From contig NZ_FOSS01000003.1 of the NCBI RefSeq assembly GCF_900114355.1, positions 183,215 to 247,214 on the forward strand: DNA of 64,000 nucleotides. Reading direction: 5' to 3'. The notes below the pieces were generated by a model, which was not told the origin of the DNA, did no database searches, and saw only the letters and a program-made list of their open reading frames with translations. Every line of letters begins with the position of its first letter. The first letter of the stretch is position 1. This document shows, one piece after another, positions 1 through 64,000 of the stretch. Source of the DNA: Lysobacter sp. cf310. GTDB taxonomy: Bacteria; Pseudomonadota; Gammaproteobacteria; Xanthomonadales; Xanthomonadaceae. Position numbers and translations under genes: made by a program.

Positions 1-257
1 GTCGGCAGCTTGGGCAGAAAGGCCGGGTGGTAGGCGCCCATCGGGATGTGCAGGTTCAAGCCGCCGGTGCCGGCGGTGGCGCGCTTGATCCCGTTGACGT
101 GGACGGTGCCGCCCAGGAAGGGCAGGTAGTCGAACGGGTCCAGCACGATGCCGATATGCGGCGTCGGCAGCGGCACCGGCAAGGGCACCGGTGGGAACAC
201 GTACATGTGGATGTCGATACCCAACTGCGGGTCGAAGTGCTTCGCGGCGGTGGTCAT
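1..257 (-). CDS. PAAR-like N-terminus of an Rhs-type T6SS effector (partial)
   Basis: Only the first 85 codons are inside the window; the gene runs off the left edge. The protein opens with MTTAAKHFDPQLGID and continues through a Pro-rich stretch (VPLPVPLPTPH) to LDPFDYLPFLGGTVHVNG and a Gly/Ala turn, the pattern I know from N-termini of Rhs effectors that carry a PAAR-like spike tip. It is the last visible member of a leftward module vgrG, 544-aa protein, 42-aa membrane peptide, this gene. That position fits a cargo effector loaded on the VgrG tip. The toxic C-terminus, if any, is outside the window, so the activity cannot be named. It could also be a stand-alone PAAR-like protein. Confidence 0.6.
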   Translation of the reverse strand, partial: MTTAAKHFDPQLGIDIHMYVFPPVPLPVPLPTPHIGIVLDPFDYLPFLGGTVHVNGIKRATAGTGGLNLHIPMGAYHPAFLPKLP

Positions 258-289
258 GACGGTCGCTCCTTCAACCTTCTGCGTCGTGC

Positions 290-418
290 CTACAACGCGC
301 TTTTCAATGCACGCAGAAACGCGCGCGCTTCGTTGCTGCTTTCGGGGCCCAGCCAATACACCAAGGCCATCGCCACCACGATGGCGACGAGCAGGATGGC
401 GATGTTGCGCCGGCTCAT
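290..418 (-). CDS. 42-aa single-pass membrane peptide in the vgrG effector module
   Basis: A 42-residue frame starts MSRRNIAILL and has one hydrophobic segment (about residues 5-23) followed by a short polar tail rich in Ala, Arg and Glu. Its ATG overlaps the stop codon of the upstream 544-aa gene by 4 bases (ATGA), which argues for translational coupling and for a real gene. The Rhs-type gene begins 32 bases downstream. I do not recognise the family. The position between a VgrG partner and an effector suggests an immunity, chaperone or membrane-anchor role, but that is inference from position only. Confidence 0.6.
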   Translation of the reverse strand: MSRRNIAILLVAIVVAMALVYWLGPESSNEARAFLRALKSAL

Positions 419-2049
419 GCCGCGCTCTCCGCCGGGACCGGCGGCGTAGCCGGATCGCGCGACGCGCCGGCATCGATGAGGTCGCCGGCATCGGGCAACA
501 CACCGAACGGCGGCGGCGAGCTCCATTCGGCCATGTCCTTGTCCAGCGGATGCTTCACATCCGGCAATCCGTTCCAGCCCGGATGGAGGAAATCGCGGCC
601 CACGGCCACGACCTTGCGGAAGAACACGTCGCCGCGAGCGATCAGTGCCTCGCGCTCTTCGCACAGTTTCGCGAAGACCGATTCGAGCTTGGCCTCCAGC
701 AGCAGATCGAGCCGGCTCAGTTCGCTCGACGATGGCGTCGGGCCCAAGCGGTCGGCCCGGGTTTCCATGTCCTTGTGCGTGTCGGCGACGGAGGCCTGAT
801 AGCGCGCGGCGGCACGTTCGAGCTTGTCCGCGAGCGAGGCGTCCTGCAGGCGCAGCAGATCCTGCAGCAACAGCGGGAACGTCGTCGTCGCGCGCTCGTC
901 CGGCGACAGCGGTTTGGCCTCGCCGATCGCCTGCAAGCCGTGATCCAGCGCCATCTGACGCTTGCCGTCCTTGCCATGGCAGTACGCCGCCATGCGCAGC
1001 CCCTCGATCACGAACAGCACGTTGGGGATGCGCCGGGCCACCTCCGAGCCCAGCCTGTACGCCTGCGCGGCCTGACCGTTCTGCCCCGCGGCCAGCCATG
1101 CGCCGGCCTCGCCGAACCAGGTCTGCAGCAGCAGCGTGTCGCCGGCCGGATGCCCGGCGGCCTGCGCGCGCGCAGCGCATTCGCGCGCGAGGCGATAGCG
1201 TTTGATCGCCTCGCCGTGCTGCTTCTCCTTCAGATGCGCGCCGGCGGTCGCCATGTGCAGGACGACCTGTTGGTCGTGCCATTGCTGCGTCTCGCACCGT
1301 TTCATCGCCTTGTCGGCGCGCTGCGCGGTCTGCGCGGCGCTGCCTTTTTCCAGCGAGGTCATGACATCGGTCAGCGCCAGCCTATGCGCGACCTGGGGAC
1401 CGCTCCCGCCCGACTGGGCGGCGGTCGCCCGGGCGATGTCGAACATGTCGACGGCCGCGTCGATCACCTGCGAGCGGCCCCTGTGGCGATCCACCAGGGC
1501 CTGCCAGCCGGGATGCTCCTGGGTATCGGCCATCGCGATGCGGACCCGCGCTTGCGGTTCGCGCGCCTCGGGCGCGGCAAGGGTGGCGTCCAGCCAGGCC
1601 TCGAACGCTTCCAGTGAGGTGACACGCTGCGGTTCCAACACCACGACCACATGCCGCCAATGGGCACGGTAGTGCTCGGCGAAGGAGCTCAGCAGGGCCA
1701 TGAAGCCCGCGGCGGTGTCCGGGTACTCGCGCGCAGTCGGCGACCAGTCCGGCTCGATGCCCTGGTCCTTCAGCGCGTCGCGGTTTTCCTCGAACCCGGC
1801 CGCCAGGGTCTGCTTCAGGCCGCGGCTGTAGCCCCAACTGGTCTCGAACGGCACGTCCAGGCGCAGAAACGCGTCCGGTGTATTCCATTCGCCCGGGTGC
1901 TGCTGGGCTTCGAAAAACGCCGACAGCATGCGCTTGGCGTTGTCCGGCACGCGCCATACCGCCAGACGCAGCGCGGGATCCTCGCTGGCGTCCAGCCACA
2001 GATCGCGCAGCTGCTCCAGCCGCTTTTCGACGGGACTCTTGCTCATCAA
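415..2049 (-). CDS. Helical repeat protein encoded between vgrG and an Rhs effector
   Basis: This 544-aa soluble protein has no signal peptide or membrane segment. The N-terminal part (about residues 1-190) is a globular domain with an LEPQ/hydrophobic strand near residue 140, and the central part (about 200-400) is a run of Ala-rich amphipathic helices with a TPR-like spacing. The C-terminal tail is Pro/Ala-rich and probably disordered. It starts 13 bases after the vgrG stop and is coupled to the 42-aa peptide by an ATGA overlap. I do not recognise a named family. Proteins in this slot are often adaptors or chaperones that load the effector on VgrG, so an adaptor role is a reasonable guess. 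MM at the start leaves a one-codon ambiguity. Confidence 0.6.
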   Translation of the reverse strand: MMSKSPVEKRLEQLRDLWLDASEDPALRLAVWRVPDNAKRMLSAFFEAQQHPGEWNTPDAFLRLDVPFETSWGYSRGLKQTLAAGFEENRDALKDQGIEPDWSPTAREYPDTAAGFMALLSSFAEHYRAHWRHVVVVLEPQRVTSLEAFEAWLDATLAAPEAREPQARVRIAMADTQEHPGWQALVDRHRGRSQVIDAAVDMFDIARATAAQSGGSGPQVAHRLALTDVMTSLEKGSAAQTAQRADKAMKRCETQQWHDQQVVLHMATAGAHLKEKQHGEAIKRYRLARECAARAQAAGHPAGDTLLLQTWFGEAGAWLAAGQNGQAAQAYRLGSEVARRIPNVLFVIEGLRMAAYCHGKDGKRQMALDHGLQAIGEAKPLSPDERATTTFPLLLQDLLRLQDASLADKLERAAARYQASVADTHKDMETRADRLGPTPSSSELSRLDLLLEAKLESVFAKLCEEREALIARGDVFFRKVVAVGRDFLHPGWNGLPDVKHPLDKDMAEWSSPPPFGVLPDAGDLIDAGASRDPATPPVPAESAA

Positions 2050-2062
2050 GGGCTACTCGCGC

Positions 2063-4312
2063 TCAGTTCAGGTCGATCTTGGCGCCGTTCACCGTCACGC
2101 CGCCGGCGCTTATCTTCACCACCGAACCGTTGCTGGTGATGGTGATTTCGCCATTGTTGATCTCGATGCCCGAAGCGCCCACGCCCAGCTTCAGCACCGC
2201 GCCGGAGCCGATGCTCATTTCGCCGGTGGAGAAGGCCGAATGCGTGCCGGTGACGCCGTGTTCGAGATTGCCGTCCACGGTCACGGAGCGGGCGCCCTTG
2301 TTGAAGTCGTCGATGCTGCCATCGACCGAGCGGGCATAGGCGCCGACGACGTTGATGTTGCGGCCGCCCTGGATGTTCTCGGTGTGGCCCGCGGTGACGC
2401 TGCGGGTGGACACGCCGGTCACGCTCTCGCTCCAGGCACCGGTGCGGATGCTGGTGTAGGCGCCGGTCAGCGTGGTGGCGAACGGGCCGGTGATCGTCTC
2501 GGTGTAGCCCACCGCCGGAATGGTCAGCGTCTGGCCGTTCTCGAAGGTTTCGGTGACCGCGCCGGTGATCGTGGCCGTCTGCGTGCCCTTGACCGTACTG
2601 CTGCGATTGCCGGTGACCGCGTTGCTCTCGTTGCCCTTGACGGTCTTGCTGCGATCGGCGCCGACGCTTACCGATTGGTTGTTTGCGACATCGGTGGTCT
2701 GGTTGTTCTTGATGTTGTTGGCTTGGTCGTTCAACACCATCGTGCTCATGTTCTTCTGAGCATGCAGGTCCATGCTCTGCGAACCGGCGGTGTCGGTCAT
2801 GGTGAGCGCGTTGTAGCCTTCGCCCTTGACCGTCTTGGATTTGATGCCGCTGACCTCGCCACCGTGCGGGCGCGGGTTGTCTTCGTTATAGACGCGTCCG
2901 ACGATCAGCGGCCGGTCCGGATCGCCATCCAGGAAATCCACCACGACCTCCTGGCCGATGCGCGGCGCCGATACGCCGCCCATGCCTTCGCCGGCCCAGG
3001 GATTGGACACGCGCACCCAGCACGAGCTCTTGTCGTCGAACCCGCCCTGGCGATCCCAGTGGAACTGCACCTTCACCCGGCCGTACTTGTCCTCGTAGAT
3101 TTCCTCGCCGGCCGGGCCGACCACGGTCGCGGTCTGCGGACCGGGCATCGGCTTTTGCAGGGTGATGCGCTGCGGACGGAACGGAATCTTGCGCCGCAGG
3201 CTGATCACGCGGCTGCGGTAGTTGACGCCCTTGGCGTCGCTGAGATCGTCGGGAAAGTCGTTCTCGGCCTCGTGATCCACGCCGACCACGAAGAAGCTGC
3301 GGTCGCCGGCGTCGGACTCGGTATGCTCGAAATGGCCGTCCAGCACGAAGTAGCAGCCCGCGGTCAGGTTGCGGTGGTCGCCGGCGCCCTGGAATACCTT
3401 GGTCGGCCAGGCCAGCTCCTGCGCGCGGATTTCCGCCAGGTCGTCGCCGGCGGTGGTCGAGTCGAAGCGCGCCGAGCCGCTGTAGGTGTAGCGCTCGAAG
3501 GTCGGCAACAGGCCGCGCGGAACCTCCAGCGGACGCTGCCCGGACAGCGCCTTGCTACCGGCCTTGGGGCTGTTCTTGAAATCGAAGGTCTTGTTCGATT
3601 CCACCGCCGCGGTGACGGTACGGCGCGCCTCCCACAGGTCCAGGCAACGCTCGTTGAGCAGGCCCTCGTCGCTGTGGAAGCGCACCGGCGCGCGGCACTC
3701 GATCTCGTTGCAGCGCGTGGAGTCGTCCAGCAGCATCATGCGATGCCCGTCCTGGGCATGCGTGAAGTGGTACCAGATGCCGGCGTCCTCGAGCAGCCGC
3801 GACACGAAGGCGAAATCGGATTCGTTGTACTGCACGCAATAGGCGAGCTTGCGGTACTTGCCGTCTTCCACCACGAATTTGTAGGCGGCGAAGTCCGCGT
3901 AGGCGCCGAAGACCTCCTCGACGATCTCCACGACGGTCTTGTCCTGGAAAATCCGGCAATTGCTGGTGTAGTCGAGGAAGGAGAACCAGGGAGACACCGT
4001 GGCCGAGTAATTGGTGAGGCCGTCGTCGGTGCCCAGGCGCGCGAACTCCTTCACGTAGCCGTGGAAGTGGCGATCGCCGTAGTCGGTCTTCAGGCTCAGC
4101 AGCAGCGGATGCCCGACCACTTCCTTCAGCTCGATGCGGGCGTCGGTGGAGATCAGCTCCACCTTGAGCTCGTACGGGTTGGAAACGGTCTCGGTCCCCT
4201 TCAACCTGCGCACGGCGAAGGGTTCCGGCTCTATCCCGCTCTTGACCCGCAGCAAGCGCGTGTCCTGATTGAGTTCGACCACCTTGCCAAACATTTCGCT
4301 GTATCCGTACAC
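2063..4312 (-). CDS. vgrG: T6SS spike protein VgrG (TssI)
   Basis: The 749-aa protein is the trimeric spike at the tip of the Hcp tube that punctures the target cell and carries effectors. The gp27-like head fills about residues 1-390, with the typical RLKGTE and VQYNESDFAFVSRLLED motifs and the GIWYHF strand. The gp5-like OB domain follows with IYEDKYGRVKVQFHWDR and the WAGEGMGGVSAPRIGQEV signature, then DGDPDRPLIVGRVYN. The last 230 residues are a Thr/Asn/Gly-rich beta-prism ending VNGAKIDLN, with no added C-terminal enzyme domain. It leads a leftward module with a 544-aa protein, a 42-aa peptide and an Rhs-type gene, so it probably delivers that effector. Confidence 0.97.
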   Translation of the reverse strand: MYGYSEMFGKVVELNQDTRLLRVKSGIEPEPFAVRRLKGTETVSNPYELKVELISTDARIELKEVVGHPLLLSLKTDYGDRHFHGYVKEFARLGTDDGLTNYSATVSPWFSFLDYTSNCRIFQDKTVVEIVEEVFGAYADFAAYKFVVEDGKYRKLAYCVQYNESDFAFVSRLLEDAGIWYHFTHAQDGHRMMLLDDSTRCNEIECRAPVRFHSDEGLLNERCLDLWEARRTVTAAVESNKTFDFKNSPKAGSKALSGQRPLEVPRGLLPTFERYTYSGSARFDSTTAGDDLAEIRAQELAWPTKVFQGAGDHRNLTAGCYFVLDGHFEHTESDAGDRSFFVVGVDHEAENDFPDDLSDAKGVNYRSRVISLRRKIPFRPQRITLQKPMPGPQTATVVGPAGEEIYEDKYGRVKVQFHWDRQGGFDDKSSCWVRVSNPWAGEGMGGVSAPRIGQEVVVDFLDGDPDRPLIVGRVYNEDNPRPHGGEVSGIKSKTVKGEGYNALTMTDTAGSQSMDLHAQKNMSTMVLNDQANNIKNNQTTDVANNQSVSVGADRSKTVKGNESNAVTGNRSSTVKGTQTATITGAVTETFENGQTLTIPAVGYTETITGPFATTLTGAYTSIRTGAWSESVTGVSTRSVTAGHTENIQGGRNINVVGAYARSVDGSIDDFNKGARSVTVDGNLEHGVTGTHSAFSTGEMSIGSGAVLKLGVGASGIEINNGEITITSNGSVVKISAGGVTVNGAKIDLN

Positions 4313-4506
4313 AGGTTCGTCCTCGTGGCTCTGGCGGCCCGATCCAGGCCGCCGTGTGTTACCGCATTGACTTCAAATGGGGGACTGCGTTGCCGGCCTA
4401 GCAAGTCGGACCGATGGTACCGGCGCGACCCGGTCATCTTCGTGAAGCGGCTTCCGCGCAGGGTCGGTCCAGTGCTCATGCGTGGGCGAGGGGCGGGGCG
4501 GCGGTC

Positions 4507-5394
4507 TCATAGCACGCGAAACTCGATCCGACGGTTGCGTGCGCGGCCCTCGACGGTGGCGTTGTCGGCGATGGGTTGATCCGGGCCCGCGCCCTGCGCG
4601 GTGACGGTGCTGGCATTGATACCGCGCGAGACCAGATAGGCCTTTACCGCGCTGGCGCGTGCGTAGCTCAGGGCGACGTTCTTCTCATGCCCGCCGGCGC
4701 TGTCGGTGTGGCCGACGACCTGCACCGGGCGATTGCCGACCTGGGACCAGGCGGCGACCAGTTCGTCGAGGATCGCGGCGCCGGCCGAGGTCAGGGTGGC
4801 GCTGCCGCTCTCGAACTCGACGATGCGGTTGGCCAGGGTGGCCTGAAGCACGTTGACCTTGGCCGCACGCAGGCGGTTGGTCACCTGGTAGGTGGAATTG
4901 AGCGAGGTCGACAGGTCGCTGGCCACCTGCTGCCGCACGGCTTCGTTGCCGACTTGCCCGCTGATGGTGACGGCGTTGCCGGCGATGCGCAGCTCGCCTT
5001 GCGAGACCTGCTGCAGGCTGGGACTGAGTACGTTGCCGACGTGCTCGCGCCAGTTGGGCGGGGCGATCAGCGAACCGTCGACTTCGATGCGATCGACCAC
5101 GGCCGCCGCGCCGTACAGCGCCCGCAGCTTGTTCAGCACGACCTGCTTGGTGGCTTCGTCCGGAACCGCGCCGCTGGCGACGACGGGCTTGCTGGCCGCC
5201 GCCGGCGCAGGCGTGGCGACCACCGGCGAGGGCGTTTGCGCGAGCGCGCAGGCGCAGGCGAGCGCCAGGCCGGCGAACATCGCCGACATCGCGCCTGCGC
5301 GCACGCGGCGGTGGCCTTCGCCGCCACGCGGGCGCACGGCACCCGGCGACGGGGTCAAGGCAGAAGCCTGCTGCGATGGGAGTGGCATGCGCAT
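4507..5394 (-). CDS. OmpA-like peptidoglycan-binding protein with BON-like region (TagN-like)
   Basis: This 295-aa protein starts MRMPLPSQQ one base after the tagF stop. After a basic N-terminus comes a hydrophobic signal (about residues 35-52, AMFAGLALACACALAQ), an Ala/Pro linker, and a BON-like region (about 75-180, with GNAVTISGQVGNEAVRQQVA). The C-terminus is an OmpA domain: EFESGSATL, VQVVGHTDSAGGHEKN and the GRARNRRIEF end, all expected for diaminopimelate binding. The order tssM-tagF-OmpA-like matches the tssM-tagF-tagN order I know from Acinetobacter, so it probably anchors the T6SS membrane complex to the cell wall. TssL here lacks an OmpA domain, so this separate protein can supply it. 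Start upstream of 5394 is excluded by the tagF frame. Confidence 0.85.
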   Translation of the reverse strand: MRMPLPSQQASALTPSPGAVRPRGGEGHRRVRAGAMSAMFAGLALACACALAQTPSPVVATPAPAAASKPVVASGAVPDEATKQVVLNKLRALYGAAAVVDRIEVDGSLIAPPNWREHVGNVLSPSLQQVSQGELRIAGNAVTISGQVGNEAVRQQVASDLSTSLNSTYQVTNRLRAAKVNVLQATLANRIVEFESGSATLTSAGAAILDELVAAWSQVGNRPVQVVGHTDSAGGHEKNVALSYARASAVKAYLVSRGINASTVTAQGAGPDQPIADNATVEGRARNRRIEFRVL

Positions 5395-5395
5395 A

Positions 5396-6409
5396 TCATT
5401 TTCCCAGAAAGGTTTCGCCGAAACTTGTGCGCGCCGTGCGCATCGACAATTCGTCGCGCTCGAGGTAACTGACCAGGCGGGCGAGGGCGGCGTCCTCCTC
5501 GATGTAACTCTCGACCCATTCGGCATCGTCGACGCGGATGATGCGGTCGGCGGCGATCTGGGGATCGAGCGCGGCCTGCAAGGTGCGGCCGTCGGCGCCG
5601 TGAAACCCGACCACCAGGCGCGGACCCTCGGGCGCATGAGCGCCCTCTCGGCTGGCCTCTTTGATCAGGATGGCCAGTTCGACATCGGCATTGGTCAGGA
5701 AGCCGGCGATCAGGTCCAACCAGAACGCCGCCACCAGCGGGCGATACAGCGGGTCGCGCGGCAACGGCAGCGACAGCCCCTTGTCCACTTGCTCCAGGCC
5801 GCCCGACAGCAAGGGCTGCAAGAGCAGGCCCAACGCGGGCAGCGTCCACTTCAACGACAAGTGGGGATGCCCGGACTCGCGCAGCAGGGCCTGCAACGAA
5901 GCCACGTCCTGCAGATCGAGAAAATCGTGAAACGGCGCATCGTAGACGGCATGGTCGGCGACCATGCCGATGCGGCTTTCCGCCAGTTCGCGCAGCGGCT
6001 CGGCGGCATCGGCCGCGGCCAGCGCCTGCCGACTGAGGCGGGCGAGGGTGGACCACAGCCGCGACAGCGCCAGCGGGCTGCGCCCGATGAAGCCCAGCGG
6101 CTGGCTCAGCTCCAGCCGTGTGGCGGTGAGAAACGGGAAGCGGCGATCGGTGGCATCGCGGCTGGGCAGGAAGTGCCCGCCGATGCCGAGCCGGTTGCGC
6201 GAACCGATGAAGGCGAAGTGCATCGGCTGGGCCTCGTCGTAGAGCTGCTTCCAACCCGGATCCTGAGTCAGCAGTTCCACGCCCTGACCGGCCCAGCGAT
6301 CGAGCAGCCCCATCAAGGGATGGCTTTCGGAGGTACGCACGAAATCGCCGCGAGTGGGCAACTTGCCGAAGTAGCTCACCGGCAGTGGGGTTTCCGCGAC
6401 CATCGCCAT
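5396..6409 (-). CDS. tagF: T6SS-associated protein TagF
   Basis: The 337-aa cytosolic protein has the TagF (DUF2094) fold from the start: VSYFGKLPTRGDFVR, then DRWAGQGVE, FIGSRNRLGIGGHFLPSRD and a long helical C-terminal half. In Pseudomonas TagF keeps the T6SS off post-translationally by binding Fha. Here no fha, ppkA or pppA gene is visible, as in Acinetobacter-type clusters, so its partner must be different or encoded elsewhere. The ATG lies one base after the tssM stop and its stop is one base before the OmpA-like gene, so the three are certainly co-transcribed. Confidence 0.92.
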   Translation of the reverse strand: MAMVAETPLPVSYFGKLPTRGDFVRTSESHPLMGLLDRWAGQGVELLTQDPGWKQLYDEAQPMHFAFIGSRNRLGIGGHFLPSRDATDRRFPFLTATRLELSQPLGFIGRSPLALSRLWSTLARLSRQALAAADAAEPLRELAESRIGMVADHAVYDAPFHDFLDLQDVASLQALLRESGHPHLSLKWTLPALGLLLQPLLSGGLEQVDKGLSLPLPRDPLYRPLVAAFWLDLIAGFLTNADVELAILIKEASREGAHAPEGPRLVVGFHGADGRTLQAALDPQIAADRIIRVDDAEWVESYIEEDAALARLVSYLERDELSMRTARTSFGETFLGK

Positions 6410-6410
6410 G

Positions 6411-9400
6411 TCAGCGCGCCTCCCTGGCCACCGCGGGCGCGGTGGTCGCGCCGGCCGCGGTCGTGCCGGCCGGTATCGCCACGGGCGCGGACGGCGCGGG
6501 CACGGCGGTGGCGCCGGCGCCGGCCACCGTGGACGGCAATTGCAGCCCTTTGAATCCCACCGTCGTCGGCGCGGCCGCGCGGGTGGTGCTGATCACGCGC
6601 AATTCGAAAGCGACGCTGGCTTCGCTGTTGCCCAGCGTCAGACGGTAATGGTCCTTGCCCAGCGAGACCGGCTGGGCCGCGTCGAACAAACGCTTCATGC
6701 CGTTCTGGCCCGGCGAATTGAAGACCTCGACCGTGCGGCCGTCCATCGTGACCGCGCTGACCGTAACGCCCGGCGCGCCCGGCCCCGGCGTTTGGAAGGT
6801 CTTCCACGTGGGCGGCGTATTGCGGTAGCGCAGGCTGTCGCCGTCGACGATGACCGTGTACTCGCGACCGCTGGCGGGCAAGGGCATGACCTCGAAGATC
6901 GCGGTCGGGCCCGCGGCGGCGGCGCTGCCTTCTCCTGCCACCCAGCTGGCGAGGTTGCTGGTGAACTCCGGCCGCAGGGCGATGCCCATCTGCGCCCACT
7001 GCCGGGGCGAGATCGCGTTGCCGCGGCGCACGACCAGCGGACCCAGCGCGTCCTTGCTGAAGTTGGCGATCGCGCCGCTGGCGCCGAACACGGTGTTGAT
7101 GTCGGCCTGGGCGGCCTCCACCGATGCTCCGGTGTTGAACGGGTACTTGCTGGCCAGAGTGGATTGGAACGGCGTATAGACCTGCTCGGTCCAGGCGCGG
7201 TTGATCTCGCCTTCGGCCGGGCGCACCAGCGCGGCGAACGCGGAGATCAAGGGCCGCATCAGCAAGGGACGCAGCGCCTCGCGCTGGGTTTCGCTGAGGC
7301 CCGAAACGATTTGCTCGTCCACCAGGGACGCGACCTCCGCCAGCTCGGAGTTCTGGTTCTCCAGCGTGTCCTGCATCAATTTGCGCGCACCCGGGCCGGG
7401 ATCGCCTTCGGTCTTGATCGCGTTCAGGCGCGTATGCAGTTTGCCCAGCGCCGCGAAATACTCGTCGATCAGCGGCGGATTGTTGTCGCGAGGCGTCATC
7501 AGGCGGGCGAGCCCGCGGAACTCGGCGCCGATCGGCCCGGTGGGCACCGGCTCCTGCTTGCCGGTCGCCGGGTTGATCTGCATCGGAATGCCGGTGGTGT
7601 TGCGACGCATGATCACGCGGTTGAACCACTCGATCAGGCCCTTCTTGGCCAAGCCCTTGGCCGCCGCTTCGGCGCCGGGGTTGTCCCAGACGGTCTCGCG
7701 GTTCACCGCTTCCAGCAGCTTGCGCAAAGGCGAGTGGGCCGGATCGGCCAGCGAGCCGGTGCGGGTCGCGGCCTGGTCGAAGGTGCCGAACTCCGGCACG
7801 CTCACGCCGCGCATGAACTTGCGCCACTCCAGCGCGTACTGCGCCTTGTACATCGCCGCCAGTTCCTTGGCGATGTGCTCCGGGCTTCCGGCCAGGCTCA
7901 GATCGCTGGTCACCGTCTGCTCCAGCACCCAGTCGGTGCTGGACAGTTGCGAACTCGACGCTTCCTCGACCGCGTCCTCCACATACTGTTCCCAGGCGGT
8001 GCGCGAGAATGCGCCGGGTATGGCGTAACTGCCGGCGATGCCGCTGTTCTTCGCATCCTCGCCCAACAGGCTGTCGACCGTGATCGGCGGGAAACGCACT
8101 TGCGCGCGTTGCTTGATCTGCGCGAACACGCGCTCCACCGCCGGCGCGCCTTTCATCACCGGCCCCAGGGCGGCGCGGGCCTGTTCGACCAGGTTGAACT
8201 TGGGCTCCACCAGCGGCCAGTTCGGCTCGGCGCTCTCGGCGACGTAGAACGACATCAGCTTGGAGGCGACCTGGCTCATGCTCTCTCGCGGCACGTTGCC
8301 GCGGTTGGCCTCCAGCCAGCCGCGCCAGTAACGCGTCAGCTGATCGTTCAGATGCGCGGCCTCGATATGGCTGCGGCCGCTATCGCTGATCATCAGGTAG
8401 GTCTTGAGCGCGTTGTAGGCGTCGTCGAGATTGGCCGCCGACGGCTCCTGATAGAGACTCTCGCTGGCGATCACCGTGACCGCCTTGTCCTCGCCGACGC
8501 CGCCGACCGGGATGGGCTTGAGATCGCCGCGATGGGCGTGCACATCGGCCAGGAACCCCTCCAGCCGGGTCGCCACCGGCTGCAGCATGAGCTGGCGCAT
8601 GCCGTTGAAGTACTCCTGGCGCAGCTTGGCCTCGATGCGCTCGCCCTGGTACAGGCCCAGGCCCAGCTGCAAGGGATGGTCCTCGCGGTAGGCCTTGAGC
8701 TGGGTCAGGCGATCCTGCAGGACCAACAAGGCGTCGATACGCGACTTCAGATCGGTCTTGCCCTTCTGCAGCGCAACCGCCTTGTCGAGGTCGGCCGCCA
8801 CGTTGCTGACCAATTGCTTGTTGGCCGTATACGACACCGTCCAGCCGGTGAGCGCGATAGCCAGCAGCGCCACCGACGCGAAGAACGCCACGTAACGCAG
8901 CTTGACGGAGGTCGGGCTGGCATAGCGTCGCACCAACTGCCGATCGGCGAAGATCACCTTGCGGAACAGCCCGAGCACGAAGTGGCTCTTGTCGCCATGC
9001 GGATTCGGCTCGCCCGCGCCGACCCGCGGCCCCAGCGAGAACTGCTGCGCGATGCGCTCGGACGTGGGCTGCACCGCGACGCCGTCCTGCAGCGCGCTGG
9101 TGAAGTAGAAGCCGCGAAACACCGGCTTGAACTGGTAGGGGTTGTCTTCGAACAGCGTGGCGATGAAGGTGCGCAGCGCCGGCTTGATGCCGGCGAACTC
9201 CAGCGGCATCGTCAGCAACCCGGGCGGCAGTTCGCGGCCGCGGCGCAGGGCCATCTGGGCGACGCTCATTTCCTTCAGGCCTTCGCTGAGCTCGTCGAAG
9301 CGCGCATCGAAAGCGGTCAGCGCCTCGGCCTCGCCCTTGGGATCGTAGGGCAGGGTCGCGCCCCACACGCCTTCGCGCTCGCTGGGGTCCAGCCCCTGGA

Positions 9401-10211
9401 AGAATTCGGCGAAGCCGGAGATCAGGTCCGCTTTGGTGAACACCACGTACACCGGCGCGAACACCTCCAGACGCTCGGTCAGCTCCTGTACGCGCTGGCG
9501 CAGGTTCTTGGCGAGTTCGATGGCGAACTCGGGTTTGCTGGCGGACAGCTCGGCGATCGAGGCGGCGATGATGATGCCGTTGATCGGCGCACGCGGCCGA
9601 TTCTTCTTGAGCAGGCCGAGGAAGGAGAACCATTCCTGGCGGTCTTCGGCGTTGACGGTGTAGCGGCCGGCCGTGTCCAGGACGATGCCTTCGGTGGTGA
9701 AGTACCAGTCGCAGTTGCGCGTGCCGCCCAGGCCGTGGATGACATTGCTGCGGTTGTCCTCGAACGGGAACCGCAGGCCGGAATTGAGGATGGCGGTGCT
9801 CTTGCCGGCGGCGGGATTGCCGATGATCACGTACCACGGCAGTTCGTAGAGCGCGGCTTCGCCCTTCATCACCCCGAGTTTGGAAGACTTGATGGCCTTG
9901 ACGGCCTCGTTCATGCGCTCGCGCAGCACTTCGGTCTCGGCGCGGGCGGCGGGCTTGGCGGCGGCCACGGCCTGGTTCGCCTGGGTCGCGACGATGCGTT
10001 CCAAGCGCTGCTCGGCGCGATGGGCGCGGAAGCTCTTGACCGTCCACCACAGCAGCCACAGGAACAACAGGACGATGGCGCCGATCGCGAGCCAGCCGCC
10101 CCAGGATACGAGCCGTTCGTAGCCGAAAGCGGCAAGCGCCACGCCCAGTACCGCGACCAGGGCGATACGGATGCGGTAGTCCATCAACCAATAGCGGAGC
10201 TTGCTCATCAT
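6411..10211 (-). CDS. tssM: T6SS inner-membrane ATPase-like subunit TssM (IcmF)
   Basis: This 1266-aa protein is the large subunit of the T6SS membrane complex that spans the periplasm and joins TssL to TssJ. Two membrane segments lie at about residues 16-30 and 38-57 and a third at about 435-455. A Walker A motif, GNPAAGKST, is at 131-139 in the cytosolic IcmF domain, so this is an NTP-binding version (some TssM have lost it). The periplasmic part holds the IcmF-related and C-terminal DUF1215-type regions and ends in an Ala/Thr/Pro-rich tail after FKGLQLPS. The start is MMSK, so one codon is uncertain. tagF follows one base downstream. Confidence 0.96.
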   Translation of the reverse strand: MMSKLRYWLMDYRIRIALVAVLGVALAAFGYERLVSWGGWLAIGAIVLLFLWLLWWTVKSFRAHRAEQRLERIVATQANQAVAAAKPAARAETEVLRERMNEAVKAIKSSKLGVMKGEAALYELPWYVIIGNPAAGKSTAILNSGLRFPFEDNRSNVIHGLGGTRNCDWYFTTEGIVLDTAGRYTVNAEDRQEWFSFLGLLKKNRPRAPINGIIIAASIAELSASKPEFAIELAKNLRQRVQELTERLEVFAPVYVVFTKADLISGFAEFFQGLDPSEREGVWGATLPYDPKGEAEALTAFDARFDELSEGLKEMSVAQMALRRGRELPPGLLTMPLEFAGIKPALRTFIATLFEDNPYQFKPVFRGFYFTSALQDGVAVQPTSERIAQQFSLGPRVGAGEPNPHGDKSHFVLGLFRKVIFADRQLVRRYASPTSVKLRYVAFFASVALLAIALTGWTVSYTANKQLVSNVAADLDKAVALQKGKTDLKSRIDALLVLQDRLTQLKAYREDHPLQLGLGLYQGERIEAKLRQEYFNGMRQLMLQPVATRLEGFLADVHAHRGDLKPIPVGGVGEDKAVTVIASESLYQEPSAANLDDAYNALKTYLMISDSGRSHIEAAHLNDQLTRYWRGWLEANRGNVPRESMSQVASKLMSFYVAESAEPNWPLVEPKFNLVEQARAALGPVMKGAPAVERVFAQIKQRAQVRFPPITVDSLLGEDAKNSGIAGSYAIPGAFSRTAWEQYVEDAVEEASSSQLSSTDWVLEQTVTSDLSLAGSPEHIAKELAAMYKAQYALEWRKFMRGVSVPEFGTFDQAATRTGSLADPAHSPLRKLLEAVNRETVWDNPGAEAAAKGLAKKGLIEWFNRVIMRRNTTGIPMQINPATGKQEPVPTGPIGAEFRGLARLMTPRDNNPPLIDEYFAALGKLHTRLNAIKTEGDPGPGARKLMQDTLENQNSELAEVASLVDEQIVSGLSETQREALRPLLMRPLISAFAALVRPAEGEINRAWTEQVYTPFQSTLASKYPFNTGASVEAAQADINTVFGASGAIANFSKDALGPLVVRRGNAISPRQWAQMGIALRPEFTSNLASWVAGEGSAAAAGPTAIFEVMPLPASGREYTVIVDGDSLRYRNTPPTWKTFQTPGPGAPGVTVSAVTMDGRTVEVFNSPGQNGMKRLFDAAQPVSLGKDHYRLTLGNSEASVAFELRVISTTRAAAPTTVGFKGLQLPSTVAGAGATAVPAPSAPVAIPAGTTAAGATTAPAVAREAR

Positions 10212-10334
10212 CAGGTTCGTCGTACTTCTGGCTCAGGTTGGATCGGGTGGGTTGGGTTCATTCGCGGGCGACGCGACGGTCGACGAGTACTGGGCCTACG
10301 ACGCCTGCCTGGACCACGACGCGCGAAGGATCGT

Positions 10335-11351
10335 TCAATGCTTCATCGCACAGGCCGCGTTCTTTCCGCCGTAGTCGCGGCAGGCTTTGATACGGCAATC
10401 GATGCCCGCGGTGGTGTTGGCTTTGGGGCAACGGCGCAGATCGCGCTGCAGCTTTTCGGCGCTGGCCAGGGGCTCGCTTACGCCGATCGGCTCGATGCGC
10501 GCAGGCGAGTTTCCGGCGGGGCCGGCGGAAGGCCCGGACGCGCCGGCCGCGTCGACCTGCTCGATCAAGGCATCCAGGACCTCATGATCGGCGCCGGTTT
10601 GCGGGCGTATCACTTTCGACTCCGGCCGCGCGGTGGGTACGGCCGGCGCGGTGAGGACAGCGGGAGCGCCGGGCGAGCTGATCGGCGTCGCCTCCGCCGT
10701 CACGATGTTGCTCAGCAAAGAATTTCCCAACGCCGTTTCGTCGCCTTCGCTCCTGGCCTTGACGGCCAAGGGCGCGGCGGCCTTGGCGGGAGCGTGCGTG
10801 CGCGCGACGGCGATCGCGCTCGAACCTGTCGCGGGTGTCGCGCGCTTGGCCGTGGCCGCGCTGCGCTTGTCCGGCGCGTTCGCGTCGTTGAAGGGGTTGG
10901 CGCGTTTGGCCGGTCGCTGCGGGTTCGCGCTTTCGCCGAACGGATTGGGGCCGGGCGTCGCGGGAACCGATTTGCCGCCGAACGGATTGTCGGCATCGAC
11001 GATGGCCGCGGTATCGGCGACCGCGGCGGCGGGAGCGGACGCCAGCGGATCGACGGCGGCGTCGGCCGAAGGAGACGATTGCGCGGACGGCGCAGGTGTC
11101 GACGACGCGATATCCGGACTGGCCGCGTCATCGAAAGCGTTCCAGGCGAACACGCCGCACAGCGCCAACACCGCGACAGCGAGCATCGCCAGCACCGGTC
11201 GTCGACGAAGATCGCGCGCGCTCGTCGTATGCGGCCGCCCCTGCTCAACGTCTGCTAGGATGCGGCCCGCAGCGGGCGCCTTGTCTGCTGCGCTCGCATC
11301 GCTGTTCGCCAATAGGCTGGGGCGATTCGGCTTGACCTTTTGCCGATCCAA
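10335..11351 (-). CDS. Single-pass Ala/Pro-rich membrane protein of the T6SS cluster
   Basis: I do not recognise this 338-aa protein. It has a basic cytosolic N-terminus (about 50 residues), one membrane segment (about 52-70, VLAMLAVAVLALCGVFAW), a long low-complexity Ala/Ser/Pro region, and a compact C-terminus with four cysteines (RRCPKANTTAGIDCR ... ACRDYGG ... CAMKH) that could form two disulphides in the periplasm. The linker carries three spaced NPF motifs (DNPFGG, PNPFGE, ANPFND), and a fourth, ANPFDD, ends the TPR protein encoded at 16746. The gene lies just upstream of tssM and diverges from tagX. A structural role that bridges envelope parts of the T6SS is my inference. Confidence 0.7.
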   Translation of the reverse strand: MDRQKVKPNRPSLLANSDASAADKAPAAGRILADVEQGRPHTTSARDLRRRPVLAMLAVAVLALCGVFAWNAFDDAASPDIASSTPAPSAQSSPSADAAVDPLASAPAAAVADTAAIVDADNPFGGKSVPATPGPNPFGESANPQRPAKRANPFNDANAPDKRSAATAKRATPATGSSAIAVARTHAPAKAAAPLAVKARSEGDETALGNSLLSNIVTAEATPISSPGAPAVLTAPAVPTARPESKVIRPQTGADHEVLDALIEQVDAAGASGPSAGPAGNSPARIEPIGVSEPLASAEKLQRDLRRCPKANTTAGIDCRIKACRDYGGKNAACAMKH

Positions 11352-11450
11352 GGCGGACTCCTTTCCTTATGACCTTGCACGGACATGTATGTCCGCTTGC
11401 ATTCTAACGGCAGCGGTCCGGTCGCAGTCAACGCGAAACGGCAAGTCGCG

Positions 11451-12371
11451 ATGCCTATTCATCAAGCTGAGGAAACTGTGATCGCAATCGCTATGGCGAT
11501 GTTTCTGATCTTGGCGGCGATGGCTGCGTGGCTGCTGCTGTTTCCATCGGCGCGTGACGATGCGCACGAATGGTTGCGCAGCGTGATTCGCAAGTTGCGC
11601 ACATCGATCGGTCGCGCCAGCGCGAAGGCGGCCACGCAGGCCGGCGATTCTTCTCGCGCCACTCGCGTGGCGAGCCAACGTACGGTTGGCATGTTGTGGC
11701 GCTATCGGTGGTCGCTGCTGGCCGCGGCGATGCTGCTCGGCCTGCCGCCGCTGATCGTTCTGTTGGTCCGTCACGACAGCGTGCACCTGGCGTCCTTCGA
11801 GACCGGTTACACCGATCCCGTCGGCAACCCGCAGATCCTCGAGCTGTTGAATGGCGAGCGCCTGGTGCCGCCGCCGGCGCTGCCGCCGGAAGTGTTCGTG
11901 ATCGCCGAGGCTGAACGGCAACAGCTGGATCGGGTCGCGGCGGAACTGGTGCCGGACAAGATCGTCAGCGCCGATCGCCGTTGGGACGCGATCGATCCGG
12001 CTTTCCAGCAACGCGTGCTGGTCATCTACGCCCTGATGAAGCAGCGCGGTTACGACATGGCCCTGGTTGAGGGCTATCGCAGCCCGGCGCGCCAGGCCGA
12101 GCTGGCCGCCGCCGGCAAGGCCACCCGCGCCAAGGCGGGGCAGAGCTGCCATCAATACGGATTGGCCGTCGACAGCGCGATCCTGAAGGACGGCAAGCTG
12201 CAGTGGAACATGAACGACGATTGGGTGCGCGAAGGCTACTTTCTCTATGGCGAACTCGCCGAGCAGGCCGGTCTGAGCTGGGGCGGCAACTGGCGTTCGA
12301 TCAAGGATTACGTTCACGTCGAAGCCAAGACCGCATGCCGCGATGCGCGCCGCAGGGCAGGGCACGGCTGA
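11451..12371 (+). CDS. tagX: Membrane-anchored M15 peptidoglycan peptidase, TagX-like
   Basis: The chosen ATG gives a 306-aa protein. An N-terminal membrane segment (about residues 8-28, VIAIAMAMFLILAAMAAWLLL) is followed by a second hydrophobic stretch (about 75-95, RWSLLAAAMLLGLPPLIVLLV) and a periplasmic M15/VanY-type domain. The Zn-site motifs are visible: VEGYRSPARQAEL, SCHQYGLAVDSA (the SxHxxGxAxD motif) and YVHVEA near the end. TagX of Acinetobacter is a T6SS peptidoglycan L,D-endopeptidase with an M15-type domain, thought to open the wall for assembly. It is encoded on the opposite strand inside the leftward T6SS arm, diverging from the 338-aa gene. An upstream in-frame ATG at 11385 has no advantage. 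Confidence 0.85.
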   Translation: MPIHQAEETVIAIAMAMFLILAAMAAWLLLFPSARDDAHEWLRSVIRKLRTSIGRASAKAATQAGDSSRATRVASQRTVGMLWRYRWSLLAAAMLLGLPPLIVLLVRHDSVHLASFETGYTDPVGNPQILELLNGERLVPPPALPPEVFVIAEAERQQLDRVAAELVPDKIVSADRRWDAIDPAFQQRVLVIYALMKQRGYDMALVEGYRSPARQAELAAAGKATRAKAGQSCHQYGLAVDSAILKDGKLQWNMNDDWVREGYFLYGELAEQAGLSWGGNWRSIKDYVHVEAKTACRDARRRAGHG

Positions 12372-12425
12372 GGGCGCGGCTCTCGCGTCGCAACGCACGG
12401 GGATACGCCGGCGCCGCGCCATGAT

Positions 12426-13487
12426 TCAGTCCTCGCCGTTGCCGGCCTCGGCGTCCAAGGTTTCCAGCATGTGCTCCAGCGTGGAGTGGTCCTTGACCAC
12501 GCGCTTGAGCCAAACGTGCAGCGGCATCTCGCCCCAGCGTGCGGCCTTCTCGGCCAAATAGGCGACCGGACTATGCGGTTCGGTCTGGCGGAAGAATTCG
12601 GCCACCCGACGCAGTTGCGCAATGGCCTCTCGGCGGTTGTTGATCGCAGCGTTCACGTCGCCGGACAAGGGGGCCGTATCGGCCACGCGCTGGGCGGGGG
12701 CGACCGTCGTCTCCGTGTACGTGGAGACGGTGGAACCACCGGCGTCGCCGTCGAACAACACGCCCGCCTCGCGGGAAAAACGCATCGCCGCTTCCCGCAC
12801 CAACTGCATCTGCTCGCGCAGGCTGGCGAAGCTCGGGCTTTCCTGACCCAGGCGCGCGTCCACGACCTGCTCCAATGCGGCCAGCGCTTCCTGGCAATCG
12901 GGCACGGTCGCGGCCAAGCGCACATAGAACGCATGCGGCGTGTCGCGCCTGGCGGCATCGAAGCGTTCCATCGACAGCCCGGTACCGGCATCGCTCTCGC
13001 TGCGACGGTTGCGCGCGGCTTCGAAATCGGCCAGGCCGTAACGGCCCTGCGCCGACTGCACCAGCGGCAATCTGCGCACCCACAGCTCGGCGTTGGTCAG
13101 CAACCAGGCGACGTTGCCGACGCGTTGTTCCAGATCGCCGTCCTCCACCTGTGGGTGCACCTCTTCCCAGTACCGCTCCAGCAGGCCGGTCATCACCCTG
13201 AGCCCGTCGGCCAGGCCGGCGAAGGACTGGGTCTGCATCTGCGCCTCGGCCAGCCACGACGCCAGCCGCAGATCCTTGCTGCGTTCGCGCAGCAGCTTGG
13301 CGCAGCGATGGGCCACGCCGTGCCAGTCGGCGGACTTGAGATCGGTGACCCATTCGCCTTGTTCCAGGGTCGGATCGTCGGCGCGACGCGCTTCGACCAC
13401 CGCGTCGAAATCGGCGGAGAAGGACAAATCCTCGCCAGCCGGTGAGACATCGGAAATAGGAGCGAGCAGTTCTTCCAGTGAGGTCAT
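12426..13487 (-). CDS. tssA: T6SS baseplate/cap protein TssA
   Basis: The 353-aa protein begins with the ImpA_N domain: LLAPISDVSPAGEDLSFSAD, then the DWHGVA and LLRERSKDLRLASWL helices typical of TssA. The middle links through an acidic, Thr-rich segment (about 240-270) to a C-terminal helical domain with EPHSPVAYLAEKAARWGEMPL, the conserved end of the short TssA class. TssA primes sheath/tube assembly on the baseplate. It is the last gene of the tssJ-K-L-A run and faces tagX tail to tail, with 54 bases between the stop codons. Confidence 0.95.
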   Translation of the reverse strand: MTSLEELLAPISDVSPAGEDLSFSADFDAVVEARRADDPTLEQGEWVTDLKSADWHGVAHRCAKLLRERSKDLRLASWLAEAQMQTQSFAGLADGLRVMTGLLERYWEEVHPQVEDGDLEQRVGNVAWLLTNAELWVRRLPLVQSAQGRYGLADFEAARNRRSESDAGTGLSMERFDAARRDTPHAFYVRLAATVPDCQEALAALEQVVDARLGQESPSFASLREQMQLVREAAMRFSREAGVLFDGDAGGSTVSTYTETTVAPAQRVADTAPLSGDVNAAINNRREAIAQLRRVAEFFRQTEPHSPVAYLAEKAARWGEMPLHVWLKRVVKDHSTLEHMLETLDAEAGNGED

Positions 13488-13589
13488 GGGCGGCTTCCTG
13501 CGTGGTGCAAGCGTCGGTCGATCTGCGCGGGTCGGGCGCGTCGGGCGGACGCCACGCTACGGCCAGCGACGGCGAGATGCCGGCGCGGG

Positions 13590-14375
13590 TCAGGGCAAGG
13601 TAATGGTCAGGTGCGCGGTGCGCGCCGGCATCTGCACGACGTTGTCGTACGCGGCCAGCCGTTGTTCCGTACTGCGCCCCAGCATGGCGTTCATCATCAT
13701 GAAAGCGAACAATCCCGCCGCCGCCAGCAGCACGGCCGGCGCCCACATCGGCACCACCCGGCGCAGCGCGTGCGCGATCTTGTCCGGCGGCAAGGCGTGC
13801 GGCGCGAAGCCCGCGCGCCTGCCCTTCAGGGACGCGATTTCATCGCCGAGACGGGCGGTGAGATAGCCGAGCTTTTCCGTGCCCTCCAGCCGATACTTGC
13901 CCTCGAAACCCAGCAGCAGGCAGTAGTGGTACACCTCCAGCGACGGCAGGCGCGCCGCACCCTGCAGGCGCAGCTGCTCCAGGCGATCGAAGAAATGCTC
14001 GCCGGCCAGGTGTTCCCCGAACAGGCGCAACTGCAGCGGGTGCAGTTCCCAGGTGTCGCGCAGCGCCGAGGGTTGCGACAGGATGACCTCGTCCACCGCC
14101 GCGCAGAACGCGTACTTGGACGCATACACGTCCTCGGCCGGAATGTTCAGCTTGGCCGCGCCGCGCTCGGCGCTCTCGAGGAAGCGTTGCACGGCCTGCA
14201 CGAAGGTCTCCTCGCTGGCGGGCAACTGCCCGCGCTTGAGCAGCATCAGCAGATAGAAGCCTTCGGACATCAGGTCGAGGAGGCTGCGCGCCGGCGCGGA
14301 TGCGGGTGCGGCGGCCGCCATCGCCGGAGTCAGCGAGGGCATGGGTTGCGGCGCGGACGATGGGTTGTAGTTCAT
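13590..14375 (-). CDS. tssL: T6SS inner-membrane subunit TssL (DotU/IcmH)
   Basis: This 261-aa protein has a short Pro/Ala N-terminus and a cytosolic DotU domain (about residues 30-200) with the AFCAAVDEVIL motif and the EVYHYCLLLGFEGKYR helix. One membrane anchor follows near the C-terminus (about 218-236, MWAPAVLLAAAGLFAFMMM) and only some 25 periplasmic residues remain. It therefore lacks the peptidoglycan-binding OmpA extension of long TssL forms, a task probably taken by the OmpA-like protein at 4507. It sits between tssK and tssA in the leftward operon. Confidence 0.95.
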   Translation of the reverse strand: MNYNPSSAPQPMPSLTPAMAAAAPASAPARSLLDLMSEGFYLLMLLKRGQLPASEETFVQAVQRFLESAERGAAKLNIPAEDVYASKYAFCAAVDEVILSQPSALRDTWELHPLQLRLFGEHLAGEHFFDRLEQLRLQGAARLPSLEVYHYCLLLGFEGKYRLEGTEKLGYLTARLGDEIASLKGRRAGFAPHALPPDKIAHALRRVVPMWAPAVLLAAAGLFAFMMMNAMLGRSTEQRLAAYDNVVQMPARTAHLTITLP

Positions 14376-14454
14376 GACTTCCTTGACTTTTCTGCGTCTG
14401 GACCGTGGTTCGTACGCGGGCGAGCGTGTACGACGCGCCCGCGGCAGACGGGCT

Positions 14455-15789
14455 TCAGGGCGCCAGCACGATCAGTTCCATCTTCAAATCGCGCACACCC
14501 GCCGGCACGTAGATCATCGCCGACTGCGCCTTCAACATGCGCTCGTACAGCGGGCCGCGCGGCTCAAGCGCGAAATACTGACTGCCTGGACGCACCGGAA
14601 TGGCGGCGGGCACCTGCGGGACATGGGCCAGCTTCACGCCCGGCAAGGCCGACAGCACGCACTTCTCGACATCGTCCGGCGCGCCGATCTTGAATCGCAC
14701 CGGCACCGTCTGCACCAACTCCGGCGCCGGCAGATCCGCGGACACGCAGACATAGAACTGCGACTTGTCGTCGATCTTCTGCGAATCCAGCCGCCCCAGA
14801 TGGAACGAGGGCTTGACCTCGTTCAGCGCGATCTGGAAGTAGCGCGCCGAGATCACGGTATCGATCAGCTCGCGGATCATGCCGAACAATCGGTCGAAGC
14901 CGCCCTGCGGATCGGCATGGTCGTAAGCGGGCAGGTCGGCGAGCGCGTAGCCCTTGGAGAAGGTGAGCAGCGCGCCGGCCAGCCGCAGCAATTCGGCGAA
15001 CAGCCGCTCCGGATGCAGGCCCGGGTGCCGGAACAGATGCCCCAAGGCGGCGAAACCGGAGTTGGCGGTGTGCAGCAACCAGAACGAGGCGATGTCGCCG
15101 GAACGGAACTCGATCACATGCTGCGAGGGTTCGCGATGATGCCCGTACAGGGCGTCCACCTTGGCCTGCAACACATCCAGCAGGCGGCGCAGTTCCAGCT
15201 GCAGCACCGGCGAGGCGGCGATGGAGAGGCTGGGCGCGATGAAACCGTCGTCCAGCTCGAAGCCGCCGGTCGAGGTACGCCGCACGCGCGCGATCGGCAA
15301 GGTGCTGAACGGATCGCGCGGTTCTTCGCTGGTGAGCAGGCGCACGCTCTTGCGCAGGAACGCCAGCTCGGCTTCGGCGGCGTCGGTATACAAATCGCTG
15401 GTCGCGTGGCTGGCCTGCACGAAACGCGACGCCGACGACTCGCCGGCGATCGCGCAGTTGCCGCCGTGGTCCTTCAGCAAGGGCAGGGCCAAGTGAATGG
15501 TGGTGTGCTGAACGCCCGCCGGCAGCCCGGTCAGCGCCAACGGTTCGGGGAGTTCGTCGTCCGTGGGGGCGTGATAAATCTCACCGTCGGGGAAGATCGC
15601 CGACAGCTGCAGGGCGCGCACGGTGCCGCTGGCCAGGCTTTGTTCGTCGAAACGGGCCGAACGCAGGCCCCAGCCATAGGGATGCAGCGCCGCGGCCACG
15701 TTCTGCAATCGCGCCTCGTGGTACGCGTCCTGGCGCTGGAAATGCTGCGGACGCAGGAACAAACCTTCGCCCCAGAAAACTTTCGACAT
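14455..15789 (-). CDS. tssK: T6SS baseplate protein TssK
   Basis: The start MSKVFWGEGLFLRPQHFQ is the textbook N-terminus of TssK, which is why I take the ATG at 15789 rather than the in-frame ATG 12 codons upstream; it gives 444 aa. TssK forms trimers that join the baseplate to TssL/TssM. The phage receptor-binding-like shell region and the C-terminal domain that ends KMELIVLAP are intact. tssJ lies upstream with about 147 bases between, and tssL follows. Confidence 0.95.
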   Translation of the reverse strand: MSKVFWGEGLFLRPQHFQRQDAYHEARLQNVAAALHPYGWGLRSARFDEQSLASGTVRALQLSAIFPDGEIYHAPTDDELPEPLALTGLPAGVQHTTIHLALPLLKDHGGNCAIAGESSASRFVQASHATSDLYTDAAEAELAFLRKSVRLLTSEEPRDPFSTLPIARVRRTSTGGFELDDGFIAPSLSIAASPVLQLELRRLLDVLQAKVDALYGHHREPSQHVIEFRSGDIASFWLLHTANSGFAALGHLFRHPGLHPERLFAELLRLAGALLTFSKGYALADLPAYDHADPQGGFDRLFGMIRELIDTVISARYFQIALNEVKPSFHLGRLDSQKIDDKSQFYVCVSADLPAPELVQTVPVRFKIGAPDDVEKCVLSALPGVKLAHVPQVPAAIPVRPGSQYFALEPRGPLYERMLKAQSAMIYVPAGVRDLKMELIVLAP

Positions 15790-15936
15790 CCTGCTCACGA
15801 TGACCGCTCTTCCTTGTTCATCCATGTGAATCCATCGACCTTGGCACCTGCTCTTCAGCCAGTCTCGACCCTATCGGATACGGCACCACGATCGTCCATC
15901 AAAGCCGGCGGCGCCGTCTATGCGCCGATCGGCTTC

Positions 15937-16512
15937 TTAGCCGCGCGGACAGCTCGCGCCCGAGAGGCTGTGCGCCTCGCTCGCCAGTTTCGTGGTCAGC
16001 GCCTCGCCGCTGGTGGTGGTCATCGCGCAGGCGTGCAGCCCAAGACGGATGCCGCTCTTGGCCGCTTTCTTGGTATCGAAGGTGAACCGCCAGCGCACCG
16101 CCGCGGGTGTGCGGAACAGCGCGACGATGCCGACCTGACCGGCGTCGGGAGCGACGCGCTCGATCAATTCATGATCCTGACCAGGCATCACCAGGATCTC
16201 GGTCACCTTCACCAGGTCCGCTCCCAGCGCCGATTTCTCGCTGTTTTCATCGAGGAAGGCGGAGTAGGGCGCCTGCTCGAAGGCCGTGGTGCTCTTGAGC
16301 TGGTAGACCTTGACCACCAACGCCAATCCTTTCGTGCCATTACCCGCATTCAAGTTTTGCGCCGCGAGCAGTTCCAACGGAACCACCTTCTCTTTCGGCT
16401 GGGGTGTCTTCAGTCCGGCGATCTCCATGGCCTTGCCGCAGCCAGACAGCGCCAGCACCAGAACGCTACAAAACATTGCAAGCGCAATGTTCCGGAAAGA
16501 ATGCAAGTCCAT
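15937..16512 (-). CDS. tssJ: T6SS outer-membrane lipoprotein TssJ
   Basis: The 191-aa protein has a short signal peptide with a clear lipobox, LALSGC (Cys at about residue 25), and a transthyretin-like TssJ core: LVVKVYQLKSTTAFEQAPYS, then DLVKVTEILVMPGQ and a Cys-Pro end. TssJ anchors the TssM periplasmic end to the outer membrane. Residue after the lipobox Cys is Gly, so outer-membrane sorting is expected. It is the first gene of the leftward T6SS arm and diverges from the TPR-tssB arm. Confidence 0.94.
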   Translation of the reverse strand: MDLHSFRNIALAMFCSVLVLALSGCGKAMEIAGLKTPQPKEKVVPLELLAAQNLNAGNGTKGLALVVKVYQLKSTTAFEQAPYSAFLDENSEKSALGADLVKVTEILVMPGQDHELIERVAPDAGQVGIVALFRTPAAVRWRFTFDTKKAAKSGIRLGLHACAMTTTSGEALTTKLASEAHSLSGASCPRG

Positions 16513-16745
16513 TTGACGACTCTTGGCGGGGGATGACGTATCCGTGACGACTAATCACGTTGACGATGCGGAGAAGACTACTATACCGTTGGCTGGAAAG
16601 CGCATGATCTGACTATCCTGCACGCGTGATAGATGTCACGTTAAACGTCAGATGAAACATCGCGTTAAACGCATGTCGATTTGCCGCTAACATTTCGCTA
16701 ACGCTCAGCGCACAGGATTGAGCGAGTACACAAGGAGGTGAGGCC
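16513..16745. promoter_or_regulatory. Divergent T6SS control region
   Basis: This 233-bp spacer separates the start of tssJ (leftward) from the start of the TPR gene (rightward), so it must hold promoters of both T6SS arms. It is AT-richer than the genes beside it. It contains two odd-length palindromes (annotated separately) and two direct GCTAAC copies 11 bp apart around 16685-16701. An AAGGAGGTGAG ribosome site precedes the ATG at 16746. I cannot assign -10/-35 boxes with confidence. Confidence 0.6.
16638..16672. promoter_or_regulatory. Tandem 11-bp palindromes, candidate operators of the T6SS arms
   Basis: ACGTTAAACGT (16638-16648) and GCGTTAAACGC (16662-16672) are each perfect inverted repeats around a central A and share the core CGTTAAACG. 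Their centres are 24 bp apart. They stand 74-108 bp upstream of the TPR-gene ATG and 126-160 bp upstream of the tssJ ATG. A dimeric regulator binding twice in the divergent promoter would explain them; the regulator is not identifiable from the window. Confidence 0.5.
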
Positions 16746-17342
16746 ATGAAGCCGTTTCCGTTGATCCGACGCAACGTCGCCATGATCGTGATGGCCGCGT
16801 TGCTGGCGGCTGCCGGCGGCGATGCGTTGGCGGCCAAGAAGCCGCGCACGCGCGACTACGAGCCGCACATGAAGAAGGCCGAAGCCTACGCCCGGGTCGG
16901 AAAGGTCGAGGACGCACTGATCGGTTTCGACAATGCCGCCCAGGCCGACCCCACCCGCAAAGAGCCGTGGGTACGCACAGCGCAGTTGCAATTCGATGCC
17001 GGCCACTACGGCCGCGCCATCGTGTCCGCGGAGGAAGTGCTGCGACGCGATCCCAACGACAAGATCGCCGACAGCATCCTGACCGTGGGCGGCCTGCGCG
17101 TGGCGGCGCAATCGCTGCAGCGTCTGCAAGCCAACGGCGGCCTCAATTCGCCCACCGCGCGCAAGGAAGCCGAGGTGCTGGCGCGGACGATGCGCGCCAC
17201 GATGGGCTCGGCGGTGTTCGTCAACGCCTACGAAGGCGGCCCAGGCCCGGTCAAGTCCAAACGCCCCAAGCCGCGCCCCAAGGCCGCGGCGCCCAAGCCC
17301 GCCGTCAACGCCAATCCGTTCGACGATCCTAACGGCGGCTGA
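16746..17342 (+). CDS. Periplasmic TPR protein leading the tssBC operon
   Basis: This 198-aa protein has a signal peptide (about residues 1-29, hydrophobic core VAMIVMAALLAAAGGDALAA) and two to three TPR-type helix pairs (about 35-110: HMKKAEAYARVGKVEDALIGF, then DAGHYGRAIVSAEEVLRRDPND). The C-terminus is Lys/Pro-rich and ends ANPFDDPNGG, an NPF motif also present three times in the 338-aa protein at 10335. It has an excellent ribosome site (AAGGAGGTGAG) and lies 37 bases before tssB. A periplasmic TPR protein at the head of the sheath operon suggests an accessory part of the envelope complex; I know no named family for it. Confidence 0.75.
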   Translation: MKPFPLIRRNVAMIVMAALLAAAGGDALAAKKPRTRDYEPHMKKAEAYARVGKVEDALIGFDNAAQADPTRKEPWVRTAQLQFDAGHYGRAIVSAEEVLRRDPNDKIADSILTVGGLRVAAQSLQRLQANGGLNSPTARKEAEVLARTMRATMGSAVFVNAYEGGPGPVKSKRPKPRPKAAAPKPAVNANPFDDPNGG

Positions 17343-17379
17343 CCATTCGCAACACGACAGGGACACGCAGGAGATTGCA

Positions 17380-17880
17380 ATGTCGAAGAAGGAAAGCATC
17401 CAGAAGAAGCTGCAGAAGGTGCGGCCTCCGCGCGTCCAGCTGACCTACGACGTGGAGAAGGGCGACGCCATCGAGCAGAAGGAAATCCCCTTCGTGGTGG
17501 GCGTGCTCGGCGACTTCAGCGGCAAGCCCGAGCAGGCTTTGCCGAAGATCAAGGACCGCAAGTTCGTCAATGTCGACATGGACAACTTCGACCAGGTGCT
17601 CGAGGCCACGTCGCCGCGAGCGGCTTTCCGGGTGCCCAACAAAATCAGCGAGGACGGCGGCGAGTTCGCCGTCGAAATGAAGTTCAAGACGCTCGACGAC
17701 TTCCGCCCCGAAGCGGTGGTGGAGCAGGTCGAGCCCTTGCGCAAGCTGCTGGAGGCCCGCACCAAGCTGGCCGACTTGCGCAACAAGATGGCCGGCAACG
17801 AAAAGCTTGAGGATCTGCTCAGCGATGTGCTGAGCAACACCGAGCAGCTCAAGAAGCTCAGCAAAGAAGGCCAGGAGTAA
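17380..17880 (+). CDS. tssB: T6SS sheath small subunit TssB (VipA)
   Basis: At 166 aa the length is typical. Diagnostic stretches are RVQLTYDVEKGDA, LPFVVGVLGDFSG-like VVGVLGDFSGKPEQ, and FVNVDMDNFDQVL, with the C-terminal helix that intertwines with TssC. TssB and TssC form the contractile sheath, which ClpV (TssH, encoded at 24004) disassembles after firing. The tssC ATG is five bases downstream of the stop. Confidence 0.96.
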   Translation: MSKKESIQKKLQKVRPPRVQLTYDVEKGDAIEQKEIPFVVGVLGDFSGKPEQALPKIKDRKFVNVDMDNFDQVLEATSPRAAFRVPNKISEDGGEFAVEMKFKTLDDFRPEAVVEQVEPLRKLLEARTKLADLRNKMAGNEKLEDLLSDVLSNTEQLKKLSKEGQE

Positions 17881-17885
17881 ACTCC

Positions 17886-19376
17886 ATGACTCCCCACGCA
17901 ACCACCGCCTCGCAGGGCACCGCGGACCTCGCCGAATTCAGCTTGCTCGACCAGATCGTCGAGCAGAGCAAGGTGGCGAAGTCGACCAGCGAGCACCAAC
18001 GCGCCAAGGACCTGATTTCCGAACTGGCCAAGGAAGTGCTGGAAGGCACGGTCGTGGTGTCGGACAACCTCGGCGCCACCCTGGACGCGCGCATCGCGGA
18101 GCTGGACGGCATCATCTCCGAGCAGGTCAGCGCGATCATGCATCACTCGGAGTTCCAGCAGCTCGAGAGCAGCTGGCGCGGCCTGCATTACCTGTGCTCG
18201 CAAACGTCTACCGGCACCACCCTGAAGATCAAGATGTTCAACTCGCCGAAGAAGGACATGGTCAAGGACTTCAAGTCCGCGATCGACTTCGACCAGAGCG
18301 CGTTGTTCAAGAAGGTCTACGAAGAGGAGTTCGGCACCTTCGGCGGCTCTCCGTTCGGCACCCTGATCGGCGACTACCAGCTGGGCCGTTCGCCCGAGGA
18401 CATGTACTTCATCGAGCAGATGTCGCACGTGGCCGCGGCGGCGCACGCGCCGTTCATCAGTGCCGCCTCGGAGGAACTGTTCGGCCTGGAAAGCTTCACC
18501 GACCTGGGCAAGCCGCGCGACCTGGCCAAGATCTTCGACACGGTCGAGTACGCCAAGTGGAAGTCCTTCCGCGACGGCGAGGACAGCCGCTACGTCGGCC
18601 TGACCCTGCCGCGGTTCCTGGGCCGTCTGCCTTACAACCCGAAGGACGGCACCACGGTCGAAGGCTTCAATTTCGTCGAGGACGTCGACGGCGCCGACCA
18701 CAGCAAGTACCTGTGGTGCAATACGGCCTACGCCTTCGCCACCCGTCTGACCCAGGCGTTCGAGAATCATGGCTGGTGCGCGGCGATCCGCGGCGTCGAG
18801 GGCGGCGGCCTGGTCGAGGACCTGCCGACCCACACCTTCCGCACCGACGACGGCGAAGTCGCGCTCAAGTGCCCGACCGAAATCGCCATCACCGACCGCC
18901 GCGAAAAGGAGCTGAGCGACCTGGGCTTCATCCCGCTGGTCCACTGCAAGAACACCGACTACGCCGCGTTCTTCGGCGCGCAGTCGGCGCAGAAGGCGCG
19001 CAAGTACAACACCGATGCGGCCAACGCCAATTCCGCGCTGTCGGCGCAGTTGCAGTACATCTTCTCGATTTCGCGGATCGCCCATTACCTCAAGGCGATG
19101 ATGCGCGAGAAGATCGGCAGCTTCGCCTCGGCCGGGAATGTCGAGGAGTTCCTGAACCGCTGGATCGCGCAATACGTGTTGCTCGACGACAACGGCAGTC
19201 AGGAGGCCAAGGCCCAGCATCCGCTGCGCGAGGCTTCGATCCAGGTGTCGGAGATCCCCGGTCGTCCGGGCGTCTACCGCGCCGTAGCGTTCTTGCGTCC
19301 GCACTTCCAACTCGACGAACTGTCGGTTTCGCTGCGCCTGGTGGCGGAGCTTCCGGCCGGCGCGAGCAAGAGCTGA
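17886..19376 (+). CDS. tssC: T6SS sheath large subunit TssC (VipB)
   Basis: The 496-aa protein shows the conserved TssC core: LESSWRGLHYLCSQT, LFKKVYEEEFGTFGGSPFG, LIGDYQ, the PRFLGRLPYNP segment and the C-terminal RPHFQLDELSVSLRLVAELP. It pairs with TssB to build the contractile sheath. After the stop there is a 328-base spacer full of hairpins before hcp, unlike the tight tssB-tssC spacing, so sheath and tube genes are probably expressed at different levels. Confidence 0.97.
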   Translation: MTPHATTASQGTADLAEFSLLDQIVEQSKVAKSTSEHQRAKDLISELAKEVLEGTVVVSDNLGATLDARIAELDGIISEQVSAIMHHSEFQQLESSWRGLHYLCSQTSTGTTLKIKMFNSPKKDMVKDFKSAIDFDQSALFKKVYEEEFGTFGGSPFGTLIGDYQLGRSPEDMYFIEQMSHVAAAAHAPFISAASEELFGLESFTDLGKPRDLAKIFDTVEYAKWKSFRDGEDSRYVGLTLPRFLGRLPYNPKDGTTVEGFNFVEDVDGADHSKYLWCNTAYAFATRLTQAFENHGWCAAIRGVEGGGLVEDLPTHTFRTDDGEVALKCPTEIAITDRREKELSDLGFIPLVHCKNTDYAAFFGAQSAQKARKYNTDAANANSALSAQLQYIFSISRIAHYLKAMMREKIGSFASAGNVEEFLNRWIAQYVLLDDNGSQEAKAQHPLREASIQVSEIPGRPGVYRAVAFLRPHFQLDELSVSLRLVAELPAGASKS

Positions 19377-19396
19377 TCGATCGGGACGCCGTCCGT

Positions 19397-19576
19397 CGCT
19401 TGCCCGCTCGATGCGGGCAAGCGGCACCCGACGTGAGGTAGTGCGAATGCAGGAGCATGAGCCCTGAGCAGGCTCCCGCGAGTTTTGGATAGCTCGCGGA
19501 ACATGGCGCGGCCGTAAGCCGCGCCAAGAGGCGGGATGGCTTTCATCCCGAAAGGTCTGCGAGCACGGAGTGCTCG
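19397..19576 (+). repeat. Cluster of tandem hairpins between tssC and hcp
   Basis: In 180 bases I find five clear inverted repeats and one weaker one. They are 19397-19423 (11-bp stem CGCTTGCCCGC, loop TCGAT), 19452-19476 (weaker, GGAGC/GCTCC with nested GAGCC/GGCTC), 19477-19498 (CGCGAG/CTCGCG), 19504-19526 (TGGCGCGGC/GCCGCGCCA), 19532-19550 (CGGGATG/CATCCCG) and 19560-19576 (CGAGCAC/GTGCTCG, three-base loop). None is followed by a T-tract, so they are not classic terminators. Such a structured spacer could stabilise or process the mRNA so that hcp is translated far more than the sheath genes. Confidence 0.75.
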
Positions 19577-19704
19577 GCCGGACCTGCCCTCAACTGGGGT
19601 CAGTGGCCCCCGAATTGGCTGTATTTGCAATAGCTTCGACATATTGGCGGTTCTTAGAATCATCCACTCATCTCTCATGTCACATGGACGAAAAGGAAGC
19701 ATTC

Positions 19705-20247
19705 ATGGCTATCAACGAGAAGTACGAAGCACACAAGCAACCCATCAGCGCGTTCCTCAACATCGACAACAAGGCCATCAAGGGCGAGTCGCACGTCGAG
19801 AAGTACAAGGACGAAATCGAGCTGTCCTCGGTGCGCTGGAACATCAAGCAACCCAAGTCGGCCACCGTGTCCTCCTCCGGCGGGCAGAGTTCGGCGCGTT
19901 CGGTGTTCGAGGGCATCGAGTTCGTCAAGAGCGCCGATCTGGCCTCCACCGGACTGTTCCAGGCGGCTGCCAACGGCACCGTGTGGGCCAAGATCCGCTT
20001 GGCGCTGACCCGCCAGGACGGCAAGGAAGGCCAGCACATCGAGTACTGCGTGATCGAGGCGCTCAACGTCGTGGTCAGCGAAGTTGAGGTGCGTAACGGC
20101 GCGGACGGCGTGCTGGAAGAGCATGTCCGCCTGAATGTGGGCGCGATCAAGCAGACCTACACCCAGATGCTGCCCAAGGGCGGTGCGGGTGGCAACGCGG
20201 TGGCGCAGTACAGCTTCGCCTTGGCGAAGCCGACCTACAGCGTCTGA
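19705..20247 (+). CDS. hcp: T6SS tube protein Hcp (TssD)
   Basis: The ATG at 19705 is preceded by AAAGGAAG at good spacing and gives a 180-aa protein beginning MAINEKYEAHKQPISAFLNID. Beta-barrel motifs include GESHVEKYKDEIELSSVRW and ARSVFEGIEFVKSADLAST, with the end YSFALAKPTYSV. Hcp hexamers stack into the inner tube that is pushed out with VgrG at the tip. It lies between tssC and tssE, set off by a hairpin-rich spacer and its own leader, which suggests separate high expression. Confidence 0.96.
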   Translation: MAINEKYEAHKQPISAFLNIDNKAIKGESHVEKYKDEIELSSVRWNIKQPKSATVSSSGGQSSARSVFEGIEFVKSADLASTGLFQAAANGTVWAKIRLALTRQDGKEGQHIEYCVIEALNVVVSEVEVRNGADGVLEEHVRLNVGAIKQTYTQMLPKGGAGGNAVAQYSFALAKPTYSV

Positions 20248-20440
20248 GAAAGCCGGCGGATGGCGGCTCGTTCCGTCATCCTCCTGCGGCAACGGGCGCG
20301 AAGGCCGCGCCCGTTGCATTCCAAGCATCGGTTTGTCGTAAACCGATCACCCGGACGGGGCGAGTCCCGGGATTCCGTCCCGATCGCCCCCCAAGTAGCG
20401 CGGGATCGTTCCCGCCGGCTCCACTCCTCATAACAGGATC

Positions 20441-20929
20441 ATGAAAGGACTCGAACCCAGCCTGCTCGAACGCCTGTTCGACGACGAGCCACGCAGTCCG
20501 GGAACGAACGGCATGTTCAAGACGCTGTCGCTGGACCAGTACAAGGAGTCCGTGGCCCGCGACCTGGAAAGCCTGCTCAACAGTCGCGCGGCGTTCTCCG
20601 AAGAGCTGCTGAAGGCCTTTCCCCAGTGCCAGCAATCGCTGATGACCTACGGACTCGTCGATTTCTCCTCGATGAGCCTGGCCAATGCCTTCGAGCGCGT
20701 GGCCATCTGCAGATCCCTGGAGCAAGCCATCGCGCGCCACGAGCCGCGCCTGCACAACGTGCGCGTCGCCCTGGAGCGCAACGGCCGTGGGGCAGGGGGG
20801 CTGCATTTCGCCATCCACGGCCTGCTGGACGTGCAACCGGCGCGCGAACCGGTGAGTTTCGACGCGATGCTGCAACCGACCACGCTGCAATATTCGGTGA
20901 GCCGCCTGCGCCGGCCGGCGGTCGCATGA
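20441..20929 (+). CDS. tssE: T6SS baseplate protein TssE (gp25-like)
   Basis: The 162-aa protein has the GPW/gp25 layout: SLLERLFDDEP near the start, SVARDLESLLNSR, then the conserved YGLVDFSSMSLANAF and a final strand pair. TssE is the wedge protein that starts sheath polymerisation. Transcription from hcp passes through 193 bases before it; tssF starts about 100 bases after. Confidence 0.93.
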   Translation: MKGLEPSLLERLFDDEPRSPGTNGMFKTLSLDQYKESVARDLESLLNSRAAFSEELLKAFPQCQQSLMTYGLVDFSSMSLANAFERVAICRSLEQAIARHEPRLHNVRVALERNGRGAGGLHFAIHGLLDVQPAREPVSFDAMLQPTTLQYSVSRLRRPAVA

Positions 20930-21032
20930 GGTCGCCATCGCGCATCGTCCGTCTCGACGGCGACGGCTTGCCAGGCGCGTCGTCCGCGCCGCGTCCTCGG
21001 TTTCGATCCGCGCCAGCCCGGGGAATCGGCTG

Positions 21033-22871
21033 ATGGAAGACCTGCTCCCGTACTACGAGCGCGAACTGGCGTTCCTGCGTCGCCACGGCAAGGAATTCGC
21101 CGAGCGCTATCCCAAGATCGCCGGCCGCCTGCTGATCTCCGGCGACGGCAGCCAGGATCCGCACGTCGAGCGCCTGGTCGAGTCCTTCGCGCTGCTGACG
21201 GCGCGAGTGTCGAAGAAGATCGAGGACGACTATCCCGAATTCACCGACGCCTTGCTGGAAGTGCTGTATCCGCATTACCTGCGGCCGTTCCCGTCCTGTT
21301 CGATCGTGCGCTTCGACCTCGACAGCCAGTTGGGCAAGCTGAGCCAGGCCGTCAAGGTGGCGCGCGGCACCCTGTTGAATTCCCAGCCGGTGCGCGGCGT
21401 CAGCTGCAAGTTCCGCACCAGCTACGACGTGACGCTGGCGCCGATCCGGGTCAAGGCAGCCCGATTCAACCCCATTGCCGCCGCGCCCATGGCCACGACC
21501 CTGCCGCCCGGCAGCGGCGCGCAGATATCGCTCACCTTCGAGCTGCTGGGCACCGATGCCCCCAAGGCGATGCAGGGCATCGACCGGCTGCGCCTATTCA
21601 CCGATGGCGAGCCCTCATTCGTCGCCACCCTGCGCGACGCACTGGCGTTGAACGTGCGCGCGGCCTATCTGGAACAGGAAGACAGCGGCCGCTGGCACAA
21701 ACTGGCCGCCGTGCCCCTGCAACAGGCCGGGTTCGCCGACGACGAGGCGCTCATCGATTACCCGGACCGTTCGCATCCGGCCTATCGCTTGCTCACCGAA
21801 GTGTTCGCTTATCCGGAGAAGTTCGGCTTCTTCGACCTGGATCTGCGTGCGCTGCGCCAGGCCGGCGCCGGCAATCTGTTCACCGTGCACCTCATCCTCA
21901 AGGCCGAGGCCGCCGACTCGCCGGTCTCGCGGGCGCTGGAGGCCTTGGGACCGGACAGCGTGCTGACCGGTTGCACGCCGGTCACCAACCTGTTCGCGCA
22001 GCAGGGCGAGCCGATCCGCGTCACCCATCGCACGGCCACCTATCCTGTGGTCGCCGATTCGCGCCGGGCCTTCGCCTATGAGGTGCATTCGATCGACTCG
22101 GTGGCGCGCGTGCGGCAGACGCCCCAGGGCGAGCACATCACGGAGTTCCGGCCGTTCTATTCGCTGCATCACGGCGAAACGCCCAGCCAGACCGGGCAGT
22201 ACTGGCTGGCGCATCGCGACGAGCATGTCGCCCGCAGCAGTCCCGGTTACGAAACCGAGATGTCCTTCGTCGATCTCGATTTCAATCCGACCTTGCCGCA
22301 AACCGATGTGGTCAGCCTCAAGCTTACCTGCAGCAACCGCGAGCTGCCGACGCAGCTGCCGCACGGCCCCCAAAGCGCGCCGCTGATCCAGGACGGCGGC
22401 GGCATGGCCCGCGCCATCACCTTGCTGCGCAAGCCCAGCCGTCCGCTACGGTTCGAGCGCGGCCGCGCCGCCCACTGGCGCCTGATCTCGCACCTTTCGC
22501 TCAATCACCTTTCGCTGACCGGCAGCGGCCTGCCCGCGTTCAAGGAAATGCTGCGCCTGTACGACATGGCGCGCTCGGCGGTGTCCAATCGTCAGATCGA
22601 CGGCATCGTCGGCATCCGTCACGAACCCGCCACCGCCTGGCTGCCCGGCAAGCACTTCACCAGCGTGGTGCGCGGCCTGCACATCAAGATCACCATCGAC
22701 GAACACAGCTTCGTCGGCGCCGGCATATCCGCGTTCGCCGCCGTGCTCGACCGATTCTTCGGCCTGTACGTGCATGCGAACAGCTTCACCCAACTCACGC
22801 TGCTGTCCGCCCATAGCGGCGAGGTCATCGTCCAATGCCCCCCACGAAGCGGCGAATCGATCCTGGTGTAG
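21033..22871 (+). CDS. tssF: T6SS baseplate protein TssF
   Basis: At 612 aa this is a standard TssF, opening with the family signature MEDLLPYYERELAFLRRHGKEFAERYP, quoted here only in part: LLPYYERELAFLRR at residues 3-16. HVERLVESFALLTARV and the DALLEVLYPHYLRPFPS segment follow, and the C-terminal half has FTQLTLLSAHSGEV. TssF with TssG and TssE makes the baseplate wedge. Its 3' end overlaps tssG by 37 bases in another frame, a sign of translational coupling. Confidence 0.96.
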   Translation: MEDLLPYYERELAFLRRHGKEFAERYPKIAGRLLISGDGSQDPHVERLVESFALLTARVSKKIEDDYPEFTDALLEVLYPHYLRPFPSCSIVRFDLDSQLGKLSQAVKVARGTLLNSQPVRGVSCKFRTSYDVTLAPIRVKAARFNPIAAAPMATTLPPGSGAQISLTFELLGTDAPKAMQGIDRLRLFTDGEPSFVATLRDALALNVRAAYLEQEDSGRWHKLAAVPLQQAGFADDEALIDYPDRSHPAYRLLTEVFAYPEKFGFFDLDLRALRQAGAGNLFTVHLILKAEAADSPVSRALEALGPDSVLTGCTPVTNLFAQQGEPIRVTHRTATYPVVADSRRAFAYEVHSIDSVARVRQTPQGEHITEFRPFYSLHHGETPSQTGQYWLAHRDEHVARSSPGYETEMSFVDLDFNPTLPQTDVVSLKLTCSNRELPTQLPHGPQSAPLIQDGGGMARAITLLRKPSRPLRFERGRAAHWRLISHLSLNHLSLTGSGLPAFKEMLRLYDMARSAVSNRQIDGIVGIRHEPATAWLPGKHFTSVVRGLHIKITIDEHSFVGAGISAFAAVLDRFFGLYVHANSFTQLTLLSAHSGEVIVQCPPRSGESILV

Positions 22872-23926
22872 CGCAACAGCTGCTCGCGGCGCCGCAACGC
22901 TTCGGATTCTTCCAGGCGTTGCGCATCCTGGAGTCGCTGTTCGCCAGGCAGGGCATCAAGCGCGGCGAAATGGTCGCGCGCAAGGTGCGCTTCAAGAACA
23001 CGCTCGCGCTGGGATTCCCGGCCAGCGAGATCGAAGGCGCGGTGGCCTACGGCAACGACGGCGAAGTGCTCGATCACGAGACGTCCATCGAGAACGCGGT
23101 CAGCACGCAGCAACTGGCCGAGGTGCATATCACCCCGGCGTTCAGCGGCCTGCTAGGCGGGCAGGGCGCACTGCCGCTGCATTACACCGAACGGCTCGCC
23201 GAGCGCGAGACCGTGCATCGCGATCGCGCCGCGCGTGCGTTCCTGGACCTGTTCACCAATCGCGCGCTCGCGCTGCACTACGACGCCTGGAAGAAGTACC
23301 GCGTCCCCCTGCAGCACGAACTGGAACGCGACGAACGCTTCCTGCCCATGGTGCTGTCCTTGGTCGGCCTCGGCCAGCCGGCGCTGCGCGATCGCATGGC
23401 CGACGGCGGCGCCGGCGAAGTGTTCGACCAGGCCATCGCTCACTATGCAGGCGCCGTCGGCCAGCACCCCACCTCCGCGGCCGCCCTGCAGCGCATCCTG
23501 CGCGACTATTTCCAGGTCCCGCTGCGCATCGAGCAGTTCGTCGGCGCCTGGTATTCGGTACCGGAAACGCAGCGGACCCGATTGGGCGCCAGCAACGCCA
23601 CCTTGGGTTCCACCGCGCTGGCCGGCGACCGGGTCTGGCAGCGCGATCTGCGTATGCGGGTGTGGATCGGTCCGCTGGATCGCGACCGCTTCGACGATTT
23701 TCTGCCCGGCGGCAAGGCGGCGCTAGGCCTGGCCAAGTGGCTCAGCCTGCTGACCGGTGCCTGCTTCGAGTACGAGGTCCGTCTGATCCTGAAGGCCGAA
23801 CACATCACCGGCGTGCGCATGAGCCCCGAGGCCGGCGCGCGCCTGGGCTGGGACAGCTACGTCTGTTCCAAGGCGGCGCAGGCGCCGCGCTCCGACACCA
23901 GCTACGACATTCGTACCTTGCAGTAG
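22835..23926 (+). CDS. tssG: T6SS baseplate protein TssG
   Basis: This 363-aa protein begins MPPTKRRIDPGVAQQLLAAP and shows FGFFQALRILESLF, the GLLGGQGALPLHYTE motif and LDLFTNRALALHYDAWKKY, all diagnostic for TssG. It starts inside the tssF end (37-base overlap). The last codons form the first unit of a 16-bp tandem repeat that continues past the stop. Confidence 0.96.
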   Translation: MPPTKRRIDPGVAQQLLAAPQRFGFFQALRILESLFARQGIKRGEMVARKVRFKNTLALGFPASEIEGAVAYGNDGEVLDHETSIENAVSTQQLAEVHITPAFSGLLGGQGALPLHYTERLAERETVHRDRAARAFLDLFTNRALALHYDAWKKYRVPLQHELERDERFLPMVLSLVGLGQPALRDRMADGGAGEVFDQAIAHYAGAVGQHPTSAAALQRILRDYFQVPLRIEQFVGAWYSVPETQRTRLGASNATLGSTALAGDRVWQRDLRMRVWIGPLDRDRFDDFLPGGKAALGLAKWLSLLTGACFEYEVRLILKAEHITGVRMSPEAGARLGWDSYVCSKAAQAPRSDTSYDIRTLQ

Positions 23927-23961
23927 CCGTACCCTGCAGTAGCCGCACCCCGCAGTAGCCG
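23914..23961 (+). repeat. Three-unit 16-bp tandem repeat at the tssG stop codon
   Basis: TACCTTGCAGTAGCCG, TACCCTGCAGTAGCCG and CACCCCGCAGTAGCCG follow one another without gaps. The first unit contains the tssG stop TAG; the others repeat the same CAGTAG. It looks like a local slippage duplication of the tssG 3' end. Confidence 0.85.
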
Positions 23962-24003
23962 CTCCATTCCAGCCCCACCGACTCAACGCACGGAACGCCC
24001 AGC

Positions 24004-26805
24004 ATGAGCATCAATCTCAAGACCCTGATCGGGAAGCTCAACGACACCAGTCGCCTCGCCGTCGAACGCGCGGCGAATCTCTGCGTGCAGCGCGGCCACT
24101 ACGAGGTGGACCTGGAGCACCTGTTTCTGGCCTTGCTGGAACAGCCTCGCAGCGATTTCGCGTTGATCGCCCAGCGCAGCGACATCGGCCTGGACTCGCT
24201 GCAACGCGACCTGGACCGGGAGATCGGCCGCTTCAAGAACGGCAACACGCGTACGCCGGTGTTTTCCCCGCACCTGCCCACGCTGTTCGAGCACGCATGG
24301 CTGCTGGCCTCGCTGGACGCGCAGACCACGCGCATCCGCAGCGGCCATCTGCTGCTGGCCTTGCTGACCGAACCGGGGCTGTCGCAGTTGGCCTACCGCG
24401 GCTCGTCGCAGTTCGTGAAGCTCAAGAAGGACGAACTCAAGCACGACTTCGCCACGCTGACCAAGGGTTCGCAGGAAGCCGGGGAGGCGGTCGGCTTCGC
24501 GGACGCCGGCGCAGGGCAGGGCAGTAGCGACGCCGAGACGGCCGACCAGGTCGCGCGTGGCGGCTTGGGCAAGACCCCGGCCCTGGACCAGTTCACCACC
24601 AACCTGACCGCGCGTGCGCGCGACGGCAAGATCGACCCCGTGGTGGGGCGCGATCCCGAAATCCGCCAGGTCATCGACATTCTGATGCGGCGGCGCCAGA
24701 ACAACCCCATCCTCACCGGCGAGGCCGGCGTCGGCAAAACCGCGGTCGTGGAGGGCTTGGCGCTGCGCATCGCCGCCAACGACGTGCCGCGCGTGCTGCA
24801 GGGCGTGGAACTGCACACGCTGGACATGGGCTTGCTGCAAGCCGGCGCCAGCGTCAAGGGCGAGTTCGAGAATCGCCTGAAGAACGTCATCGACGAGGTG
24901 AAGAAGAGCGCGCACCCCATCATCCTGTTCATCGACGAGGCCCACACTATGATCGGCGCCGGCGGACAGGCCGGCCAGAACGACGCGGCCAACCTGTTGA
25001 AGCCCGCGCTGGCGCGCGGCGAATTGCGCACCGTCGCCGCCACCACCTGGAGCGAGTACAAGAAGTACTTCGAGAAGGACGCCGCACTGGCGCGCCGCTT
25101 CCAGGTCGTCAAGGTGGAAGAACCCAGCGAGGCCCTGTGCGCGGCGATGCTGCGCGGCATGGTCCCGTTGATGGAGCGGCACTTCGGCATCCGCGTGCTC
25201 GATGAAGCCATCACCGAAGCCGTGCGCCTGTCGCATCGCTACATCAGCGGCCGTCAGCTGCCGGACAAGGCGATCAGCGTGCTGGACACCGCCTGCGCGA
25301 AAGTCGCGCTGGGACAAAGCGCGACGCCGGCGATCATCGAAGAGACCCGCAAGCACCTGGATCGCATCCAGGCCGAACTGGCCACGCTCAAGCGCGAAAC
25401 CGCCAGCGGCTGGCAGCACGGCGAGCGCACGGCGGAACTGCTGGCGCAACAGGCGCAGGCGCAAGCGAGCCTGGCCGACAACGAAACGCGGCTGGTCAAG
25501 GAGCTCGAACTGGCCGAACGCATCCAGGCCCTGCGCACCGAACTGGAAGCGGCCGCCGGCGACGACACGCCTCACGCGGCGGTCGAGCCTCCGTCGGTAG
25601 TGGACGAAGACGACGCCATCGGCGATGGCGATGTCGCCGTGGCCGCGCCCACCAAAAAGAAGGCCGCCAAGGGCAAGAAAGCCGAACCCGCGCGCCAGGC
25701 CGCGTCGCCCGAGCCCAGGCACGCGCGTCTGCAAGCGCTCATCGGCGAACTGCGCGCCTTGCAGGGCGAAGCCCCGATGGTGCCGCTGCAAGTGGACGGC
25801 CACGTCGTGGCCGACATCGTCAGCGCCTGGACCGGCGTGCCGCTGGGGCGCATGGTCAAGAACGAAGTGGCGACCGTACGCAACCTGTACGCGCTGCTGG
25901 GCGAACGCGTCATCGGCCAGGATCACGCCCTCGACGCCGTCGCCCAACGCGTGCGAACCGCCACGGCCAAACTCGAAGACCCGAACAAGCCGCGCGGCGT
26001 CTTCATGTTCGTCGGCCCCTCCGGCGTGGGCAAGACCGAAACCGCGCTGGCCTTGGCGGACATCCTCTACGGCGGCGAGCGCAAGCTGATCACCATCAAC
26101 ATGAGCGAGTACCAGGAAGCGCACAGCGTGTCCGGCCTGAAGGGCTCGCCCCCGGGGTACGTGGGCTACGGCGAGGGCGGGGTGCTGACCGAAGCGGTGC
26201 GTCGCCAGCCCTATAGCGTGGTGCTGCTGGACGAGGTCGAGAAGGCGCATCCGGATGTACTGGAAATGTTCTTCCAGGTGTTCGACAAGGGCAGGATGGA
26301 CGACGCCGAAGGGCGAGAGATCGACTTCCGCAACACCCTGATCATCCTGACCTCCAACGTGGGCTCGCCGCAGATCATGCAGGCGTGCTTGAACAAGCCG
26401 CAGGAAGAAGTGCCCCAGGCCGACGCCCTGGCCGACGCCTTGCGCCCGATCCTGATGAAGTCGTTCAAGCCGGCCTTCCTCGGCCGTTTGAAGGTGGTGC
26501 CTTACTATCCGATCAGCGATGAAGTCCTGGTCCAGATCATCGACCTGAAACTGCAACGCATCCGCGACCGCGTCGCCAGCAACCACAAGGCCACGTTCCA
26601 GTGGGACGAATCGCTGGTCGATGCCGTGCTGCAGCGCTGCACCGAGGTCGACTCCGGCGCACGCAATGTCGATCACATCCTCAACGGCACCTTGCTACCG
26701 GAAATCGCCGAGAGCGTGCTGTCGCGCATGGTCGACGGCGGCAAGATCGAGGCGATCACGGTCGGGGCGGACGAGGCTGGTGGGTTTGTGTATACGATCC
26801 GGTAG
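24004..26805 (+). CDS. clpV: T6SS AAA+ unfoldase ClpV (TssH)
   Basis: The 933-aa ATPase recycles contracted TssBC sheath. The N-domain (about 1-160) carries the ClpV-type HYEVDLEHLFLALLE motif. The first AAA+ module has GEAGVGKT and FIDEAHTMIGAGG, and the second has GPSGVGKTETALAL, LLDEVEKAHPDV and the sensor region. The middle domain is interrupted by a charged, Lys/Ala-rich stretch (about 525-570, including KKKAAKGKKAEP), longer than usual. It ends the rightward T6SS arm, 77 bases after tssG. Confidence 0.96.
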   Translation: MSINLKTLIGKLNDTSRLAVERAANLCVQRGHYEVDLEHLFLALLEQPRSDFALIAQRSDIGLDSLQRDLDREIGRFKNGNTRTPVFSPHLPTLFEHAWLLASLDAQTTRIRSGHLLLALLTEPGLSQLAYRGSSQFVKLKKDELKHDFATLTKGSQEAGEAVGFADAGAGQGSSDAETADQVARGGLGKTPALDQFTTNLTARARDGKIDPVVGRDPEIRQVIDILMRRRQNNPILTGEAGVGKTAVVEGLALRIAANDVPRVLQGVELHTLDMGLLQAGASVKGEFENRLKNVIDEVKKSAHPIILFIDEAHTMIGAGGQAGQNDAANLLKPALARGELRTVAATTWSEYKKYFEKDAALARRFQVVKVEEPSEALCAAMLRGMVPLMERHFGIRVLDEAITEAVRLSHRYISGRQLPDKAISVLDTACAKVALGQSATPAIIEETRKHLDRIQAELATLKRETASGWQHGERTAELLAQQAQAQASLADNETRLVKELELAERIQALRTELEAAAGDDTPHAAVEPPSVVDEDDAIGDGDVAVAAPTKKKAAKGKKAEPARQAASPEPRHARLQALIGELRALQGEAPMVPLQVDGHVVADIVSAWTGVPLGRMVKNEVATVRNLYALLGERVIGQDHALDAVAQRVRTATAKLEDPNKPRGVFMFVGPSGVGKTETALALADILYGGERKLITINMSEYQEAHSVSGLKGSPPGYVGYGEGGVLTEAVRRQPYSVVLLDEVEKAHPDVLEMFFQVFDKGRMDDAEGREIDFRNTLIILTSNVGSPQIMQACLNKPQEEVPQADALADALRPILMKSFKPAFLGRLKVVPYYPISDEVLVQIIDLKLQRIRDRVASNHKATFQWDESLVDAVLQRCTEVDSGARNVDHILNGTLLPEIAESVLSRMVDGGKIEAITVGADEAGGFVYTIR

Positions 26806-26976
26806 CTGTCGTAGATCCCACGAGTCTGAAAATCACTTGCAACGCCAACGTCATGCGCGAAAATCGTGGATCTGATGAAGCACCAAGCGGTTAGGGATGC
26901 TTATCGGGGGTAGGGAAGAGCAGTTCCCAACCCAAGCAGCTATTCGTAATCTTCTTCACGCATCAAGGATGTTGCG

Positions 26977-27396
26977 TCATCCCTGCTTGAAGAGGGTTCG
27001 TTGGCCTATCGAGCTATCCTTGCGTGCGGTTGGTCTTGCCAGGCCGGGAATCAGGAAGTCAGCGACGCTCCGACCATACTTCGTCTTCTGGACTAGCCAC
27101 AGCGGCATCCGCCCACGGCCCGACCAGGTGTTGCGCTTGTTCTCGGGGTCGCGGTACTTGGCAGCAACCTTGCTCGCCTTTCGCCGCAATGCACGCTTCT
27201 TACCAACAATCTCAGCCGCTGGCTGATCCCCAAAGAGTTCCTCGATCGTATAACCGTACTCAGCGGCGAGTGCGATGATCTTTCGACGCACCAAGGCAAT
27301 GGGGCGACGACTGGATATCAACTGCCTGCGTTGCTCCGCGGCGATCAGTAGGGACTTCAGCTCCGACAGGCTGAGCTTATCGACATCAATGTTCAT
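26977..27396 (-). CDS. H-NS family nucleoid protein
   Basis: The 139-aa protein has an N-terminal helical oligomerisation region (LSLSELKSLLIAAEQRR, about residues 8-24) and a C-terminal DNA-binding domain with YRDPENKRNTWSGRGRMPLW, the conserved H-NS pattern (core SGRGR hook for AT-rich minor grooves). H-NS proteins silence foreign AT-rich DNA. It is convergent with tssH and stands at the left edge of a lower-GC island, so it may silence that island or the T6SS. The C-terminal 25 residues after the domain are unusual for the family. Confidence 0.88.
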   Translation of the reverse strand: MNIDVDKLSLSELKSLLIAAEQRRQLISSRRPIALVRRKIIALAAEYGYTIEELFGDQPAAEIVGKKRALRRKASKVAAKYRDPENKRNTWSGRGRMPLWLVQKTKYGRSVADFLIPGLARPTARKDSSIGQRTLFKQG

Positions 27397-27850
27397 GGCG
27401 GTTAGCGTCTAGGCATACCTATCCACCTGTCAAGCAACATAGCGATGTCCTGTGGTGAGAACGCGCTTCCGGCAGGAAGTTGCAGCCAGTCGGGGTGGAG
27501 GTGGGGTGAGGGTGGGCACGCGCTACGAGCGGCCGGTCGGAGAATGCCGTGCGATCGCGCGCTACGGCGCGGTGTACAACCCATACAAGGAAAGGGGTAG
27601 GGCACGGGACGACCGGGGTGCAGGGGCGCTCCTGCTGCTATGGGCGCGCAGGCGCCCGCTCCATTATCGAGCGCGGCCACGGTGGCGGGTAGTTAGGTCA
27701 GCGGCTACGGTGATATCGGTGTGCCATTGAAGCCTGGCCCCGCCGCCTGAAAGCGTTTTACCGCACATAATGAAGGCCCGCGGCATTGGTGGGTTTTCTT
27801 TTTTATGTGCCCGAGTCTGTTAGGATTTTCCTGTCAACCGGGGGTGGCTT
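27397..27850. other. Intergenic region at the left edge of the low-GC island
   Basis: These 454 bases lie between the start of the H-NS-like gene and the small secreted protein gene. I see no convincing gene; a plus-strand open frame at about 27452-27730 has Arg/Gly-rich shadow composition. The region contains a long hairpin at 27763-27810 and presumably the promoters of both flanking divergent genes. Base composition drops after about 27740. Confidence 0.5.
27763..27810 (+). terminator. Long hairpin with T-tract, terminator-like
   Basis: The core stem CCCGC (27777-27781) pairs with GTGGG (27789-27793) over the loop GGCATTG and is followed by TTTTCTTTTTT, as in a rho-independent terminator on the plus strand. 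Outer arms GCACATAA and TTATGTGC (27763-27770 and 27803-27810) extend it into one long imperfect hairpin. No obvious plus-strand gene precedes it except tssH about 950 bases upstream, so it may protect the island genes from readthrough or mark an inserted end. Confidence 0.6.
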
Positions 27851-28273
27851 ATGCGAATTGGACTCGCACTACTTCTTTTTGCTGTTATTGGACTGGCCTC
27901 TGCAGAGGCTGTATACAAATGCGTAGGTAAAGGTGGGGCGGTCAACTACCAAAGCCATCCATGCCCAGCCACGCATCAGGTAGCTAAGTCTTGGGATGCG
28001 ACTCCCGAACCCCCGCCTAGCGACGCCGAACTTTGGCGGCGTTATCATCAGCGGAAAAAAGCTGATGCAGATTCCAGATACTTCTCACAGCTAGCCGGAA
28101 CCGCGCGTCGGGGAGGCTCGGCTAGTGTTGTTTACAAGAATACGCCCCATCAGCGCAGCGCGTGCGAAGTGGCTCGCGAAACCCGTGAGTCATTTCTCCT
28201 CAACTCGAACACCGATGTAAGCCACGACGTACGCAGGCGTCTCAATGACGCTGTATTCGACGCCTGCGAGTGA
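27851..28273 (+). CDS. Small secreted DUF4124-like protein (paralogue 1)
   Basis: The 140-aa protein has a signal peptide (about residues 1-18) and a DUF4124-like domain with YKCVGKGGAVNYQSHPC, which keeps two cysteines. A conserved spacer follows (KSWDATPEPPPSDAELWRR, ADSRYFSQLAGT) and the protein ends LNDAVFDACE. Two homologues with the same layout are at 46752 and 54504 on the other strand. This copy has clearly lower GC than those two, like the defence genes after it. A strong ribosome site (GGGGGTGG) precedes the ATG. The SIR2 gene starts 21 bases downstream, so they may be co-transcribed. Function unknown. Confidence 0.8.
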   Translation: MRIGLALLLFAVIGLASAEAVYKCVGKGGAVNYQSHPCPATHQVAKSWDATPEPPPSDAELWRRYHQRKKADADSRYFSQLAGTARRGGSASVVYKNTPHQRSACEVARETRESFLLNSNTDVSHDVRRRLNDAVFDACE

Positions 28274-28294
28274 TCTCTTGAAATGGGGGTTGGC

Positions 28295-29461
28295 ATGACA
28301 ACTACTCCTGACGATCTGCTCGAACAAATAGACCGTCATTTCGAACACGGGAATCAGGCTTGGCTTCTTGGCGCTGGAATCAGCGTTGATGCCGGCCTTC
28401 CGTTAATGTGGCCTCTCACTGCGCGAGTGTGTGATATGGCCAAGGACAAGCCTCACGAAGCGCTTATGAAAGCGCTGCTCGGAGAGCTTCCGGAGACTGC
28501 GCACATCGAGCATGTTCTAAGCCAGCTCGGGGACTACGCCGCTATCGCCAAGCGAATGAAAGACAGCAAAGTCAATGTCTCAGGATCATCGTACACCCTC
28601 GATGACTTGCAAGCCGCTCATGCTGGAATCGCTCAAGACGTAGCTTCAACCATCCGGTGGGGGTACATCCCCGGCAATGACAAAGAAGGGGTTGCAGCGA
28701 CCATAGGCGCCCCTGACAACCCATTGGCAACTGTTGATGGCCACGCTGACTTCGTCCGTGTTCTCTTTGAAAAGCGTCAAGCTGGACTCTGGGAGCGACG
28801 GAAGCCTGTTTACTTTTTCACTACTAACTACGACACACTTCTTGAGGATGCCCTGGCGCTCGGAAGGTACTCATCCTGGGATGGATTTTCTGGTGGTGCG
28901 ATAGCCTTTAGAGATCATGTGTATGGAAAAGCAGCTCGAGTAGAAGGAATGCGAGCTGTAGTAGTAAAGCTGCATGGATCTATTGATTGGGTTCTCGGAA
29001 AAGATGGCGAAGTATGGCGCGTGAGGGAGACTGACAAGTACCCACCTCGCTACGGGCGCGTTCTCATACACCCCCAATCCACAAAATATGTATCGACTCA
29101 AAAGGATCCTTTCGCCGCTCAGTTCGACCTATTTCGAAGAATACTCAACAGCAGCGACGAGCTCGTATTTGCAATTGTCGGCTATAGCTTTGGCGATGAC
29201 CATGTCAATGAAGAAATCGAAAGAGCTTTATCCAGCAAAGACAATAAGACGACGTTAATTGCATTCTGCCGAGAGAACAATTCTTTGCCGCCAGCCCTGG
29301 ACGGCTGGCGAAATTCCTCATGGGGTGATCGCGTCTTTGTACTTACGGAGAAATCCATCTACTGGGGCAGTCAAGGCCCGTTCCATCAAAGGAAAGAAGG
29401 CGAGCACAACTGGTGGTCCTTTAAGGGAATGACTGGATTCATCGAGAATAGGGGTGAGTGA
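28295..29461 (+). CDS. SIR2-family NADase of a SIR2-HerA defence pair
   Basis: I take the ATG at 28295 (388 aa), preceded by GGGGGTTGG, rather than the in-frame ATG four codons upstream. The SIR2 fold is shown by WLLGAGISVDAGLP near the N-terminus (NAD-binding Gly loop), FFTTNYDTLLEDAL (Asn/Asp motif) and VVKLHGSIDW with the catalytic His. FAIVGYSFGDDHVNEEI follows as the last Rossmann strand. Partnered SIR2 proteins deplete NAD on phage infection. The HerA-like gene starts one base after the stop. Pairs of this type are described as SIR2-HerA, also called Nezha. The assignment rests on motifs and gene pairing. Confidence 0.88.
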   Translation: MTTTPDDLLEQIDRHFEHGNQAWLLGAGISVDAGLPLMWPLTARVCDMAKDKPHEALMKALLGELPETAHIEHVLSQLGDYAAIAKRMKDSKVNVSGSSYTLDDLQAAHAGIAQDVASTIRWGYIPGNDKEGVAATIGAPDNPLATVDGHADFVRVLFEKRQAGLWERRKPVYFFTTNYDTLLEDALALGRYSSWDGFSGGAIAFRDHVYGKAARVEGMRAVVVKLHGSIDWVLGKDGEVWRVRETDKYPPRYGRVLIHPQSTKYVSTQKDPFAAQFDLFRRILNSSDELVFAIVGYSFGDDHVNEEIERALSSKDNKTTLIAFCRENNSLPPALDGWRNSSWGDRVFVLTEKSIYWGSQGPFHQRKEGEHNWWSFKGMTGFIENRGE

Positions 29462-29462
29462 T

Positions 29463-31304
29463 ATGGCTAATTTCGACGTTGTTAAAGAGCTGCGTGTCGG
29501 CCATATCGTAGAGGTCTCAGGAACATCGATTCGTGTTGAGCTTGATGGTGACGTAACCGAGCTATCAAGGACTCACGCTGGCCGCGTCTATCCTATCGGC
29601 CAGATGGGAAGCATTGTCAAAGTCCACTTTGGACGCAACATCGTGTTCGGCTTTGTCACGCTGCTTCGAATGCGATCAGAAGAGCTGATTGAGCAAGGCA
29701 AGATCATTCCGCCCGAAGCCGATCAGCGCATAATGGAAATCGAGCTTTTTTCCGAGGGAGTATGGCGAGTTGGCGAAGAGCTCTTGGAGTTCAAGCGCGG
29801 AGTCACCACGTATCCTCTTCCACGGCAGAGCGTCTATCTGCTAACCAGGGGCGAGGCTGACTCACTCTTTACGGCCGCAGAAGGTCTGCGGAGAGATGGA
29901 GACTACGATGCGCTTGTGCCCTTTGGTACCTATGTTGGCGCAGACTCTGCATTGTGCAGAACGAATATCGACAAGATGTTTAGCATGCACTGCGCGATTC
30001 TTGGCTCGACAGGCTCGGGGAAGTCAGGCGCTGTCGCTGCTCTACTTCACAGTATTCTTGACCACAAGCCGCGCGAGAACGCGGAGTGTCATCCAAGGAT
30101 CATAATTATCGATCCACACGCTGAGTACGGCGCCGCATTCAAAGAGCGAGCCGTGGTCTATCGCGCGTACGATCCAGTTGGCCACGAGGCTGCGAACGGA
30201 CAAACGATAAACCTCCCTTACTGGCTAATGTCTGCTGATGAATTTCGTCTTCTTGTGATTGGAAAGACCGAGTTCGAAGCAACCACTCAGCACAACGTGA
30301 TCTACAAGGCGCTCACTCACGCAAGAATGGTTGCTGCTGGCCTCGTAGACCCAGCACCTCGTGCGTACGGTGGAGATGCACCCGCTGACGGACAGGAAGC
30401 GGACGTTCCTAGACCCAAAGCCGGTGTTCAACAGGAGGCGCTTGATTCGTTCGACATGGACAAGCCGCGCCCGTTCTCTCTCGATGAGCTGCTCAGTCAC
30501 ATTTTGTACCTTCAAGCTGCGAGGCTCGACGGTGCAAAGCTGAAGGCAGTTACAGCAACGGATTTCACAAAGAACTTTAAGTCTGTTCTAGACAAGATTG
30601 GCGTGCTGCGTCGCGACCCTCGTATTCGCTTCATGATGAAGGAGTGGGAGGAGGGCAGTCCTGACCTGGCGACTATTCTTGGACAGTTCGTTGGAGAAGC
30701 AGAGCCTAAGAATAGTGATCTGCGGATTCTCGATATCTCGGGCTTGCCAAACGAAGTCGCCGGCCCTTTGACAGCGGCGTTGGCGCGCCTTCTTTTTCGT
30801 TACAAGGTGTACCAAACTGCGGAAGAAAGGCTGCGCGATCCTGTTCTGCTAGTTTGCGAGGAGGCGCATCGGTATGTTCCTGATCGCGGTGAAGCCGAAT
30901 ATGCTGCAGCTCAAGGAGCAATCCGCCGGATCGCTCGTGAGGGAAGGAAGTATGGAATAGGACTGATGCTGGTCAGTCAGCGGCCGGCGGATGTCGAAAG
31001 TACAGTCATCGCCCAATGCGGAACTTGGCTGGTTCTTCGTCTCACGAATCAAGCTGATCAACAGCATGTGTCGCGTTTTCTTCCGGATGGTCTATCCGGC
31101 ATGACGCGTTCGCTGCCAAACTTAGGACAACAAGAAGCGATTTTTGTTGGCGAGGGTGCTGCATTGCCCTCTCGCGTTCGGATTCGCGACTTGCAGAATT
31201 CTCAGCTTCCACAGTCGCATAACGCTCGCTTCGCTGAAGGGTGGGCCGGTCCACGACTAACGATTGAAGAGCTCGGAGCGATTACGCGGCGAATGACTGC
31301 TTAG
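29463..31304 (+). CDS. HerA-like hexameric ATPase of a SIR2-HerA defence pair
   Basis: The ATG at 29463 follows GGGGTGAG at four bases and gives 613 aa; a GTG at 29454 would add three residues. A HAS-barrel region (about 1-150) precedes the FtsK/HerA ATPase. Walker A is GSTGSGKSGAVAALL, followed by IIIDPHAEYG. Walker B is LLVCEEAHRYVPD, then LMLVSQRPADV with sensor residues and a conserved Arg in TWLVLRLTNQADQQHV. HerA rings assemble with SIR2 proteins into a large complex and control its NADase. The gene is lower in GC than its surroundings, a sign of transfer. Confidence 0.9.
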   Translation: MANFDVVKELRVGHIVEVSGTSIRVELDGDVTELSRTHAGRVYPIGQMGSIVKVHFGRNIVFGFVTLLRMRSEELIEQGKIIPPEADQRIMEIELFSEGVWRVGEELLEFKRGVTTYPLPRQSVYLLTRGEADSLFTAAEGLRRDGDYDALVPFGTYVGADSALCRTNIDKMFSMHCAILGSTGSGKSGAVAALLHSILDHKPRENAECHPRIIIIDPHAEYGAAFKERAVVYRAYDPVGHEAANGQTINLPYWLMSADEFRLLVIGKTEFEATTQHNVIYKALTHARMVAAGLVDPAPRAYGGDAPADGQEADVPRPKAGVQQEALDSFDMDKPRPFSLDELLSHILYLQAARLDGAKLKAVTATDFTKNFKSVLDKIGVLRRDPRIRFMMKEWEEGSPDLATILGQFVGEAEPKNSDLRILDISGLPNEVAGPLTAALARLLFRYKVYQTAEERLRDPVLLVCEEAHRYVPDRGEAEYAAAQGAIRRIAREGRKYGIGLMLVSQRPADVESTVIAQCGTWLVLRLTNQADQQHVSRFLPDGLSGMTRSLPNLGQQEAIFVGEGAALPSRVRIRDLQNSQLPQSHNARFAEGWAGPRLTIEELGAITRRMTA

Positions 31305-31382
31305 CTACTAGCTACCCATTGAGGCTCACACCGGCCAGTTTCAGCAGAGGCGACCAGCACGTCGCACGAAGTAGAGCGATGC

Positions 31383-31562
31383 TCACGCGCCCTTTGAGTG
31401 CTTCTTAACACCTTCGATGAATGAGACGTCCATGGCTGCAAAGCTGGGTGGAGAATCGCTTGGCAGTCGCCAGGGGGCGATGTGCTTCCCATCCTGGGAA
31501 ACAAGATGGCGGCCTCTCAGCCGCCATCCGGTCCATTCACCAAGCAGGTCTTGATCAGACAT
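31383..31562 (-). CDS. Small phage-like protein, possible DUF3653 family
   Basis: The frame starting MSDQDLLGEWTGWRLRGRHL has a GGAGCGG ribosome site before its ATG and encodes 59 aa. The centre, GWRLRGRHLVSQDGKHIAP, resembles the short conserved region of DUF3653 proteins known from filamentous phages of xanthomonads. It ends about 100 bases from the dif-like site, the kind of place where such phages integrate. It may be a remnant of one. The same frame is open upstream as far as 31700 but that would run into the dif site. Confidence 0.45.
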   Translation of the reverse strand: MSDQDLLGEWTGWRLRGRHLVSQDGKHIAPWRLPSDSPPSFAAMDVSFIEGVKKHSKGA

Positions 31563-31663
31563 TGACCGCTCCGCGCTGTGGGGTCTTTGCTCAGATCGCT
31601 TGAGCCAGGCGGAAGGAGGGGGCGCCAAGTCTGGCGGACCTGGCGTCGCAGCCACGCTCGTAT

Positions 31664-31691
31664 ATTTAACATAATATGCATTATGCGAAGT
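31664..31691. other. dif: dif-like XerCD recombination site
   Basis: ATTTAACATAA (31664-31674) is identical to the XerD-binding arm of the E. coli dif site read on the opposite strand. The six central bases are TATGCA, against TATACA in E. coli. TTATGCGAAGT (31681-31691) matches the XerC arm TTATGCGCACC in its inner seven bases and differs outside. This is either the chromosomal dif site, which would put the window at the replication terminus, or an attachment site left by a Xer-using filamentous phage. The comparison is from memory of the E. coli site. Confidence 0.75.
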
Positions 31692-31943
31692 ATTGCGCAA
31701 GGTTCACGCGTGGCTTCGCGCGGCGTTTAGGAAGGCTCTGGCGCGATGGACCGCCGCATGGAGGCTTCAAGATGCGCCCGCCCTGTTGGCCTGAAGGCAA
31801 ACCCTGTCCGAACACGTGCGCCGGTAATCTTCACCGGCGCTCGGATCGCCAGCCGACGACCGACGCACGAGCCCATCATCCTAGCGACGACGCCATTTCA
31901 GCCATAAGATCGCTAAGAAGGAACGCTACTGCTCAGGGGGCGC

Positions 31944-32453
31944 ATGAACATCAAGGGTGGGAGTGATCCGTACCGTTTCGTCACCTTCGTTGGAGTGCGG
32001 AACGATTCTCATATGGAATATGGGAAACGAGACAGCGTGGCTTTTAGCCGCGATTTGCGTCGCCTTGCCTATGAACTCGGCGCAATGGGCATCGTAGAGG
32101 AAGCGCCACCCGACTTTGTCGCCTTCGTGAAGCCCGCCAAGACGTCGCCTGAGCTTGTCGCACAGGAACTAGCCCTAAGGTATCTCCAGGTGGAGCTGAC
32201 TGAGGCGGAACGAAATGAACTAGGCATCGTTATTGGCTTCCAGCAGGGCCAGACCGAAGAGTGGGTCACCGAACAGAAGACCAAGAGCTTGCACGTTCGC
32301 GAGGCTGGATGGCTGGAGCGCCTCCTCGAAGCGGATGTTTTTCCTGCTATTTTGATCTGCGATGCAAGCCACATTGAGACGTTTTCCGACAAGCTCGTGG
32401 CAAGCGGTGTCGAGGTCACGGTCTCCCACACGGACTGGTCTCCGAGCCCATAG
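31944..32453 (+). CDS. Orphan 169-aa protein at the right end of the island
   Basis: I do not recognise this protein. It is acidic, has no signal peptide or membrane segment, and seems an alpha/beta fold: YRFVTFVGVRND at the start, a central charged helix region and AILICDASHIETFSDKLVASG near the end, like a Rossmann-type strand-helix. AGGGGGC precedes the ATG at 31944. It lies 640 bases after the HerA gene, past the dif-like site, and reads in the same direction. It may be an independent cargo gene of the island. Confidence 0.65.
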   Translation: MNIKGGSDPYRFVTFVGVRNDSHMEYGKRDSVAFSRDLRRLAYELGAMGIVEEAPPDFVAFVKPAKTSPELVAQELALRYLQVELTEAERNELGIVIGFQQGQTEEWVTEQKTKSLHVREAGWLERLLEADVFPAILICDASHIETFSDKLVASGVEVTVSHTDWSPSP

Positions 32454-32583
32454 GAGAAACAGCAACGGGTTCCTGGGGCTTCAAAGCCAAACAGGCCCTA
32501 GCTCGGGACCACCGCCGTACCGATCCCGCACTCAGATCCTGGCCAGGGTCTGCGGCACTGCGTGGCGTCATCGATGGCGACCA

Positions 32584-34284
32584 TCAGGTGTGCCACACCT
32601 CGATCCTCAGCGACAGCTTCCGCGCGGTCGGCTCCGCTGGTCCGACGGTCGCTTTTAACAGGCCGTTGAGTTCCCGATTCAAGAACTGCGTGACCGCGGC
32701 TGGCACCTCGGGCGCGACGGCCGCCGAGGTGCTGGGTAGATAGGCGTAGTCCAGTGCCAGATCGTAGCTCGACAATATTTTCCATATCGGATCGGGCAAC
32801 CAGGACCCATTCGGATGCTGCAAATCCGGAGGGACGTACTGGCCCATTGGCTGCGGCCGCTGCAAGCGCAGGCGCAGGCTGATCGGGTCGCCGAGGTTGA
32901 GGATGCGGATGGCGAGGATGTTGTCCCGCCGGGTGTTCGCGGCGAGCGCGCTGTTGGGGCCGACGGCTTGTTCCAGGCTGATGGGTGCACTGCCCTCCCC
33001 TAATTCGCCGTCCAGCCGCAGCACGGATTGGGTGACGTGCGTGGAATGGGCACGCCTGCGCATCCGGGCCTCGGCTTGGACCAGGTAGCTGCCCAGCGTG
33101 TCCAGCGAAATCCAGATGCCGTCGTCGAAGGACTCCTGTACGTCCGCGCCCGGCGCGCTTTGCGTTTGCGTGCTCGCCGGTTCCAGGATGTAGCGATTGC
33201 GAAGGTCTAGTCTCTCGGCGTCGAATCCTTCGATGGTCATGCCCAGGATTTCCGACTGTCCGAACTCGATCGCGTGCAGCGCGACACGCAGCTGGCCGAA
33301 GATCTCCGAGTACAGCATCAGCGAGTCGCGCAAGCGGCGATTGAGGCCCAGGCCGGAGTTGGCCTCGAACTGCACCACCTTGCGGCGCCACTTCTCGTCG
33401 CGTATCGCATTGCGATTCTTCGCCAAGTCGTGGTCGTAGACGGCGATCTTCTTGGCGGCCGAGATCTGGGCGATCTGGCTGTCGATCGCGGACTTCTCGT
33501 TCTGCAGACGCAGGGTTTCGTTGCGCTGGTTGGCGGTCTCGAACTTGACGCTGCGCTTGGCATCGGACGACATCGCCGCCCAGACGATGTCGAAGACGGA
33601 GCCGGAGAACAGGGCGCTGTAGGGCGCATTCGACACCTTGACCAATTCCGGCGCGCCATTGCCGGGCGTCGAGGTGGAATGGATCAGCGGCCAATAGGAC
33701 TGAATCAGCGCCCGGTCGACGCGATGCTCGGACGTGTGCCCGGGCGCGTCCGCGCCATGGCTGGTCACGGCCTCGGTCCAGTTCGCGATCACCGTCGCGA
33801 AGGCGGTTTGCTCCTTGCGCTTGGCGGCCAGCAAGCCTTCTTGCAGCTGCACTTCGTCGGCAAGGCGGGCCAGCTCGGCGTCCCGCAGCTTCTTGGTCTC
33901 CTCGAACTCGTAGGATTCCTGCGCGTAGTTGAACAGGTCGAGCTGCAGCGCCTCGATGCGCCGGCGCAGCTCCAGGCAATCCGACAGCAGCGAGCGGGCG
34001 ACGCCGATGTTCTCGAGCACGAGAAACGGATTCAGGCCCGGCTCAAGCAAGCTATCCAGCACGGTGATCCGGATCTTGCCGCCTTGCTGCACGATCCCCG
34101 ACAAGGGAATGTCCTTGGCCTTGTCCCGGATCAGCAACCGCAGCTGAAGGTCCTTGTCGCGCTTCAGGAAGTCCAGCAGTTCGTCGGAATCGGTCGGAAT
34201 AGGATCCGGGTCGAACCGCAATCGCTGGATCAGCTCGTCGGGCGATTGCACCTTGGAAAACAGCGAATCCGAAGACGACGACAT
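32584..34284 (-). CDS. 566-aa coiled-coil-rich protein of an unknown two-gene operon
   Basis: The ATG at 34284 follows AGGGGGT at good spacing. No signal peptide or membrane helix is seen. An N-terminal globular part (LLIRDKAKDIPLSG, then a strand-rich stretch) leads to long helices (about 110-190, rich in Glu/Leu/Arg), a middle segment with WPLIHSTSTPGNGAPEL, another coiled coil (about 270-320, KSAIDSQIAQISAAKK) and a beta-rich C-terminal half (about 330-566). The alternation of coiled coil and beta domain recalls pore-forming or injection-type proteins, but no signature decides this. It lies 20 bases after the 238-aa gene and belongs to one operon with it. Family unknown to me. Confidence 0.7.
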   Translation of the reverse strand: MSSSSDSLFSKVQSPDELIQRLRFDPDPIPTDSDELLDFLKRDKDLQLRLLIRDKAKDIPLSGIVQQGGKIRITVLDSLLEPGLNPFLVLENIGVARSLLSDCLELRRRIEALQLDLFNYAQESYEFEETKKLRDAELARLADEVQLQEGLLAAKRKEQTAFATVIANWTEAVTSHGADAPGHTSEHRVDRALIQSYWPLIHSTSTPGNGAPELVKVSNAPYSALFSGSVFDIVWAAMSSDAKRSVKFETANQRNETLRLQNEKSAIDSQIAQISAAKKIAVYDHDLAKNRNAIRDEKWRRKVVQFEANSGLGLNRRLRDSLMLYSEIFGQLRVALHAIEFGQSEILGMTIEGFDAERLDLRNRYILEPASTQTQSAPGADVQESFDDGIWISLDTLGSYLVQAEARMRRRAHSTHVTQSVLRLDGELGEGSAPISLEQAVGPNSALAANTRRDNILAIRILNLGDPISLRLRLQRPQPMGQYVPPDLQHPNGSWLPDPIWKILSSYDLALDYAYLPSTSAAVAPEVPAAVTQFLNRELNGLLKATVGPAEPTARKLSLRIEVWHT

Positions 34285-34304
34285 ACGCGCACCCCCTGTG
34301 CGTT

Positions 34305-35021
34305 TCAACGTTGACTGCCGCCGTTCGCTCCGGGTATCGGCAGCTCCAGCGCACGAATGATCGCGCGACCGATCTCGTCGGCCATGACGTCGAACCCGCG
34401 GCCACGCGAAACGCCGACATCCGCCTTGTAGGTGACGTTGCCTGCCTTGAGCTTCGCGCCGGCGTCGAAACAAGGGCCGGAATCCGGGCAAACCGTATAG
34501 GCGTAGACCTGCGCGCCACCCAAGGACGCCCTGCCGAGCTTGGGTCCCAGCCCCAACTCCAGGCCGATGGTCTGCGATCCGTCCATGCCGACGCCGAAGT
34601 TCAAGGACGTACCGGCCAAGGGCAGCGGTATCGGCGTCTCGAAGGAGCTGCCCTCCTTCAGGGACTTGGCGTCCAGGAGCATGCTCGGGGATGGAACGTA
34701 GTCGATGCTAAGGCTGGGGCCGACCTCGAAGGCCCCCTTCACCGTCAACTCGAAAAACGGCAGCCCCTGATACTCCAGCAGCGTTATCCCCAGGGTCGAG
34801 GATTTGCCCTCCGCGTTCCCCAGGGAGTGCAAGCTGATGGCATCGGAGGGGATTCGGATCTGCGAGTCCGGCGATTCGCTGGCGTCGCCTTGCGCGGGAT
34901 CTTCGGAGTCCCCGCGAGCATCTCGTCCTCTGCGATCCGGATCGGCATCGTCGCGCTCGGCCCGCTGCGGCGGTGGCGAGACATCCATCTCCGGTTGGGC
35001 GACCTGACCACGAGGGTACAT
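34305..35021 (-). CDS. Gly-rich protein of the unknown two-gene operon
   Basis: The second ATG (35021, MYPRGQVAQ) has AAGG at better spacing than the ATG two codons upstream (35027), and gives 238 aa. The first 65 residues are Asp/Arg/Pro-rich and probably disordered. The rest looks beta-rich: LGITLLEYQGLPFFELTVKG, a Gly/Leu-rich GLELGLGPKLGRASLGG, one Cys pair (VCPDSGPC) and a final helix (IGRAIIRALELPIPG). No signal peptide. I recognise no family. The tight spacing to the 566-aa gene means they work together. Confidence 0.68.
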   Translation of the reverse strand: MYPRGQVAQPEMDVSPPPQRAERDDADPDRRGRDARGDSEDPAQGDASESPDSQIRIPSDAISLHSLGNAEGKSSTLGITLLEYQGLPFFELTVKGAFEVGPSLSIDYVPSPSMLLDAKSLKEGSSFETPIPLPLAGTSLNFGVGMDGSQTIGLELGLGPKLGRASLGGAQVYAYTVCPDSGPCFDAGAKLKAGNVTYKADVGVSRGRGFDVMADEIGRAIIRALELPIPGANGGSQR

Positions 35022-35447
35022 GGGCATCCTTGCCTTGCCGTACGGTGCGGACTCGGATCATCGCAGCACCGCCACCGGACAAAGTCAAGCGCGCGCCAGG
35101 CGCGAGTCGACCGGGTGCCGAAGGCCGGGGGCGTCGCGACGCCGCCCGCGATGCCGCCGCATCGTTCGAATCGGATTCGGACCGGATGCGCCTGCCCTGC
35201 CCTGGCCGAACGCAGGCTCAAAGCAACAAGTCCTCGTAGAAGGCGCCACAGCCGACGATGTAGCCGATCTCTCGGTCGTGAGCCGAGCCCTGCCCCGCCG
35301 CGGCACGCGTGGATGGGTCCGCACGACCTCCCGGTTCGGCGACATCGTCGAGGCGATCTGAAAAAATATTCGCGAGCGTGTCGATTCGGCGGCCCTGCGT
35401 TCGACGCAGCTAATGAACGCCCATTCCGGGCCACACTGGAGCACAGC
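35022..35447. other. Intergenic region without a recognised gene
   Basis: This stretch separates the start of the unknown leftward operon from the AHSA1 gene. It should contain the promoters of both. An A-tract (AAAAAATATT near 35361) is the only notable AT-rich element, about 80 bases before the AHSA1 ATG, and could be an upstream promoter element. Open frames on both strands are Arg-rich shadows. Confidence 0.4.
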
Positions 35448-35858
35448 ATGAAGATCACCATCGAAACCGTGGTACGCGCCGACCTGGACCAGGTCTGGAG
35501 GGCCTGGAACACCCCGGAGGACATCAAGCAGTGGAACGCTGCCAGCGACGATTGGCACACCACCCACAGCACGGTCGATCTGCGCGAGGGCGGCAAGTTC
35601 CTGTCGCGCATGGAGGCCAAGGACGGCAGCTTCGGCTTCGACTTCGAGGGCACCTACACCCGCGTGGTCCCGCAGCAGGCGATCGAGTACCGGATGAGCG
35701 ACGGCCGCGAAGTCCAGTCCGAGTTCATCGATCAGGCCGACGGCGTCCTGGTCAAGTCCACCTTCGACGCCGAGTCGGAAAACTCGCCGGAAATGCAACG
35801 CGCGGGCTGGCAGGCGATCCTCGACAACTTCGCCCGCCATGTCGAAGCGAAGGCCTGA
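35448..35858 (+). CDS. AHSA1/SRPBCC-family protein
   Basis: The 136-aa protein begins MKITIETVVRADLDQVWRAW and follows the START-like fold of the Aha1-N-like (AHSA1) family: NTPEDIKQWN, LREGGKFLSRMEAKDGS, FDFEGTYTRV and a long C-terminal helix (MQRAGWQAILDNFARHVE). Such proteins bind small hydrophobic ligands; the ligand is not predictable. It stands alone, with a possible AT-rich promoter just upstream. The ATG at 35448 is the natural family start. Confidence 0.85.
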   Translation: MKITIETVVRADLDQVWRAWNTPEDIKQWNAASDDWHTTHSTVDLREGGKFLSRMEAKDGSFGFDFEGTYTRVVPQQAIEYRMSDGREVQSEFIDQADGVLVKSTFDAESENSPEMQRAGWQAILDNFARHVEAKA

Positions 35859-36071
35859 CATCCGACGCGAATCGCGGCGCCGTACCGGCGGCGCCGCGGT
35901 CTGCTCCGGGCCGCAGGCGCCAGGCCGTTGGACTGCAGGCGTCAGGCGGCACGCCGTGTCGGCCGAGTCGCAGCGATAGGCGCCCAGTCGAGAACGGAAA
36001 GTTCGTGCCCGCAATGTTGGCGCAACCTTCCTCCCTAAGATCGGGTTCTCGCCTATCGATCGGGAGTTCGA

Positions 36072-36731
36072 ATGAGTCCAGCATCGCTGCCCCAAACCCC
36101 GTCCAAATCCGTGCCGCTGGCGTCTTCCGCAACCGCTTACTCCAGGCTGCGCGACCTCTGGGCGTTTCTGCATACCTGGCTACGCTCGCCTGCGCGTGTC
36201 GGCGCGATAGCTCCGTCCAGCGCCGCACTGGCCCGCCTGATGACCAGCGAGGTATGCGCAGCCCCCGGACGGGTGTTGGAGTTGGGCCCCGGCACCGGCG
36301 TGTTCACTCGCGCGTTGCTCGAGCGCGGGGTTGCCGAGGAGAACTTGATCTTGGTGGAGGCGGCGCCGGAATTCGCCGCGCTACTGGAACGGCGCTTTCC
36401 GGCCGCGCAAGTCCTGCGCGCCGACGCCCGCCAGCTTCCGCGTCGGCTCGCGCGGGTCGACAGCGGGGTCTCCGCCGTGGTCAGCGGCCTGCCGTTACGC
36501 AACTTGTCGCGTCGGCACCGGCTCGCCGTACTGCTGGGCGCATTCGGTCATCTCTCTGCCGACGGCGCGTTCTACCAGTTCACCTATGGCGCACGCTTCC
36601 CGCTGCCGCGCTCCTGGACGGACCGCCATGGATTCAAGGTGCAAAGGCTGGGTCGTGTCTACGGCAACCTGCCCCCGGCGACGGTGTATCGCGTGACACG
36701 GCGGGCGGCCTCGCGCTGGATCGGTGCATGA
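36072..36731 (+). CDS. SAM-dependent methyltransferase, phospholipid N-methyltransferase type
   Basis: This 219-aa protein has a class I methyltransferase fold. LWAFLHTWLRSPARVGAIAPSS-type N-terminus (about residues 29-50) is typical of PmtA-like phospholipid N-methyltransferases, followed by the SAM loop VLELGPGTGVFTRALL and NLILVEAAPEFAALL. VVSGLPLRNLS is the catalytic-loop region. It would methylate phosphatidylethanolamine or a related lipid at the membrane. The two-component genes start 50 bases downstream and may share its transcript. Confidence 0.75.
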   Translation: MSPASLPQTPSKSVPLASSATAYSRLRDLWAFLHTWLRSPARVGAIAPSSAALARLMTSEVCAAPGRVLELGPGTGVFTRALLERGVAEENLILVEAAPEFAALLERRFPAAQVLRADARQLPRRLARVDSGVSAVVSGLPLRNLSRRHRLAVLLGAFGHLSADGAFYQFTYGARFPLPRSWTDRHGFKVQRLGRVYGNLPPATVYRVTRRAASRWIGA

Positions 36732-36780
36732 GTGCGCGATGGCGGTGGCAGAATGCAGCCAACACGACAGGACCGGATCC

Positions 36781-37455
36781 ATGCGCATCCTGCTGATCGA
36801 AGACGAGCTTGAGTTCGCGGCGGCCCTGGCGCTGGCCCTGAAACGCTACGACATGGTCGCCGACCACGTCCCTACCTTGGGCGAAGGTCAGGCGGCCGCC
36901 ATGGGCGATGTCCACGATGCGATCGTGCTCGACAGGAGCCTGCCCGACGGCGATGGCGTCGCGTTGATACCGCGCTTGCGCGCGATGGGACTGCGCACGC
37001 CGGTCATCGTGCTGACCGCACGCGGAGATCTGACGGATCGCGTGGTCGGCCTGGACGCCGGCGCCGACGACTACCTGGTCAAACCCTTCGCGATCGAGGA
37101 ATTGCTCGCGCGGCTACGTGCCGTGTTGCGCCGACCGGCGCGGATGGCATCCGACACGATACGCGTCGGCCTTCTTGCATTCGACCTGGTCGAACGACTG
37201 GCGGCGGTCGAAGGAAGACCGTTGGAACTTCCGCGCCGCGAGCTGCTGCTGCTCGAAGCCCTGCTGAGGCGTCGCGGCCGCACCGTGGTGCGTAGCGTGA
37301 TCGAGGAGGCCGTCTACGGATTTGACGACGATATACAGTCGAACACGCTCGATTCCCACGTTTCTCGCTTACGCCGCAAGTTGGCCGAGGCCGGTGCCGG
37401 CGTGGAGATCCACGGCATCCGCGGAATCGGCTACCTGTTGCGGGAAGCCGAATGA
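36781..37455 (+). CDS. OmpR-family response regulator
   Basis: The start MRILLIEDELEFAAAL is the usual receiver N-terminus and fixes the ATG at 36781 (224 aa). The receiver shows the acidic pair (ED), the phosphoacceptor Asp in AIVLDRSLPDGDGV, and VIVLTARG and DDYLVKPF. The C-terminal winged helix has RRELLLLEALLRRRGRTV and the SNTLDSHVSRLRRKL recognition helix. Its stop overlaps the kinase ATG by four bases, so they form a two-component pair. Confidence 0.93.
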   Translation: MRILLIEDELEFAAALALALKRYDMVADHVPTLGEGQAAAMGDVHDAIVLDRSLPDGDGVALIPRLRAMGLRTPVIVLTARGDLTDRVVGLDAGADDYLVKPFAIEELLARLRAVLRRPARMASDTIRVGLLAFDLVERLAAVEGRPLELPRRELLLLEALLRRRGRTVVRSVIEEAVYGFDDDIQSNTLDSHVSRLRRKLAEAGAGVEIHGIRGIGYLLREAE

Positions 37456-38879
37456 CCCGAGGGCGCCCGCATTCCTTGAAGCGGCGTCTGCTGTGGAGAC
37501 TGCTGGCACTGCAGGGCGCCCTCCTCGCCGTCTTCGGACTGCTGATCGTATTGGCGCTGTACGGCTCCAATGTCGCTAAGGACGCCGACAACGCGGTTGA
37601 AATTCTCCAGCAGGCGTTGACGCTGGACGACCGCGGTCGAATGACCTTGCGCGAAACGCCGGACCTGGCGGAGTTACGCAGGGAAATTCCGACCCTGTGG
37701 TACGTCATCCGCGACCGACAGGGCCGCGAACTTCGTCACGGCCCGATACCGCCCGAGTTCGCCTCCATCGGTGGCGCGCTGGACCGAGTCAGCCAGGCCC
37801 GATTGGGCTACCTGATAGACGACGACAAGGCGACCGGCGCCCGCCTCAAACGCATCGAAACCGCGTACGGCAGTATCCAGATACTGACGACGGAAGAAGG
37901 CCGGGTAATGGCGCCCGGACGGGCGAGCTGGTTGATTGTTTCGGTATCGGCCACCGTTCTGCTGCCGTTGCTGGTCCTGATGACCTTGGTCACCCTGATC
38001 GCGACCCCCAAGGTCGTGCGTTGGTCCTTGAAGAGCCTGGAGCCCGTCGTCGAAACTGCGCGCAAGCTCGATGTCGAAAGGCGCGGAGCGCGCTTGCCCG
38101 AAGCCGACGTTCCCGAGGAAGTGCTCCCCTTGGTGTCGGCCGTCAACGACGCCCTGGGCCGTTACGACGAGGGCCATGAGCGACGTCGGCGCTTTCTGGT
38201 GGACGCCGCGCATGAACTGCGTACTCCCGTCGCGATTCTCAGCGCCCGCCTCGAATCGATGCCGCCCTCTCCGGAGCGCGCGCGGCTCCTGCAGGACGTC
38301 GCGCGCTTGTCCGTGCTGGCGGAGCATCTGCTGAATCTGCAGCGTCTGGACCGGACCAACCCGAACTTCCAGCCGATCGACCTGGTCGAGCTTGGACGTC
38401 AAACCGCCGCGAACCTGGCGCCGCTGGCGATTTCCGCGGGCTACGAGCTGGGGTTCGAGACGGTTGTCGAGACGGCCGGCGTCGCGGGCGATGCCTTGGC
38501 CTTGGAGCGTGTCCTGGTGAATCTGGTTCAGAACGCGATCGAGCATGGCGGCAATCGCGGCGCGATCACGATCTTCGTTGCCTGCGATGGCGGCCACGGC
38601 ATCGTCGAAGTGTCCGACCAAGGGCCCGGCATACGCCCCGAATATCGCGAGAAAGTGTTCGACCGCTACTATCGCGTCCGCGAGAACAGACGTGGCAGCG
38701 GGCTCGGCTTGAATCTGGTCCGCGACATCGTACGACTGCATCGGGGGTCCATCGACATCGTGGACGCGCCGCAAGAAGGCGCCTGCTTCAGATTGGCCCT
38801 ACCCTTGTCGCGCCCGCAGCATCGGGACAAGAACACGGACGCCGTCGGCGCCCCGAACACGACGGATGACGGGCGTTGA
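37452..38879 (+). CDS. Sensor histidine kinase
   Basis: The 475-aa kinase has two membrane segments (about residues 16-38 and 158-182) flanking a periplasmic sensor of some 120 residues, then a HAMP linker. The H-box is FLVDAAHELRTPVAILS (His at about 257), the N-box is VLVNLVQNAIEHGG, and G-boxes VSDQGPGI and GSGLGLNLV complete the ATPase. It phosphorylates the regulator encoded by the overlapping gene upstream. Signal unknown. Confidence 0.93.
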   Translation: MTRGRPHSLKRRLLWRLLALQGALLAVFGLLIVLALYGSNVAKDADNAVEILQQALTLDDRGRMTLRETPDLAELRREIPTLWYVIRDRQGRELRHGPIPPEFASIGGALDRVSQARLGYLIDDDKATGARLKRIETAYGSIQILTTEEGRVMAPGRASWLIVSVSATVLLPLLVLMTLVTLIATPKVVRWSLKSLEPVVETARKLDVERRGARLPEADVPEEVLPLVSAVNDALGRYDEGHERRRRFLVDAAHELRTPVAILSARLESMPPSPERARLLQDVARLSVLAEHLLNLQRLDRTNPNFQPIDLVELGRQTAANLAPLAISAGYELGFETVVETAGVAGDALALERVLVNLVQNAIEHGGNRGAITIFVACDGGHGIVEVSDQGPGIRPEYREKVFDRYYRVRENRRGSGLGLNLVRDIVRLHRGSIDIVDAPQEGACFRLALPLSRPQHRDKNTDAVGAPNTTDDGR

Positions 38880-38953
38880 CGAACCGTCGAGCCCGCCGCG
38901 CGGATTCCAGGTTTGTGTAGTCGTAAAGCGCAGAGAGACAGCGCCCCGCCCGA

Positions 38954-40042
38954 TCAAGCCCCGGCTAAGGCCAAGGCTTTGGCCAAGGCTTGATCGGCCG
39001 GAACCTCGATATCGGGAACGATGCCGGTGCCTTCCCAGTCCTTGCCGGTATCGGGATCGTAGGTGCGTCCGACCGGAATGAACGCAGCCAGGCCCGCGCC
39101 GATGGGCTCGATGCCGCCGAAGTGATTGGCGCCGGCGGTGCGTTCGCCGATCAAGACGCCCCGGTGGGTGCGCTGCAACGCCAGCGCGAAGTGCTCGCCC
39201 GCCGAGCGGGTGCGCTTGGAGGTCAGGTAGAACACTTTGGCCTGGTTTAGACGGCGTTCGGCCGGATCGGGAATGGCCAGGTGCTGGCGTACCAGCAGAT
39301 GGGCGGGACCCGCTACGGTGCGCAGCGTCGGCCCCGCGAACGGCGACGGGCCGCGCGCCGCGCCGTCGTTCTTCGCCACCGACATTTCCACCAGCACGGT
39401 TTCTTGCGCGAACAAATACGGAAACAACGCGTCCATTTCCGCCAGGCCGCCGCCGCGCGCCAAGCCGCGCGTGTCGATGATGATCGCCTTGGCGTTCGCG
39501 TGGTCTTGCACGAAGGCCCGGATCGCCGCCACCGACGCGGGTTCGCCGGCGAACTGGTTGAAGCGCAGGTAGGCCACGCCGTCCGCGATCCACTTGGTCT
39601 CGGCGACGCTGGGTAGATCGATCGGAGCCAGCGCGGAGGCCTGCCGTGGGGCGCCGCTCGCGGCAGGGCCGACCACCCGGCGTGGGCCGGCGGCAGCAGG
39701 TCCGGCCCGATCGCCGACCTTCGGCGCCAGATCGACGCGCAGATGGCCGTCGGCTGCGACCGCTTGCAGGTCCTGGGTCAGGCGACGCGCCAAGACTTTG
39801 GCGTCGTCGATGCCCGCGTATTCGCCGGCGCTCAGCTTGCTGCGCAGCATGTCCGCGTAGCGTCGGCCCGCCGCGGGATCGACGAAGCGCGTCGCCAGTT
39901 TGTCCGCCAGGGTTTCGATCGCCGGCGCATATTGGGCCGCCGTGTCCGCGCCGAAGGCCGGCGACACGATCGCAAGCAATGCCCACAGTCCGGCGGCCAG
40001 ACGTTTCCGGCGCATGCCGAACGCGGTGTCGTGTTTGCGCAT
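38954..40042 (-). CDS. Secreted S41-family peptidase
   Basis: The 362-aa protein has a signal peptide (about residues 10-31, ending SPAFGAD). An N-terminal helical domain is followed by the S41 (tail-specific/IRBP-like) core: GVAYLRFNQFAGE, AKAIIIDTRGLARGGGLAEM, TRSAGEHFALAL with the catalytic Ser, and GERTAGANHFGG. The end has GRTYDPDTGKDWEGTGIVPDI. No PDZ domain is visible, so it is of the IRBP-like rather than CtpA type. Start 40042 is supported by GAGG seven bases upstream; Met10 is an alternative. Confidence 0.88.
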   Translation of the reverse strand: MRKHDTAFGMRRKRLAAGLWALLAIVSPAFGADTAAQYAPAIETLADKLATRFVDPAAGRRYADMLRSKLSAGEYAGIDDAKVLARRLTQDLQAVAADGHLRVDLAPKVGDRAGPAAAGPRRVVGPAASGAPRQASALAPIDLPSVAETKWIADGVAYLRFNQFAGEPASVAAIRAFVQDHANAKAIIIDTRGLARGGGLAEMDALFPYLFAQETVLVEMSVAKNDGAARGPSPFAGPTLRTVAGPAHLLVRQHLAIPDPAERRLNQAKVFYLTSKRTRSAGEHFALALQRTHRGVLIGERTAGANHFGGIEPIGAGLAAFIPVGRTYDPDTGKDWEGTGIVPDIEVPADQALAKALALAGA

Positions 40043-40181
40043 GGTCGATCCTCGCGGGCTAACCCAGGTCCCAGTACGGATGCCGGTCGCGGCCGATTCG
40101 TCGCAAACGGCCGGCGCCCTGCCCTCGCCTGCCCCTGCTGCGTCTCCGAACGCTAAGGCTCGACCGTGCGCGGGCGGCCCT

Positions 40182-42647
40182 TCACCCCGCCCAGATCAGA
40201 CGAAACGCCAGCCAAGCGGGAACGCCGAGGTAGAACGCCAGGCGGCCCAGCCACTCCAGCCCGTCGCGCAGCGCGGCCACATGCGCGGACCGCAGCGCCA
40301 TCGCCAGCGCCACCGTCGTTTCGATCGCGATCCGCAGCACGGCGGCGAACAGCATCAGGCCGATCGACCACGACGCCCACCAGATCAGCAAGCCGCTCAG
40401 ATAGGCCGCCAGCCCGTAGCTGTAGTACTCGCCGAAGCTGCCGCCGAAGGCGATGACCTGGTGCAGACGGAACGCCACCAGCGCCAGCAGCAAGGGGAAC
40501 AGCGCGAACTTCAGCAGCGCGTGGTCGAGCCGCGGCCGGCGCGCGTCGGCCCGCGTCTGCGCCAGATCGGCCAAGCCGTTGGCGAGGCGACCTTCCAGCC
40601 CCACCGCCGTGCCGCTCGCGGCCAGCATGCGCCGCAAGGCCTGCGGTCGCGTCAGGGCCAGGCCGCGCGTCCAGTACGGTCCCGCCGCCAGGCGCAGGTC
40701 GACGCCACTGCGCGGCAGCGGCAGGCGCCAGGGCCGCAGGGCGGCGATCGACGCCACCGGCATCTCGATCCGTTGCCGGCGTTGGTCCAGCACCAGCAAG
40801 GAACCCTCGACGCGCGCCTGCGCGAGGAACGCGCGCTCGATCGCCCAGGCGGCCAGCGCCGGCGCCACTACGGCCGCGGCGAATACTTTCAGCTGCGACA
40901 AGGACTGAATCTGCAGGCCGATGCGCGACAGCATGTCGTAGGCCAGCCACAGCAAGCCGGTGCCGGCGCACAGGCGCAGGGCGCCGGCGAGCGCGCGCCA
41001 CAACGGCGTGAGCGCGACGACCGCTATCGTCGATTCGTCCTTGGCCACGGCGCCGGCCCGACGGCGCGAGGCGCGCCAGGCGCTCACGGCCAGCAACGCG
41101 AGCAGGAAGGCCGCGCCCGCACGCCCCACCCAATCGCCCCAGCGCACCATCAAGGTCGGCGCCGGGTCGCGCGCGCTGACGAACGCGGTGAGCACGGCCT
41201 GATCGCCCATCGACGTGCTCGCCAGCACCTCGCCGGTATCGTCGATGATGGCGCTGAGCCCGTTGGTGGTGACGCGCACTTGCGGCAGGCGCGTCTCGAT
41301 GCTGCGGAAGGCCGCGACCGCCAGGTGCAAGCGCGCGCCGACTGGATAGGCGGTGAACCAGGAATCGTTGGACATGCCGATGATGGCTTGCGCGCCCAGG
41401 CGCGCGCCGTCGATGGCCAGGTCGGTATGCACGTCGTCCAGGCAGATCAGCGGCACCACGTTGACCTCGCGCCCGTCGGCGCTGCGCAAGGGCAGCACGC
41501 GCGCGCCTTCCCCCGGGCGCCAACCGCCGGTCCAGGGCAGCACGCCGCGCAGCCAGGGGCCGTCCAGCCATTGCGGCACGTACTCGGTCAACGGAAACGG
41601 ATACGTCTTGCGATAGGCGCCGAGCAGGCCCTTGCCGGGCTCGAGGAAAGCCGCCGCGTTGTACTCGCCCCGCTCATCGCGATCGTAGGTGCCGAACACC
41701 AGCGGCACGCCGGCGGCATCGACGAAACCCTGGATCTCGCGGTCCAGGGCCGCGCCGTCCTCGCTGCGCGGGCTGCCGAAGCTGGTGGGGTACACGGTCT
41801 CCGACCACAGCAGCACGTCCGCCTGGTGGTCGCGAATCGCCGACCAGGACAAGGCGTAGTGGGTATCGAGCACATGACGGACCACGGCGTAGGCGCCCAT
41901 TTCTTCGCGCAGCCGTTCGTAGTCGGTGATGCTGGCCTGGACCATGGCCACGCGCAGCGTCGCCGCGTCGTCGGCCGGAGCTACCTGCAAGGCCGCGCGT
42001 CGCCACAAGCCGTAACCGGCCATGCAGGACACGATCAGCGCGGCCAACACCAGCGGCCGCAATACGATGCGCAGGCCGCGTGCGCGCTGCTGGTAGGCGT
42101 AGGCGATCGCCTCGTTCACCAGCAGCAGCAACAAGGTGATGCCGGCGGCGCCACCGAGGTCGGCGACCTGGCGCAGGACCGACGACGGAAACAGGCCGTG
42201 TCCCAAGGTGTCGCCCAACAGCTTGGGCACCCACCATTCGCAGGCCACCCAGGCCGAGGCCGCGGCCGCGGCGCGCAGCAATGGCCCGTAACGGCGCCCG
42301 GCCCAGCGGCGGACCAGCACGTAGACGATGAACTGCGGCTGCAACAACGGCGCCAAGACCAGCAACGCCACCGTCGCCGTCGGCGCGCCCACGCCGGTGT
42401 AGGCGCCGATCGCCGCACCGAACCAGTGGAACGCCGCGGCCACGAAGGCCACGCTCGTCAACGCGCCGATCGCGAGCGCGCGCAGCCAGCTGCGATCGGT
42501 GTCGAGCACCAGCAACCACGGCACCAAGGCGACGAAACCCAATCCCCAGGCGATACCGCCGCGAGCGTAAAGGCCGAGCAACAAGGCGGTGGCGAGGATG
42601 CCGGCGAGGCTGCGCCAGCGGGACGGAGACAACCGTTCCTTGGTCAA
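40182..42647 (-). CDS. Apolipoprotein N-acyltransferase-like enzyme with long C-terminal extension
   Basis: The first 530 or so residues follow Lnt: several N-terminal membrane segments, then a nitrilase domain with the expected triad. Glu is in VLLWSETVYPTS, Lys in YRKTYPFPLTEYVP and Cys in PLICLDDVHTDL, followed by GMSNDSWF. A final Lnt membrane helix comes at about 515-535. About 285 residues follow that a normal Lnt (some 510-540 aa) does not have, with three to four more membrane helices and a beta-rich part (LLVLDQRRQRIEMPV). A second, specialised acyltransferase is likely; the housekeeping lnt would be elsewhere. The 224-aa gene lies 22 bases upstream in the same operon. Confidence 0.8.
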   Translation of the reverse strand: MTKERLSPSRWRSLAGILATALLLGLYARGGIAWGLGFVALVPWLLVLDTDRSWLRALAIGALTSVAFVAAAFHWFGAAIGAYTGVGAPTATVALLVLAPLLQPQFIVYVLVRRWAGRRYGPLLRAAAAASAWVACEWWVPKLLGDTLGHGLFPSSVLRQVADLGGAAGITLLLLLVNEAIAYAYQQRARGLRIVLRPLVLAALIVSCMAGYGLWRRAALQVAPADDAATLRVAMVQASITDYERLREEMGAYAVVRHVLDTHYALSWSAIRDHQADVLLWSETVYPTSFGSPRSEDGAALDREIQGFVDAAGVPLVFGTYDRDERGEYNAAAFLEPGKGLLGAYRKTYPFPLTEYVPQWLDGPWLRGVLPWTGGWRPGEGARVLPLRSADGREVNVVPLICLDDVHTDLAIDGARLGAQAIIGMSNDSWFTAYPVGARLHLAVAAFRSIETRLPQVRVTTNGLSAIIDDTGEVLASTSMGDQAVLTAFVSARDPAPTLMVRWGDWVGRAGAAFLLALLAVSAWRASRRRAGAVAKDESTIAVVALTPLWRALAGALRLCAGTGLLWLAYDMLSRIGLQIQSLSQLKVFAAAVVAPALAAWAIERAFLAQARVEGSLLVLDQRRQRIEMPVASIAALRPWRLPLPRSGVDLRLAAGPYWTRGLALTRPQALRRMLAASGTAVGLEGRLANGLADLAQTRADARRPRLDHALLKFALFPLLLALVAFRLHQVIAFGGSFGEYYSYGLAAYLSGLLIWWASWSIGLMLFAAVLRIAIETTVALAMALRSAHVAALRDGLEWLGRLAFYLGVPAWLAFRLIWAG

Positions 42648-42669
42648 GTCGAAGAACTCCGTGTTGCGT

Positions 42670-43344
42670 CTAGCGCGGAGGAATGCGGATCTGCCGCAAG
42701 GGCATGCCCGGTGGCGCGAGCGCGGGCGGCACCACGCGATCGGCCGGCATCGGTATCGGCCGGCCCTGCGGGTCGTAGAGGGTGAAATCGGGCGCGAACA
42801 TCAGGATGGGTTCGATCGCGACGCCTTCGTCGGTGACCTGGTGATGGCGCACATACCCCTCGGGCAGCACATAGCCCTCCGGCACGGCCAGACCCAGCAG
42901 CGGCGGACTGGTGCCGGGCGGATTGAACGCGCCCAGACCGGTGCGCACGCCAGCCTGTTGCAAGGCCTCGATCACCTGCGCTCCGGTGGGTTCCGGATCG
43001 CCGGGTTGGAAGTACGCGGCCAGATCATCGGGGTCCTGGCTGGACATGGCCTCAGGCTCCTGCAGCGATGCGGCCTGCAATTTGGGACGCGGGTACCGCG
43101 GTCGGCCCTCGCTCGGGCCGACCGCCATGCCGCTTTCCACATCGCCCCGCGCGGCCGGCGCGTTCGAGCGGGGCTCGGATTCGGGTTGGAGCATCCACCA
43201 GGCCGAGGCCGCGACCAGCGCGACGACGACGCAGACTGCCCACGGCAGCAGTCTGCCGCGGGCGGCAGGCGTCTTCGCGATCACACGCATGCCCTCGCCG
43301 TCCGCTCGGGACGGCGGGGCTTGCGGCGGGCGGCGTTCGGCCAT
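42670..43344 (-). CDS. Single-pass membrane protein co-transcribed with the Lnt-like gene
   Basis: I do not recognise this 224-aa protein. It has a short cytosolic basic N-terminus, one membrane segment (about residues 33-51, LLPWAVCVVVALVAASAWW) and a Pro-rich periplasmic part with AVPEGYVLPEGYVRHH and DFTLYDPQGRPIPMPADRV. It precedes the Lnt-like gene by 22 bases. It may be an acceptor or helper of that acyltransferase, but only position supports this. Confidence 0.7.
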   Translation of the reverse strand: MAERRPPQAPPSRADGEGMRVIAKTPAARGRLLPWAVCVVVALVAASAWWMLQPESEPRSNAPAARGDVESGMAVGPSEGRPRYPRPKLQAASLQEPEAMSSQDPDDLAAYFQPGDPEPTGAQVIEALQQAGVRTGLGAFNPPGTSPPLLGLAVPEGYVLPEGYVRHHQVTDEGVAIEPILMFAPDFTLYDPQGRPIPMPADRVVPPALAPPGMPLRQIRIPPR

Positions 43345-43367
43345 GAGGCGATGCTCCTACCGGAACC

Positions 43368-44456
43368 TCAGGGCGTGGCCGGCTGATACACCGACAGCGC
43401 CCAGCCCATGCGCTCGTGCCCGTACTGGTTCCAGATCGGGCTACGGCCGTTGCTGAAGCTGGTGTAGCGCGGCGCGCCGCTGCCCGTGCTGCCGCCCCAG
43501 AGACCGGCCGACACCGTACCGCCGGTATAGGTCGGATGGGTGTCGTCGGACTGGATGTAGTCGAACGAGCTGGAGGACGAGACGAACTTGGTGTTGGCGT
43601 CGCGCAAGGTCGCCCGCAGGGTCACCGCGGTGCGGTTGATGTAGCTGGCCTCGCTTTCGCCCGACACGTAGCGCAGCGCGTCGGCATCGATCTGGCCGTC
43701 GCCGTTGCTGTCGTAGTCCGCGCCCATGTACTGGGCGAAGCTGTCCGCGCACTGGAAGCCCTTCTGACGCGCGTACTCGCACATCCAGTAGTTCATCTTG
43801 GCGATCGCGGGCAGGAAGCGATCGCGCAGGTTCACCGTCTGGCCGGTGCTGGCGTCGCGGCAGGAGCTCTGCACGTTGTCGGCGTTGTAGCCTGGGTAGT
43901 ACAGGTTGGAGATCACCTTCAGACGCGTGTTGGCGTGCGCGTTGGTGTTGATGTAGTCCATCGCCGCCGACACGTAGGTCTTGCAGGAATTGACCGCCGC
44001 GTCGAGGCCGCTGTAATCGCAGGTTCCGGTCTGCGACTTGAAGGCCGAGCGCGCCTGCAGGCCGTCGTTGCCGCACATCTCGAAGCTCACCACGCGGGTG
44101 GTCGCGGCCTGCATGTAGGAACGCTCGGCCACGATCTTGTTCTCGTAGACGTCGCGCGCCACGGCGCCGGACTTGGCGCGGCGGATGCTTTCGATATCGG
44201 CGTTCCAACGCGCCGACAGGTACTCGGCGTCCACCGTCGGCGCCGAGTAGCGCGCCGCATTGCTGATCGAGCCGTTGTAGCCGGCGAAGATCGAATCGCC
44301 GTATGCGACGACGCGGTATTTGCTGCTGGTCCCGGCCCGGTCGATGGTCCACGACACGTTCTGGTTGAGCGTGCTGGCCGCGGCCGGGGCCGCGAGCGCA
44401 AGCAGCGCCACAGCCGAGAGCCACCGCCCCGCCCTAGTGCGGAACAGAGTCTTCAT
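43368..44456 (-). CDS. Secreted SGNH/GDSL hydrolase with an internal dockerin-like Ca loop
   Basis: The 362-aa protein has a signal peptide (about residues 1-28). The SGNH motifs are VVAYGDSIFAGYN (nucleophile Ser) at about 49-61, the oxyanion Asn in EMCGNDGLQ, and the C-terminal SDDTHPTYTGG with catalytic Asp/His. About residue 247 it carries DSNGDGQIDADA, a perfect dockerin/EF-hand style calcium loop, inside the domain. Several Cys (six or more) suggest disulphides. An esterase or lipase acting outside the cell is likely; the substrate is unknown. Confidence 0.85.
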   Translation of the reverse strand: MKTLFRTRAGRWLSAVALLALAAPAAASTLNQNVSWTIDRAGTSSKYRVVAYGDSIFAGYNGSISNAARYSAPTVDAEYLSARWNADIESIRRAKSGAVARDVYENKIVAERSYMQAATTRVVSFEMCGNDGLQARSAFKSQTGTCDYSGLDAAVNSCKTYVSAAMDYINTNAHANTRLKVISNLYYPGYNADNVQSSCRDASTGQTVNLRDRFLPAIAKMNYWMCEYARQKGFQCADSFAQYMGADYDSNGDGQIDADALRYVSGESEASYINRTAVTLRATLRDANTKFVSSSSSFDYIQSDDTHPTYTGGTVSAGLWGGSTGSGAPRYTSFSNGRSPIWNQYGHERMGWALSVYQPATP

Positions 44457-44694
44457 CCTTAATTCCCCTTCGAGATGATGTGCGCCACGGACACCGGCTG
44501 GTGTCCGATGAGAAAACGCGGAACTCGATCACGATGAGGACGCCCGCAGCTTCGGGGCATCCCTCCCCCTACCATCGCCCCCAGACGCTAGCGTACGGTC
44601 CGGGGTGGCGCAATGTGCGCTGCAACAGCCACGACGGGCTGCATCACGTTTTCGCATACGACCCGGCGCGCCGGGCCACGCCATGCGCTTCAGG

Positions 44695-45621
44695 TCATGG
44701 CGACGGCAGGTGCGGCTGCAGGCGCGCGTCGGCGACCGCCTCTGCGGGCGCCGAGCCTTTCCATTTCCACAGCACCAGGATCAGGGCCGCGTCCACGACC
44801 ACCGCGAAGATGCTGGCTTCCGGGCCGAAGCTGCCACCGGTCACCCACTGCGGCCGGTCCAGCAACTGCGGATGGAACCAGCCCGCGTGCGCGAAGCCGC
44901 TGACGTCGAAGCCCAGCAGATAGCCCTGCGCCCAGTTCCAACCCAGGTGGATACCGACCGGCATGGCCAGGCTGCGCGTGCGCAGGTAGGCCAGGCCCAA
45001 CAGGATCGCCCCCAGGAACAGCTCGATCGTCGCCCAGACCAGGGTGCTGCCCTGCATGTCCGGATTGCCCCAATGGCTGCTCGCGAACGCCAAGCCCAAG
45101 ACCAGTTGCGCCCCCCATACGCCGACGCCGGCGATCAGTCGTTGAAAGACGAAACCTCGGAACAAGGTCTCCTCGAACAAGGCCACGAACAGGAAGATGT
45201 AGGCGCCGTAGGCCAACAGACCGAGGCTGCGCGCCGGGTCCAGTTGCAGCCGCACGCCGCCGACCGCCCAGATCATCGCGACCGCGAGCACGGCCGTCGC
45301 CAGGCCCAGGAAAGAACCCACGCCCAGTTCCCGGGCCCAGCGCCCGTTCAAGACGAAACCGATGCTGGACAAGGGCTCCCTGCGCAGGCGCACACAGATC
45401 CAGGTGACCAGCAACAGGAAGGCGAAGCGCAGCGGTTCCAGGGACTCCTGCGACACACCCCAGCCCTGCAGCGTCCGGCTCACCGGGGTGTAGACGAAGC
45501 GGCTGCCGAACATCAGCGCGGCGAAGATCAGGATCCACCAGCCATTGCGCACGCGTCCGTTCGAGTCGAGAAATAGGCGTTTCAAGGGAGCCTCGGGGCG
45601 ATGTGGGGTGATGCCAGGCAC
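44695..45621 (-). CDS. CPBP-family intramembrane metalloprotease
   Basis: The 308-aa membrane protein has about eight hydrophobic segments and the CPBP (Abi) motifs: FEETLFRGFVFQRL with the EExxxR pattern, LAFASSHWGN with the motif-2 His and PVGIHLGWNWAQG with the motif-3 His. Such enzymes cleave prenylated or membrane peptides and are often immunity or stress factors. The N-terminus before residue 13 (MPGITPHRPEAP) may not be translated. An 18-bp perfect palindrome lies 35 bases upstream of the ATG and probably controls it. Confidence 0.85.
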   Translation of the reverse strand: MPGITPHRPEAPLKRLFLDSNGRVRNGWWILIFAALMFGSRFVYTPVSRTLQGWGVSQESLEPLRFAFLLLVTWICVRLRREPLSSIGFVLNGRWARELGVGSFLGLATAVLAVAMIWAVGGVRLQLDPARSLGLLAYGAYIFLFVALFEETLFRGFVFQRLIAGVGVWGAQLVLGLAFASSHWGNPDMQGSTLVWATIELFLGAILLGLAYLRTRSLAMPVGIHLGWNWAQGYLLGFDVSGFAHAGWFHPQLLDRPQWVTGGSFGPEASIFAVVVDAALILVLWKWKGSAPAEAVADARLQPHLPSP

Positions 45622-45655
45622 GCGCTCGCGATGATCGGGATCGTGTCGGCGAATA

Positions 45656-45673
45656 TATCTTCATATGAAGATA
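45656..45673. promoter_or_regulatory. 18-bp perfect palindrome upstream of the CPBP protease gene
   Basis: TATCTTCATATGAAGATA is a perfect inverted repeat in otherwise GC-rich DNA, 35 bases before the protease ATG on the minus strand. A TTTACA box on that strand lies just upstream of it, so the palindrome falls where the -10 box would be. This fits an operator for a dimeric repressor; no candidate regulator gene adjoins it. Confidence 0.65.
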
Positions 45674-45875
45674 CTCGATGTAAACACTATTCCACGAGGC
45701 CCGCAACTGACCCTGGTCATGACCGGGAACGAGGCCACGCATGCGTCGGCGGGCCGCCGGGCGACGTGCCCACGCGGCAGCCGTTCCGAGCCAGCGGGCG
45801 TGCATCCGGCGACGGGCGTGGCCAGGCGGGGCTGCGCCGCGATCGAGAGACCGCTTCGGTGCGCGGTCTACACCT

Positions 45876-46697
45876 TTAACGGCGCAGGGCCGCCTCGCAC
45901 AGGCGCGCGATCACGCGGGCGCCCTCCTGCGCGTCCTGCTCGTTGGCCGGCGAAAACTCGGTCAGGGTCAGGCCGACCAGATCGCCGGCATCGGCGATGC
46001 GGCGCACCAGGGCGACTGCGTCGTCGATGCGCAGGTCGCCATCGGTATAGGCCAGATAGGGGAACTCGGCCGGTTCGAGCACGTCGAGATCGAAGTGGAT
46101 GTGCACCGGGCCGTTGGGGAGCCGCGCCGGATCCAGGGTCTGCAGGTCCAATTCGCGCCGCAGGGCCCAGTCGCCGTCGTCGCCGACGTGGATGCCGAAG
46201 TAGCGAAAGCGGGCGGGATCGATCGGCGCGCTCAACAGCGCCCGCATCGGCGCGGGCGCGCGACCGAGGATGGCCGCGACGGGCATGCCGTGAAAGCTGC
46301 CGCTGGGCGAGGTTTCGGGCGTGTTCGCATCGAGATGGGCGTCGATCCAGATCACGCTCAGACCCGGATGGACGCGATGCAGATAGTCGATCACCGCGAT
46401 GTCGACCGCGCAGTCGCCGCCGGCGGTCAATACGCGCCTGGCGCCCGAGCGCGCCAGCAGTTCCTGGGCGTCGCGGAACTGCTCGAGGATCGCGTTCCAA
46501 CGGCGTACGCCGTGGCCATCGCCCTCGGCTGTGCTCACCGGCACCTGCTGCGCCAAGGGCGCGAACCGTGCGCAGACCGCGGCGGCCGCGACAGCGCCGC
46601 GCGCCAGATGCTGATGGCGTCCGGAACCTTGCCACTGCGGGTAGGCCAGGGCCAGGTCGAAGGCATTGGAATTGGGCTGCACAGGTTTCACTCCCAC
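45876..46697 (-). CDS. Arginase-family (ureohydrolase) protein
   Basis: The 273-aa protein has the ureohydrolase fold with metal motifs WIDAHLDANTPE (DAHxD) and HFDLDVLEP (DxD), and SFHGMPVA between them. The usual GGDH motif reads GGDCAVD here, so the first metal-ligand His is replaced by Cys. One Mn site may be altered, or the enzyme may act on a guanidino substrate other than arginine. It stands alone between the CPBP gene and a small secreted protein gene. Confidence 0.82.
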   Translation of the reverse strand: MGVKPVQPNSNAFDLALAYPQWQGSGRHQHLARGAVAAAAVCARFAPLAQQVPVSTAEGDGHGVRRWNAILEQFRDAQELLARSGARRVLTAGGDCAVDIAVIDYLHRVHPGLSVIWIDAHLDANTPETSPSGSFHGMPVAAILGRAPAPMRALLSAPIDPARFRYFGIHVGDDGDWALRRELDLQTLDPARLPNGPVHIHFDLDVLEPAEFPYLAYTDGDLRIDDAVALVRRIADAGDLVGLTLTEFSPANEQDAQEGARVIARLCEAALRR

Positions 46698-46751
46698 CAG
46701 GATCGATTGCGCGCCACGGCCGGATCGCAGCGCAGCCGCTTGCGGAGCCGA

Positions 46752-47168
46752 CTACTTGCAGGCGTCGTACACACTGTCGTTCAAGGCCCTGCGCGCGTCG
46801 TAGCCTACGTCGTCGTTGTGCTGACGCAGAATGGCCTCGCGTCGGGCCTTGGCCGCCGCGCAGGCGTCGGTTGCGGCCGGCGACGGTGCGTAGGCGGCGC
46901 TGGCCCGCGAACCGTCGGTGCCGGCCAGGCGCGATAAGTACCGCGAATCCGCCTCGCCTTGTTTACGCCGATAGTGGCGCCGCCACAACTCGTCGTTGCT
47001 GGGCGGCGGCGCCGGGGTCGCGTCCCAGGACTTCACCGCCTTCTGCGCAGGCGCGCAGGGCTCGCTTTGATAACTGACCGCCCCGCCCTTGCCCACGCAC
47101 TTGTGCACGCTTTGGCCCTGGGCCGTGCCGGCGAACGCCAGCAACAGGCATGCGAGTCCGATTCGCAT
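46752..47168 (-). CDS. Small secreted DUF4124-like protein (paralogue 2)
   Basis: The 138-aa protein has a signal peptide (about 1-18) and the HKCVGKGGAVSYQSEPC motif. It shares KSWDATPAPPPSNDELWRR, ADSRYLSRLAGT and the end LNDSVYDACK with the copy at 27851 and less closely with that at 54504. Four cysteines are conserved at the ends and in the middle. Its GC content is as high as the genes around it. Function unknown; probably periplasmic. Confidence 0.82.
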   Translation of the reverse strand: MRIGLACLLLAFAGTAQGQSVHKCVGKGGAVSYQSEPCAPAQKAVKSWDATPAPPPSNDELWRRHYRRKQGEADSRYLSRLAGTDGSRASAAYAPSPAATDACAAAKARREAILRQHNDDVGYDARRALNDSVYDACK

Positions 47169-47337
47169 ACATCACCCCCTGGTGGATGCCTGCAGGCTAG
47201 CAGACCCCGGCCCGCGCCCCAGGCAGGCACCACCGCGGCCCAGGGCCTGAATGTTCCGCCATCGGCCGTGGCGGCCCATGCCCGACCGCCCCGGAGCGAC
47301 GCGATACTAGGGGCCGACGACCCATCCGGAGTTCCGC

Positions 47338-47838
47338 ATGCGCAATGTGTTGCTGGCCGCCCTGTTGCTGCCGTGGTGCGCGTCCGCCGCCGAGGCCACG
47401 CCGGAGCAAGCCGTGTCGGCCTTGTGGCGCGCCTCGTCCAATGACGCGGGAGGCAGCGCGGACCTGGCCACGCTGGAACGGTTGTTCCATGCGGACGCGG
47501 TGGTGTTCGGCGGCCGCTACAAGGACGACGGCCCGGTGGTCCGGCGTTGGTCCGCGGCGGACTTCCTGAAGACTTTTCAAGGCATCCGCGCGCAGGGCTT
47601 TCACGAATGCGAGGTCTCGCGCACCCTGCACACCTACGACCGGTTCGCGGTCGCTTACAGCGTGGTCGAATCCCGCGCCGATCCGAACGCGCCGCGCGCC
47701 GACTTCGTCGGCGTCAACAGCGTCCAGCTCTACAAGGTGGGCACGCAGTGGCAGGTGCTGTCCTTGTACTACCACGTCGAGAAGCCGGGGCTGCCGATTC
47801 CGATCGGAACCGGGCGCTCGGGACGGTGCATCGACTAG
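47338..47838 (+). CDS. Secreted NTF2-like protein
   Basis: The 166-aa protein has a signal peptide (about 1-18, ending CASAAEA) and one NTF2/SnoaL-like domain: LERLFHADAVVFGGRYKD near the start, the FHECEVSRTLHTYDRFAVAYSVVES strand pair (residues about 87-112) and QLYKVGTQWQVLSLYYHVE at the end. The fold serves ligand binding or simple catalysis; no catalytic residues can be assigned. Single gene. Confidence 0.75.
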   Translation: MRNVLLAALLLPWCASAAEATPEQAVSALWRASSNDAGGSADLATLERLFHADAVVFGGRYKDDGPVVRRWSAADFLKTFQGIRAQGFHECEVSRTLHTYDRFAVAYSVVESRADPNAPRADFVGVNSVQLYKVGTQWQVLSLYYHVEKPGLPIPIGTGRSGRCID

Positions 47839-47878
47839 AGCCCTGGCCAACGAGGTGGCCCACGGCCCGGTGCGGTCC

Positions 47879-48493
47879 TCAATCCGGCAACAGGCGCCAG
47901 TCCGAGTCTTGCAGATGGAAGCGCATCGGCTTGGAGCCCTTGCCGGAGCCCGGGCTATGCAACTGCGCATCGCACTCGACCGCGCCGCTGTCGCGGTCCA
48001 GGTCGCAGGACTCCAGTGCGGTGACCTCGAGCGCGAGCGCTAACTCGCGGTACTCGGCGGCGCGCCGCGCATCCGCTGCGCGAGAGCCCAGCTCGTCCAG
48101 GTGCGCGCGCACCAGCGCCTGCGCCTGCGCCAGAGTCGGTTGCGGCGCCTCGATGTCGGACTGCTTGATCAGCCGCCAGCCCGAACCGTCCAGGCTGAAG
48201 GCGAAGACCTGATAGCTGTCGCGCATCGGCGCTTCGATCTTGACGATGCAGGCGGTCTGCGCCGCGTCCCGCGACTGACAGGCTTGCACGGCCGAGAATC
48301 TCAGCGATTCCAGCAAAGCCTGGCCTAGCGGCGACGCCGGCGCGCCGTTTTCGGCCCGTTCCGCGTCCAGCGACGCGCGCAGAGCCGCATTCGCCTGATC
48401 CAGGGTCGGCGCGGCATCCAGGGCCAAGGCCTGACCCGAGGCGAGCGAGACAGCGAGCAAAGCGCAGCGGCCTGCGAGCGCGGTGAGCGACAT
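47879..48493 (-). CDS. Secreted protein with an internal tandem duplication
   Basis: The ATG at 48493 opens a clear signal peptide (about 1-25), giving 204 aa; a longer frame upstream would bury it. The mature part has two similar halves. PTLDQANAALRASLDAE (29-45) aligns with PTLAQAQALVRAHLDEL (119-135), the two-Cys stretch at 70-85 with that at 160-177, and SLDGSGWRLI with HLQDSDWRLL at each end. Each half is about 85 residues. I recognise no named domain. Confidence 0.75.
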   Translation of the reverse strand: MSLTALAGRCALLAVSLASGQALALDAAPTLDQANAALRASLDAERAENGAPASPLGQALLESLRFSAVQACQSRDAAQTACIVKIEAPMRDSYQVFAFSLDGSGWRLIKQSDIEAPQPTLAQAQALVRAHLDELGSRAADARRAAEYRELALALEVTALESCDLDRDSGAVECDAQLHSPGSGKGSKPMRFHLQDSDWRLLPD

Positions 48494-48725
48494 TCGGGGG
48501 CGATTCCGTGAGGCGGACCTGGGCCGCGGGCTTCGTAGTCTAAGGGCAAGGCGCAATAACCCCAGGACCAGACGGTTACATCGCCCGCGTAACCGATGCG
48601 ACTGTCAAGCCTCTTGAGTTCACCGCCGTCCGACCTAGTCGCGCCGTGATCGCCGCAAGGTCGCGGCGCTACCATGCAGGCGCACTAGCCGCGGTTCCGA
48701 TCCGCTAACGACGAATGGAAGGCCC

Positions 48726-49643
48726 ATGCGCGCCACACTCCTGCTCCTGACGACTACCTCCCTGCTGTTGCTCACCGCCGCCGCACCGGTCCGGCACGGC
48801 CCTGAAATACGCGTCGGCGACGTCGAGCGGTTCTACGAGATCTACGACAAAGCCGGCGGCAAACCGAGCGCGGAAGTGCTGCAGCGCGACTATCTGGACC
48901 AAGGCAGTCCCGGCCTGCTCGAGTTCGCACGCATGCGCAGGATCACCGGCGAACGCATCGCGACCATGATCGCCGAGCGCCCCGCCCTGTACACCGAGGC
49001 CAAGCGCTGCGTGGATGTGCTGCCTTCGGTGGAGGCCCGGCTGGGCACGGCGCTGGCCAAGCTCAGCGAGTACTACCCGCCCACGCGCTTCCCGCCGGTG
49101 ACCCTGGCGATCGGTCGCGGCAAACCGGTCGGCACCGCGAACGCCAGCGGCGTGATGATCGGGCTGGAGTCCCTATGCGCGGTGGACTTCCTCAACCCCA
49201 ACCTGGAAGACCGCTTCGTCTATGTGATCGCGCACGAGTATGCGCACGCGCTGCAGCCGGCGGCGCAGGTCGAGGATGCCAACACCACGGTGCTCAAGGC
49301 CGCGCTGATCGAAGGCGGCGCCGAGTTCGTGGGCGAGCTGATCTCCGGCTCGGTCGGCTACAGCCATCTGCGCGGCGCGACGCGCGGCAAGGAGCTGGCG
49401 CTGGAAACCGCGTTTGTGGCCGACCAGGACCAGAAGGCCGAGGGCTCGGCCTGGCTCTACAACGGCGTGGGCACCCCCGAGCGTCCGGGCGACCTGGGCT
49501 ACTGGGTCGGCTACCGCATCGCCAAGGCTTACTACCGCCAAGCCAAGGACAAGCGCGCCGCGGTACGCGAGATCATCGAGCTCGACGACGCCAAGGCCTT
49601 CCTGGCCAAGAGCGGCTGGACGCCGGGCATGCAGCTGGATTGA
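48726..49643 (+). CDS. Secreted predicted Zn-dependent protease (DUF2268-like)
   Basis: The 305-aa protein has an N-terminal signal (about 1-20). The metalloprotease motif is VIAHEYAHALQP (HExxH), with LIEGGAEFVGELISG following as the third-ligand helix, as in DUF2268-type proteases. AIGRGKPVGTANASG is the upstream strand. LGYWVGYRIAKAYY near the end is typical of the family. Envelope or extracellular action is likely; the target is unknown. Confidence 0.82.
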   Translation: MRATLLLLTTTSLLLLTAAAPVRHGPEIRVGDVERFYEIYDKAGGKPSAEVLQRDYLDQGSPGLLEFARMRRITGERIATMIAERPALYTEAKRCVDVLPSVEARLGTALAKLSEYYPPTRFPPVTLAIGRGKPVGTANASGVMIGLESLCAVDFLNPNLEDRFVYVIAHEYAHALQPAAQVEDANTTVLKAALIEGGAEFVGELISGSVGYSHLRGATRGKELALETAFVADQDQKAEGSAWLYNGVGTPERPGDLGYWVGYRIAKAYYRQAKDKRAAVREIIELDDAKAFLAKSGWTPGMQLD

Positions 49644-49695
49644 CGCATCGGCCCGAGGTCGGCGCGCGGGCAGCGCGCCGATCGCCAACGGCGAA

Positions 49696-50364
49696 TCAGG
49701 CATTGGCGTCCTCGGCGAAGCCCTTGACCAGCAGCCAGCACAGCAGCGTGAAATAGGCCAAGGCCAGCGGCAGCAACAAGGGATAGACCACCGGCAGCCC
49801 GAACAAGGGGCGGCTGACGCTGTACATCTGGATCGCCGCGGCGGCGATGCCGACCGCCGCGAGCGCGCGCGGCACCAGCCGGGCGCGAAACAGGAACGCG
49901 AACAGGACCAACACGCTCGTGCCGCCGACCAGCACGTCCATGAAGTGGATGCTGTTGCGCAGACCGGTCAAGAGCTTCCTGGCCGGCAGGAACAGCTCGC
50001 TCGCCTGCGGGCCGGCCGCGGTGTAGGCCTCGCTCAAGCTGCGGAACGCGACCAGGGTGGAACATTCGATCAACGAGATCGCCAGCGCGGCCACTACCAG
50101 CCCGAAGTAGTAGCGAGTGATCGCCGGATGCCGGTGACGGAAGTGGGTGGACACCAGGGTGGCCGCCCACAGCGTCAGCAGGCTGGTGCTCAGCCCGATC
50201 AGGGCGATCAGGCCGATCCGGTACGGATGCTGGGCCGCGTTCACCAGCAGACCCTCGCCGGCGAACAGATCGGTCTGCAGTTTGAAGTTCGAATACAGGC
50301 CGATGGCGAAACTGAGCAGCATGCTCGCGCCGATCCAGCGTCCTACGTTGGTGATGTTGTTCAT
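49696..50364 (-). CDS. DUF4386-like multi-pass membrane protein
   Basis: The ATG at 50364 gives a 222-aa protein with about six membrane helices. The N-terminus (NITNVGRWIGASMLLSFAIG) and the RNSIHFMDVLVGGTSVLVLF segment fit the DUF4386 family. The role of that family is unknown. It is convergent with the protease gene to its left; 140 bases separate it from the MazF-like gene. Confidence 0.8.
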   Translation of the reverse strand: MNNITNVGRWIGASMLLSFAIGLYSNFKLQTDLFAGEGLLVNAAQHPYRIGLIALIGLSTSLLTLWAATLVSTHFRHRHPAITRYYFGLVVAALAISLIECSTLVAFRSLSEAYTAAGPQASELFLPARKLLTGLRNSIHFMDVLVGGTSVLVLFAFLFRARLVPRALAAVGIAAAAIQMYSVSRPLFGLPVVYPLLLPLALAYFTLLCWLLVKGFAEDANA

Positions 50365-50504
50365 CGCGTCCCCTCGTTCCCCGCCATGCCGGCGCTGCCC
50401 ACTGTCGGCGCAGGTCGCGGCGGCGTACAAGCGCGACAGCGACGGGCGACGGCGAGGACGGGACGGGCGACGCCGGGACGCGATGGACGGCGCGTATCGC
50501 TGGC

Positions 50505-50900
50505 TCAGCGTCGGAAGAACGAAGCCTGCAGGAAGCGCATGCCGGCCAGGATCTGGGCGACGCGCTCGTCCGACAGACTGCCGATGCGCTCGCCCAGACG
50601 CGTCTTGTAGACGGTCGACACCTGCGAGACCACCACCACGCTGCGCTTGCTCAAGCCACCCTCGTCCGGCTCCAGCAGCACGTTGCCCGGCTCGCTGGCA
50701 CGGTTCAAGTTGGAGCTCAGGGCGCAGACCACCACCGTACCGATGCGCGAGTGATTGAAGACATCGTCCTGCACGACCACGTGCGGATGCGGCACGCCGG
50801 GGATCGAGCCTTTCGAAGGATCCGACGGCAGCCAGAACAGCTCGCCGCGGTTGATGACGCGGGCGTCGAACCCGTTCGGGGCCTCTGGCTCTCGATCCAT
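50505..50900 (-). CDS. PemK/MazF-family toxin-like protein without visible antitoxin
   Basis: The 131-aa protein has the MazF fold: NRGELFWLPSDPSKGSIPG, then HPHVVVQDDVFNHSRIGTVVVCAL, quoted as HPHVVVQDDVFN with the Ser/Thr-rich strand after it, and LSKRSVVVVSQVSTVYKTRL. MazF proteins are mRNA endoribonucleases. No antitoxin-sized gene precedes it within 290 bases on this strand or follows it, so it is either a solitary member or its antitoxin is elsewhere. Confidence 0.82.
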   Translation of the reverse strand: MDREPEAPNGFDARVINRGELFWLPSDPSKGSIPGVPHPHVVVQDDVFNHSRIGTVVVCALSSNLNRASEPGNVLLEPDEGGLSKRSVVVVSQVSTVYKTRLGERIGSLSDERVAQILAGMRFLQASFFRR

Positions 50901-51195
50901 GTGCTGCGCTACCGGTGATGAGGCTGCGATGAGGAGGTGCTGGCCCCCGATGCGGGAGCATCGCGAGAGAGAATACTAGGCCGGCCACCGGAGCGCGGCG
51001 GCAAGGCTTCCGGCGCCGGCCTTGGCCGGCGTCTCGGTCGTCGGCCCCAATCTGTCGCACGCCTGGATCGGATCGGCCTCGCAGGCTGGGCGTCCATCGT
51101 CTCTACCCGGCCGGCATTCCGAAGTGGCGGCAATCCCGAAGCATTGCCGGCCACCAACTTCCGCTAGGCTTTCGGCAAATCCGGGAACACGCACG

Positions 51196-52212
51196 ATGCG
51201 ATCGATCGACGCAACTTACGGCTCCAACGAGGACGGGCTGATCTGGGGCTACCGGTTCGCGCCGGGTCAGGCCGCGCAGGCCATCGGCACCGATGCGGTG
51301 GCGGCGTTCCTGACCGCGCAGAGCCAGGCGCCCACCGGCGAGTTCCTGTGGCTGCATTTCTCGCTCTCCAACCAGGGCGCGGAACGCTATCTGCGGCGCG
51401 TGCTGGACCTGCCCGAGGCTTTCTTCGAATCGCTGGGCAGCCAGGTCGGTTCGACCCGTCTGGAACAGGACGACGACGCGCTGATCGCGGTGATCCACGA
51501 TGTCCTGTTCGAATCCAGCTTCGACGCCTCCGAGGTCGGCACCACCAGCCTGTGCATCAATCCGCGCCTGATCGTGAGCGCGCGCCTGCGCCCCCTGCGC
51601 TCGGTCGACCGCTTGCGCGCGGCCGTGCGCGCGGGCCAGCCGTTCCGCTCGCCGGTGGAACTGCTCGCGCATCTGTTGCGCGACCAGGCCAATGTGCTCA
51701 GCGACATCCTGCGCAAGTCGACCGTGCGCGTGGACGGCATCGAGGACCGCCTGCTGGCCAATCGCATCGCCAGCGACCGCACCGAGCTGGGTTCGCTGCG
51801 GCGTTCGCTGGTACGCCTGCAGCGCCTGATGGCGCCGGAGCCGACCGCGCTGTTCCGGCTGCTGAACCGTCCGCCCGCCTGGGTCGGCCGCGACGACGTG
51901 CAGGACCTGCAACAGGCGGCCGAGGAGTTCTCCACCGCCATCGGCGACTCGGCCGCGCTGGTCGAACGCGTGAAGTTGATCCAGGAAGAACTGGCGGCGC
52001 TGGTCAACGAGCAGACCGGCCGCAGCCTGTTCGTGCTGACCGTGGTCACGGTGCTGGCCTTGCCGGTCAATCTGGTCGCGGGCCTGTTCGGCATGAACGT
52101 GGGCGGCGTTCCGCTGTCGGCGCACGGCCATGGCTTCGCGATCGTGGTCACCGCCCTGGTGGTGCTGACCGCGGTGCTGGCCTATCTGGCGTTCGGCCGC
52201 AAGCGGGATTGA
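51196..52212 (+). CDS. CorA/ZntB-family metal ion transporter
   Basis: The ATG at 51196 (338 aa) is the first plausible start, with the family pattern GLIWGYRFAPGQAAQ. A long cytosolic part with coiled helices leads to two C-terminal membrane segments: VLTVVTVLALPVNLVAGLF followed by the signature loop GMNVGGVP, then IVVTALVVLTAVLAYLAF and a basic end. ZntB-type rather than CorA-type is suggested by the loop and the N-terminal domain. It would transport Zn or Mg. Confidence 0.88.
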   Translation: MRSIDATYGSNEDGLIWGYRFAPGQAAQAIGTDAVAAFLTAQSQAPTGEFLWLHFSLSNQGAERYLRRVLDLPEAFFESLGSQVGSTRLEQDDDALIAVIHDVLFESSFDASEVGTTSLCINPRLIVSARLRPLRSVDRLRAAVRAGQPFRSPVELLAHLLRDQANVLSDILRKSTVRVDGIEDRLLANRIASDRTELGSLRRSLVRLQRLMAPEPTALFRLLNRPPAWVGRDDVQDLQQAAEEFSTAIGDSAALVERVKLIQEELAALVNEQTGRSLFVLTVVTVLALPVNLVAGLFGMNVGGVPLSAHGHGFAIVVTALVVLTAVLAYLAFGRKRD

Positions 52213-52225
52213 GGGCAGCCCGCAC

Positions 52226-52957
52226 TCAGCGGATCGGGAAGTCGTAGGCGGTGTCGGGCGTGGGCTCGGGCTTGTAGGTGTAGTGCCACCATTCCAGCGG
52301 ATAGTTGACGAAACCCTCGCGCGCCATCGCGGCCAGCAGGCGCTGGCGGTGCTCGCGTTGGGCGGTGCTGGCCCCGGGCCACTCGGTATGGGCGGAGACA
52401 TCGAAGTAGTCGAACGGCGTGCCCATGTCCAAGGGCGTGCAGCTGTCCGCGTCGTCCGCCGAGGCGCAACGCATCAGGGTGAGGTCCAGCGTGGCGCCGC
52501 GGCTGTGGCCGGAGGTCGGCGAGATGTAGTCGCCGAGCAGGGCGCGCTTGTCCAACCGGGGGTAATACGCGGCCTTGGTGGACTGGTCTCGCAGGTCGCC
52601 CGCCCAGGCCACGAAGTCGCCGACCGCACGCGCCGGACGATAGCAGTCGAAGACTTTCAGTCGCAGGCCTTCGCCGCGCAGGCTGCGCTCCACGCGCTGC
52701 AAGGCTTGCGCGACCGAGCGCAACAGGTAGCAACGCGCCGCGCCATAGCCTTGGACCGGGCGGCCGACGAAATTGTCGGCGGAGGCATAGCGGATGTCCT
52801 GGGCCAGATCCGGCACCAGTGCGCGCACATCGACCATGCCGGCCGCATCCGCATCGGCTGCGGGCGAGAGTCGCGGTGCGACCGCGGCCTCAGGCGTCGA
52901 CGTCGATACGCAGCCGGACAGGGCCAGCGTCAGCAGGAGCAAGGTGGCGATGCGCAT
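52226..52957 (-). CDS. D-Ala-D-Ala dipeptidase-like lipoprotein (VanX/M15D)
   Basis: The 243-aa protein has a lipobox LALSGC (Cys at about 16) and a VanX-type domain. YRPARAVGDF, SGHSRGATLDLTL (the SxHxxGxxxD Zn motif) and the LEWWHYTY end with the catalytic Glu and third His are present. In Gram-negatives such enzymes cleave D-Ala-D-Ala or wall fragments. It would sit on the outer-membrane inner face. It converges with the ZntB-like gene. Confidence 0.9.
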   Translation of the reverse strand: MRIATLLLLTLALSGCVSTSTPEAAVAPRLSPAADADAAGMVDVRALVPDLAQDIRYASADNFVGRPVQGYGAARCYLLRSVAQALQRVERSLRGEGLRLKVFDCYRPARAVGDFVAWAGDLRDQSTKAAYYPRLDKRALLGDYISPTSGHSRGATLDLTLMRCASADDADSCTPLDMGTPFDYFDVSAHTEWPGASTAQREHRQRLLAAMAREGFVNYPLEWWHYTYKPEPTPDTAYDFPIR

Positions 52958-53023
52958 GGGCGAGTAGATAAAGGATCCGGCCCGCGACCGCGGCAGCGGT
53001 CGTGGGCGCGGGCCCGCTTAGCC

Positions 53024-53626
53024 TCAGTACACCGCGAAATCGGCGCGGCAGCCGTTTTCGACCCAGATCGTGTTGCGCTCCACGCCCCAGTTCTGGCCGT
53101 ACTGGCAATAGGTCTTGCTGAGCTGGCGCTGCACCTCGACGTGGCCGCGACCGTAGAACGGGCAGCGCACGTAGTTGTTGTCGTTGGACTCGCAGCGCAC
53201 GGTGTTGCTGGGCTGGTAGTAGTTGCCGCCGTTGTAGCGGTCGTCGTCGTAGTAGCGGTCGCGATCGCGGTCCTTCTTGTTCTTGTTGGCCAGGATCGCG
53301 GCGCCGATCAGGCCCACCACCACCGCGCCGGCGACGGCATTGGAATTGTCGTGGCCCGAGGACTGGTAGTCGCCGACGTTGAACTCGGCGCGGCAGCCGT
53401 TGGTCACCCAGACCCGGTTACGGTCGTAACCCCAGGTGTCGTTCTGCCAGCAGCCCGAGGAGCTGAGCTGGCGCGACAGGGTGACGCCACCGCGGGTGTC
53501 GACCGGGCAACTCTTGTACTGGCCGTTGCTGGACTCGCAACGCACGGTTTGCCCCGCGTAGGCGCTCTGCCCCAGGGAGGGAACGACCAGGGCGAGGACG
53601 AGGACGCTGCTGACGAATCGTTTCAT
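53024..53626 (-). CDS. Protein with two DUF3011 domains flanking a Gly-rich segment
   Basis: The ATG at 53626 gives 200 aa with a signal peptide (about 1-24). Two similar Cys-rich domains of about 60 residues follow: TVRCESSNGQYKSCP ... VWVTNGCRAEF and TVRCESNDNNYVRCP ... IWVENGCRADF, each with four cysteines. Between them is a hydrophobic Gly/Ala segment (AVVVGLIGAAILANKNKK) and an Asp/Arg/Tyr-rich run. The family is secreted and of unknown function. The EF-hand gene lies 11 bases upstream, so the two are co-transcribed. Confidence 0.85.
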   Translation of the reverse strand: MKRFVSSVLVLALVVPSLGQSAYAGQTVRCESSNGQYKSCPVDTRGGVTLSRQLSSSGCWQNDTWGYDRNRVWVTNGCRAEFNVGDYQSSGHDNSNAVAGAVVVGLIGAAILANKNKKDRDRDRYYDDDRYNGGNYYQPSNTVRCESNDNNYVRCPFYGRGHVEVQRQLSKTYCQYGQNWGVERNTIWVENGCRADFAVY

Positions 53627-53637
53627 GGTCGTCTCCT

Positions 53638-54042
53638 TCACTTCGCGGCCCGGCGGGCCTGGGCCAGGGCTTCGAGTTCGGCGCCGGCCAGGTGGCCGTC
53701 GCGATCGGTATCGAAGCTGTCGAAGACCGGTCGCAGCGCGTCGCCGTAGGCGTCCATGGTGATCTCGTGCTGCGGGTTCTCGGCGCGGGCGGTGGGCACC
53801 AGATGCGCGGGAATCTCGGCGCCGCGCAGCACGCCATCGCGGTCGGCATCGGCCTGGGCGAAGCGGCGGATCATGGCGTTGCGGTATTCCTCGAACGAGA
53901 GCTTGCCATCGCCGTCGCGGTCCATGCGCTTGAGCAGGCCCTCCGGGGTGACGGCCACGGGCTCGCCCTTCTGCGCCAGCGCCAACGGACTCAGACACAG
54001 CAGCGCGACGGCTACAGCGGCCAACGATATGCATCGTTTCAT
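53638..54042 (-). CDS. Secreted EF-hand protein
   Basis: The ATG at 54042 opens a signal peptide (about 1-23) in a 134-aa protein. Three EF-hand calcium loops are visible: DRDGDGKLSFEE, DADRDGVLRGAE and DTDRDGHLAGAE. It probably binds calcium in the periplasm or outside. It precedes the DUF3011 gene by 11 bases in the same operon. Confidence 0.88.
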   Translation of the reverse strand: MKRCISLAAVAVALLCLSPLALAQKGEPVAVTPEGLLKRMDRDGDGKLSFEEYRNAMIRRFAQADADRDGVLRGAEIPAHLVPTARAENPQHEITMDAYGDALRPVFDSFDTDRDGHLAGAELEALAQARRAAK

Positions 54043-54503
54043 GCGGTTCTCCTGAGGATGGGAAACGGACGAAGCGCCGCCGGCCGAGAGGGGCCGCACG
54101 GTGGACGACGGAATGACGATGACGGGGTGGATTTCCTTCTCCTCGTGAACGAACGGCGTCCTGGCGGTTCGGTGGCCATGCCCTTAGCGTTTAGCGGGAA
54201 TCGCAGCATCGGGCGGATGCGCGCAGGGCGCCGCCGGGGCGGCCAGCAGCCTGCGTTCCATCGCCTGCAGGACTGGCTCGGTCCGAGCCAGCACGCCGAC
54301 GGCGTCCCCTGCCCTGGCGAGGCGGGTACGACGGCGTTGCGATGCTGGCGTACGGAACATGGCCCACCCCATGCCGCTGCGACCCTCGAACTAATAGTGC
54401 ATCAATCGTTAGCAAAACATGTATTCGCGGCTGGCAACGGCCGGCGGCCGCCTCACAGCCCGCTGGAGGCGTGCGCGCGGTCACGCCCGGGTGACGCCGG
54501 CGC
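54043..54503. other. Intergenic region without a convincing gene
   Basis: This 460-base stretch lies between the EF-hand gene start and the end of the third DUF4124-like gene. A 62-codon minus frame (54184-54372) has no ribosome site or recognisable fold and I do not call it. It should hold the EF-hand/DUF3011 promoter. One short AT-rich patch is at about 54392-54425. Confidence 0.4.
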
Positions 54504-54920
54504 CTATTTGCAGGCCTCGAAGACCGCGTCGTTGAGCGCGCTGACCAGCGCGTAGTCGCGGTCCATGCCGACGGCGGCGAGTTTGCGTTCGCGGCGTTCG
54601 CGCGCGATGTCGCAGTCGCGGCCGTCGCCGAGCCGGATCGCATAGGCGCGCGCGCCGCCGGGACGGTCGGTGCCGGCCAGGCGCGAGAGATAGCGCGAGT
54701 CGGCCTGGCCGCGCTGCTCGGCCTGCTGGCGACGGCCCAGCTCGGCCGCATCGGGCGGCGGCTGCGGCGTGGCCTCCCAGACGCGGGCGGTGGCGGCCGC
54801 CGCGCAGGCTTCGGATTGGTAGCTGACGGCGCCGGAGCGGGCGACGCATTTGTAGAGGCTGGCGGCGTCGGCCACGGGCGGCAGCAGGAATAGCAACGAG
54901 TAGACGGCGTGCAGGGGCAT
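54504..54920 (-). CDS. Small secreted DUF4124-like protein (paralogue 3)
   Basis: The 138-aa protein has a signal peptide (about 1-19) and YKCVARSGAVSYQSEAC. ADSRYLSRLAGT and the end LNDAVFEACK match the copies at 27851 and 46752, while the spacer is more diverged (VWEATPQPPPDAAELGRR). It keeps the cysteines at matching places. Function unknown. Confidence 0.8.
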   Translation of the reverse strand: MPLHAVYSLLFLLPPVADAASLYKCVARSGAVSYQSEACAAAATARVWEATPQPPPDAAELGRRQQAEQRGQADSRYLSRLAGTDRPGGARAYAIRLGDGRDCDIARERRERKLAAVGMDRDYALVSALNDAVFEACK

Positions 54921-55268
54921 GGCGATCGTCCTTGACCGGGGCGGCGAGCGGCCGCGTTGGGGGAGCGGTCAGATTGATCGTGAGCGCAGGCTATCGTCAG
55001 CGGCGGACTGCGCGAATCGGCGTCGGGCTGAGGCGGATCGGGGCGTAGGAAAGGTCCTATCCGGATCCGCAGGGGACTGCCCCGCCCCGCGCGAACACGG
55101 CATAAGCGTCGGAGCGGTCATTCCGCCGCAGCGGTCAGCGTGTCGGACCTTGCAGGGCGGGTACGCCGAGCAAAGCGCGAGTCCCCCTCGATCCCGCTCT
55201 GCAAAGGGGGAGGCGCAGCGGTTGCATGCTAGTCGGGCCTTGCGCGGCGCGCGCGCCCCTGCCCCAGC
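54921..55268. repeat. Intergenic region with a degenerate palindromic repeat
   Basis: This 348-base stretch has no gene I can support. At 55183-55210 CCCCCT and AGGGGG form a stem around a 16-base loop, followed by GAGGCGCAGCGGTTGCATG. The same layout (gcaaa, C-rich arm, G-rich arm, GAGGCxGAGC) occurs twice at 58211-58365, so it is a family of intergenic repeats. The rest shows nothing. Confidence 0.5.
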
Positions 55269-55736
55269 TCAGGGTTTCGCCGCGGGCGCCGCCGGCAATC
55301 GCGAGGCGTGGCTGGCCACCATCACCCAGCCCTGCGGGCCGCGCACATAGGTGTCGGTGAACTGGAAGTCGGCCGCGAACGGTTTGCCTTCGGAGACGCC
55401 CTTGACGCTGGTGATGCCCAGCGCGATCGCGGTGTCGTTGCCGTAGTAACGCAGGCGGGTGCCGTGATTGCGGAACACCTCGTAGGTGGTCACGCCCTTG
55501 GCCAGTTCGGCGACCTCGTCGTCGCGCGTGGTGATCTTGCCGTTGGAGGCCGTCAGGGTGAAGTCCGGGTCCAGGTGCTGGCCGATCCAGGCGGCGTCCT
55601 CGGCTTCATAGGCCGCGCAGATGTCGCGCTCGAGCTGCAGGATGGCGCGCTCGTCGGCGCTACGGTCGGCGGCGATGGCGGCGGGCGCGCACAGGCCCAG
55701 GGCGATGGACAACGGCAGCAGCGAGTACAGGCGCAT
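55269..55736 (-). CDS. Secreted DUF4440/NTF2-like protein
   Basis: The 155-aa protein has a signal peptide (about 1-22) and a single NTF2-like domain of the DUF4440 type. The helix ILQLERDICAAYEAEDAAWI, DPDFTLTASNGKITTRDDE and the closing strand FTDTYVRGPQGWVMVASHAS are typical. Function of the family is usually unknown; some are ketosteroid isomerase-like. Single gene. Confidence 0.82.
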   Translation of the reverse strand: MRLYSLLPLSIALGLCAPAAIAADRSADERAILQLERDICAAYEAEDAAWIGQHLDPDFTLTASNGKITTRDDEVAELAKGVTTYEVFRNHGTRLRYYGNDTAIALGITSVKGVSEGKPFAADFQFTDTYVRGPQGWVMVASHASRLPAAPAAKP

Positions 55737-55995
55737 TGCGGGTTCCTTGCGGGATCGATGGCGAGGGACGCGGACGGCGTCCGTCGCGCAGCATGCCCGC
55801 GCGCGCCCGCGCTGGCTGCGCCCATCTTGCGAATTCGCGCGGTTCCGAAGGCCGGCCGCTGCGATGCCATGCCGGCCGCGAGCTGCGCGATCGGGCGGTC
55901 AACGGGATGAGGGAAACGGCCGACGCCATTGGGCTCGGTCGCGCCGGTGGCGATGTCGGTCGCGAGCGGCGCGATCGCGCCGTCGGCAAGGAGGG

Positions 55996-56202
55996 TCAGC
56001 GGCCGATGCCGTGCGGCTCGATGACGCCCGTGGCGATACCCGCCGCGACCAGCGCGATCAGGGCCACCGACAAGACGATGCGACGGGTGAGCGCGTTGAC
56101 GGTGCGCCGGCTCTGCCCGTGATCGACCAGCATGTAGTACAGGCCGGCGCCCAGATTCCAGACGATCAGGCTCAGGAAGGCGACGATGAACAGCGTTTTC
56201 AT
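55996..56202 (-). CDS. Small two-helix membrane protein (DUF2909-like)
   Basis: The 68-aa protein has two membrane segments (about 4-25 and 43-61) joined by a polar loop, MLVDHGQSRRTVNALTRR. The GLYYMLVDHGQSRRTVNALTRRI region resembles the DUF2909/twin-transmembrane family, often next to cytochrome oxidase genes, though none is here. It ends 66 bases after the neighbouring membrane-protein gene at 56269 and is probably in one transcript with it. Confidence 0.7.
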   Translation of the reverse strand: MKTLFIVAFLSLIVWNLGAGLYYMLVDHGQSRRTVNALTRRIVLSVALIALVAAGIATGVIEPHGIGR

Positions 56203-56268
56203 GCGGGTTCCATGCCGGCGCGGCCGGCGACGTAACGGGCCCGCGGAACGCCGCGGGCGGCGGCGGGT

Positions 56269-56604
56269 TCAGGCGTCCGCGGAGGCGACGGCCTTGCGCC
56301 AGCGCGGCAACAGGCGCAGGCGCAGCAACAAGGCGGCGGTCATGATCAGCAGGAACAGGCCGTAGGCGACCGAGGTCGCGAGCACCTGCTTCCAGATCGC
56401 GCCGGCATTGGGATCGGCGTTGTGCATCGACCAGTGCATGCCCCACCCCGCCAGCAATGTGGCCAGCAGCAGCGCGCCGCCGTCGAACCAGGTGCGCGCG
56501 GCCAGACGCGGCTGTTTGGGGTAGGCCCAGTACAGCCAGGCCAGGATCGAGAACCAGGGCACGAACAGGATCAGCGCGAGGTTGAGTTCGACCTGCGGAT
56601 TCAT
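56269..56604 (-). CDS. Four-helix membrane protein of unknown function
   Basis: The ATG at 56604 (MNPQVELNLALIL) gives 111 aa; an in-frame ATG five codons upstream is possible. About three to four membrane helices are seen, with WLYWAYPKQPRLAARTW as the first loop and a basic C-terminus. I recognise no family. It diverges from the MocR gene, and the spacer holds two direct repeats that may control both. Confidence 0.65.
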   Translation of the reverse strand: MNPQVELNLALILFVPWFSILAWLYWAYPKQPRLAARTWFDGGALLLATLLAGWGMHWSMHNADPNAGAIWKQVLATSVAYGLFLLIMTAALLLRLRLLPRWRKAVASADA

Positions 56605-56657
56605 GGCGGCGGCGAGCATCGACGGCGACTCTGTGGGGTTGCCGCCATACTGCGCCG

Positions 56658-56706
56658 ACCATATCAGTTTCGCCAGAATCAGAAATGAGATAAAAAACCA
56701 TATCAG
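56658..56706. promoter_or_regulatory. Direct repeats in the MocR divergent promoter
   Basis: ACCATATCAG occurs at 56658-56667 and at 56697-56706, 39 bp apart in the same orientation, in a short AT-rich patch between the divergent genes. MocR-type regulators such as PdxR and GabR bind direct repeats near their own promoters. The second copy is 41 bases before the MocR ATG, so self-control is likely. Confidence 0.55.
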
Positions 56707-56746
56707 ATGAGCCAGAGCGGCCGTCCCGCCGCGCTCCGGAGCCGCC

Positions 56747-58159
56747 GTGAAGCGTTACCAAGCCCTAGCCGACGACATCGCGGCCTCGATCCGCGACGGC
56801 CTGCTGCGCCCGGGCCAGCGCCTGCCCTCGGTGCGCCAGGCCAGCGCGGCGCGCGGGATCAGCCCGGCGACGGTGTTCCAGGCCTACTACCTGCTGGAGG
56901 CGCGTGGACTGGTGCGTTCGCGCGCGCGTTCGGGCTACTACGTGACCCGCCCGTCCGCGCCGCTGCCGCCGGAGCCGGATGCGGCTTCGCAGCCCGACGG
57001 TGAGTCGCGCGCGGTCGACGTGTCCGAGCTGGTGTTCGAAGTGCTGGGATCGGCGATGGCGCACGCCGTGGTGCCGCTGGGCTCCGCCTTCCCCAGCCCG
57101 CTGCTGTACCCGCTGCAGAAGCTGGGGCGGGCCATGGCGTCGGCGGCGGTGCATCTGGATCCGTGGAGCACGGTCGACGATCTGACCCCGGGCAATGCGG
57201 CGCTGCGGCGCCAGATCGCACTGCGCTACCGGATCGACGGCCTGCAGATCGGCGCCGACGAGATCGTGGTCACCAACGGCGCGCTGGAAGCACTGAACCT
57301 GTGCGTGGCCGCGGTGACTCGGCCAGGCGACGCGGTGCTGGTGGAATCGCCCTGCTTCTATGCCGCGCTGCAATCGCTGGAGCGCCACGGCCTGCACGCG
57401 ATCGAAGTGCCCACGCATCCGCGCGACGGCATCGACCTGGACGCGCTGGCGGCGGCGATCGAACGTCATCGTCCGCGTGCCTGCTGGTTGATGACCAACT
57501 TCCAGAACCCCTTGGGCAGCGCCATGCCCGACGAGAAGAAGCGCGCCCTGGTCGAGCTGCTGACCCGTCATGGCGTGCCGTTGATCGAGGACGACGTCTA
57601 CGGCGAGCTCTACTTCGGCGAGCGTCGGCCGACCCCGGCCAAGGCCTACGATCGCGAGGGGCTGGTGATGCATTGCGGCTCGTTCTCCAAGAGCCTGGCG
57701 CCGGGCTACCGGATCGGCTGGGTCGCGCCCGGGCGTTATGCGCGCGAGATCGCGCGGCGCAAGCTCACCGCGACCTTGAGCACCTGCGTTCCGGCGCAAT
57801 TGGCGATCGCGCACTATCTGGAGAAGGGCGGCTACGACCGTCACCTGCGGCGCCTGCGCGCGACGCTGTCGACGCAGCAGGCGCAGTACCTGGCCGCGGT
57901 GGCGCGGCATTTCCCGGAGGGCACGCGCGTGACCCGCCCGGCCGGCGGCTATTTCCTGTGGATCGAACTGCCCGAGGGCGGCGATGCGCTGCGCGTCTAT
58001 CAGCAAGCGTCCGCGCTGGACATCAGCATCGCGCCGGGGCCGATGTTCTCGGTGCGGCGCGGTTTCGGCCACTGCCTGCGGCTGAATTGCGGGCACCCGC
58101 TGGACGCGCGCGTGGATGCGGCGCTGGCGACCTTGGGGCGGTTGGCGGGCGGCGGCTAG
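56747..58159 (+). CDS. MocR-type regulator: GntR domain fused to aminotransferase
   Basis: The 470-aa protein has a GntR winged helix (about 1-70; LADDIAASIRDGLLRPGQRLP, then the recognition helix GISPATVFQAYYLLEARGL) and a fold-type I aminotransferase domain (about 110-470). The PLP motif SFSKSLAPGYRIGW carries the Lys, and DDVYGELYFGE and TNFQNPLGSAMP are also conserved. Such proteins use PLP as a cofactor or sensor to regulate nearby metabolism genes. The target is probably the divergent membrane-protein genes at 56269 and 55996 or itself. Confidence 0.9.
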   Translation: MKRYQALADDIAASIRDGLLRPGQRLPSVRQASAARGISPATVFQAYYLLEARGLVRSRARSGYYVTRPSAPLPPEPDAASQPDGESRAVDVSELVFEVLGSAMAHAVVPLGSAFPSPLLYPLQKLGRAMASAAVHLDPWSTVDDLTPGNAALRRQIALRYRIDGLQIGADEIVVTNGALEALNLCVAAVTRPGDAVLVESPCFYAALQSLERHGLHAIEVPTHPRDGIDLDALAAAIERHRPRACWLMTNFQNPLGSAMPDEKKRALVELLTRHGVPLIEDDVYGELYFGERRPTPAKAYDREGLVMHCGSFSKSLAPGYRIGWVAPGRYAREIARRKLTATLSTCVPAQLAIAHYLEKGGYDRHLRRLRATLSTQQAQYLAAVARHFPEGTRVTRPAGGYFLWIELPEGGDALRVYQQASALDISIAPGPMFSVRRGFGHCLRLNCGHPLDARVDAALATLGRLAGGG

Positions 58160-58544
58160 CGCCGATTGTGGCGAGCCAGTCGGGCCGTGCGGGTGCGCTG
58201 CGCGCGATTAGCAAATTTCCTTTTTCGCTAGCGAGGAGGCAGAGCCGTTCGTGGCGAGCATGCCGGGCCGTGCGCATCGGGTTCGCCGCGCGTGGAAAGC
58301 AAATCCCCTCACGCCGCGTTTGCAGAAGGGAGGCGGAGCGATTTTCGTCTCGCGTGCATCCCGTGGAATGCGCGCATGCGGCGGCGCACGGCGCTGCCGC
58401 ATGCGCCGCGAGCAAATCAGTCGCTGACCGCATCGCTCGCCGAAGCCAGCTGTCGATGCCCGCGAGACATCGGCGATACGCGGCGGAACGGCTGTCGCGG
58501 TTCCGTCGCGTTCGTCGACGGCTTCGTGCTTCTCGGCCGCAGGA
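58160..58544. repeat. Intergenic region with two degenerate repeat copies
   Basis: No gene is supported in these 385 bases. Copies of the same degenerate repeat seen at 55183 lie at about 58211-58275 and 58299-58365, each with a GCAAAT start, a C-rich arm and GAGGC(A/G)GAGC. They are separated by a GC-rich stretch. The region is between convergent genes. Confidence 0.5.
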
Positions 58545-59579
58545 TCAGGCCTCGGCGACTTGCACCACCAGCTTGCCGAAGTTGCGGCCTTCGAGCAGGC
58601 CGGCGAAGGCCGCCGGCGCCTGCTCCAGTCCTTCGATCCGATCCTCGCGCAGCTTGACCCGGCCTTCGGCGAACCATTGGTCCATGTCGCGGCGGAAGGC
58701 CTGATAGCGGTCGGCGTAGTGGTCCAGGATCACGAAGCCCTGCATGCGGATGCGCTTTTGCACCAGCATCGTGGTCAGCTGCGGCAGACGGTTCGGGCCC
58801 GGCGGCAGCGACTCTTCGTTGTAGTGCGCGATCACGCCGCACACCGGCACGCGCGCGCCGATGTTGAGCAGCGGCAACACGGCGTCGAACACCTCGCCGC
58901 CGACGTTCTCGAAATAGACGTCGATGCCGTCCGGGCAAGCCGCGGACAAGCGTTGGGCGAGATCGGGCTCGCGGCGGTCCAGGCAGGCATCGAAGCCGAG
59001 TTCTTCCACCGCGTAACGGCATTTGTCCGCGCCGCCGGCGATGCCGACCACGCGCGCGCCTTTGAGTTTGGCGATCTGCCCGACCATCGCGCCGACCGCG
59101 CCGGTCGCGGCGGCCACGACCACGGTCTCGCCGGGCTTGGGCTGGCCGATATCGAGCAAGCCGACATAGGCGGTGAAGGCCGGCATGCCCAGGCCGCCCA
59201 GCGCCAGCGACGGCTGCGGCATGTCGCCCAGGGCGACCAGGTCGCTGCCGTCCGACAGCGCGTAGTCCTGCCAGCCGGCGTTGCCCAGCACCAGGTCGCC
59301 GGCGCGGAATTGCGGGTGCCGCGACGCGACCACGCGATTGACGGTGCCGCCGACCATCGGTTGGCCCAGCGCCACCGAGGGCGCGTAGGTCGGCCCGATC
59401 TCGTTCATGAGTTGACGCATGTAGGGATCCAGCGAGAGGTACAAGGTGCGCAACAGCAACTGGCCGTCCGCGGGTGTCGGCACATCGGTCCGATCCAGGC
59501 GGAAATCCTGTGGCGTCGGAACGCCGCGCGGACGCGCGGCCAGGACGATGCGGCGATTGACGGTGGCGCTGGAGGACAT
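58545..59579 (-). CDS. Zinc-independent NADP-dependent medium-chain reductase
   Basis: The 344-aa protein belongs to the leukotriene-B4 dehydrogenase-like branch of medium-chain reductases (CurA/YncB type). It has RIVLAARPRGVPTPQDF at the N-terminus, the NADP loop AAATGAVGAMVGQIAKLKG, GIDVYFENVGGEVFD and the final FGKLVVQVAEA. It should reduce enones or quinone-like compounds. A TetR gene lies upstream and both share a 15-bp operator, so it is probably induced by electrophiles. Confidence 0.92.
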   Translation of the reverse strand: MSSSATVNRRIVLAARPRGVPTPQDFRLDRTDVPTPADGQLLLRTLYLSLDPYMRQLMNEIGPTYAPSVALGQPMVGGTVNRVVASRHPQFRAGDLVLGNAGWQDYALSDGSDLVALGDMPQPSLALGGLGMPAFTAYVGLLDIGQPKPGETVVVAAATGAVGAMVGQIAKLKGARVVGIAGGADKCRYAVEELGFDACLDRREPDLAQRLSAACPDGIDVYFENVGGEVFDAVLPLLNIGARVPVCGVIAHYNEESLPPGPNRLPQLTTMLVQKRIRMQGFVILDHYADRYQAFRRDMDQWFAEGRVKLREDRIEGLEQAPAAFAGLLEGRNFGKLVVQVAEA

Positions 59580-59665
59580 GGGCTACTCCGTGGTGTGGGG
59601 TGAGTGGGTGGCGTGCGGGGATGGGCTCGGGCTGCGGCCCAGGCACCGCCGGCAGCGGGCTCGAC

Positions 59666-59680
59666 TAGACCGGTCGTCTA
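59666..59680. promoter_or_regulatory. TetR operator upstream of the reductase gene
   Basis: TAGACCGGTCGTCTA, an inverted repeat with TAGAC and GTCTA arms, occurs here 87-101 bases upstream of the reductase ATG. The identical 15-mer is at 60351-60365 before the TetR gene. It contains GACCGGTC, a perfect 8-bp palindrome. Two identical copies in this arrangement strongly suggest the binding site of the TetR protein encoded between them. Confidence 0.8.
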
Positions 59681-59724
59681 GAAGTCGGGTGCAAAAAAAC
59701 GGAAACGCATGCGCAGCTCCCGTC

Positions 59725-60330
59725 TCAGGAATACAGACTCAGGCCCAGCAACTGGCGCGTGCCGATCAGGGCCGTGTCCAGGGGCGCGCGGTCGCGGGTG
59801 ATCTTGGCCAACAGGCTGGCACCCAGCCAGTTCTGATAGAGCGCGGCCGCGGCGGCCTGCGCATCCGCGGGCGCCGACGCCAGCGAGCCGTCCGCCCTGC
59901 CCGCTTCGATGCAGGCGGCCAGGCGCGCGATGATGCGGCGCGTGCCCTGGGCGAGCGCGGCGCGCATGCGCTCGGACAGATCGCAGACCTCGGCGCCCAG
60001 CTTGACCACCAGGCAGCGGCTCTGCGCCTGCTCGCCGGTCTGCGAGTCCAGCCAGTCGTAGAAGTAAGCCAGCAGCCGCTGTGCGGCCGGACCCGGAGCG
60101 CTCAACAGGGCCTCGGTACGCGCCAGATACTCGTTGAAATAGTTCTCCAGCAGGGCCTCACCGAAGGCCTCCTTGGAACCGAAGTAGTGATAGAACGAGC
60201 CCTTGGGCACGCGTGCGGCGGCCAGCACCTCGGTCAGTCCCACCGCGGTGAAGCCCTTGCTCAGCAGCAAGGGATGGGCGACGTCGAGGATGTGCTGGCG
60301 GACGTCGGCGACGGCGGCAGAGGCGTTCAT
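59725..60330 (-). CDS. TetR-family repressor
   Basis: The 201-aa protein begins with the HTH domain (VADVRQHILDVAHPLLLS, then GFTAVGLTEVLAAARVPKGSFYHYFGSKEA, given here as GSFYHYFGSKEAF), followed by the ligand-binding helices. It resembles NemR/QacR-like TetR proteins paired with electrophile reductases. The operator TAGACCGGTCGTCTA is 21-35 bases before its ATG, so it represses itself and the reductase downstream. Confidence 0.93.
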   Translation of the reverse strand: MNASAAVADVRQHILDVAHPLLLSKGFTAVGLTEVLAAARVPKGSFYHYFGSKEAFGEALLENYFNEYLARTEALLSAPGPAAQRLLAYFYDWLDSQTGEQAQSRCLVVKLGAEVCDLSERMRAALAQGTRRIIARLAACIEAGRADGSLASAPADAQAAAAALYQNWLGASLLAKITRDRAPLDTALIGTRQLLGLSLYS

Positions 60331-60350
60331 GGGCGGACTCTAAACCCGAT

Positions 60351-60365
60351 TAGACCGGTCGTCTA
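60351..60365. promoter_or_regulatory. TetR operator upstream of its own gene
   Basis: An exact copy of the 15-bp element at 59666-59680. It is 21-35 bases before the repressor ATG on the minus strand, where it would cover the -10 or start site. Confidence 0.8.
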
Positions 60366-60506
60366 GTGCCCGAGAGCATCGATCCTACGGCGATGGGCGC
60401 CGAGGGCATACGGATCGCCCGCTCCACCCCGAGCTAGCGCAAGCGCGCGCATTCATGCCCCGCCTGCCGCCCATTCCACGCCACTTTGCGCCCGGCCGTG
60501 CGGCGC

Positions 60507-61103
60507 TCAGCGCAGGCCGCGCAGCCGGGCCAGGATGCGGCGCTCGAAACGCTCCAGCCGGCCGCGCTCCACCCGCTCGGCCCGATACAGCGACAACAGA
60601 TGCAAACGGCAGCGCGGCGCGCAGGTGCCGAGCAAGGCGCGCGCGAGCACGCGCCGCACCGGCCTGCGCAGCAGCAACCAATCCACCCACCAGGGCGAGC
60701 CCAGCGTGGTGATCGCGATCGTGCGCCGCAGCCCGTGCAAAGCCGGCTTGATCGCGCTCAGATCCGAGGCATGGTGATACGCGTGCCCCGGCGCCCAAAC
60801 CCGGTCGAACCAGCCTTTGAGCATCGCCGGAAAACCGAACCACCAGGTCGGAAACACCAGTACCAAGGCCTCCGCCGCGCTCAAGCGCGCCAGTTGCGCA
60901 CGCACCGCGCTGTCGTCGTAGGCGCCGACGTCGTAATAGGAACCGCGTTCGCGCGCGCTCAGCGCCGGCTGAAAACCCTCCGCGTACAGCGACTCGGTTT
61001 CGACCTCATGGCCGTCGGCGATCAAGGCGTCGATCACCAGCCGCGACAAGGAGGCGCACAAACTGTCGTGCAACGGATGCGCGACGACGACCAGACATTT
61101 CAC
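60507..61103 (-). CDS. NAD(P)H-dependent flavodoxin-fold oxidoreductase
   Basis: The 198-aa protein is of the flavodoxin-like quinone reductase type (MdaB/YrkL-like). KCLVVVAHPLHDSLCASL is the FMN-phosphate region, and TWWFGFPAMLKGWFDRVWAPG and TTLGSPWWVDW complete the active site. It should reduce quinones using FAD/FMN. The TetR gene lies 176 bases downstream on the same strand. The true C-terminal end is RRILARLRGLR. Confidence 0.88.
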   Translation of the reverse strand: MKCLVVVAHPLHDSLCASLSRLVIDALIADGHEVETESLYAEGFQPALSARERGSYYDVGAYDDSAVRAQLARLSAAEALVLVFPTWWFGFPAMLKGWFDRVWAPGHAYHHASDLSAIKPALHGLRRTIAITTLGSPWWVDWLLLRRPVRRVLARALLGTCAPRCRLHLLSLYRAERVERGRLERFERRILARLRGLR

Positions 61104-61369
61104 GGCTGCATTCCTTGCGTTGCGCGATTCGTACAGTGTCCAGGCTAACCAAGAGCAGGCGATCTGCCGATCCGTCTATGGTCGTAGATTGCACACACGT
61201 AATGCGTACAAAGCACGTACTTTAAGTGCGGTCATTCTGAGCACAGATGTGAAAAGTGCGTCGAGAAGCTGAACGCTTTGTCAAAACCCTTCACACCGGC
61301 AACGCGACGTTGCGCACGGTTAACCCGGCCGATCCTAGATTCGCCCGGCACAAGAAGGGGGGATTGCGG

Positions 61370-61648
61370 GTGTTCAAAGTGTCGTTGAGGGAGCACGCAC
61401 TGATGAGCGTGCTGGTGGGACTGCAGCGCGGCGTGCAGCCGGAAACCAGTCATCTGAAACATTGCCTGGTCGAAGAAGGCCTGGCCCTGAATCGCGAGGG
61501 CCGCCTGTGCCTGTCCGATGCCGGCAGCACCCTGCTGCAGGGTCTGCAGCACATGCTGTGGGCGGAGGTCGAAGCCCTGCAGCAAGTGCTGGCCAACCGC
61601 AGCGCGGCGATGGCGCAGGGCCAGCCGCGGGTGCTGTCGCCGGACTGA
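61370..61648 (+). CDS. Small winged-helix-like protein
   Basis: I choose the GTG at 61370 because AAGAAGGGGGG lies seven bases before it; this gives 92 aa. A longer frame back to 61256 has no ribosome site, and an ATG at 61403 would lose the first strand. The sequence SLREHALMSVLVGLQRGV, then HLKHCLVEEGLALNREGRL and LSDAGSTLLQGL, reads as a compact helical domain with a wing, as in small winged-helix proteins. No function can be named. Confidence 0.6.
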   Translation: MFKVSLREHALMSVLVGLQRGVQPETSHLKHCLVEEGLALNREGRLCLSDAGSTLLQGLQHMLWAEVEALQQVLANRSAAMAQGQPRVLSPD

Positions 61649-61727
61649 GCGGTGCGGATCCGCAGGCGCGGACTTGGCAGCGAAGCCGGAATGCGCCGAC
61701 GGCCGCGGGCCGCCGGCGCACGCTCGA

Positions 61728-62303
61728 TCACGCCGTGGCGCGCTCCTTGCGACCCAGCCACCAGGCCATCGCGGCGCCGGCCAGCAGCCAGCCGATCAGC
61801 TGTTCGGCCAATGCGGCGAGCGTGAAGTCGATCGGGAACAGATACCAGTTCCAGTACGGCACGCTCAGCGCGAACCAGGCGAACACCGCCATCGCGCCGG
61901 CGATCAGCACGCGGCGCCCGAAACTGCGCGCGGCCAGCGCCATCACCCAGGCGGCCAGCAGTGCGCCGAACAGGCAGCTCACGAACTGCTTGGCCAGGTT
62001 GGGCCCCATGCTCGACAGCGCCGGATTGCCGCCGGGCTGATAGATCACGAAGGCGTAGGCCTTGCCCTGGTTCTCGGCGATGAAGCTTTTCATCGCGGCT
62101 TCGTCGCCCCACTTCTCCGGCGCCATGCTCGGGTACATGTACACGCCCTCGCCCGCCGCGGACTGGCTGAGCGCGCTCAGCACCGCGTCCTGTTGCGCCG
62201 GCAGCTTCATGCCGGCCTCGCCTATCGGCAGCGCCATGTGCGCGACCGCGCCCCAGATGAACATCACGATCGCGCCGATCAGGCCGGTAATCGCTATCCG
62301 CAT
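61728..62303 (-). CDS. Four-helix membrane protein of unknown function
   Basis: The 191-aa protein has an N-terminal membrane helix (about 3-25), a soluble periplasmic segment with MYPSMAPEKWGDE, and three further membrane helices in the second half (about 107-127, 130-150 and 160-182), the last ending in a basic tail. I recognise no family. Similar short membrane proteins occur in xanthomonads. Single gene. Confidence 0.65.
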   Translation of the reverse strand: MRIAITGLIGAIVMFIWGAVAHMALPIGEAGMKLPAQQDAVLSALSQSAAGEGVYMYPSMAPEKWGDEAAMKSFIAENQGKAYAFVIYQPGGNPALSSMGPNLAKQFVSCLFGALLAAWVMALAARSFGRRVLIAGAMAVFAWFALSVPYWNWYLFPIDFTLAALAEQLIGWLLAGAAMAWWLGRKERATA

Positions 62304-62442
62304 AACCGTTCTCCCCGCAACGTAAGTGGGTTCCCCCGAACCCGCGAGGGCGAGCTTGCGCTCAGTCGCAGCGACTCACAACTCCCCGCCGTCGTGTTGC
62401 GGCGCAACGTCAGAGCCGGCGGCCGCGCCGCCGGTCATGCGT

Positions 62443-63843
62443 TCAGAACGAGATCGGCACGCGTGCGGTCAGGCTCACGTCGGGGGTATCGCGGGTCACG
62501 CCGACGCCCAGTGCCACGTTCAAGGACACCTTGTCGTTGAAGCGATAGGAGCCGCCCAGCAGCAGCGTGCCCAGCACCACCCGCACCGAGCCGGGCGCGT
62601 CCTTGCCGTTCTGGCGGGTACGGTCGACGATGCTCTGGTCGTAGCCCAGGCTGATCGCGGCCTTCTCGTTCAAGGCCAGGCCCAGGCCGACGTTGAAGCC
62701 GAGGATGTCGCCGGCCTCGATCGCGCCCAGCGACTCGCGCTGGCCGCCCAAGACCGTACGCGACACGTTCTTGCGCTTGAAATTGTGCAGGTAGCTGAAG
62801 CTGCCGAAGAACACGATCGGGTCGGAGGGATACAACCAGGTGATGCCGGGCTGGATCGCTTCGAAGCCGGTGCCCGTCGGCAATTCCAGCGGCAGGCCGG
62901 TGCCGGTGGTATTGGCCACGCATCTGGTCACGCAATCGGTGACCATTTCGAACAGGTCCTTGCCGGTGCGGCTCTTGTAGCGCAGCCATCCGATATAGAA
63001 AGGCTTATCCGGCCCACCGCGATTGAGCTGGTAGCGCGCGGTGACTTCGACGTCGCCCAAACCGCTGCCGTGCGCATTGAACACATTGTCGACCGCGGTG
63101 CCGGTGAAGATCTCGCGGCTGACGGTGTCGCCGTTGACGTACACGTACGGCAGCTTAGCTTCCAGCTCGAAGCGATCGCTCAGGCCGTAGCGGCCGGTCA
63201 GGGTCGCGGTGGCGGTGGTGGTCTTGACCTGACGCACGTCGATCAGGCCGATCAGCAGGGCCGGGATGATGGTGTAGCCGACCAGGGCAACGCGGTCGTT
63301 CGAGGAATAGCCGAACTGCAGCGAGGGTTCGAGGATGAACTGACCGTGCGGGGTGAGCACGCCGGGCTGGTCGAAGATCTGCGCGACTTCGGGCGGGCGC
63401 GAATCCGATGCCGGCGCCTGCCCCACCGGCTGCTCCAGCGGCGGCTGGGCCAGCGGCGCCTGCGCCATCGCCAGCTGCGACAGCGCGGTCGACCCGTCCG
63501 GCGGCTGCGCGGGCAAGGGCTGCGACAGCGGCACCTGCGCGCCCTGCGCCAGCGCCGGCAAGGCCAGATTGGCCGGCGGCGTCGCGCCGCGCGCACGCGC
63601 GGACTCCAGGCGCTCCTCGTTCAGCACTTGCCGCAGCAAGGCGATATTGCGCTCCTGCTCGCGCAGCGCGACGTCCATCTCCTCGATGCGATCGTTCTGC
63701 GCCGCGACCTGTTGCCGCAGCATCTCCAGGGTGACGTCGCCGTCGGCCGGCGCACCGTTCTGCGCGCGCGCCACGCCCATCAGCGCCAGCGACAAGGCCG
63801 GCACCAGCGCGAGACGGAGGGGGTGAGCGTTGGGCGTGGTCAT
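62443..63843 (-). CDS. Outer-membrane beta-barrel with N-terminal coiled coil, FapF-like
   Basis: The 466-aa protein has a signal peptide (about 1-27), a coiled coil (about 38-78; LEMLRQQVAAQNDRIEEMDV), a Pro/Gln/Ala-rich linker and a barrel of some 12 strands (about 165-466) ending in the C-terminal Phe typical of outer-membrane proteins. FapF, the secretion pore for functional amyloid, has the same order of coiled coil, linker and barrel and is sometimes mislabelled acetate kinase. A general Phenol_MetA_deg-type transporter is an alternative. The gene at 63869 ends 25 bases upstream and would be its partner. Confidence 0.65.
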   Translation of the reverse strand: MTTPNAHPLRLALVPALSLALMGVARAQNGAPADGDVTLEMLRQQVAAQNDRIEEMDVALREQERNIALLRQVLNEERLESARARGATPPANLALPALAQGAQVPLSQPLPAQPPDGSTALSQLAMAQAPLAQPPLEQPVGQAPASDSRPPEVAQIFDQPGVLTPHGQFILEPSLQFGYSSNDRVALVGYTIIPALLIGLIDVRQVKTTTATATLTGRYGLSDRFELEAKLPYVYVNGDTVSREIFTGTAVDNVFNAHGSGLGDVEVTARYQLNRGGPDKPFYIGWLRYKSRTGKDLFEMVTDCVTRCVANTTGTGLPLELPTGTGFEAIQPGITWLYPSDPIVFFGSFSYLHNFKRKNVSRTVLGGQRESLGAIEAGDILGFNVGLGLALNEKAAISLGYDQSIVDRTRQNGKDAPGSVRVVLGTLLLGGSYRFNDKVSLNVALGVGVTRDTPDVSLTARVPISF

Positions 63844-63868
63844 GGCCGATCCTTCTTTTGCTGAGGCG

Positions 63869-64000
63869 TCACGGCGCGCCGGTGGCGCCGATCAGGGCGT
63901 TGTGCAGCGCGGCCTGGCCGTTGAGGTCCTGGAACACCCCCAAGGTGTTGACGCCGACGTTGAGCGTGGTCAGCGAACGGATGTCCTGGCCGTCCAGCGT
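63869..64000 (-). CDS. 3' end of a secreted-protein gene upstream of the FapF-like barrel (partial)
   Basis: Only the last 43 codons are in the window. They read TLDGQDIRSLTTLNVGVNTL and end QAALHNALIGATGAP. The Asn/Gly/Thr-rich, strand-like sequence could be an amyloid-type or beta-helical secreted protein, as expected before a FapF-like pore, but too little is present to decide. It is 25 bases before the barrel gene. Confidence 0.45.
   Translation of the reverse strand, partial: TLDGQDIRSLTTLNVGVNTLGVFQDLNGQAALHNALIGATGAP

What the first reader, a model, noticed from the sequence alone, without database searches (positions are those of the whole stretch)
31664..31691. dif-like XerCD site beside a phage-like gene inside the island
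The XerD arm is identical to E. coli dif; the XerC arm differs only in its outer bases. A DUF3653-like gene of the type found in filamentous phages lies 102 bases away. Either the window is at the chromosome terminus or a Xer-using phage has been here.
Basis: partly seen in the sequence, partly recalled or inferred. Interest (0 to 1): 0.6.

Follow-up and report, generated by a model that had tools for sequence, protein, structure and literature searches.

The report
Chromosome dif site between phage fossils
This is the bacterium's single chromosome-unlinking site (dif), and both of its sides carry broken ends of filamentous phages that once used it to integrate; relatives suggest that the phages fall into two mirror-image classes, one for each side of dif.

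Summary
The site is real and is the chromosome's own dif. It is the only dif-like sequence in the 4.73-Mb assembly, and FtsK-orienting motifs (GGGNAGGG) change strand exactly there (left 51:2, right 6:96). Congeners carry one orthologous site each. So "chromosome terminus" is right. "A Xer-using phage has been here" is also right, on both sides. The DUF3653-like ORF on the XerD side is a truncated relative of VC1465/XafT, the Xer activation factor of phage TLCphi. There 156 bp match (89%) the end of an intact 9.2-kb filamentous prophage at dif in a congener. No intact filamentous phage was found in this genome. Across the family and in IMG/VR, genes of this family beside dif point away from it and come in two lineages: proteins with an N-terminal Cys motif on the XerC side, short proteins on the XerD side. 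Prophage far ends are mirror-image half-sites. The XerC-side kind matches published TLCphi; I found no description of the XerD-side kind in the open papers searched. The neighbouring SIR2-HerA pair is an antiphage system; two congeners carry other systems beside dif. That short XafT-like proteins act on XerC is a guess.

The parts
31664..31691 (-). chromosomal dif, 28 bp: XerC arm ACTTCGCATAA (31691-31681), central region TGCATA (31680-31675), XerD arm TTATGTTAAAT (31674-31664)
   Evidence: sole match in assembly; 0 in shuffles; KOPS strand switch at this point
31383..31562 (-). XerD-side remnant of a short (type B) XafT/VC1465-like gene: the first 33 residues (31562-31464) are homologous, the remainder is not
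   Evidence: PF12375 17.5 bits; NF040522 E 0.0086; own type-B profile 33.4 bits
31772..31840 (+). XerC-side remnant of a long (type A) XafT/VC1465-like gene: only the N-terminus MRPPCWPEGKPCPNTCAGNLHRR remains in frame
   Evidence: type-A profile 30.6 bits over positions 2-26; phrog_25084 E 0.0025
31666..31821 (+). dif plus the dif-proximal end of a filamentous prophage of the type intact in congener G012
   Evidence: 89% identity over 156 bp to L225:10002-10157; prophage anatomy
28283..29461 (+). SIR2-domain protein of an antiphage SIR2-HerA pair
   Evidence: PADLOC SIR2 E 3.5e-148; Pfam SIR2_2
29454..31304 (+). HerA-type helicase of the same pair; ends 78 bp from the XerD-side remnant ORF
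   Evidence: PADLOC HerA E 4.4e-137; NF042944 E 3.6e-73
27851..28273 (+). DUF4124 gene; relatives lie beside XafT-like genes in prophages of congeners, but paralogues also occur elsewhere in the window
   Evidence: PF13511; tblastn
26977..27396 (-). H-NS-like gene; conserved neighbour on the XerD side of dif in congener G013
   Evidence: PF00816; 83% DNA identity to L226:9199-9826

Best explanation
31664-31691 is the chromosomal dif, at which XerC and XerD, with FtsK translocating along converging KOPS, resolve chromosome dimers. Filamentous phages of this family integrate beside dif rather than destroying it: the crossover joins a phage half-site to a dif half-site, rebuilds a complete dif at one end and leaves a one-armed half-site at the other. 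Phages whose attP keeps the XerC arm plus central region end up on the XerC side; phages whose attP keeps the XerD arm plus central region end up on the XerD side. Each carries, about 70-130 bp from dif and pointing away, a small gene of the VC1465/XafT (DUF3653) family. In this genome one phage of each class was once present. Both are now deleted except for the first 23 and 33 codons of those genes. Shown: single dif, KOPS switch, remnants on both sides, intact counterparts in relatives, mirror-image half-sites. Inferred: that an XerD-side phage supplied the present XerD arm, and that the XafT-like proteins activate Xer recombination here as XafT does in Vibrio cholerae.
For: Single site in the assembly. 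KOPS left 51:2, right 6:96, with no other breakpoint fitting better than dif. XerC and XerD genes present. 16 of 19 other congeners have exactly one site within 3 mismatches, and a 17th (G008) one beyond that limit. Remnants A and B. 89% DNA match of the XerC flank to a G012 prophage end; that prophage has Zot, Rep_trans, coat and DUF3693 genes and a far half-site ACTTCGCATAA TGCATA GTGGGTGCTGT. In G008 dif has filamentous-phage genes on both sides, with a C-half-site at -7169 and a D-half-site at +6914. In G008 and G179 (L325) the far D-half-site carries an XerD arm that resembles congeners' arms, while dif carries another, as arm exchange predicts. The window's XerD arm TGTTAAAT differs from the TGTAAA- form of G010, G012, G013, G014.
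Against: Neither remnant has its far half-site in the window, so the two integrations are read from one end only. The remnants are short, and B's Pfam and NCBIfam scores are below curated cut-offs. My first viral search required the arm TGTTAAAT, so the frequency of that arm in phages is not estimated without bias. No recombination was measured.
Confidence: 0.87

Rival explanations
1. The XafT-like genes beside dif are host genes, domesticated to help dimer resolution, which happened to decay in this genome; phages picked them up from hosts.
For: Intact copies stand alone beside a single dif, without recognised phage core genes within 10 kb, in several genomes (e.g. G003, G011, G009, G018). 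Spacing and orientation are constant.
Against: Presence is sporadic: about 19 (XerC side) and 12 (XerD side) of 81 loci. Genes adjoin prophages with half-sites in G012, G008, G098, G162, G174, G179 and are common in filamentous phage contigs. In this genome both are truncated.
Confidence: 0.1
2. The site is a leftover phage attachment site and the true dif lies elsewhere.
For: The XerD arm is unlike that of the nearest congeners and the flanks are phage-derived.
Against: No other site within 3 mismatches in a genome rated 100% complete; KOPS polarity switches here.
Confidence: 0.02
3. A live Xer-integrated element carrying SIR2-HerA still sits here and can excise.
For: SIR2-HerA lies between the XafT-like remnant and a DUF4124 gene, the place where accessory genes sit in the G012 prophage; filamentous prophages of Vibrio carry defence genes in an accessory locus (PMC11630473).
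Against: One dif only, no half-site in 26.8-33.3 kb, no Zot in the genome, truncated XafT-like genes.
Confidence: 0.04

Closest known systems
dif of Xanthomonas campestris and other Proteobacteria (Carnoy and Roten 2009, PMC2731167)
   Same: 28-bp XerC/XerD site near the terminus; X. campestris dif reads ATTTCGCATAATGTATATTATGTCAGGA (printed there on the other strand), with the same XerC-arm core and central-region pattern.
   Different: The outer XerD arm here is TGTTAAAT, and both flanks are phage remnants.
TLCphi satellite phage and its activation factor XafT (VC1465) of Vibrio cholerae (PMC4246890; PMC9765430 for XafT)
   Same: attP with an intact XerC arm and central region but a degenerate XerD arm, as in the XerC-side prophages here; a gene of the VC1465 family is present.
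   Different: The XerC-side elements here carry Zot and coat genes, whereas TLCphi is a satellite. The XerD-side class has the opposite half-site and a shorter protein.
Xanthomonas filamentous phages XacF1, Cf1c, phiLf (PMC4076744, PMC5666396)
   Same: Integrate at dif through host XerC/D, 15-bp core TATACATTATGCGAA (central region plus XerC arm); the core lies in the HTH regulator gene, as in G012.
   Different: The XafT-like protein of phiLf belongs mainly to another family (phrog_2188), and the window holds only fragments.
SIR2-HerA antiphage systems (PADLOC)
   Same: Adjacent SIR2 and HerA genes with strong model matches.
   Different: The SIR2 protein has only distant relatives (best about 40% identity, partial) in 396 other genomes of the family.

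Membership tests
chromosomal dif site | XerC arm, 6-bp centre and XerD arm of Proteobacterial dif | tested here: met
chromosomal dif site | single copy per chromosome, conserved in relatives | tested here: met
   1 in own genome; one each in 16 of 19 other congeners at 3 mismatches
chromosomal dif site | located where KOPS polarity converges | tested here: met
   51:2 left, 6:96 right; dif fits as well as any breakpoint
chromosomal dif site | GC-skew inversion at the site | tested here: inconclusive
   skew is weak and noisy on the 735-kb contig
chromosomal dif site | supports XerCD/FtsK dimer resolution | not testable with these tools
   XerC and XerD genes are present; no assay
VC1465/XafT family (DUF3653), window ORFs | sequence match over the curated model cut-off | tested here: not met
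   fragment B 16.1 bits against 70 (NF040522) and 17.5 against 22.4 (PF12375); fragment A no hit; called remnants of homologues, not members
VC1465/XafT family (DUF3653), intact relatives | match to NF040522 / PF12375 | tested here: inconclusive
   type A E 2e-7 but 31 bits against cut-off 70; several exceed the PF12375 cut-off
VC1465/XafT family (DUF3653) | activates XerD | not testable with these tools
   no assay; known for XafT (PMC9765430 citing the original work)
TLCphi-type Xer-exploiting element (XerC-side class) | attP with XerC arm and centre, degenerate XerD arm | tested here: met
   far half-sites in L225, L231, L233, L280, L332; not retained in the window itself
intact filamentous prophage in the window | Zot, replication and coat genes and a far half-site | tested here: not met
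   no Zot in genome; no half-site
SIR2-HerA defence system | adjacent SIR2 and HerA genes over model | tested here: met

The most novel reading that the evidence does not exclude
Xer-exploiting phages of this family form two mirror-image classes. The XerC-side class (attP = XerC arm + centre) carries a Cys-motif XafT that activates XerD, as TLCphi does. The XerD-side class (attP = XerD arm + centre) carries a short XafT relative that instead recruits or activates XerC at the missing XerC arm. Both can occupy one dif without destroying it.
Probability: 0.35. Interest if true: 0.72.

Novelty: new variant of a known kind. Interest (0 to 1): 0.5.

Why it matters
It shows how a chromosome's essential unlinking site stays intact while phages pile up on both sides, and why outer dif arms vary between close relatives: each integration swaps an arm. 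The side rule makes a testable prediction about which recombinase each small activation factor contacts. It may also explain how antiphage systems come to lie directly beside dif.

Tried and rejected
GC skew as a terminus test: too weak. A far half-site in the window marking the end of the XerD-side element: none (best 12 of 17 bases, background level). Linking SIR2-HerA to phages by homologues: no close relative of the SIR2 protein in IMG/VR, GTDB contigs or the family. DUF4124 as a phage marker: rejected as sufficient, since paralogues lie at 46.8 and 54.5 kb in the window. The original XafT paper is not in the library (one recalled DOI was not held), so the XafT link rests on NCBIfam naming and citing papers. 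phiLf and fSU1 were not used to argue the side rule because their records differ by an inverted 15-bp att core.

Full report
WHAT IS THERE. The minus strand at 31691-31664 reads ACTTCGCATAA TGCATA TTATGTTAAAT. A dif pattern with up to 3 mismatches finds this site alone in the window (0 in 100 shuffles) and alone in the 4.73-Mb, 12-contig assembly. In the genus, 16 of 19 other genomes have exactly one such site. A 17th, G008, has one that only a looser pattern finds. In the family 189 of 249 genomes match. On the 735-kb contig that holds the window, GGGNAGGG motifs lie 51:2 on the plus strand left of the site and 6:96 right of it; no breakpoint explains the motifs better than the site itself. 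GC skew is too noisy to add anything. XerD and XerC genes are present on contig C6. I conclude that this is the chromosomal dif.

THE GENE BESIDE IT. The DUF3653-like ORF is real but broken. Part of its first 33 residues matches PF12375 at 17.5 bits, below the cut-off. NCBIfam's model for the "VC1465 family Xer recombination activation factor" matches it weakly (E 0.0086) and matches an intact relative at E 2e-7, still under that model's strict cut-off. VC1465 is, to my knowledge, XafT of TLCphi; PMC9765430 describes XafT as a XerD-activating factor of a Vibrio cholerae element. A second, truncated relative lies on the other side of dif: MRPPCWPEGKPCPNTCAGNLHRR from 31772.

WHERE THE FRAGMENTS COME FROM. 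In congener G012 (L225), window 31666-31821 matches dif and its XerC flank at 89% over 156 bp. There the flank is the end of a 9.2-kb filamentous prophage. It has Zot, Rep_trans and DUF3693 domains and coat-type genes by position and by matches to phiLf, and ends in a half-site ACTTCGCATAA TGCATA GTGGGTGCTGT: XerC arm and centre without an XerD arm. That is the attP design reported for TLCphi (PMC4246890), and the att core inside the HTH gene matches XacF1 (PMC5666396, PMC4076744). The genome of the window holds no Zot gene and no half-site near dif, so only a fossil end remains.

THE TWO-SIDED RULE. I examined 81 dif loci: the window, congeners and the family. XafT-like genes next to dif point away from it on both sides. 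About 19 loci have one on the XerC side and 12 on the XerD side. Five XerC-side prophages end in C-half-sites. Two XerD-side ones (G008, G179) end in D-half-sites with XerD arm and centre but no XerC arm. G008 has both at once. An N-terminal motif PPCWxxGxxCPNxCA occurs in 19 of 25 XerC-side proteins and 0 of 18 XerD-side proteins. In IMG/VR, after removal of duplicates, all 25 proteins scored as having the motif and with a recognisable att site upstream lie on the XerC side. Of 36 XerD-side proteins, three (L379, L391, L392) have a Cys-containing N-terminus by eye and are exceptions; most of the seven XerC-side ones scored without the motif are frameshifted or variant long forms. On a tree of 87 proteins the side label needs 3 changes against 29 for shuffled labels; support is limited because few columns are available. 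Two cautions: phiLf and fSU1 have the att core inverted relative to each other, so I did not use them for this rule, and the IMG/VR loci were fetched with one query alignment of each class.

ARM SWAPPING. In G008 the far D-half-site carries TTATGTTATCA, like congeners' dif arms, while dif carries TTATGTTCTCG; in G179 the pair is TTATGTAAACG and TTATGTCAACC. This is what a crossover in the centre predicts. The window's TTATGTTAAAT differs from the TTATGTAAA- arm of G010, G012, G013 and G014. This is inference.

NEIGHBOURS. 28283-31304 is a SIR2-HerA antiphage pair, foreign in composition (GC 0.51-0.54 against 0.67 for clpV). In G013, which shares the flanking H-NS gene (83%) and the sequence at 32497-33293 (93%), the XerC side of dif instead carries Olokun genes and a candidate system, PDC-S53. 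In G015 a Mokosh MkoA gene begins about 10 bp from the dif core. A pooled PADLOC scan of ORFs within 5 kb of dif in 13 congeners found Mokosh and kinase-type hits; matched ORFs 5-10 kb away gave one mad3 hit. This is a small, unreplicated comparison. Filamentous prophages at dif in Vibrio are reported to carry defence genes in an accessory locus (PMC11630473), so delivery of SIR2-HerA by a XerD-side phage is plausible but not shown.

VERDICT. The dif itself is ordinary. The two-sided, mirror-image arrangement of XafT-like genes and half-sites is the part worth following; my literature search covered open-access papers only, so its novelty is not established.

Noticed in passing
28283-31304: SIR2-HerA antiphage gene pair ending 78 bp from the XerD-side remnant ORF; its SIR2 protein has only distant relatives in the family.
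   Followed up: partly
L226:10509-18857 (G013), L227:4967-9995 (G015): Other antiphage systems directly beside dif in congeners: Olokun plus PDC-S53, and Mokosh. dif may be a defence-gene hot spot in this genus.
   Followed up: partly
window 46755-47168 (-), 54507-54896 (-): Two paralogues of the DUF4124 gene at 27851-28273 (56% and 45% identity); reason for the cluster unknown.
   Followed up: no
L236 and L237: phiLf and fSU1 records differ by an inversion of the 15-bp att core (TATACATTATGCGAA against TTCGCATAATGTATA).
   Followed up: no
L030: Viral contig with filamentous-phage genes on both sides of one dif; its long and short XafT-like proteins share nearly the same C-terminal residues, suggesting recombination between the classes.
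   Followed up: no
21033-26805: Type VI secretion genes tssF, tssG, tssH end about 5 kb from dif; the same block lies about 0.8 kb from dif in G014.
   Followed up: partly
31944-32453: 169-residue ORF between the XerC-side remnant and conserved sequence, no match in Pfam or PADLOC.
   Followed up: no
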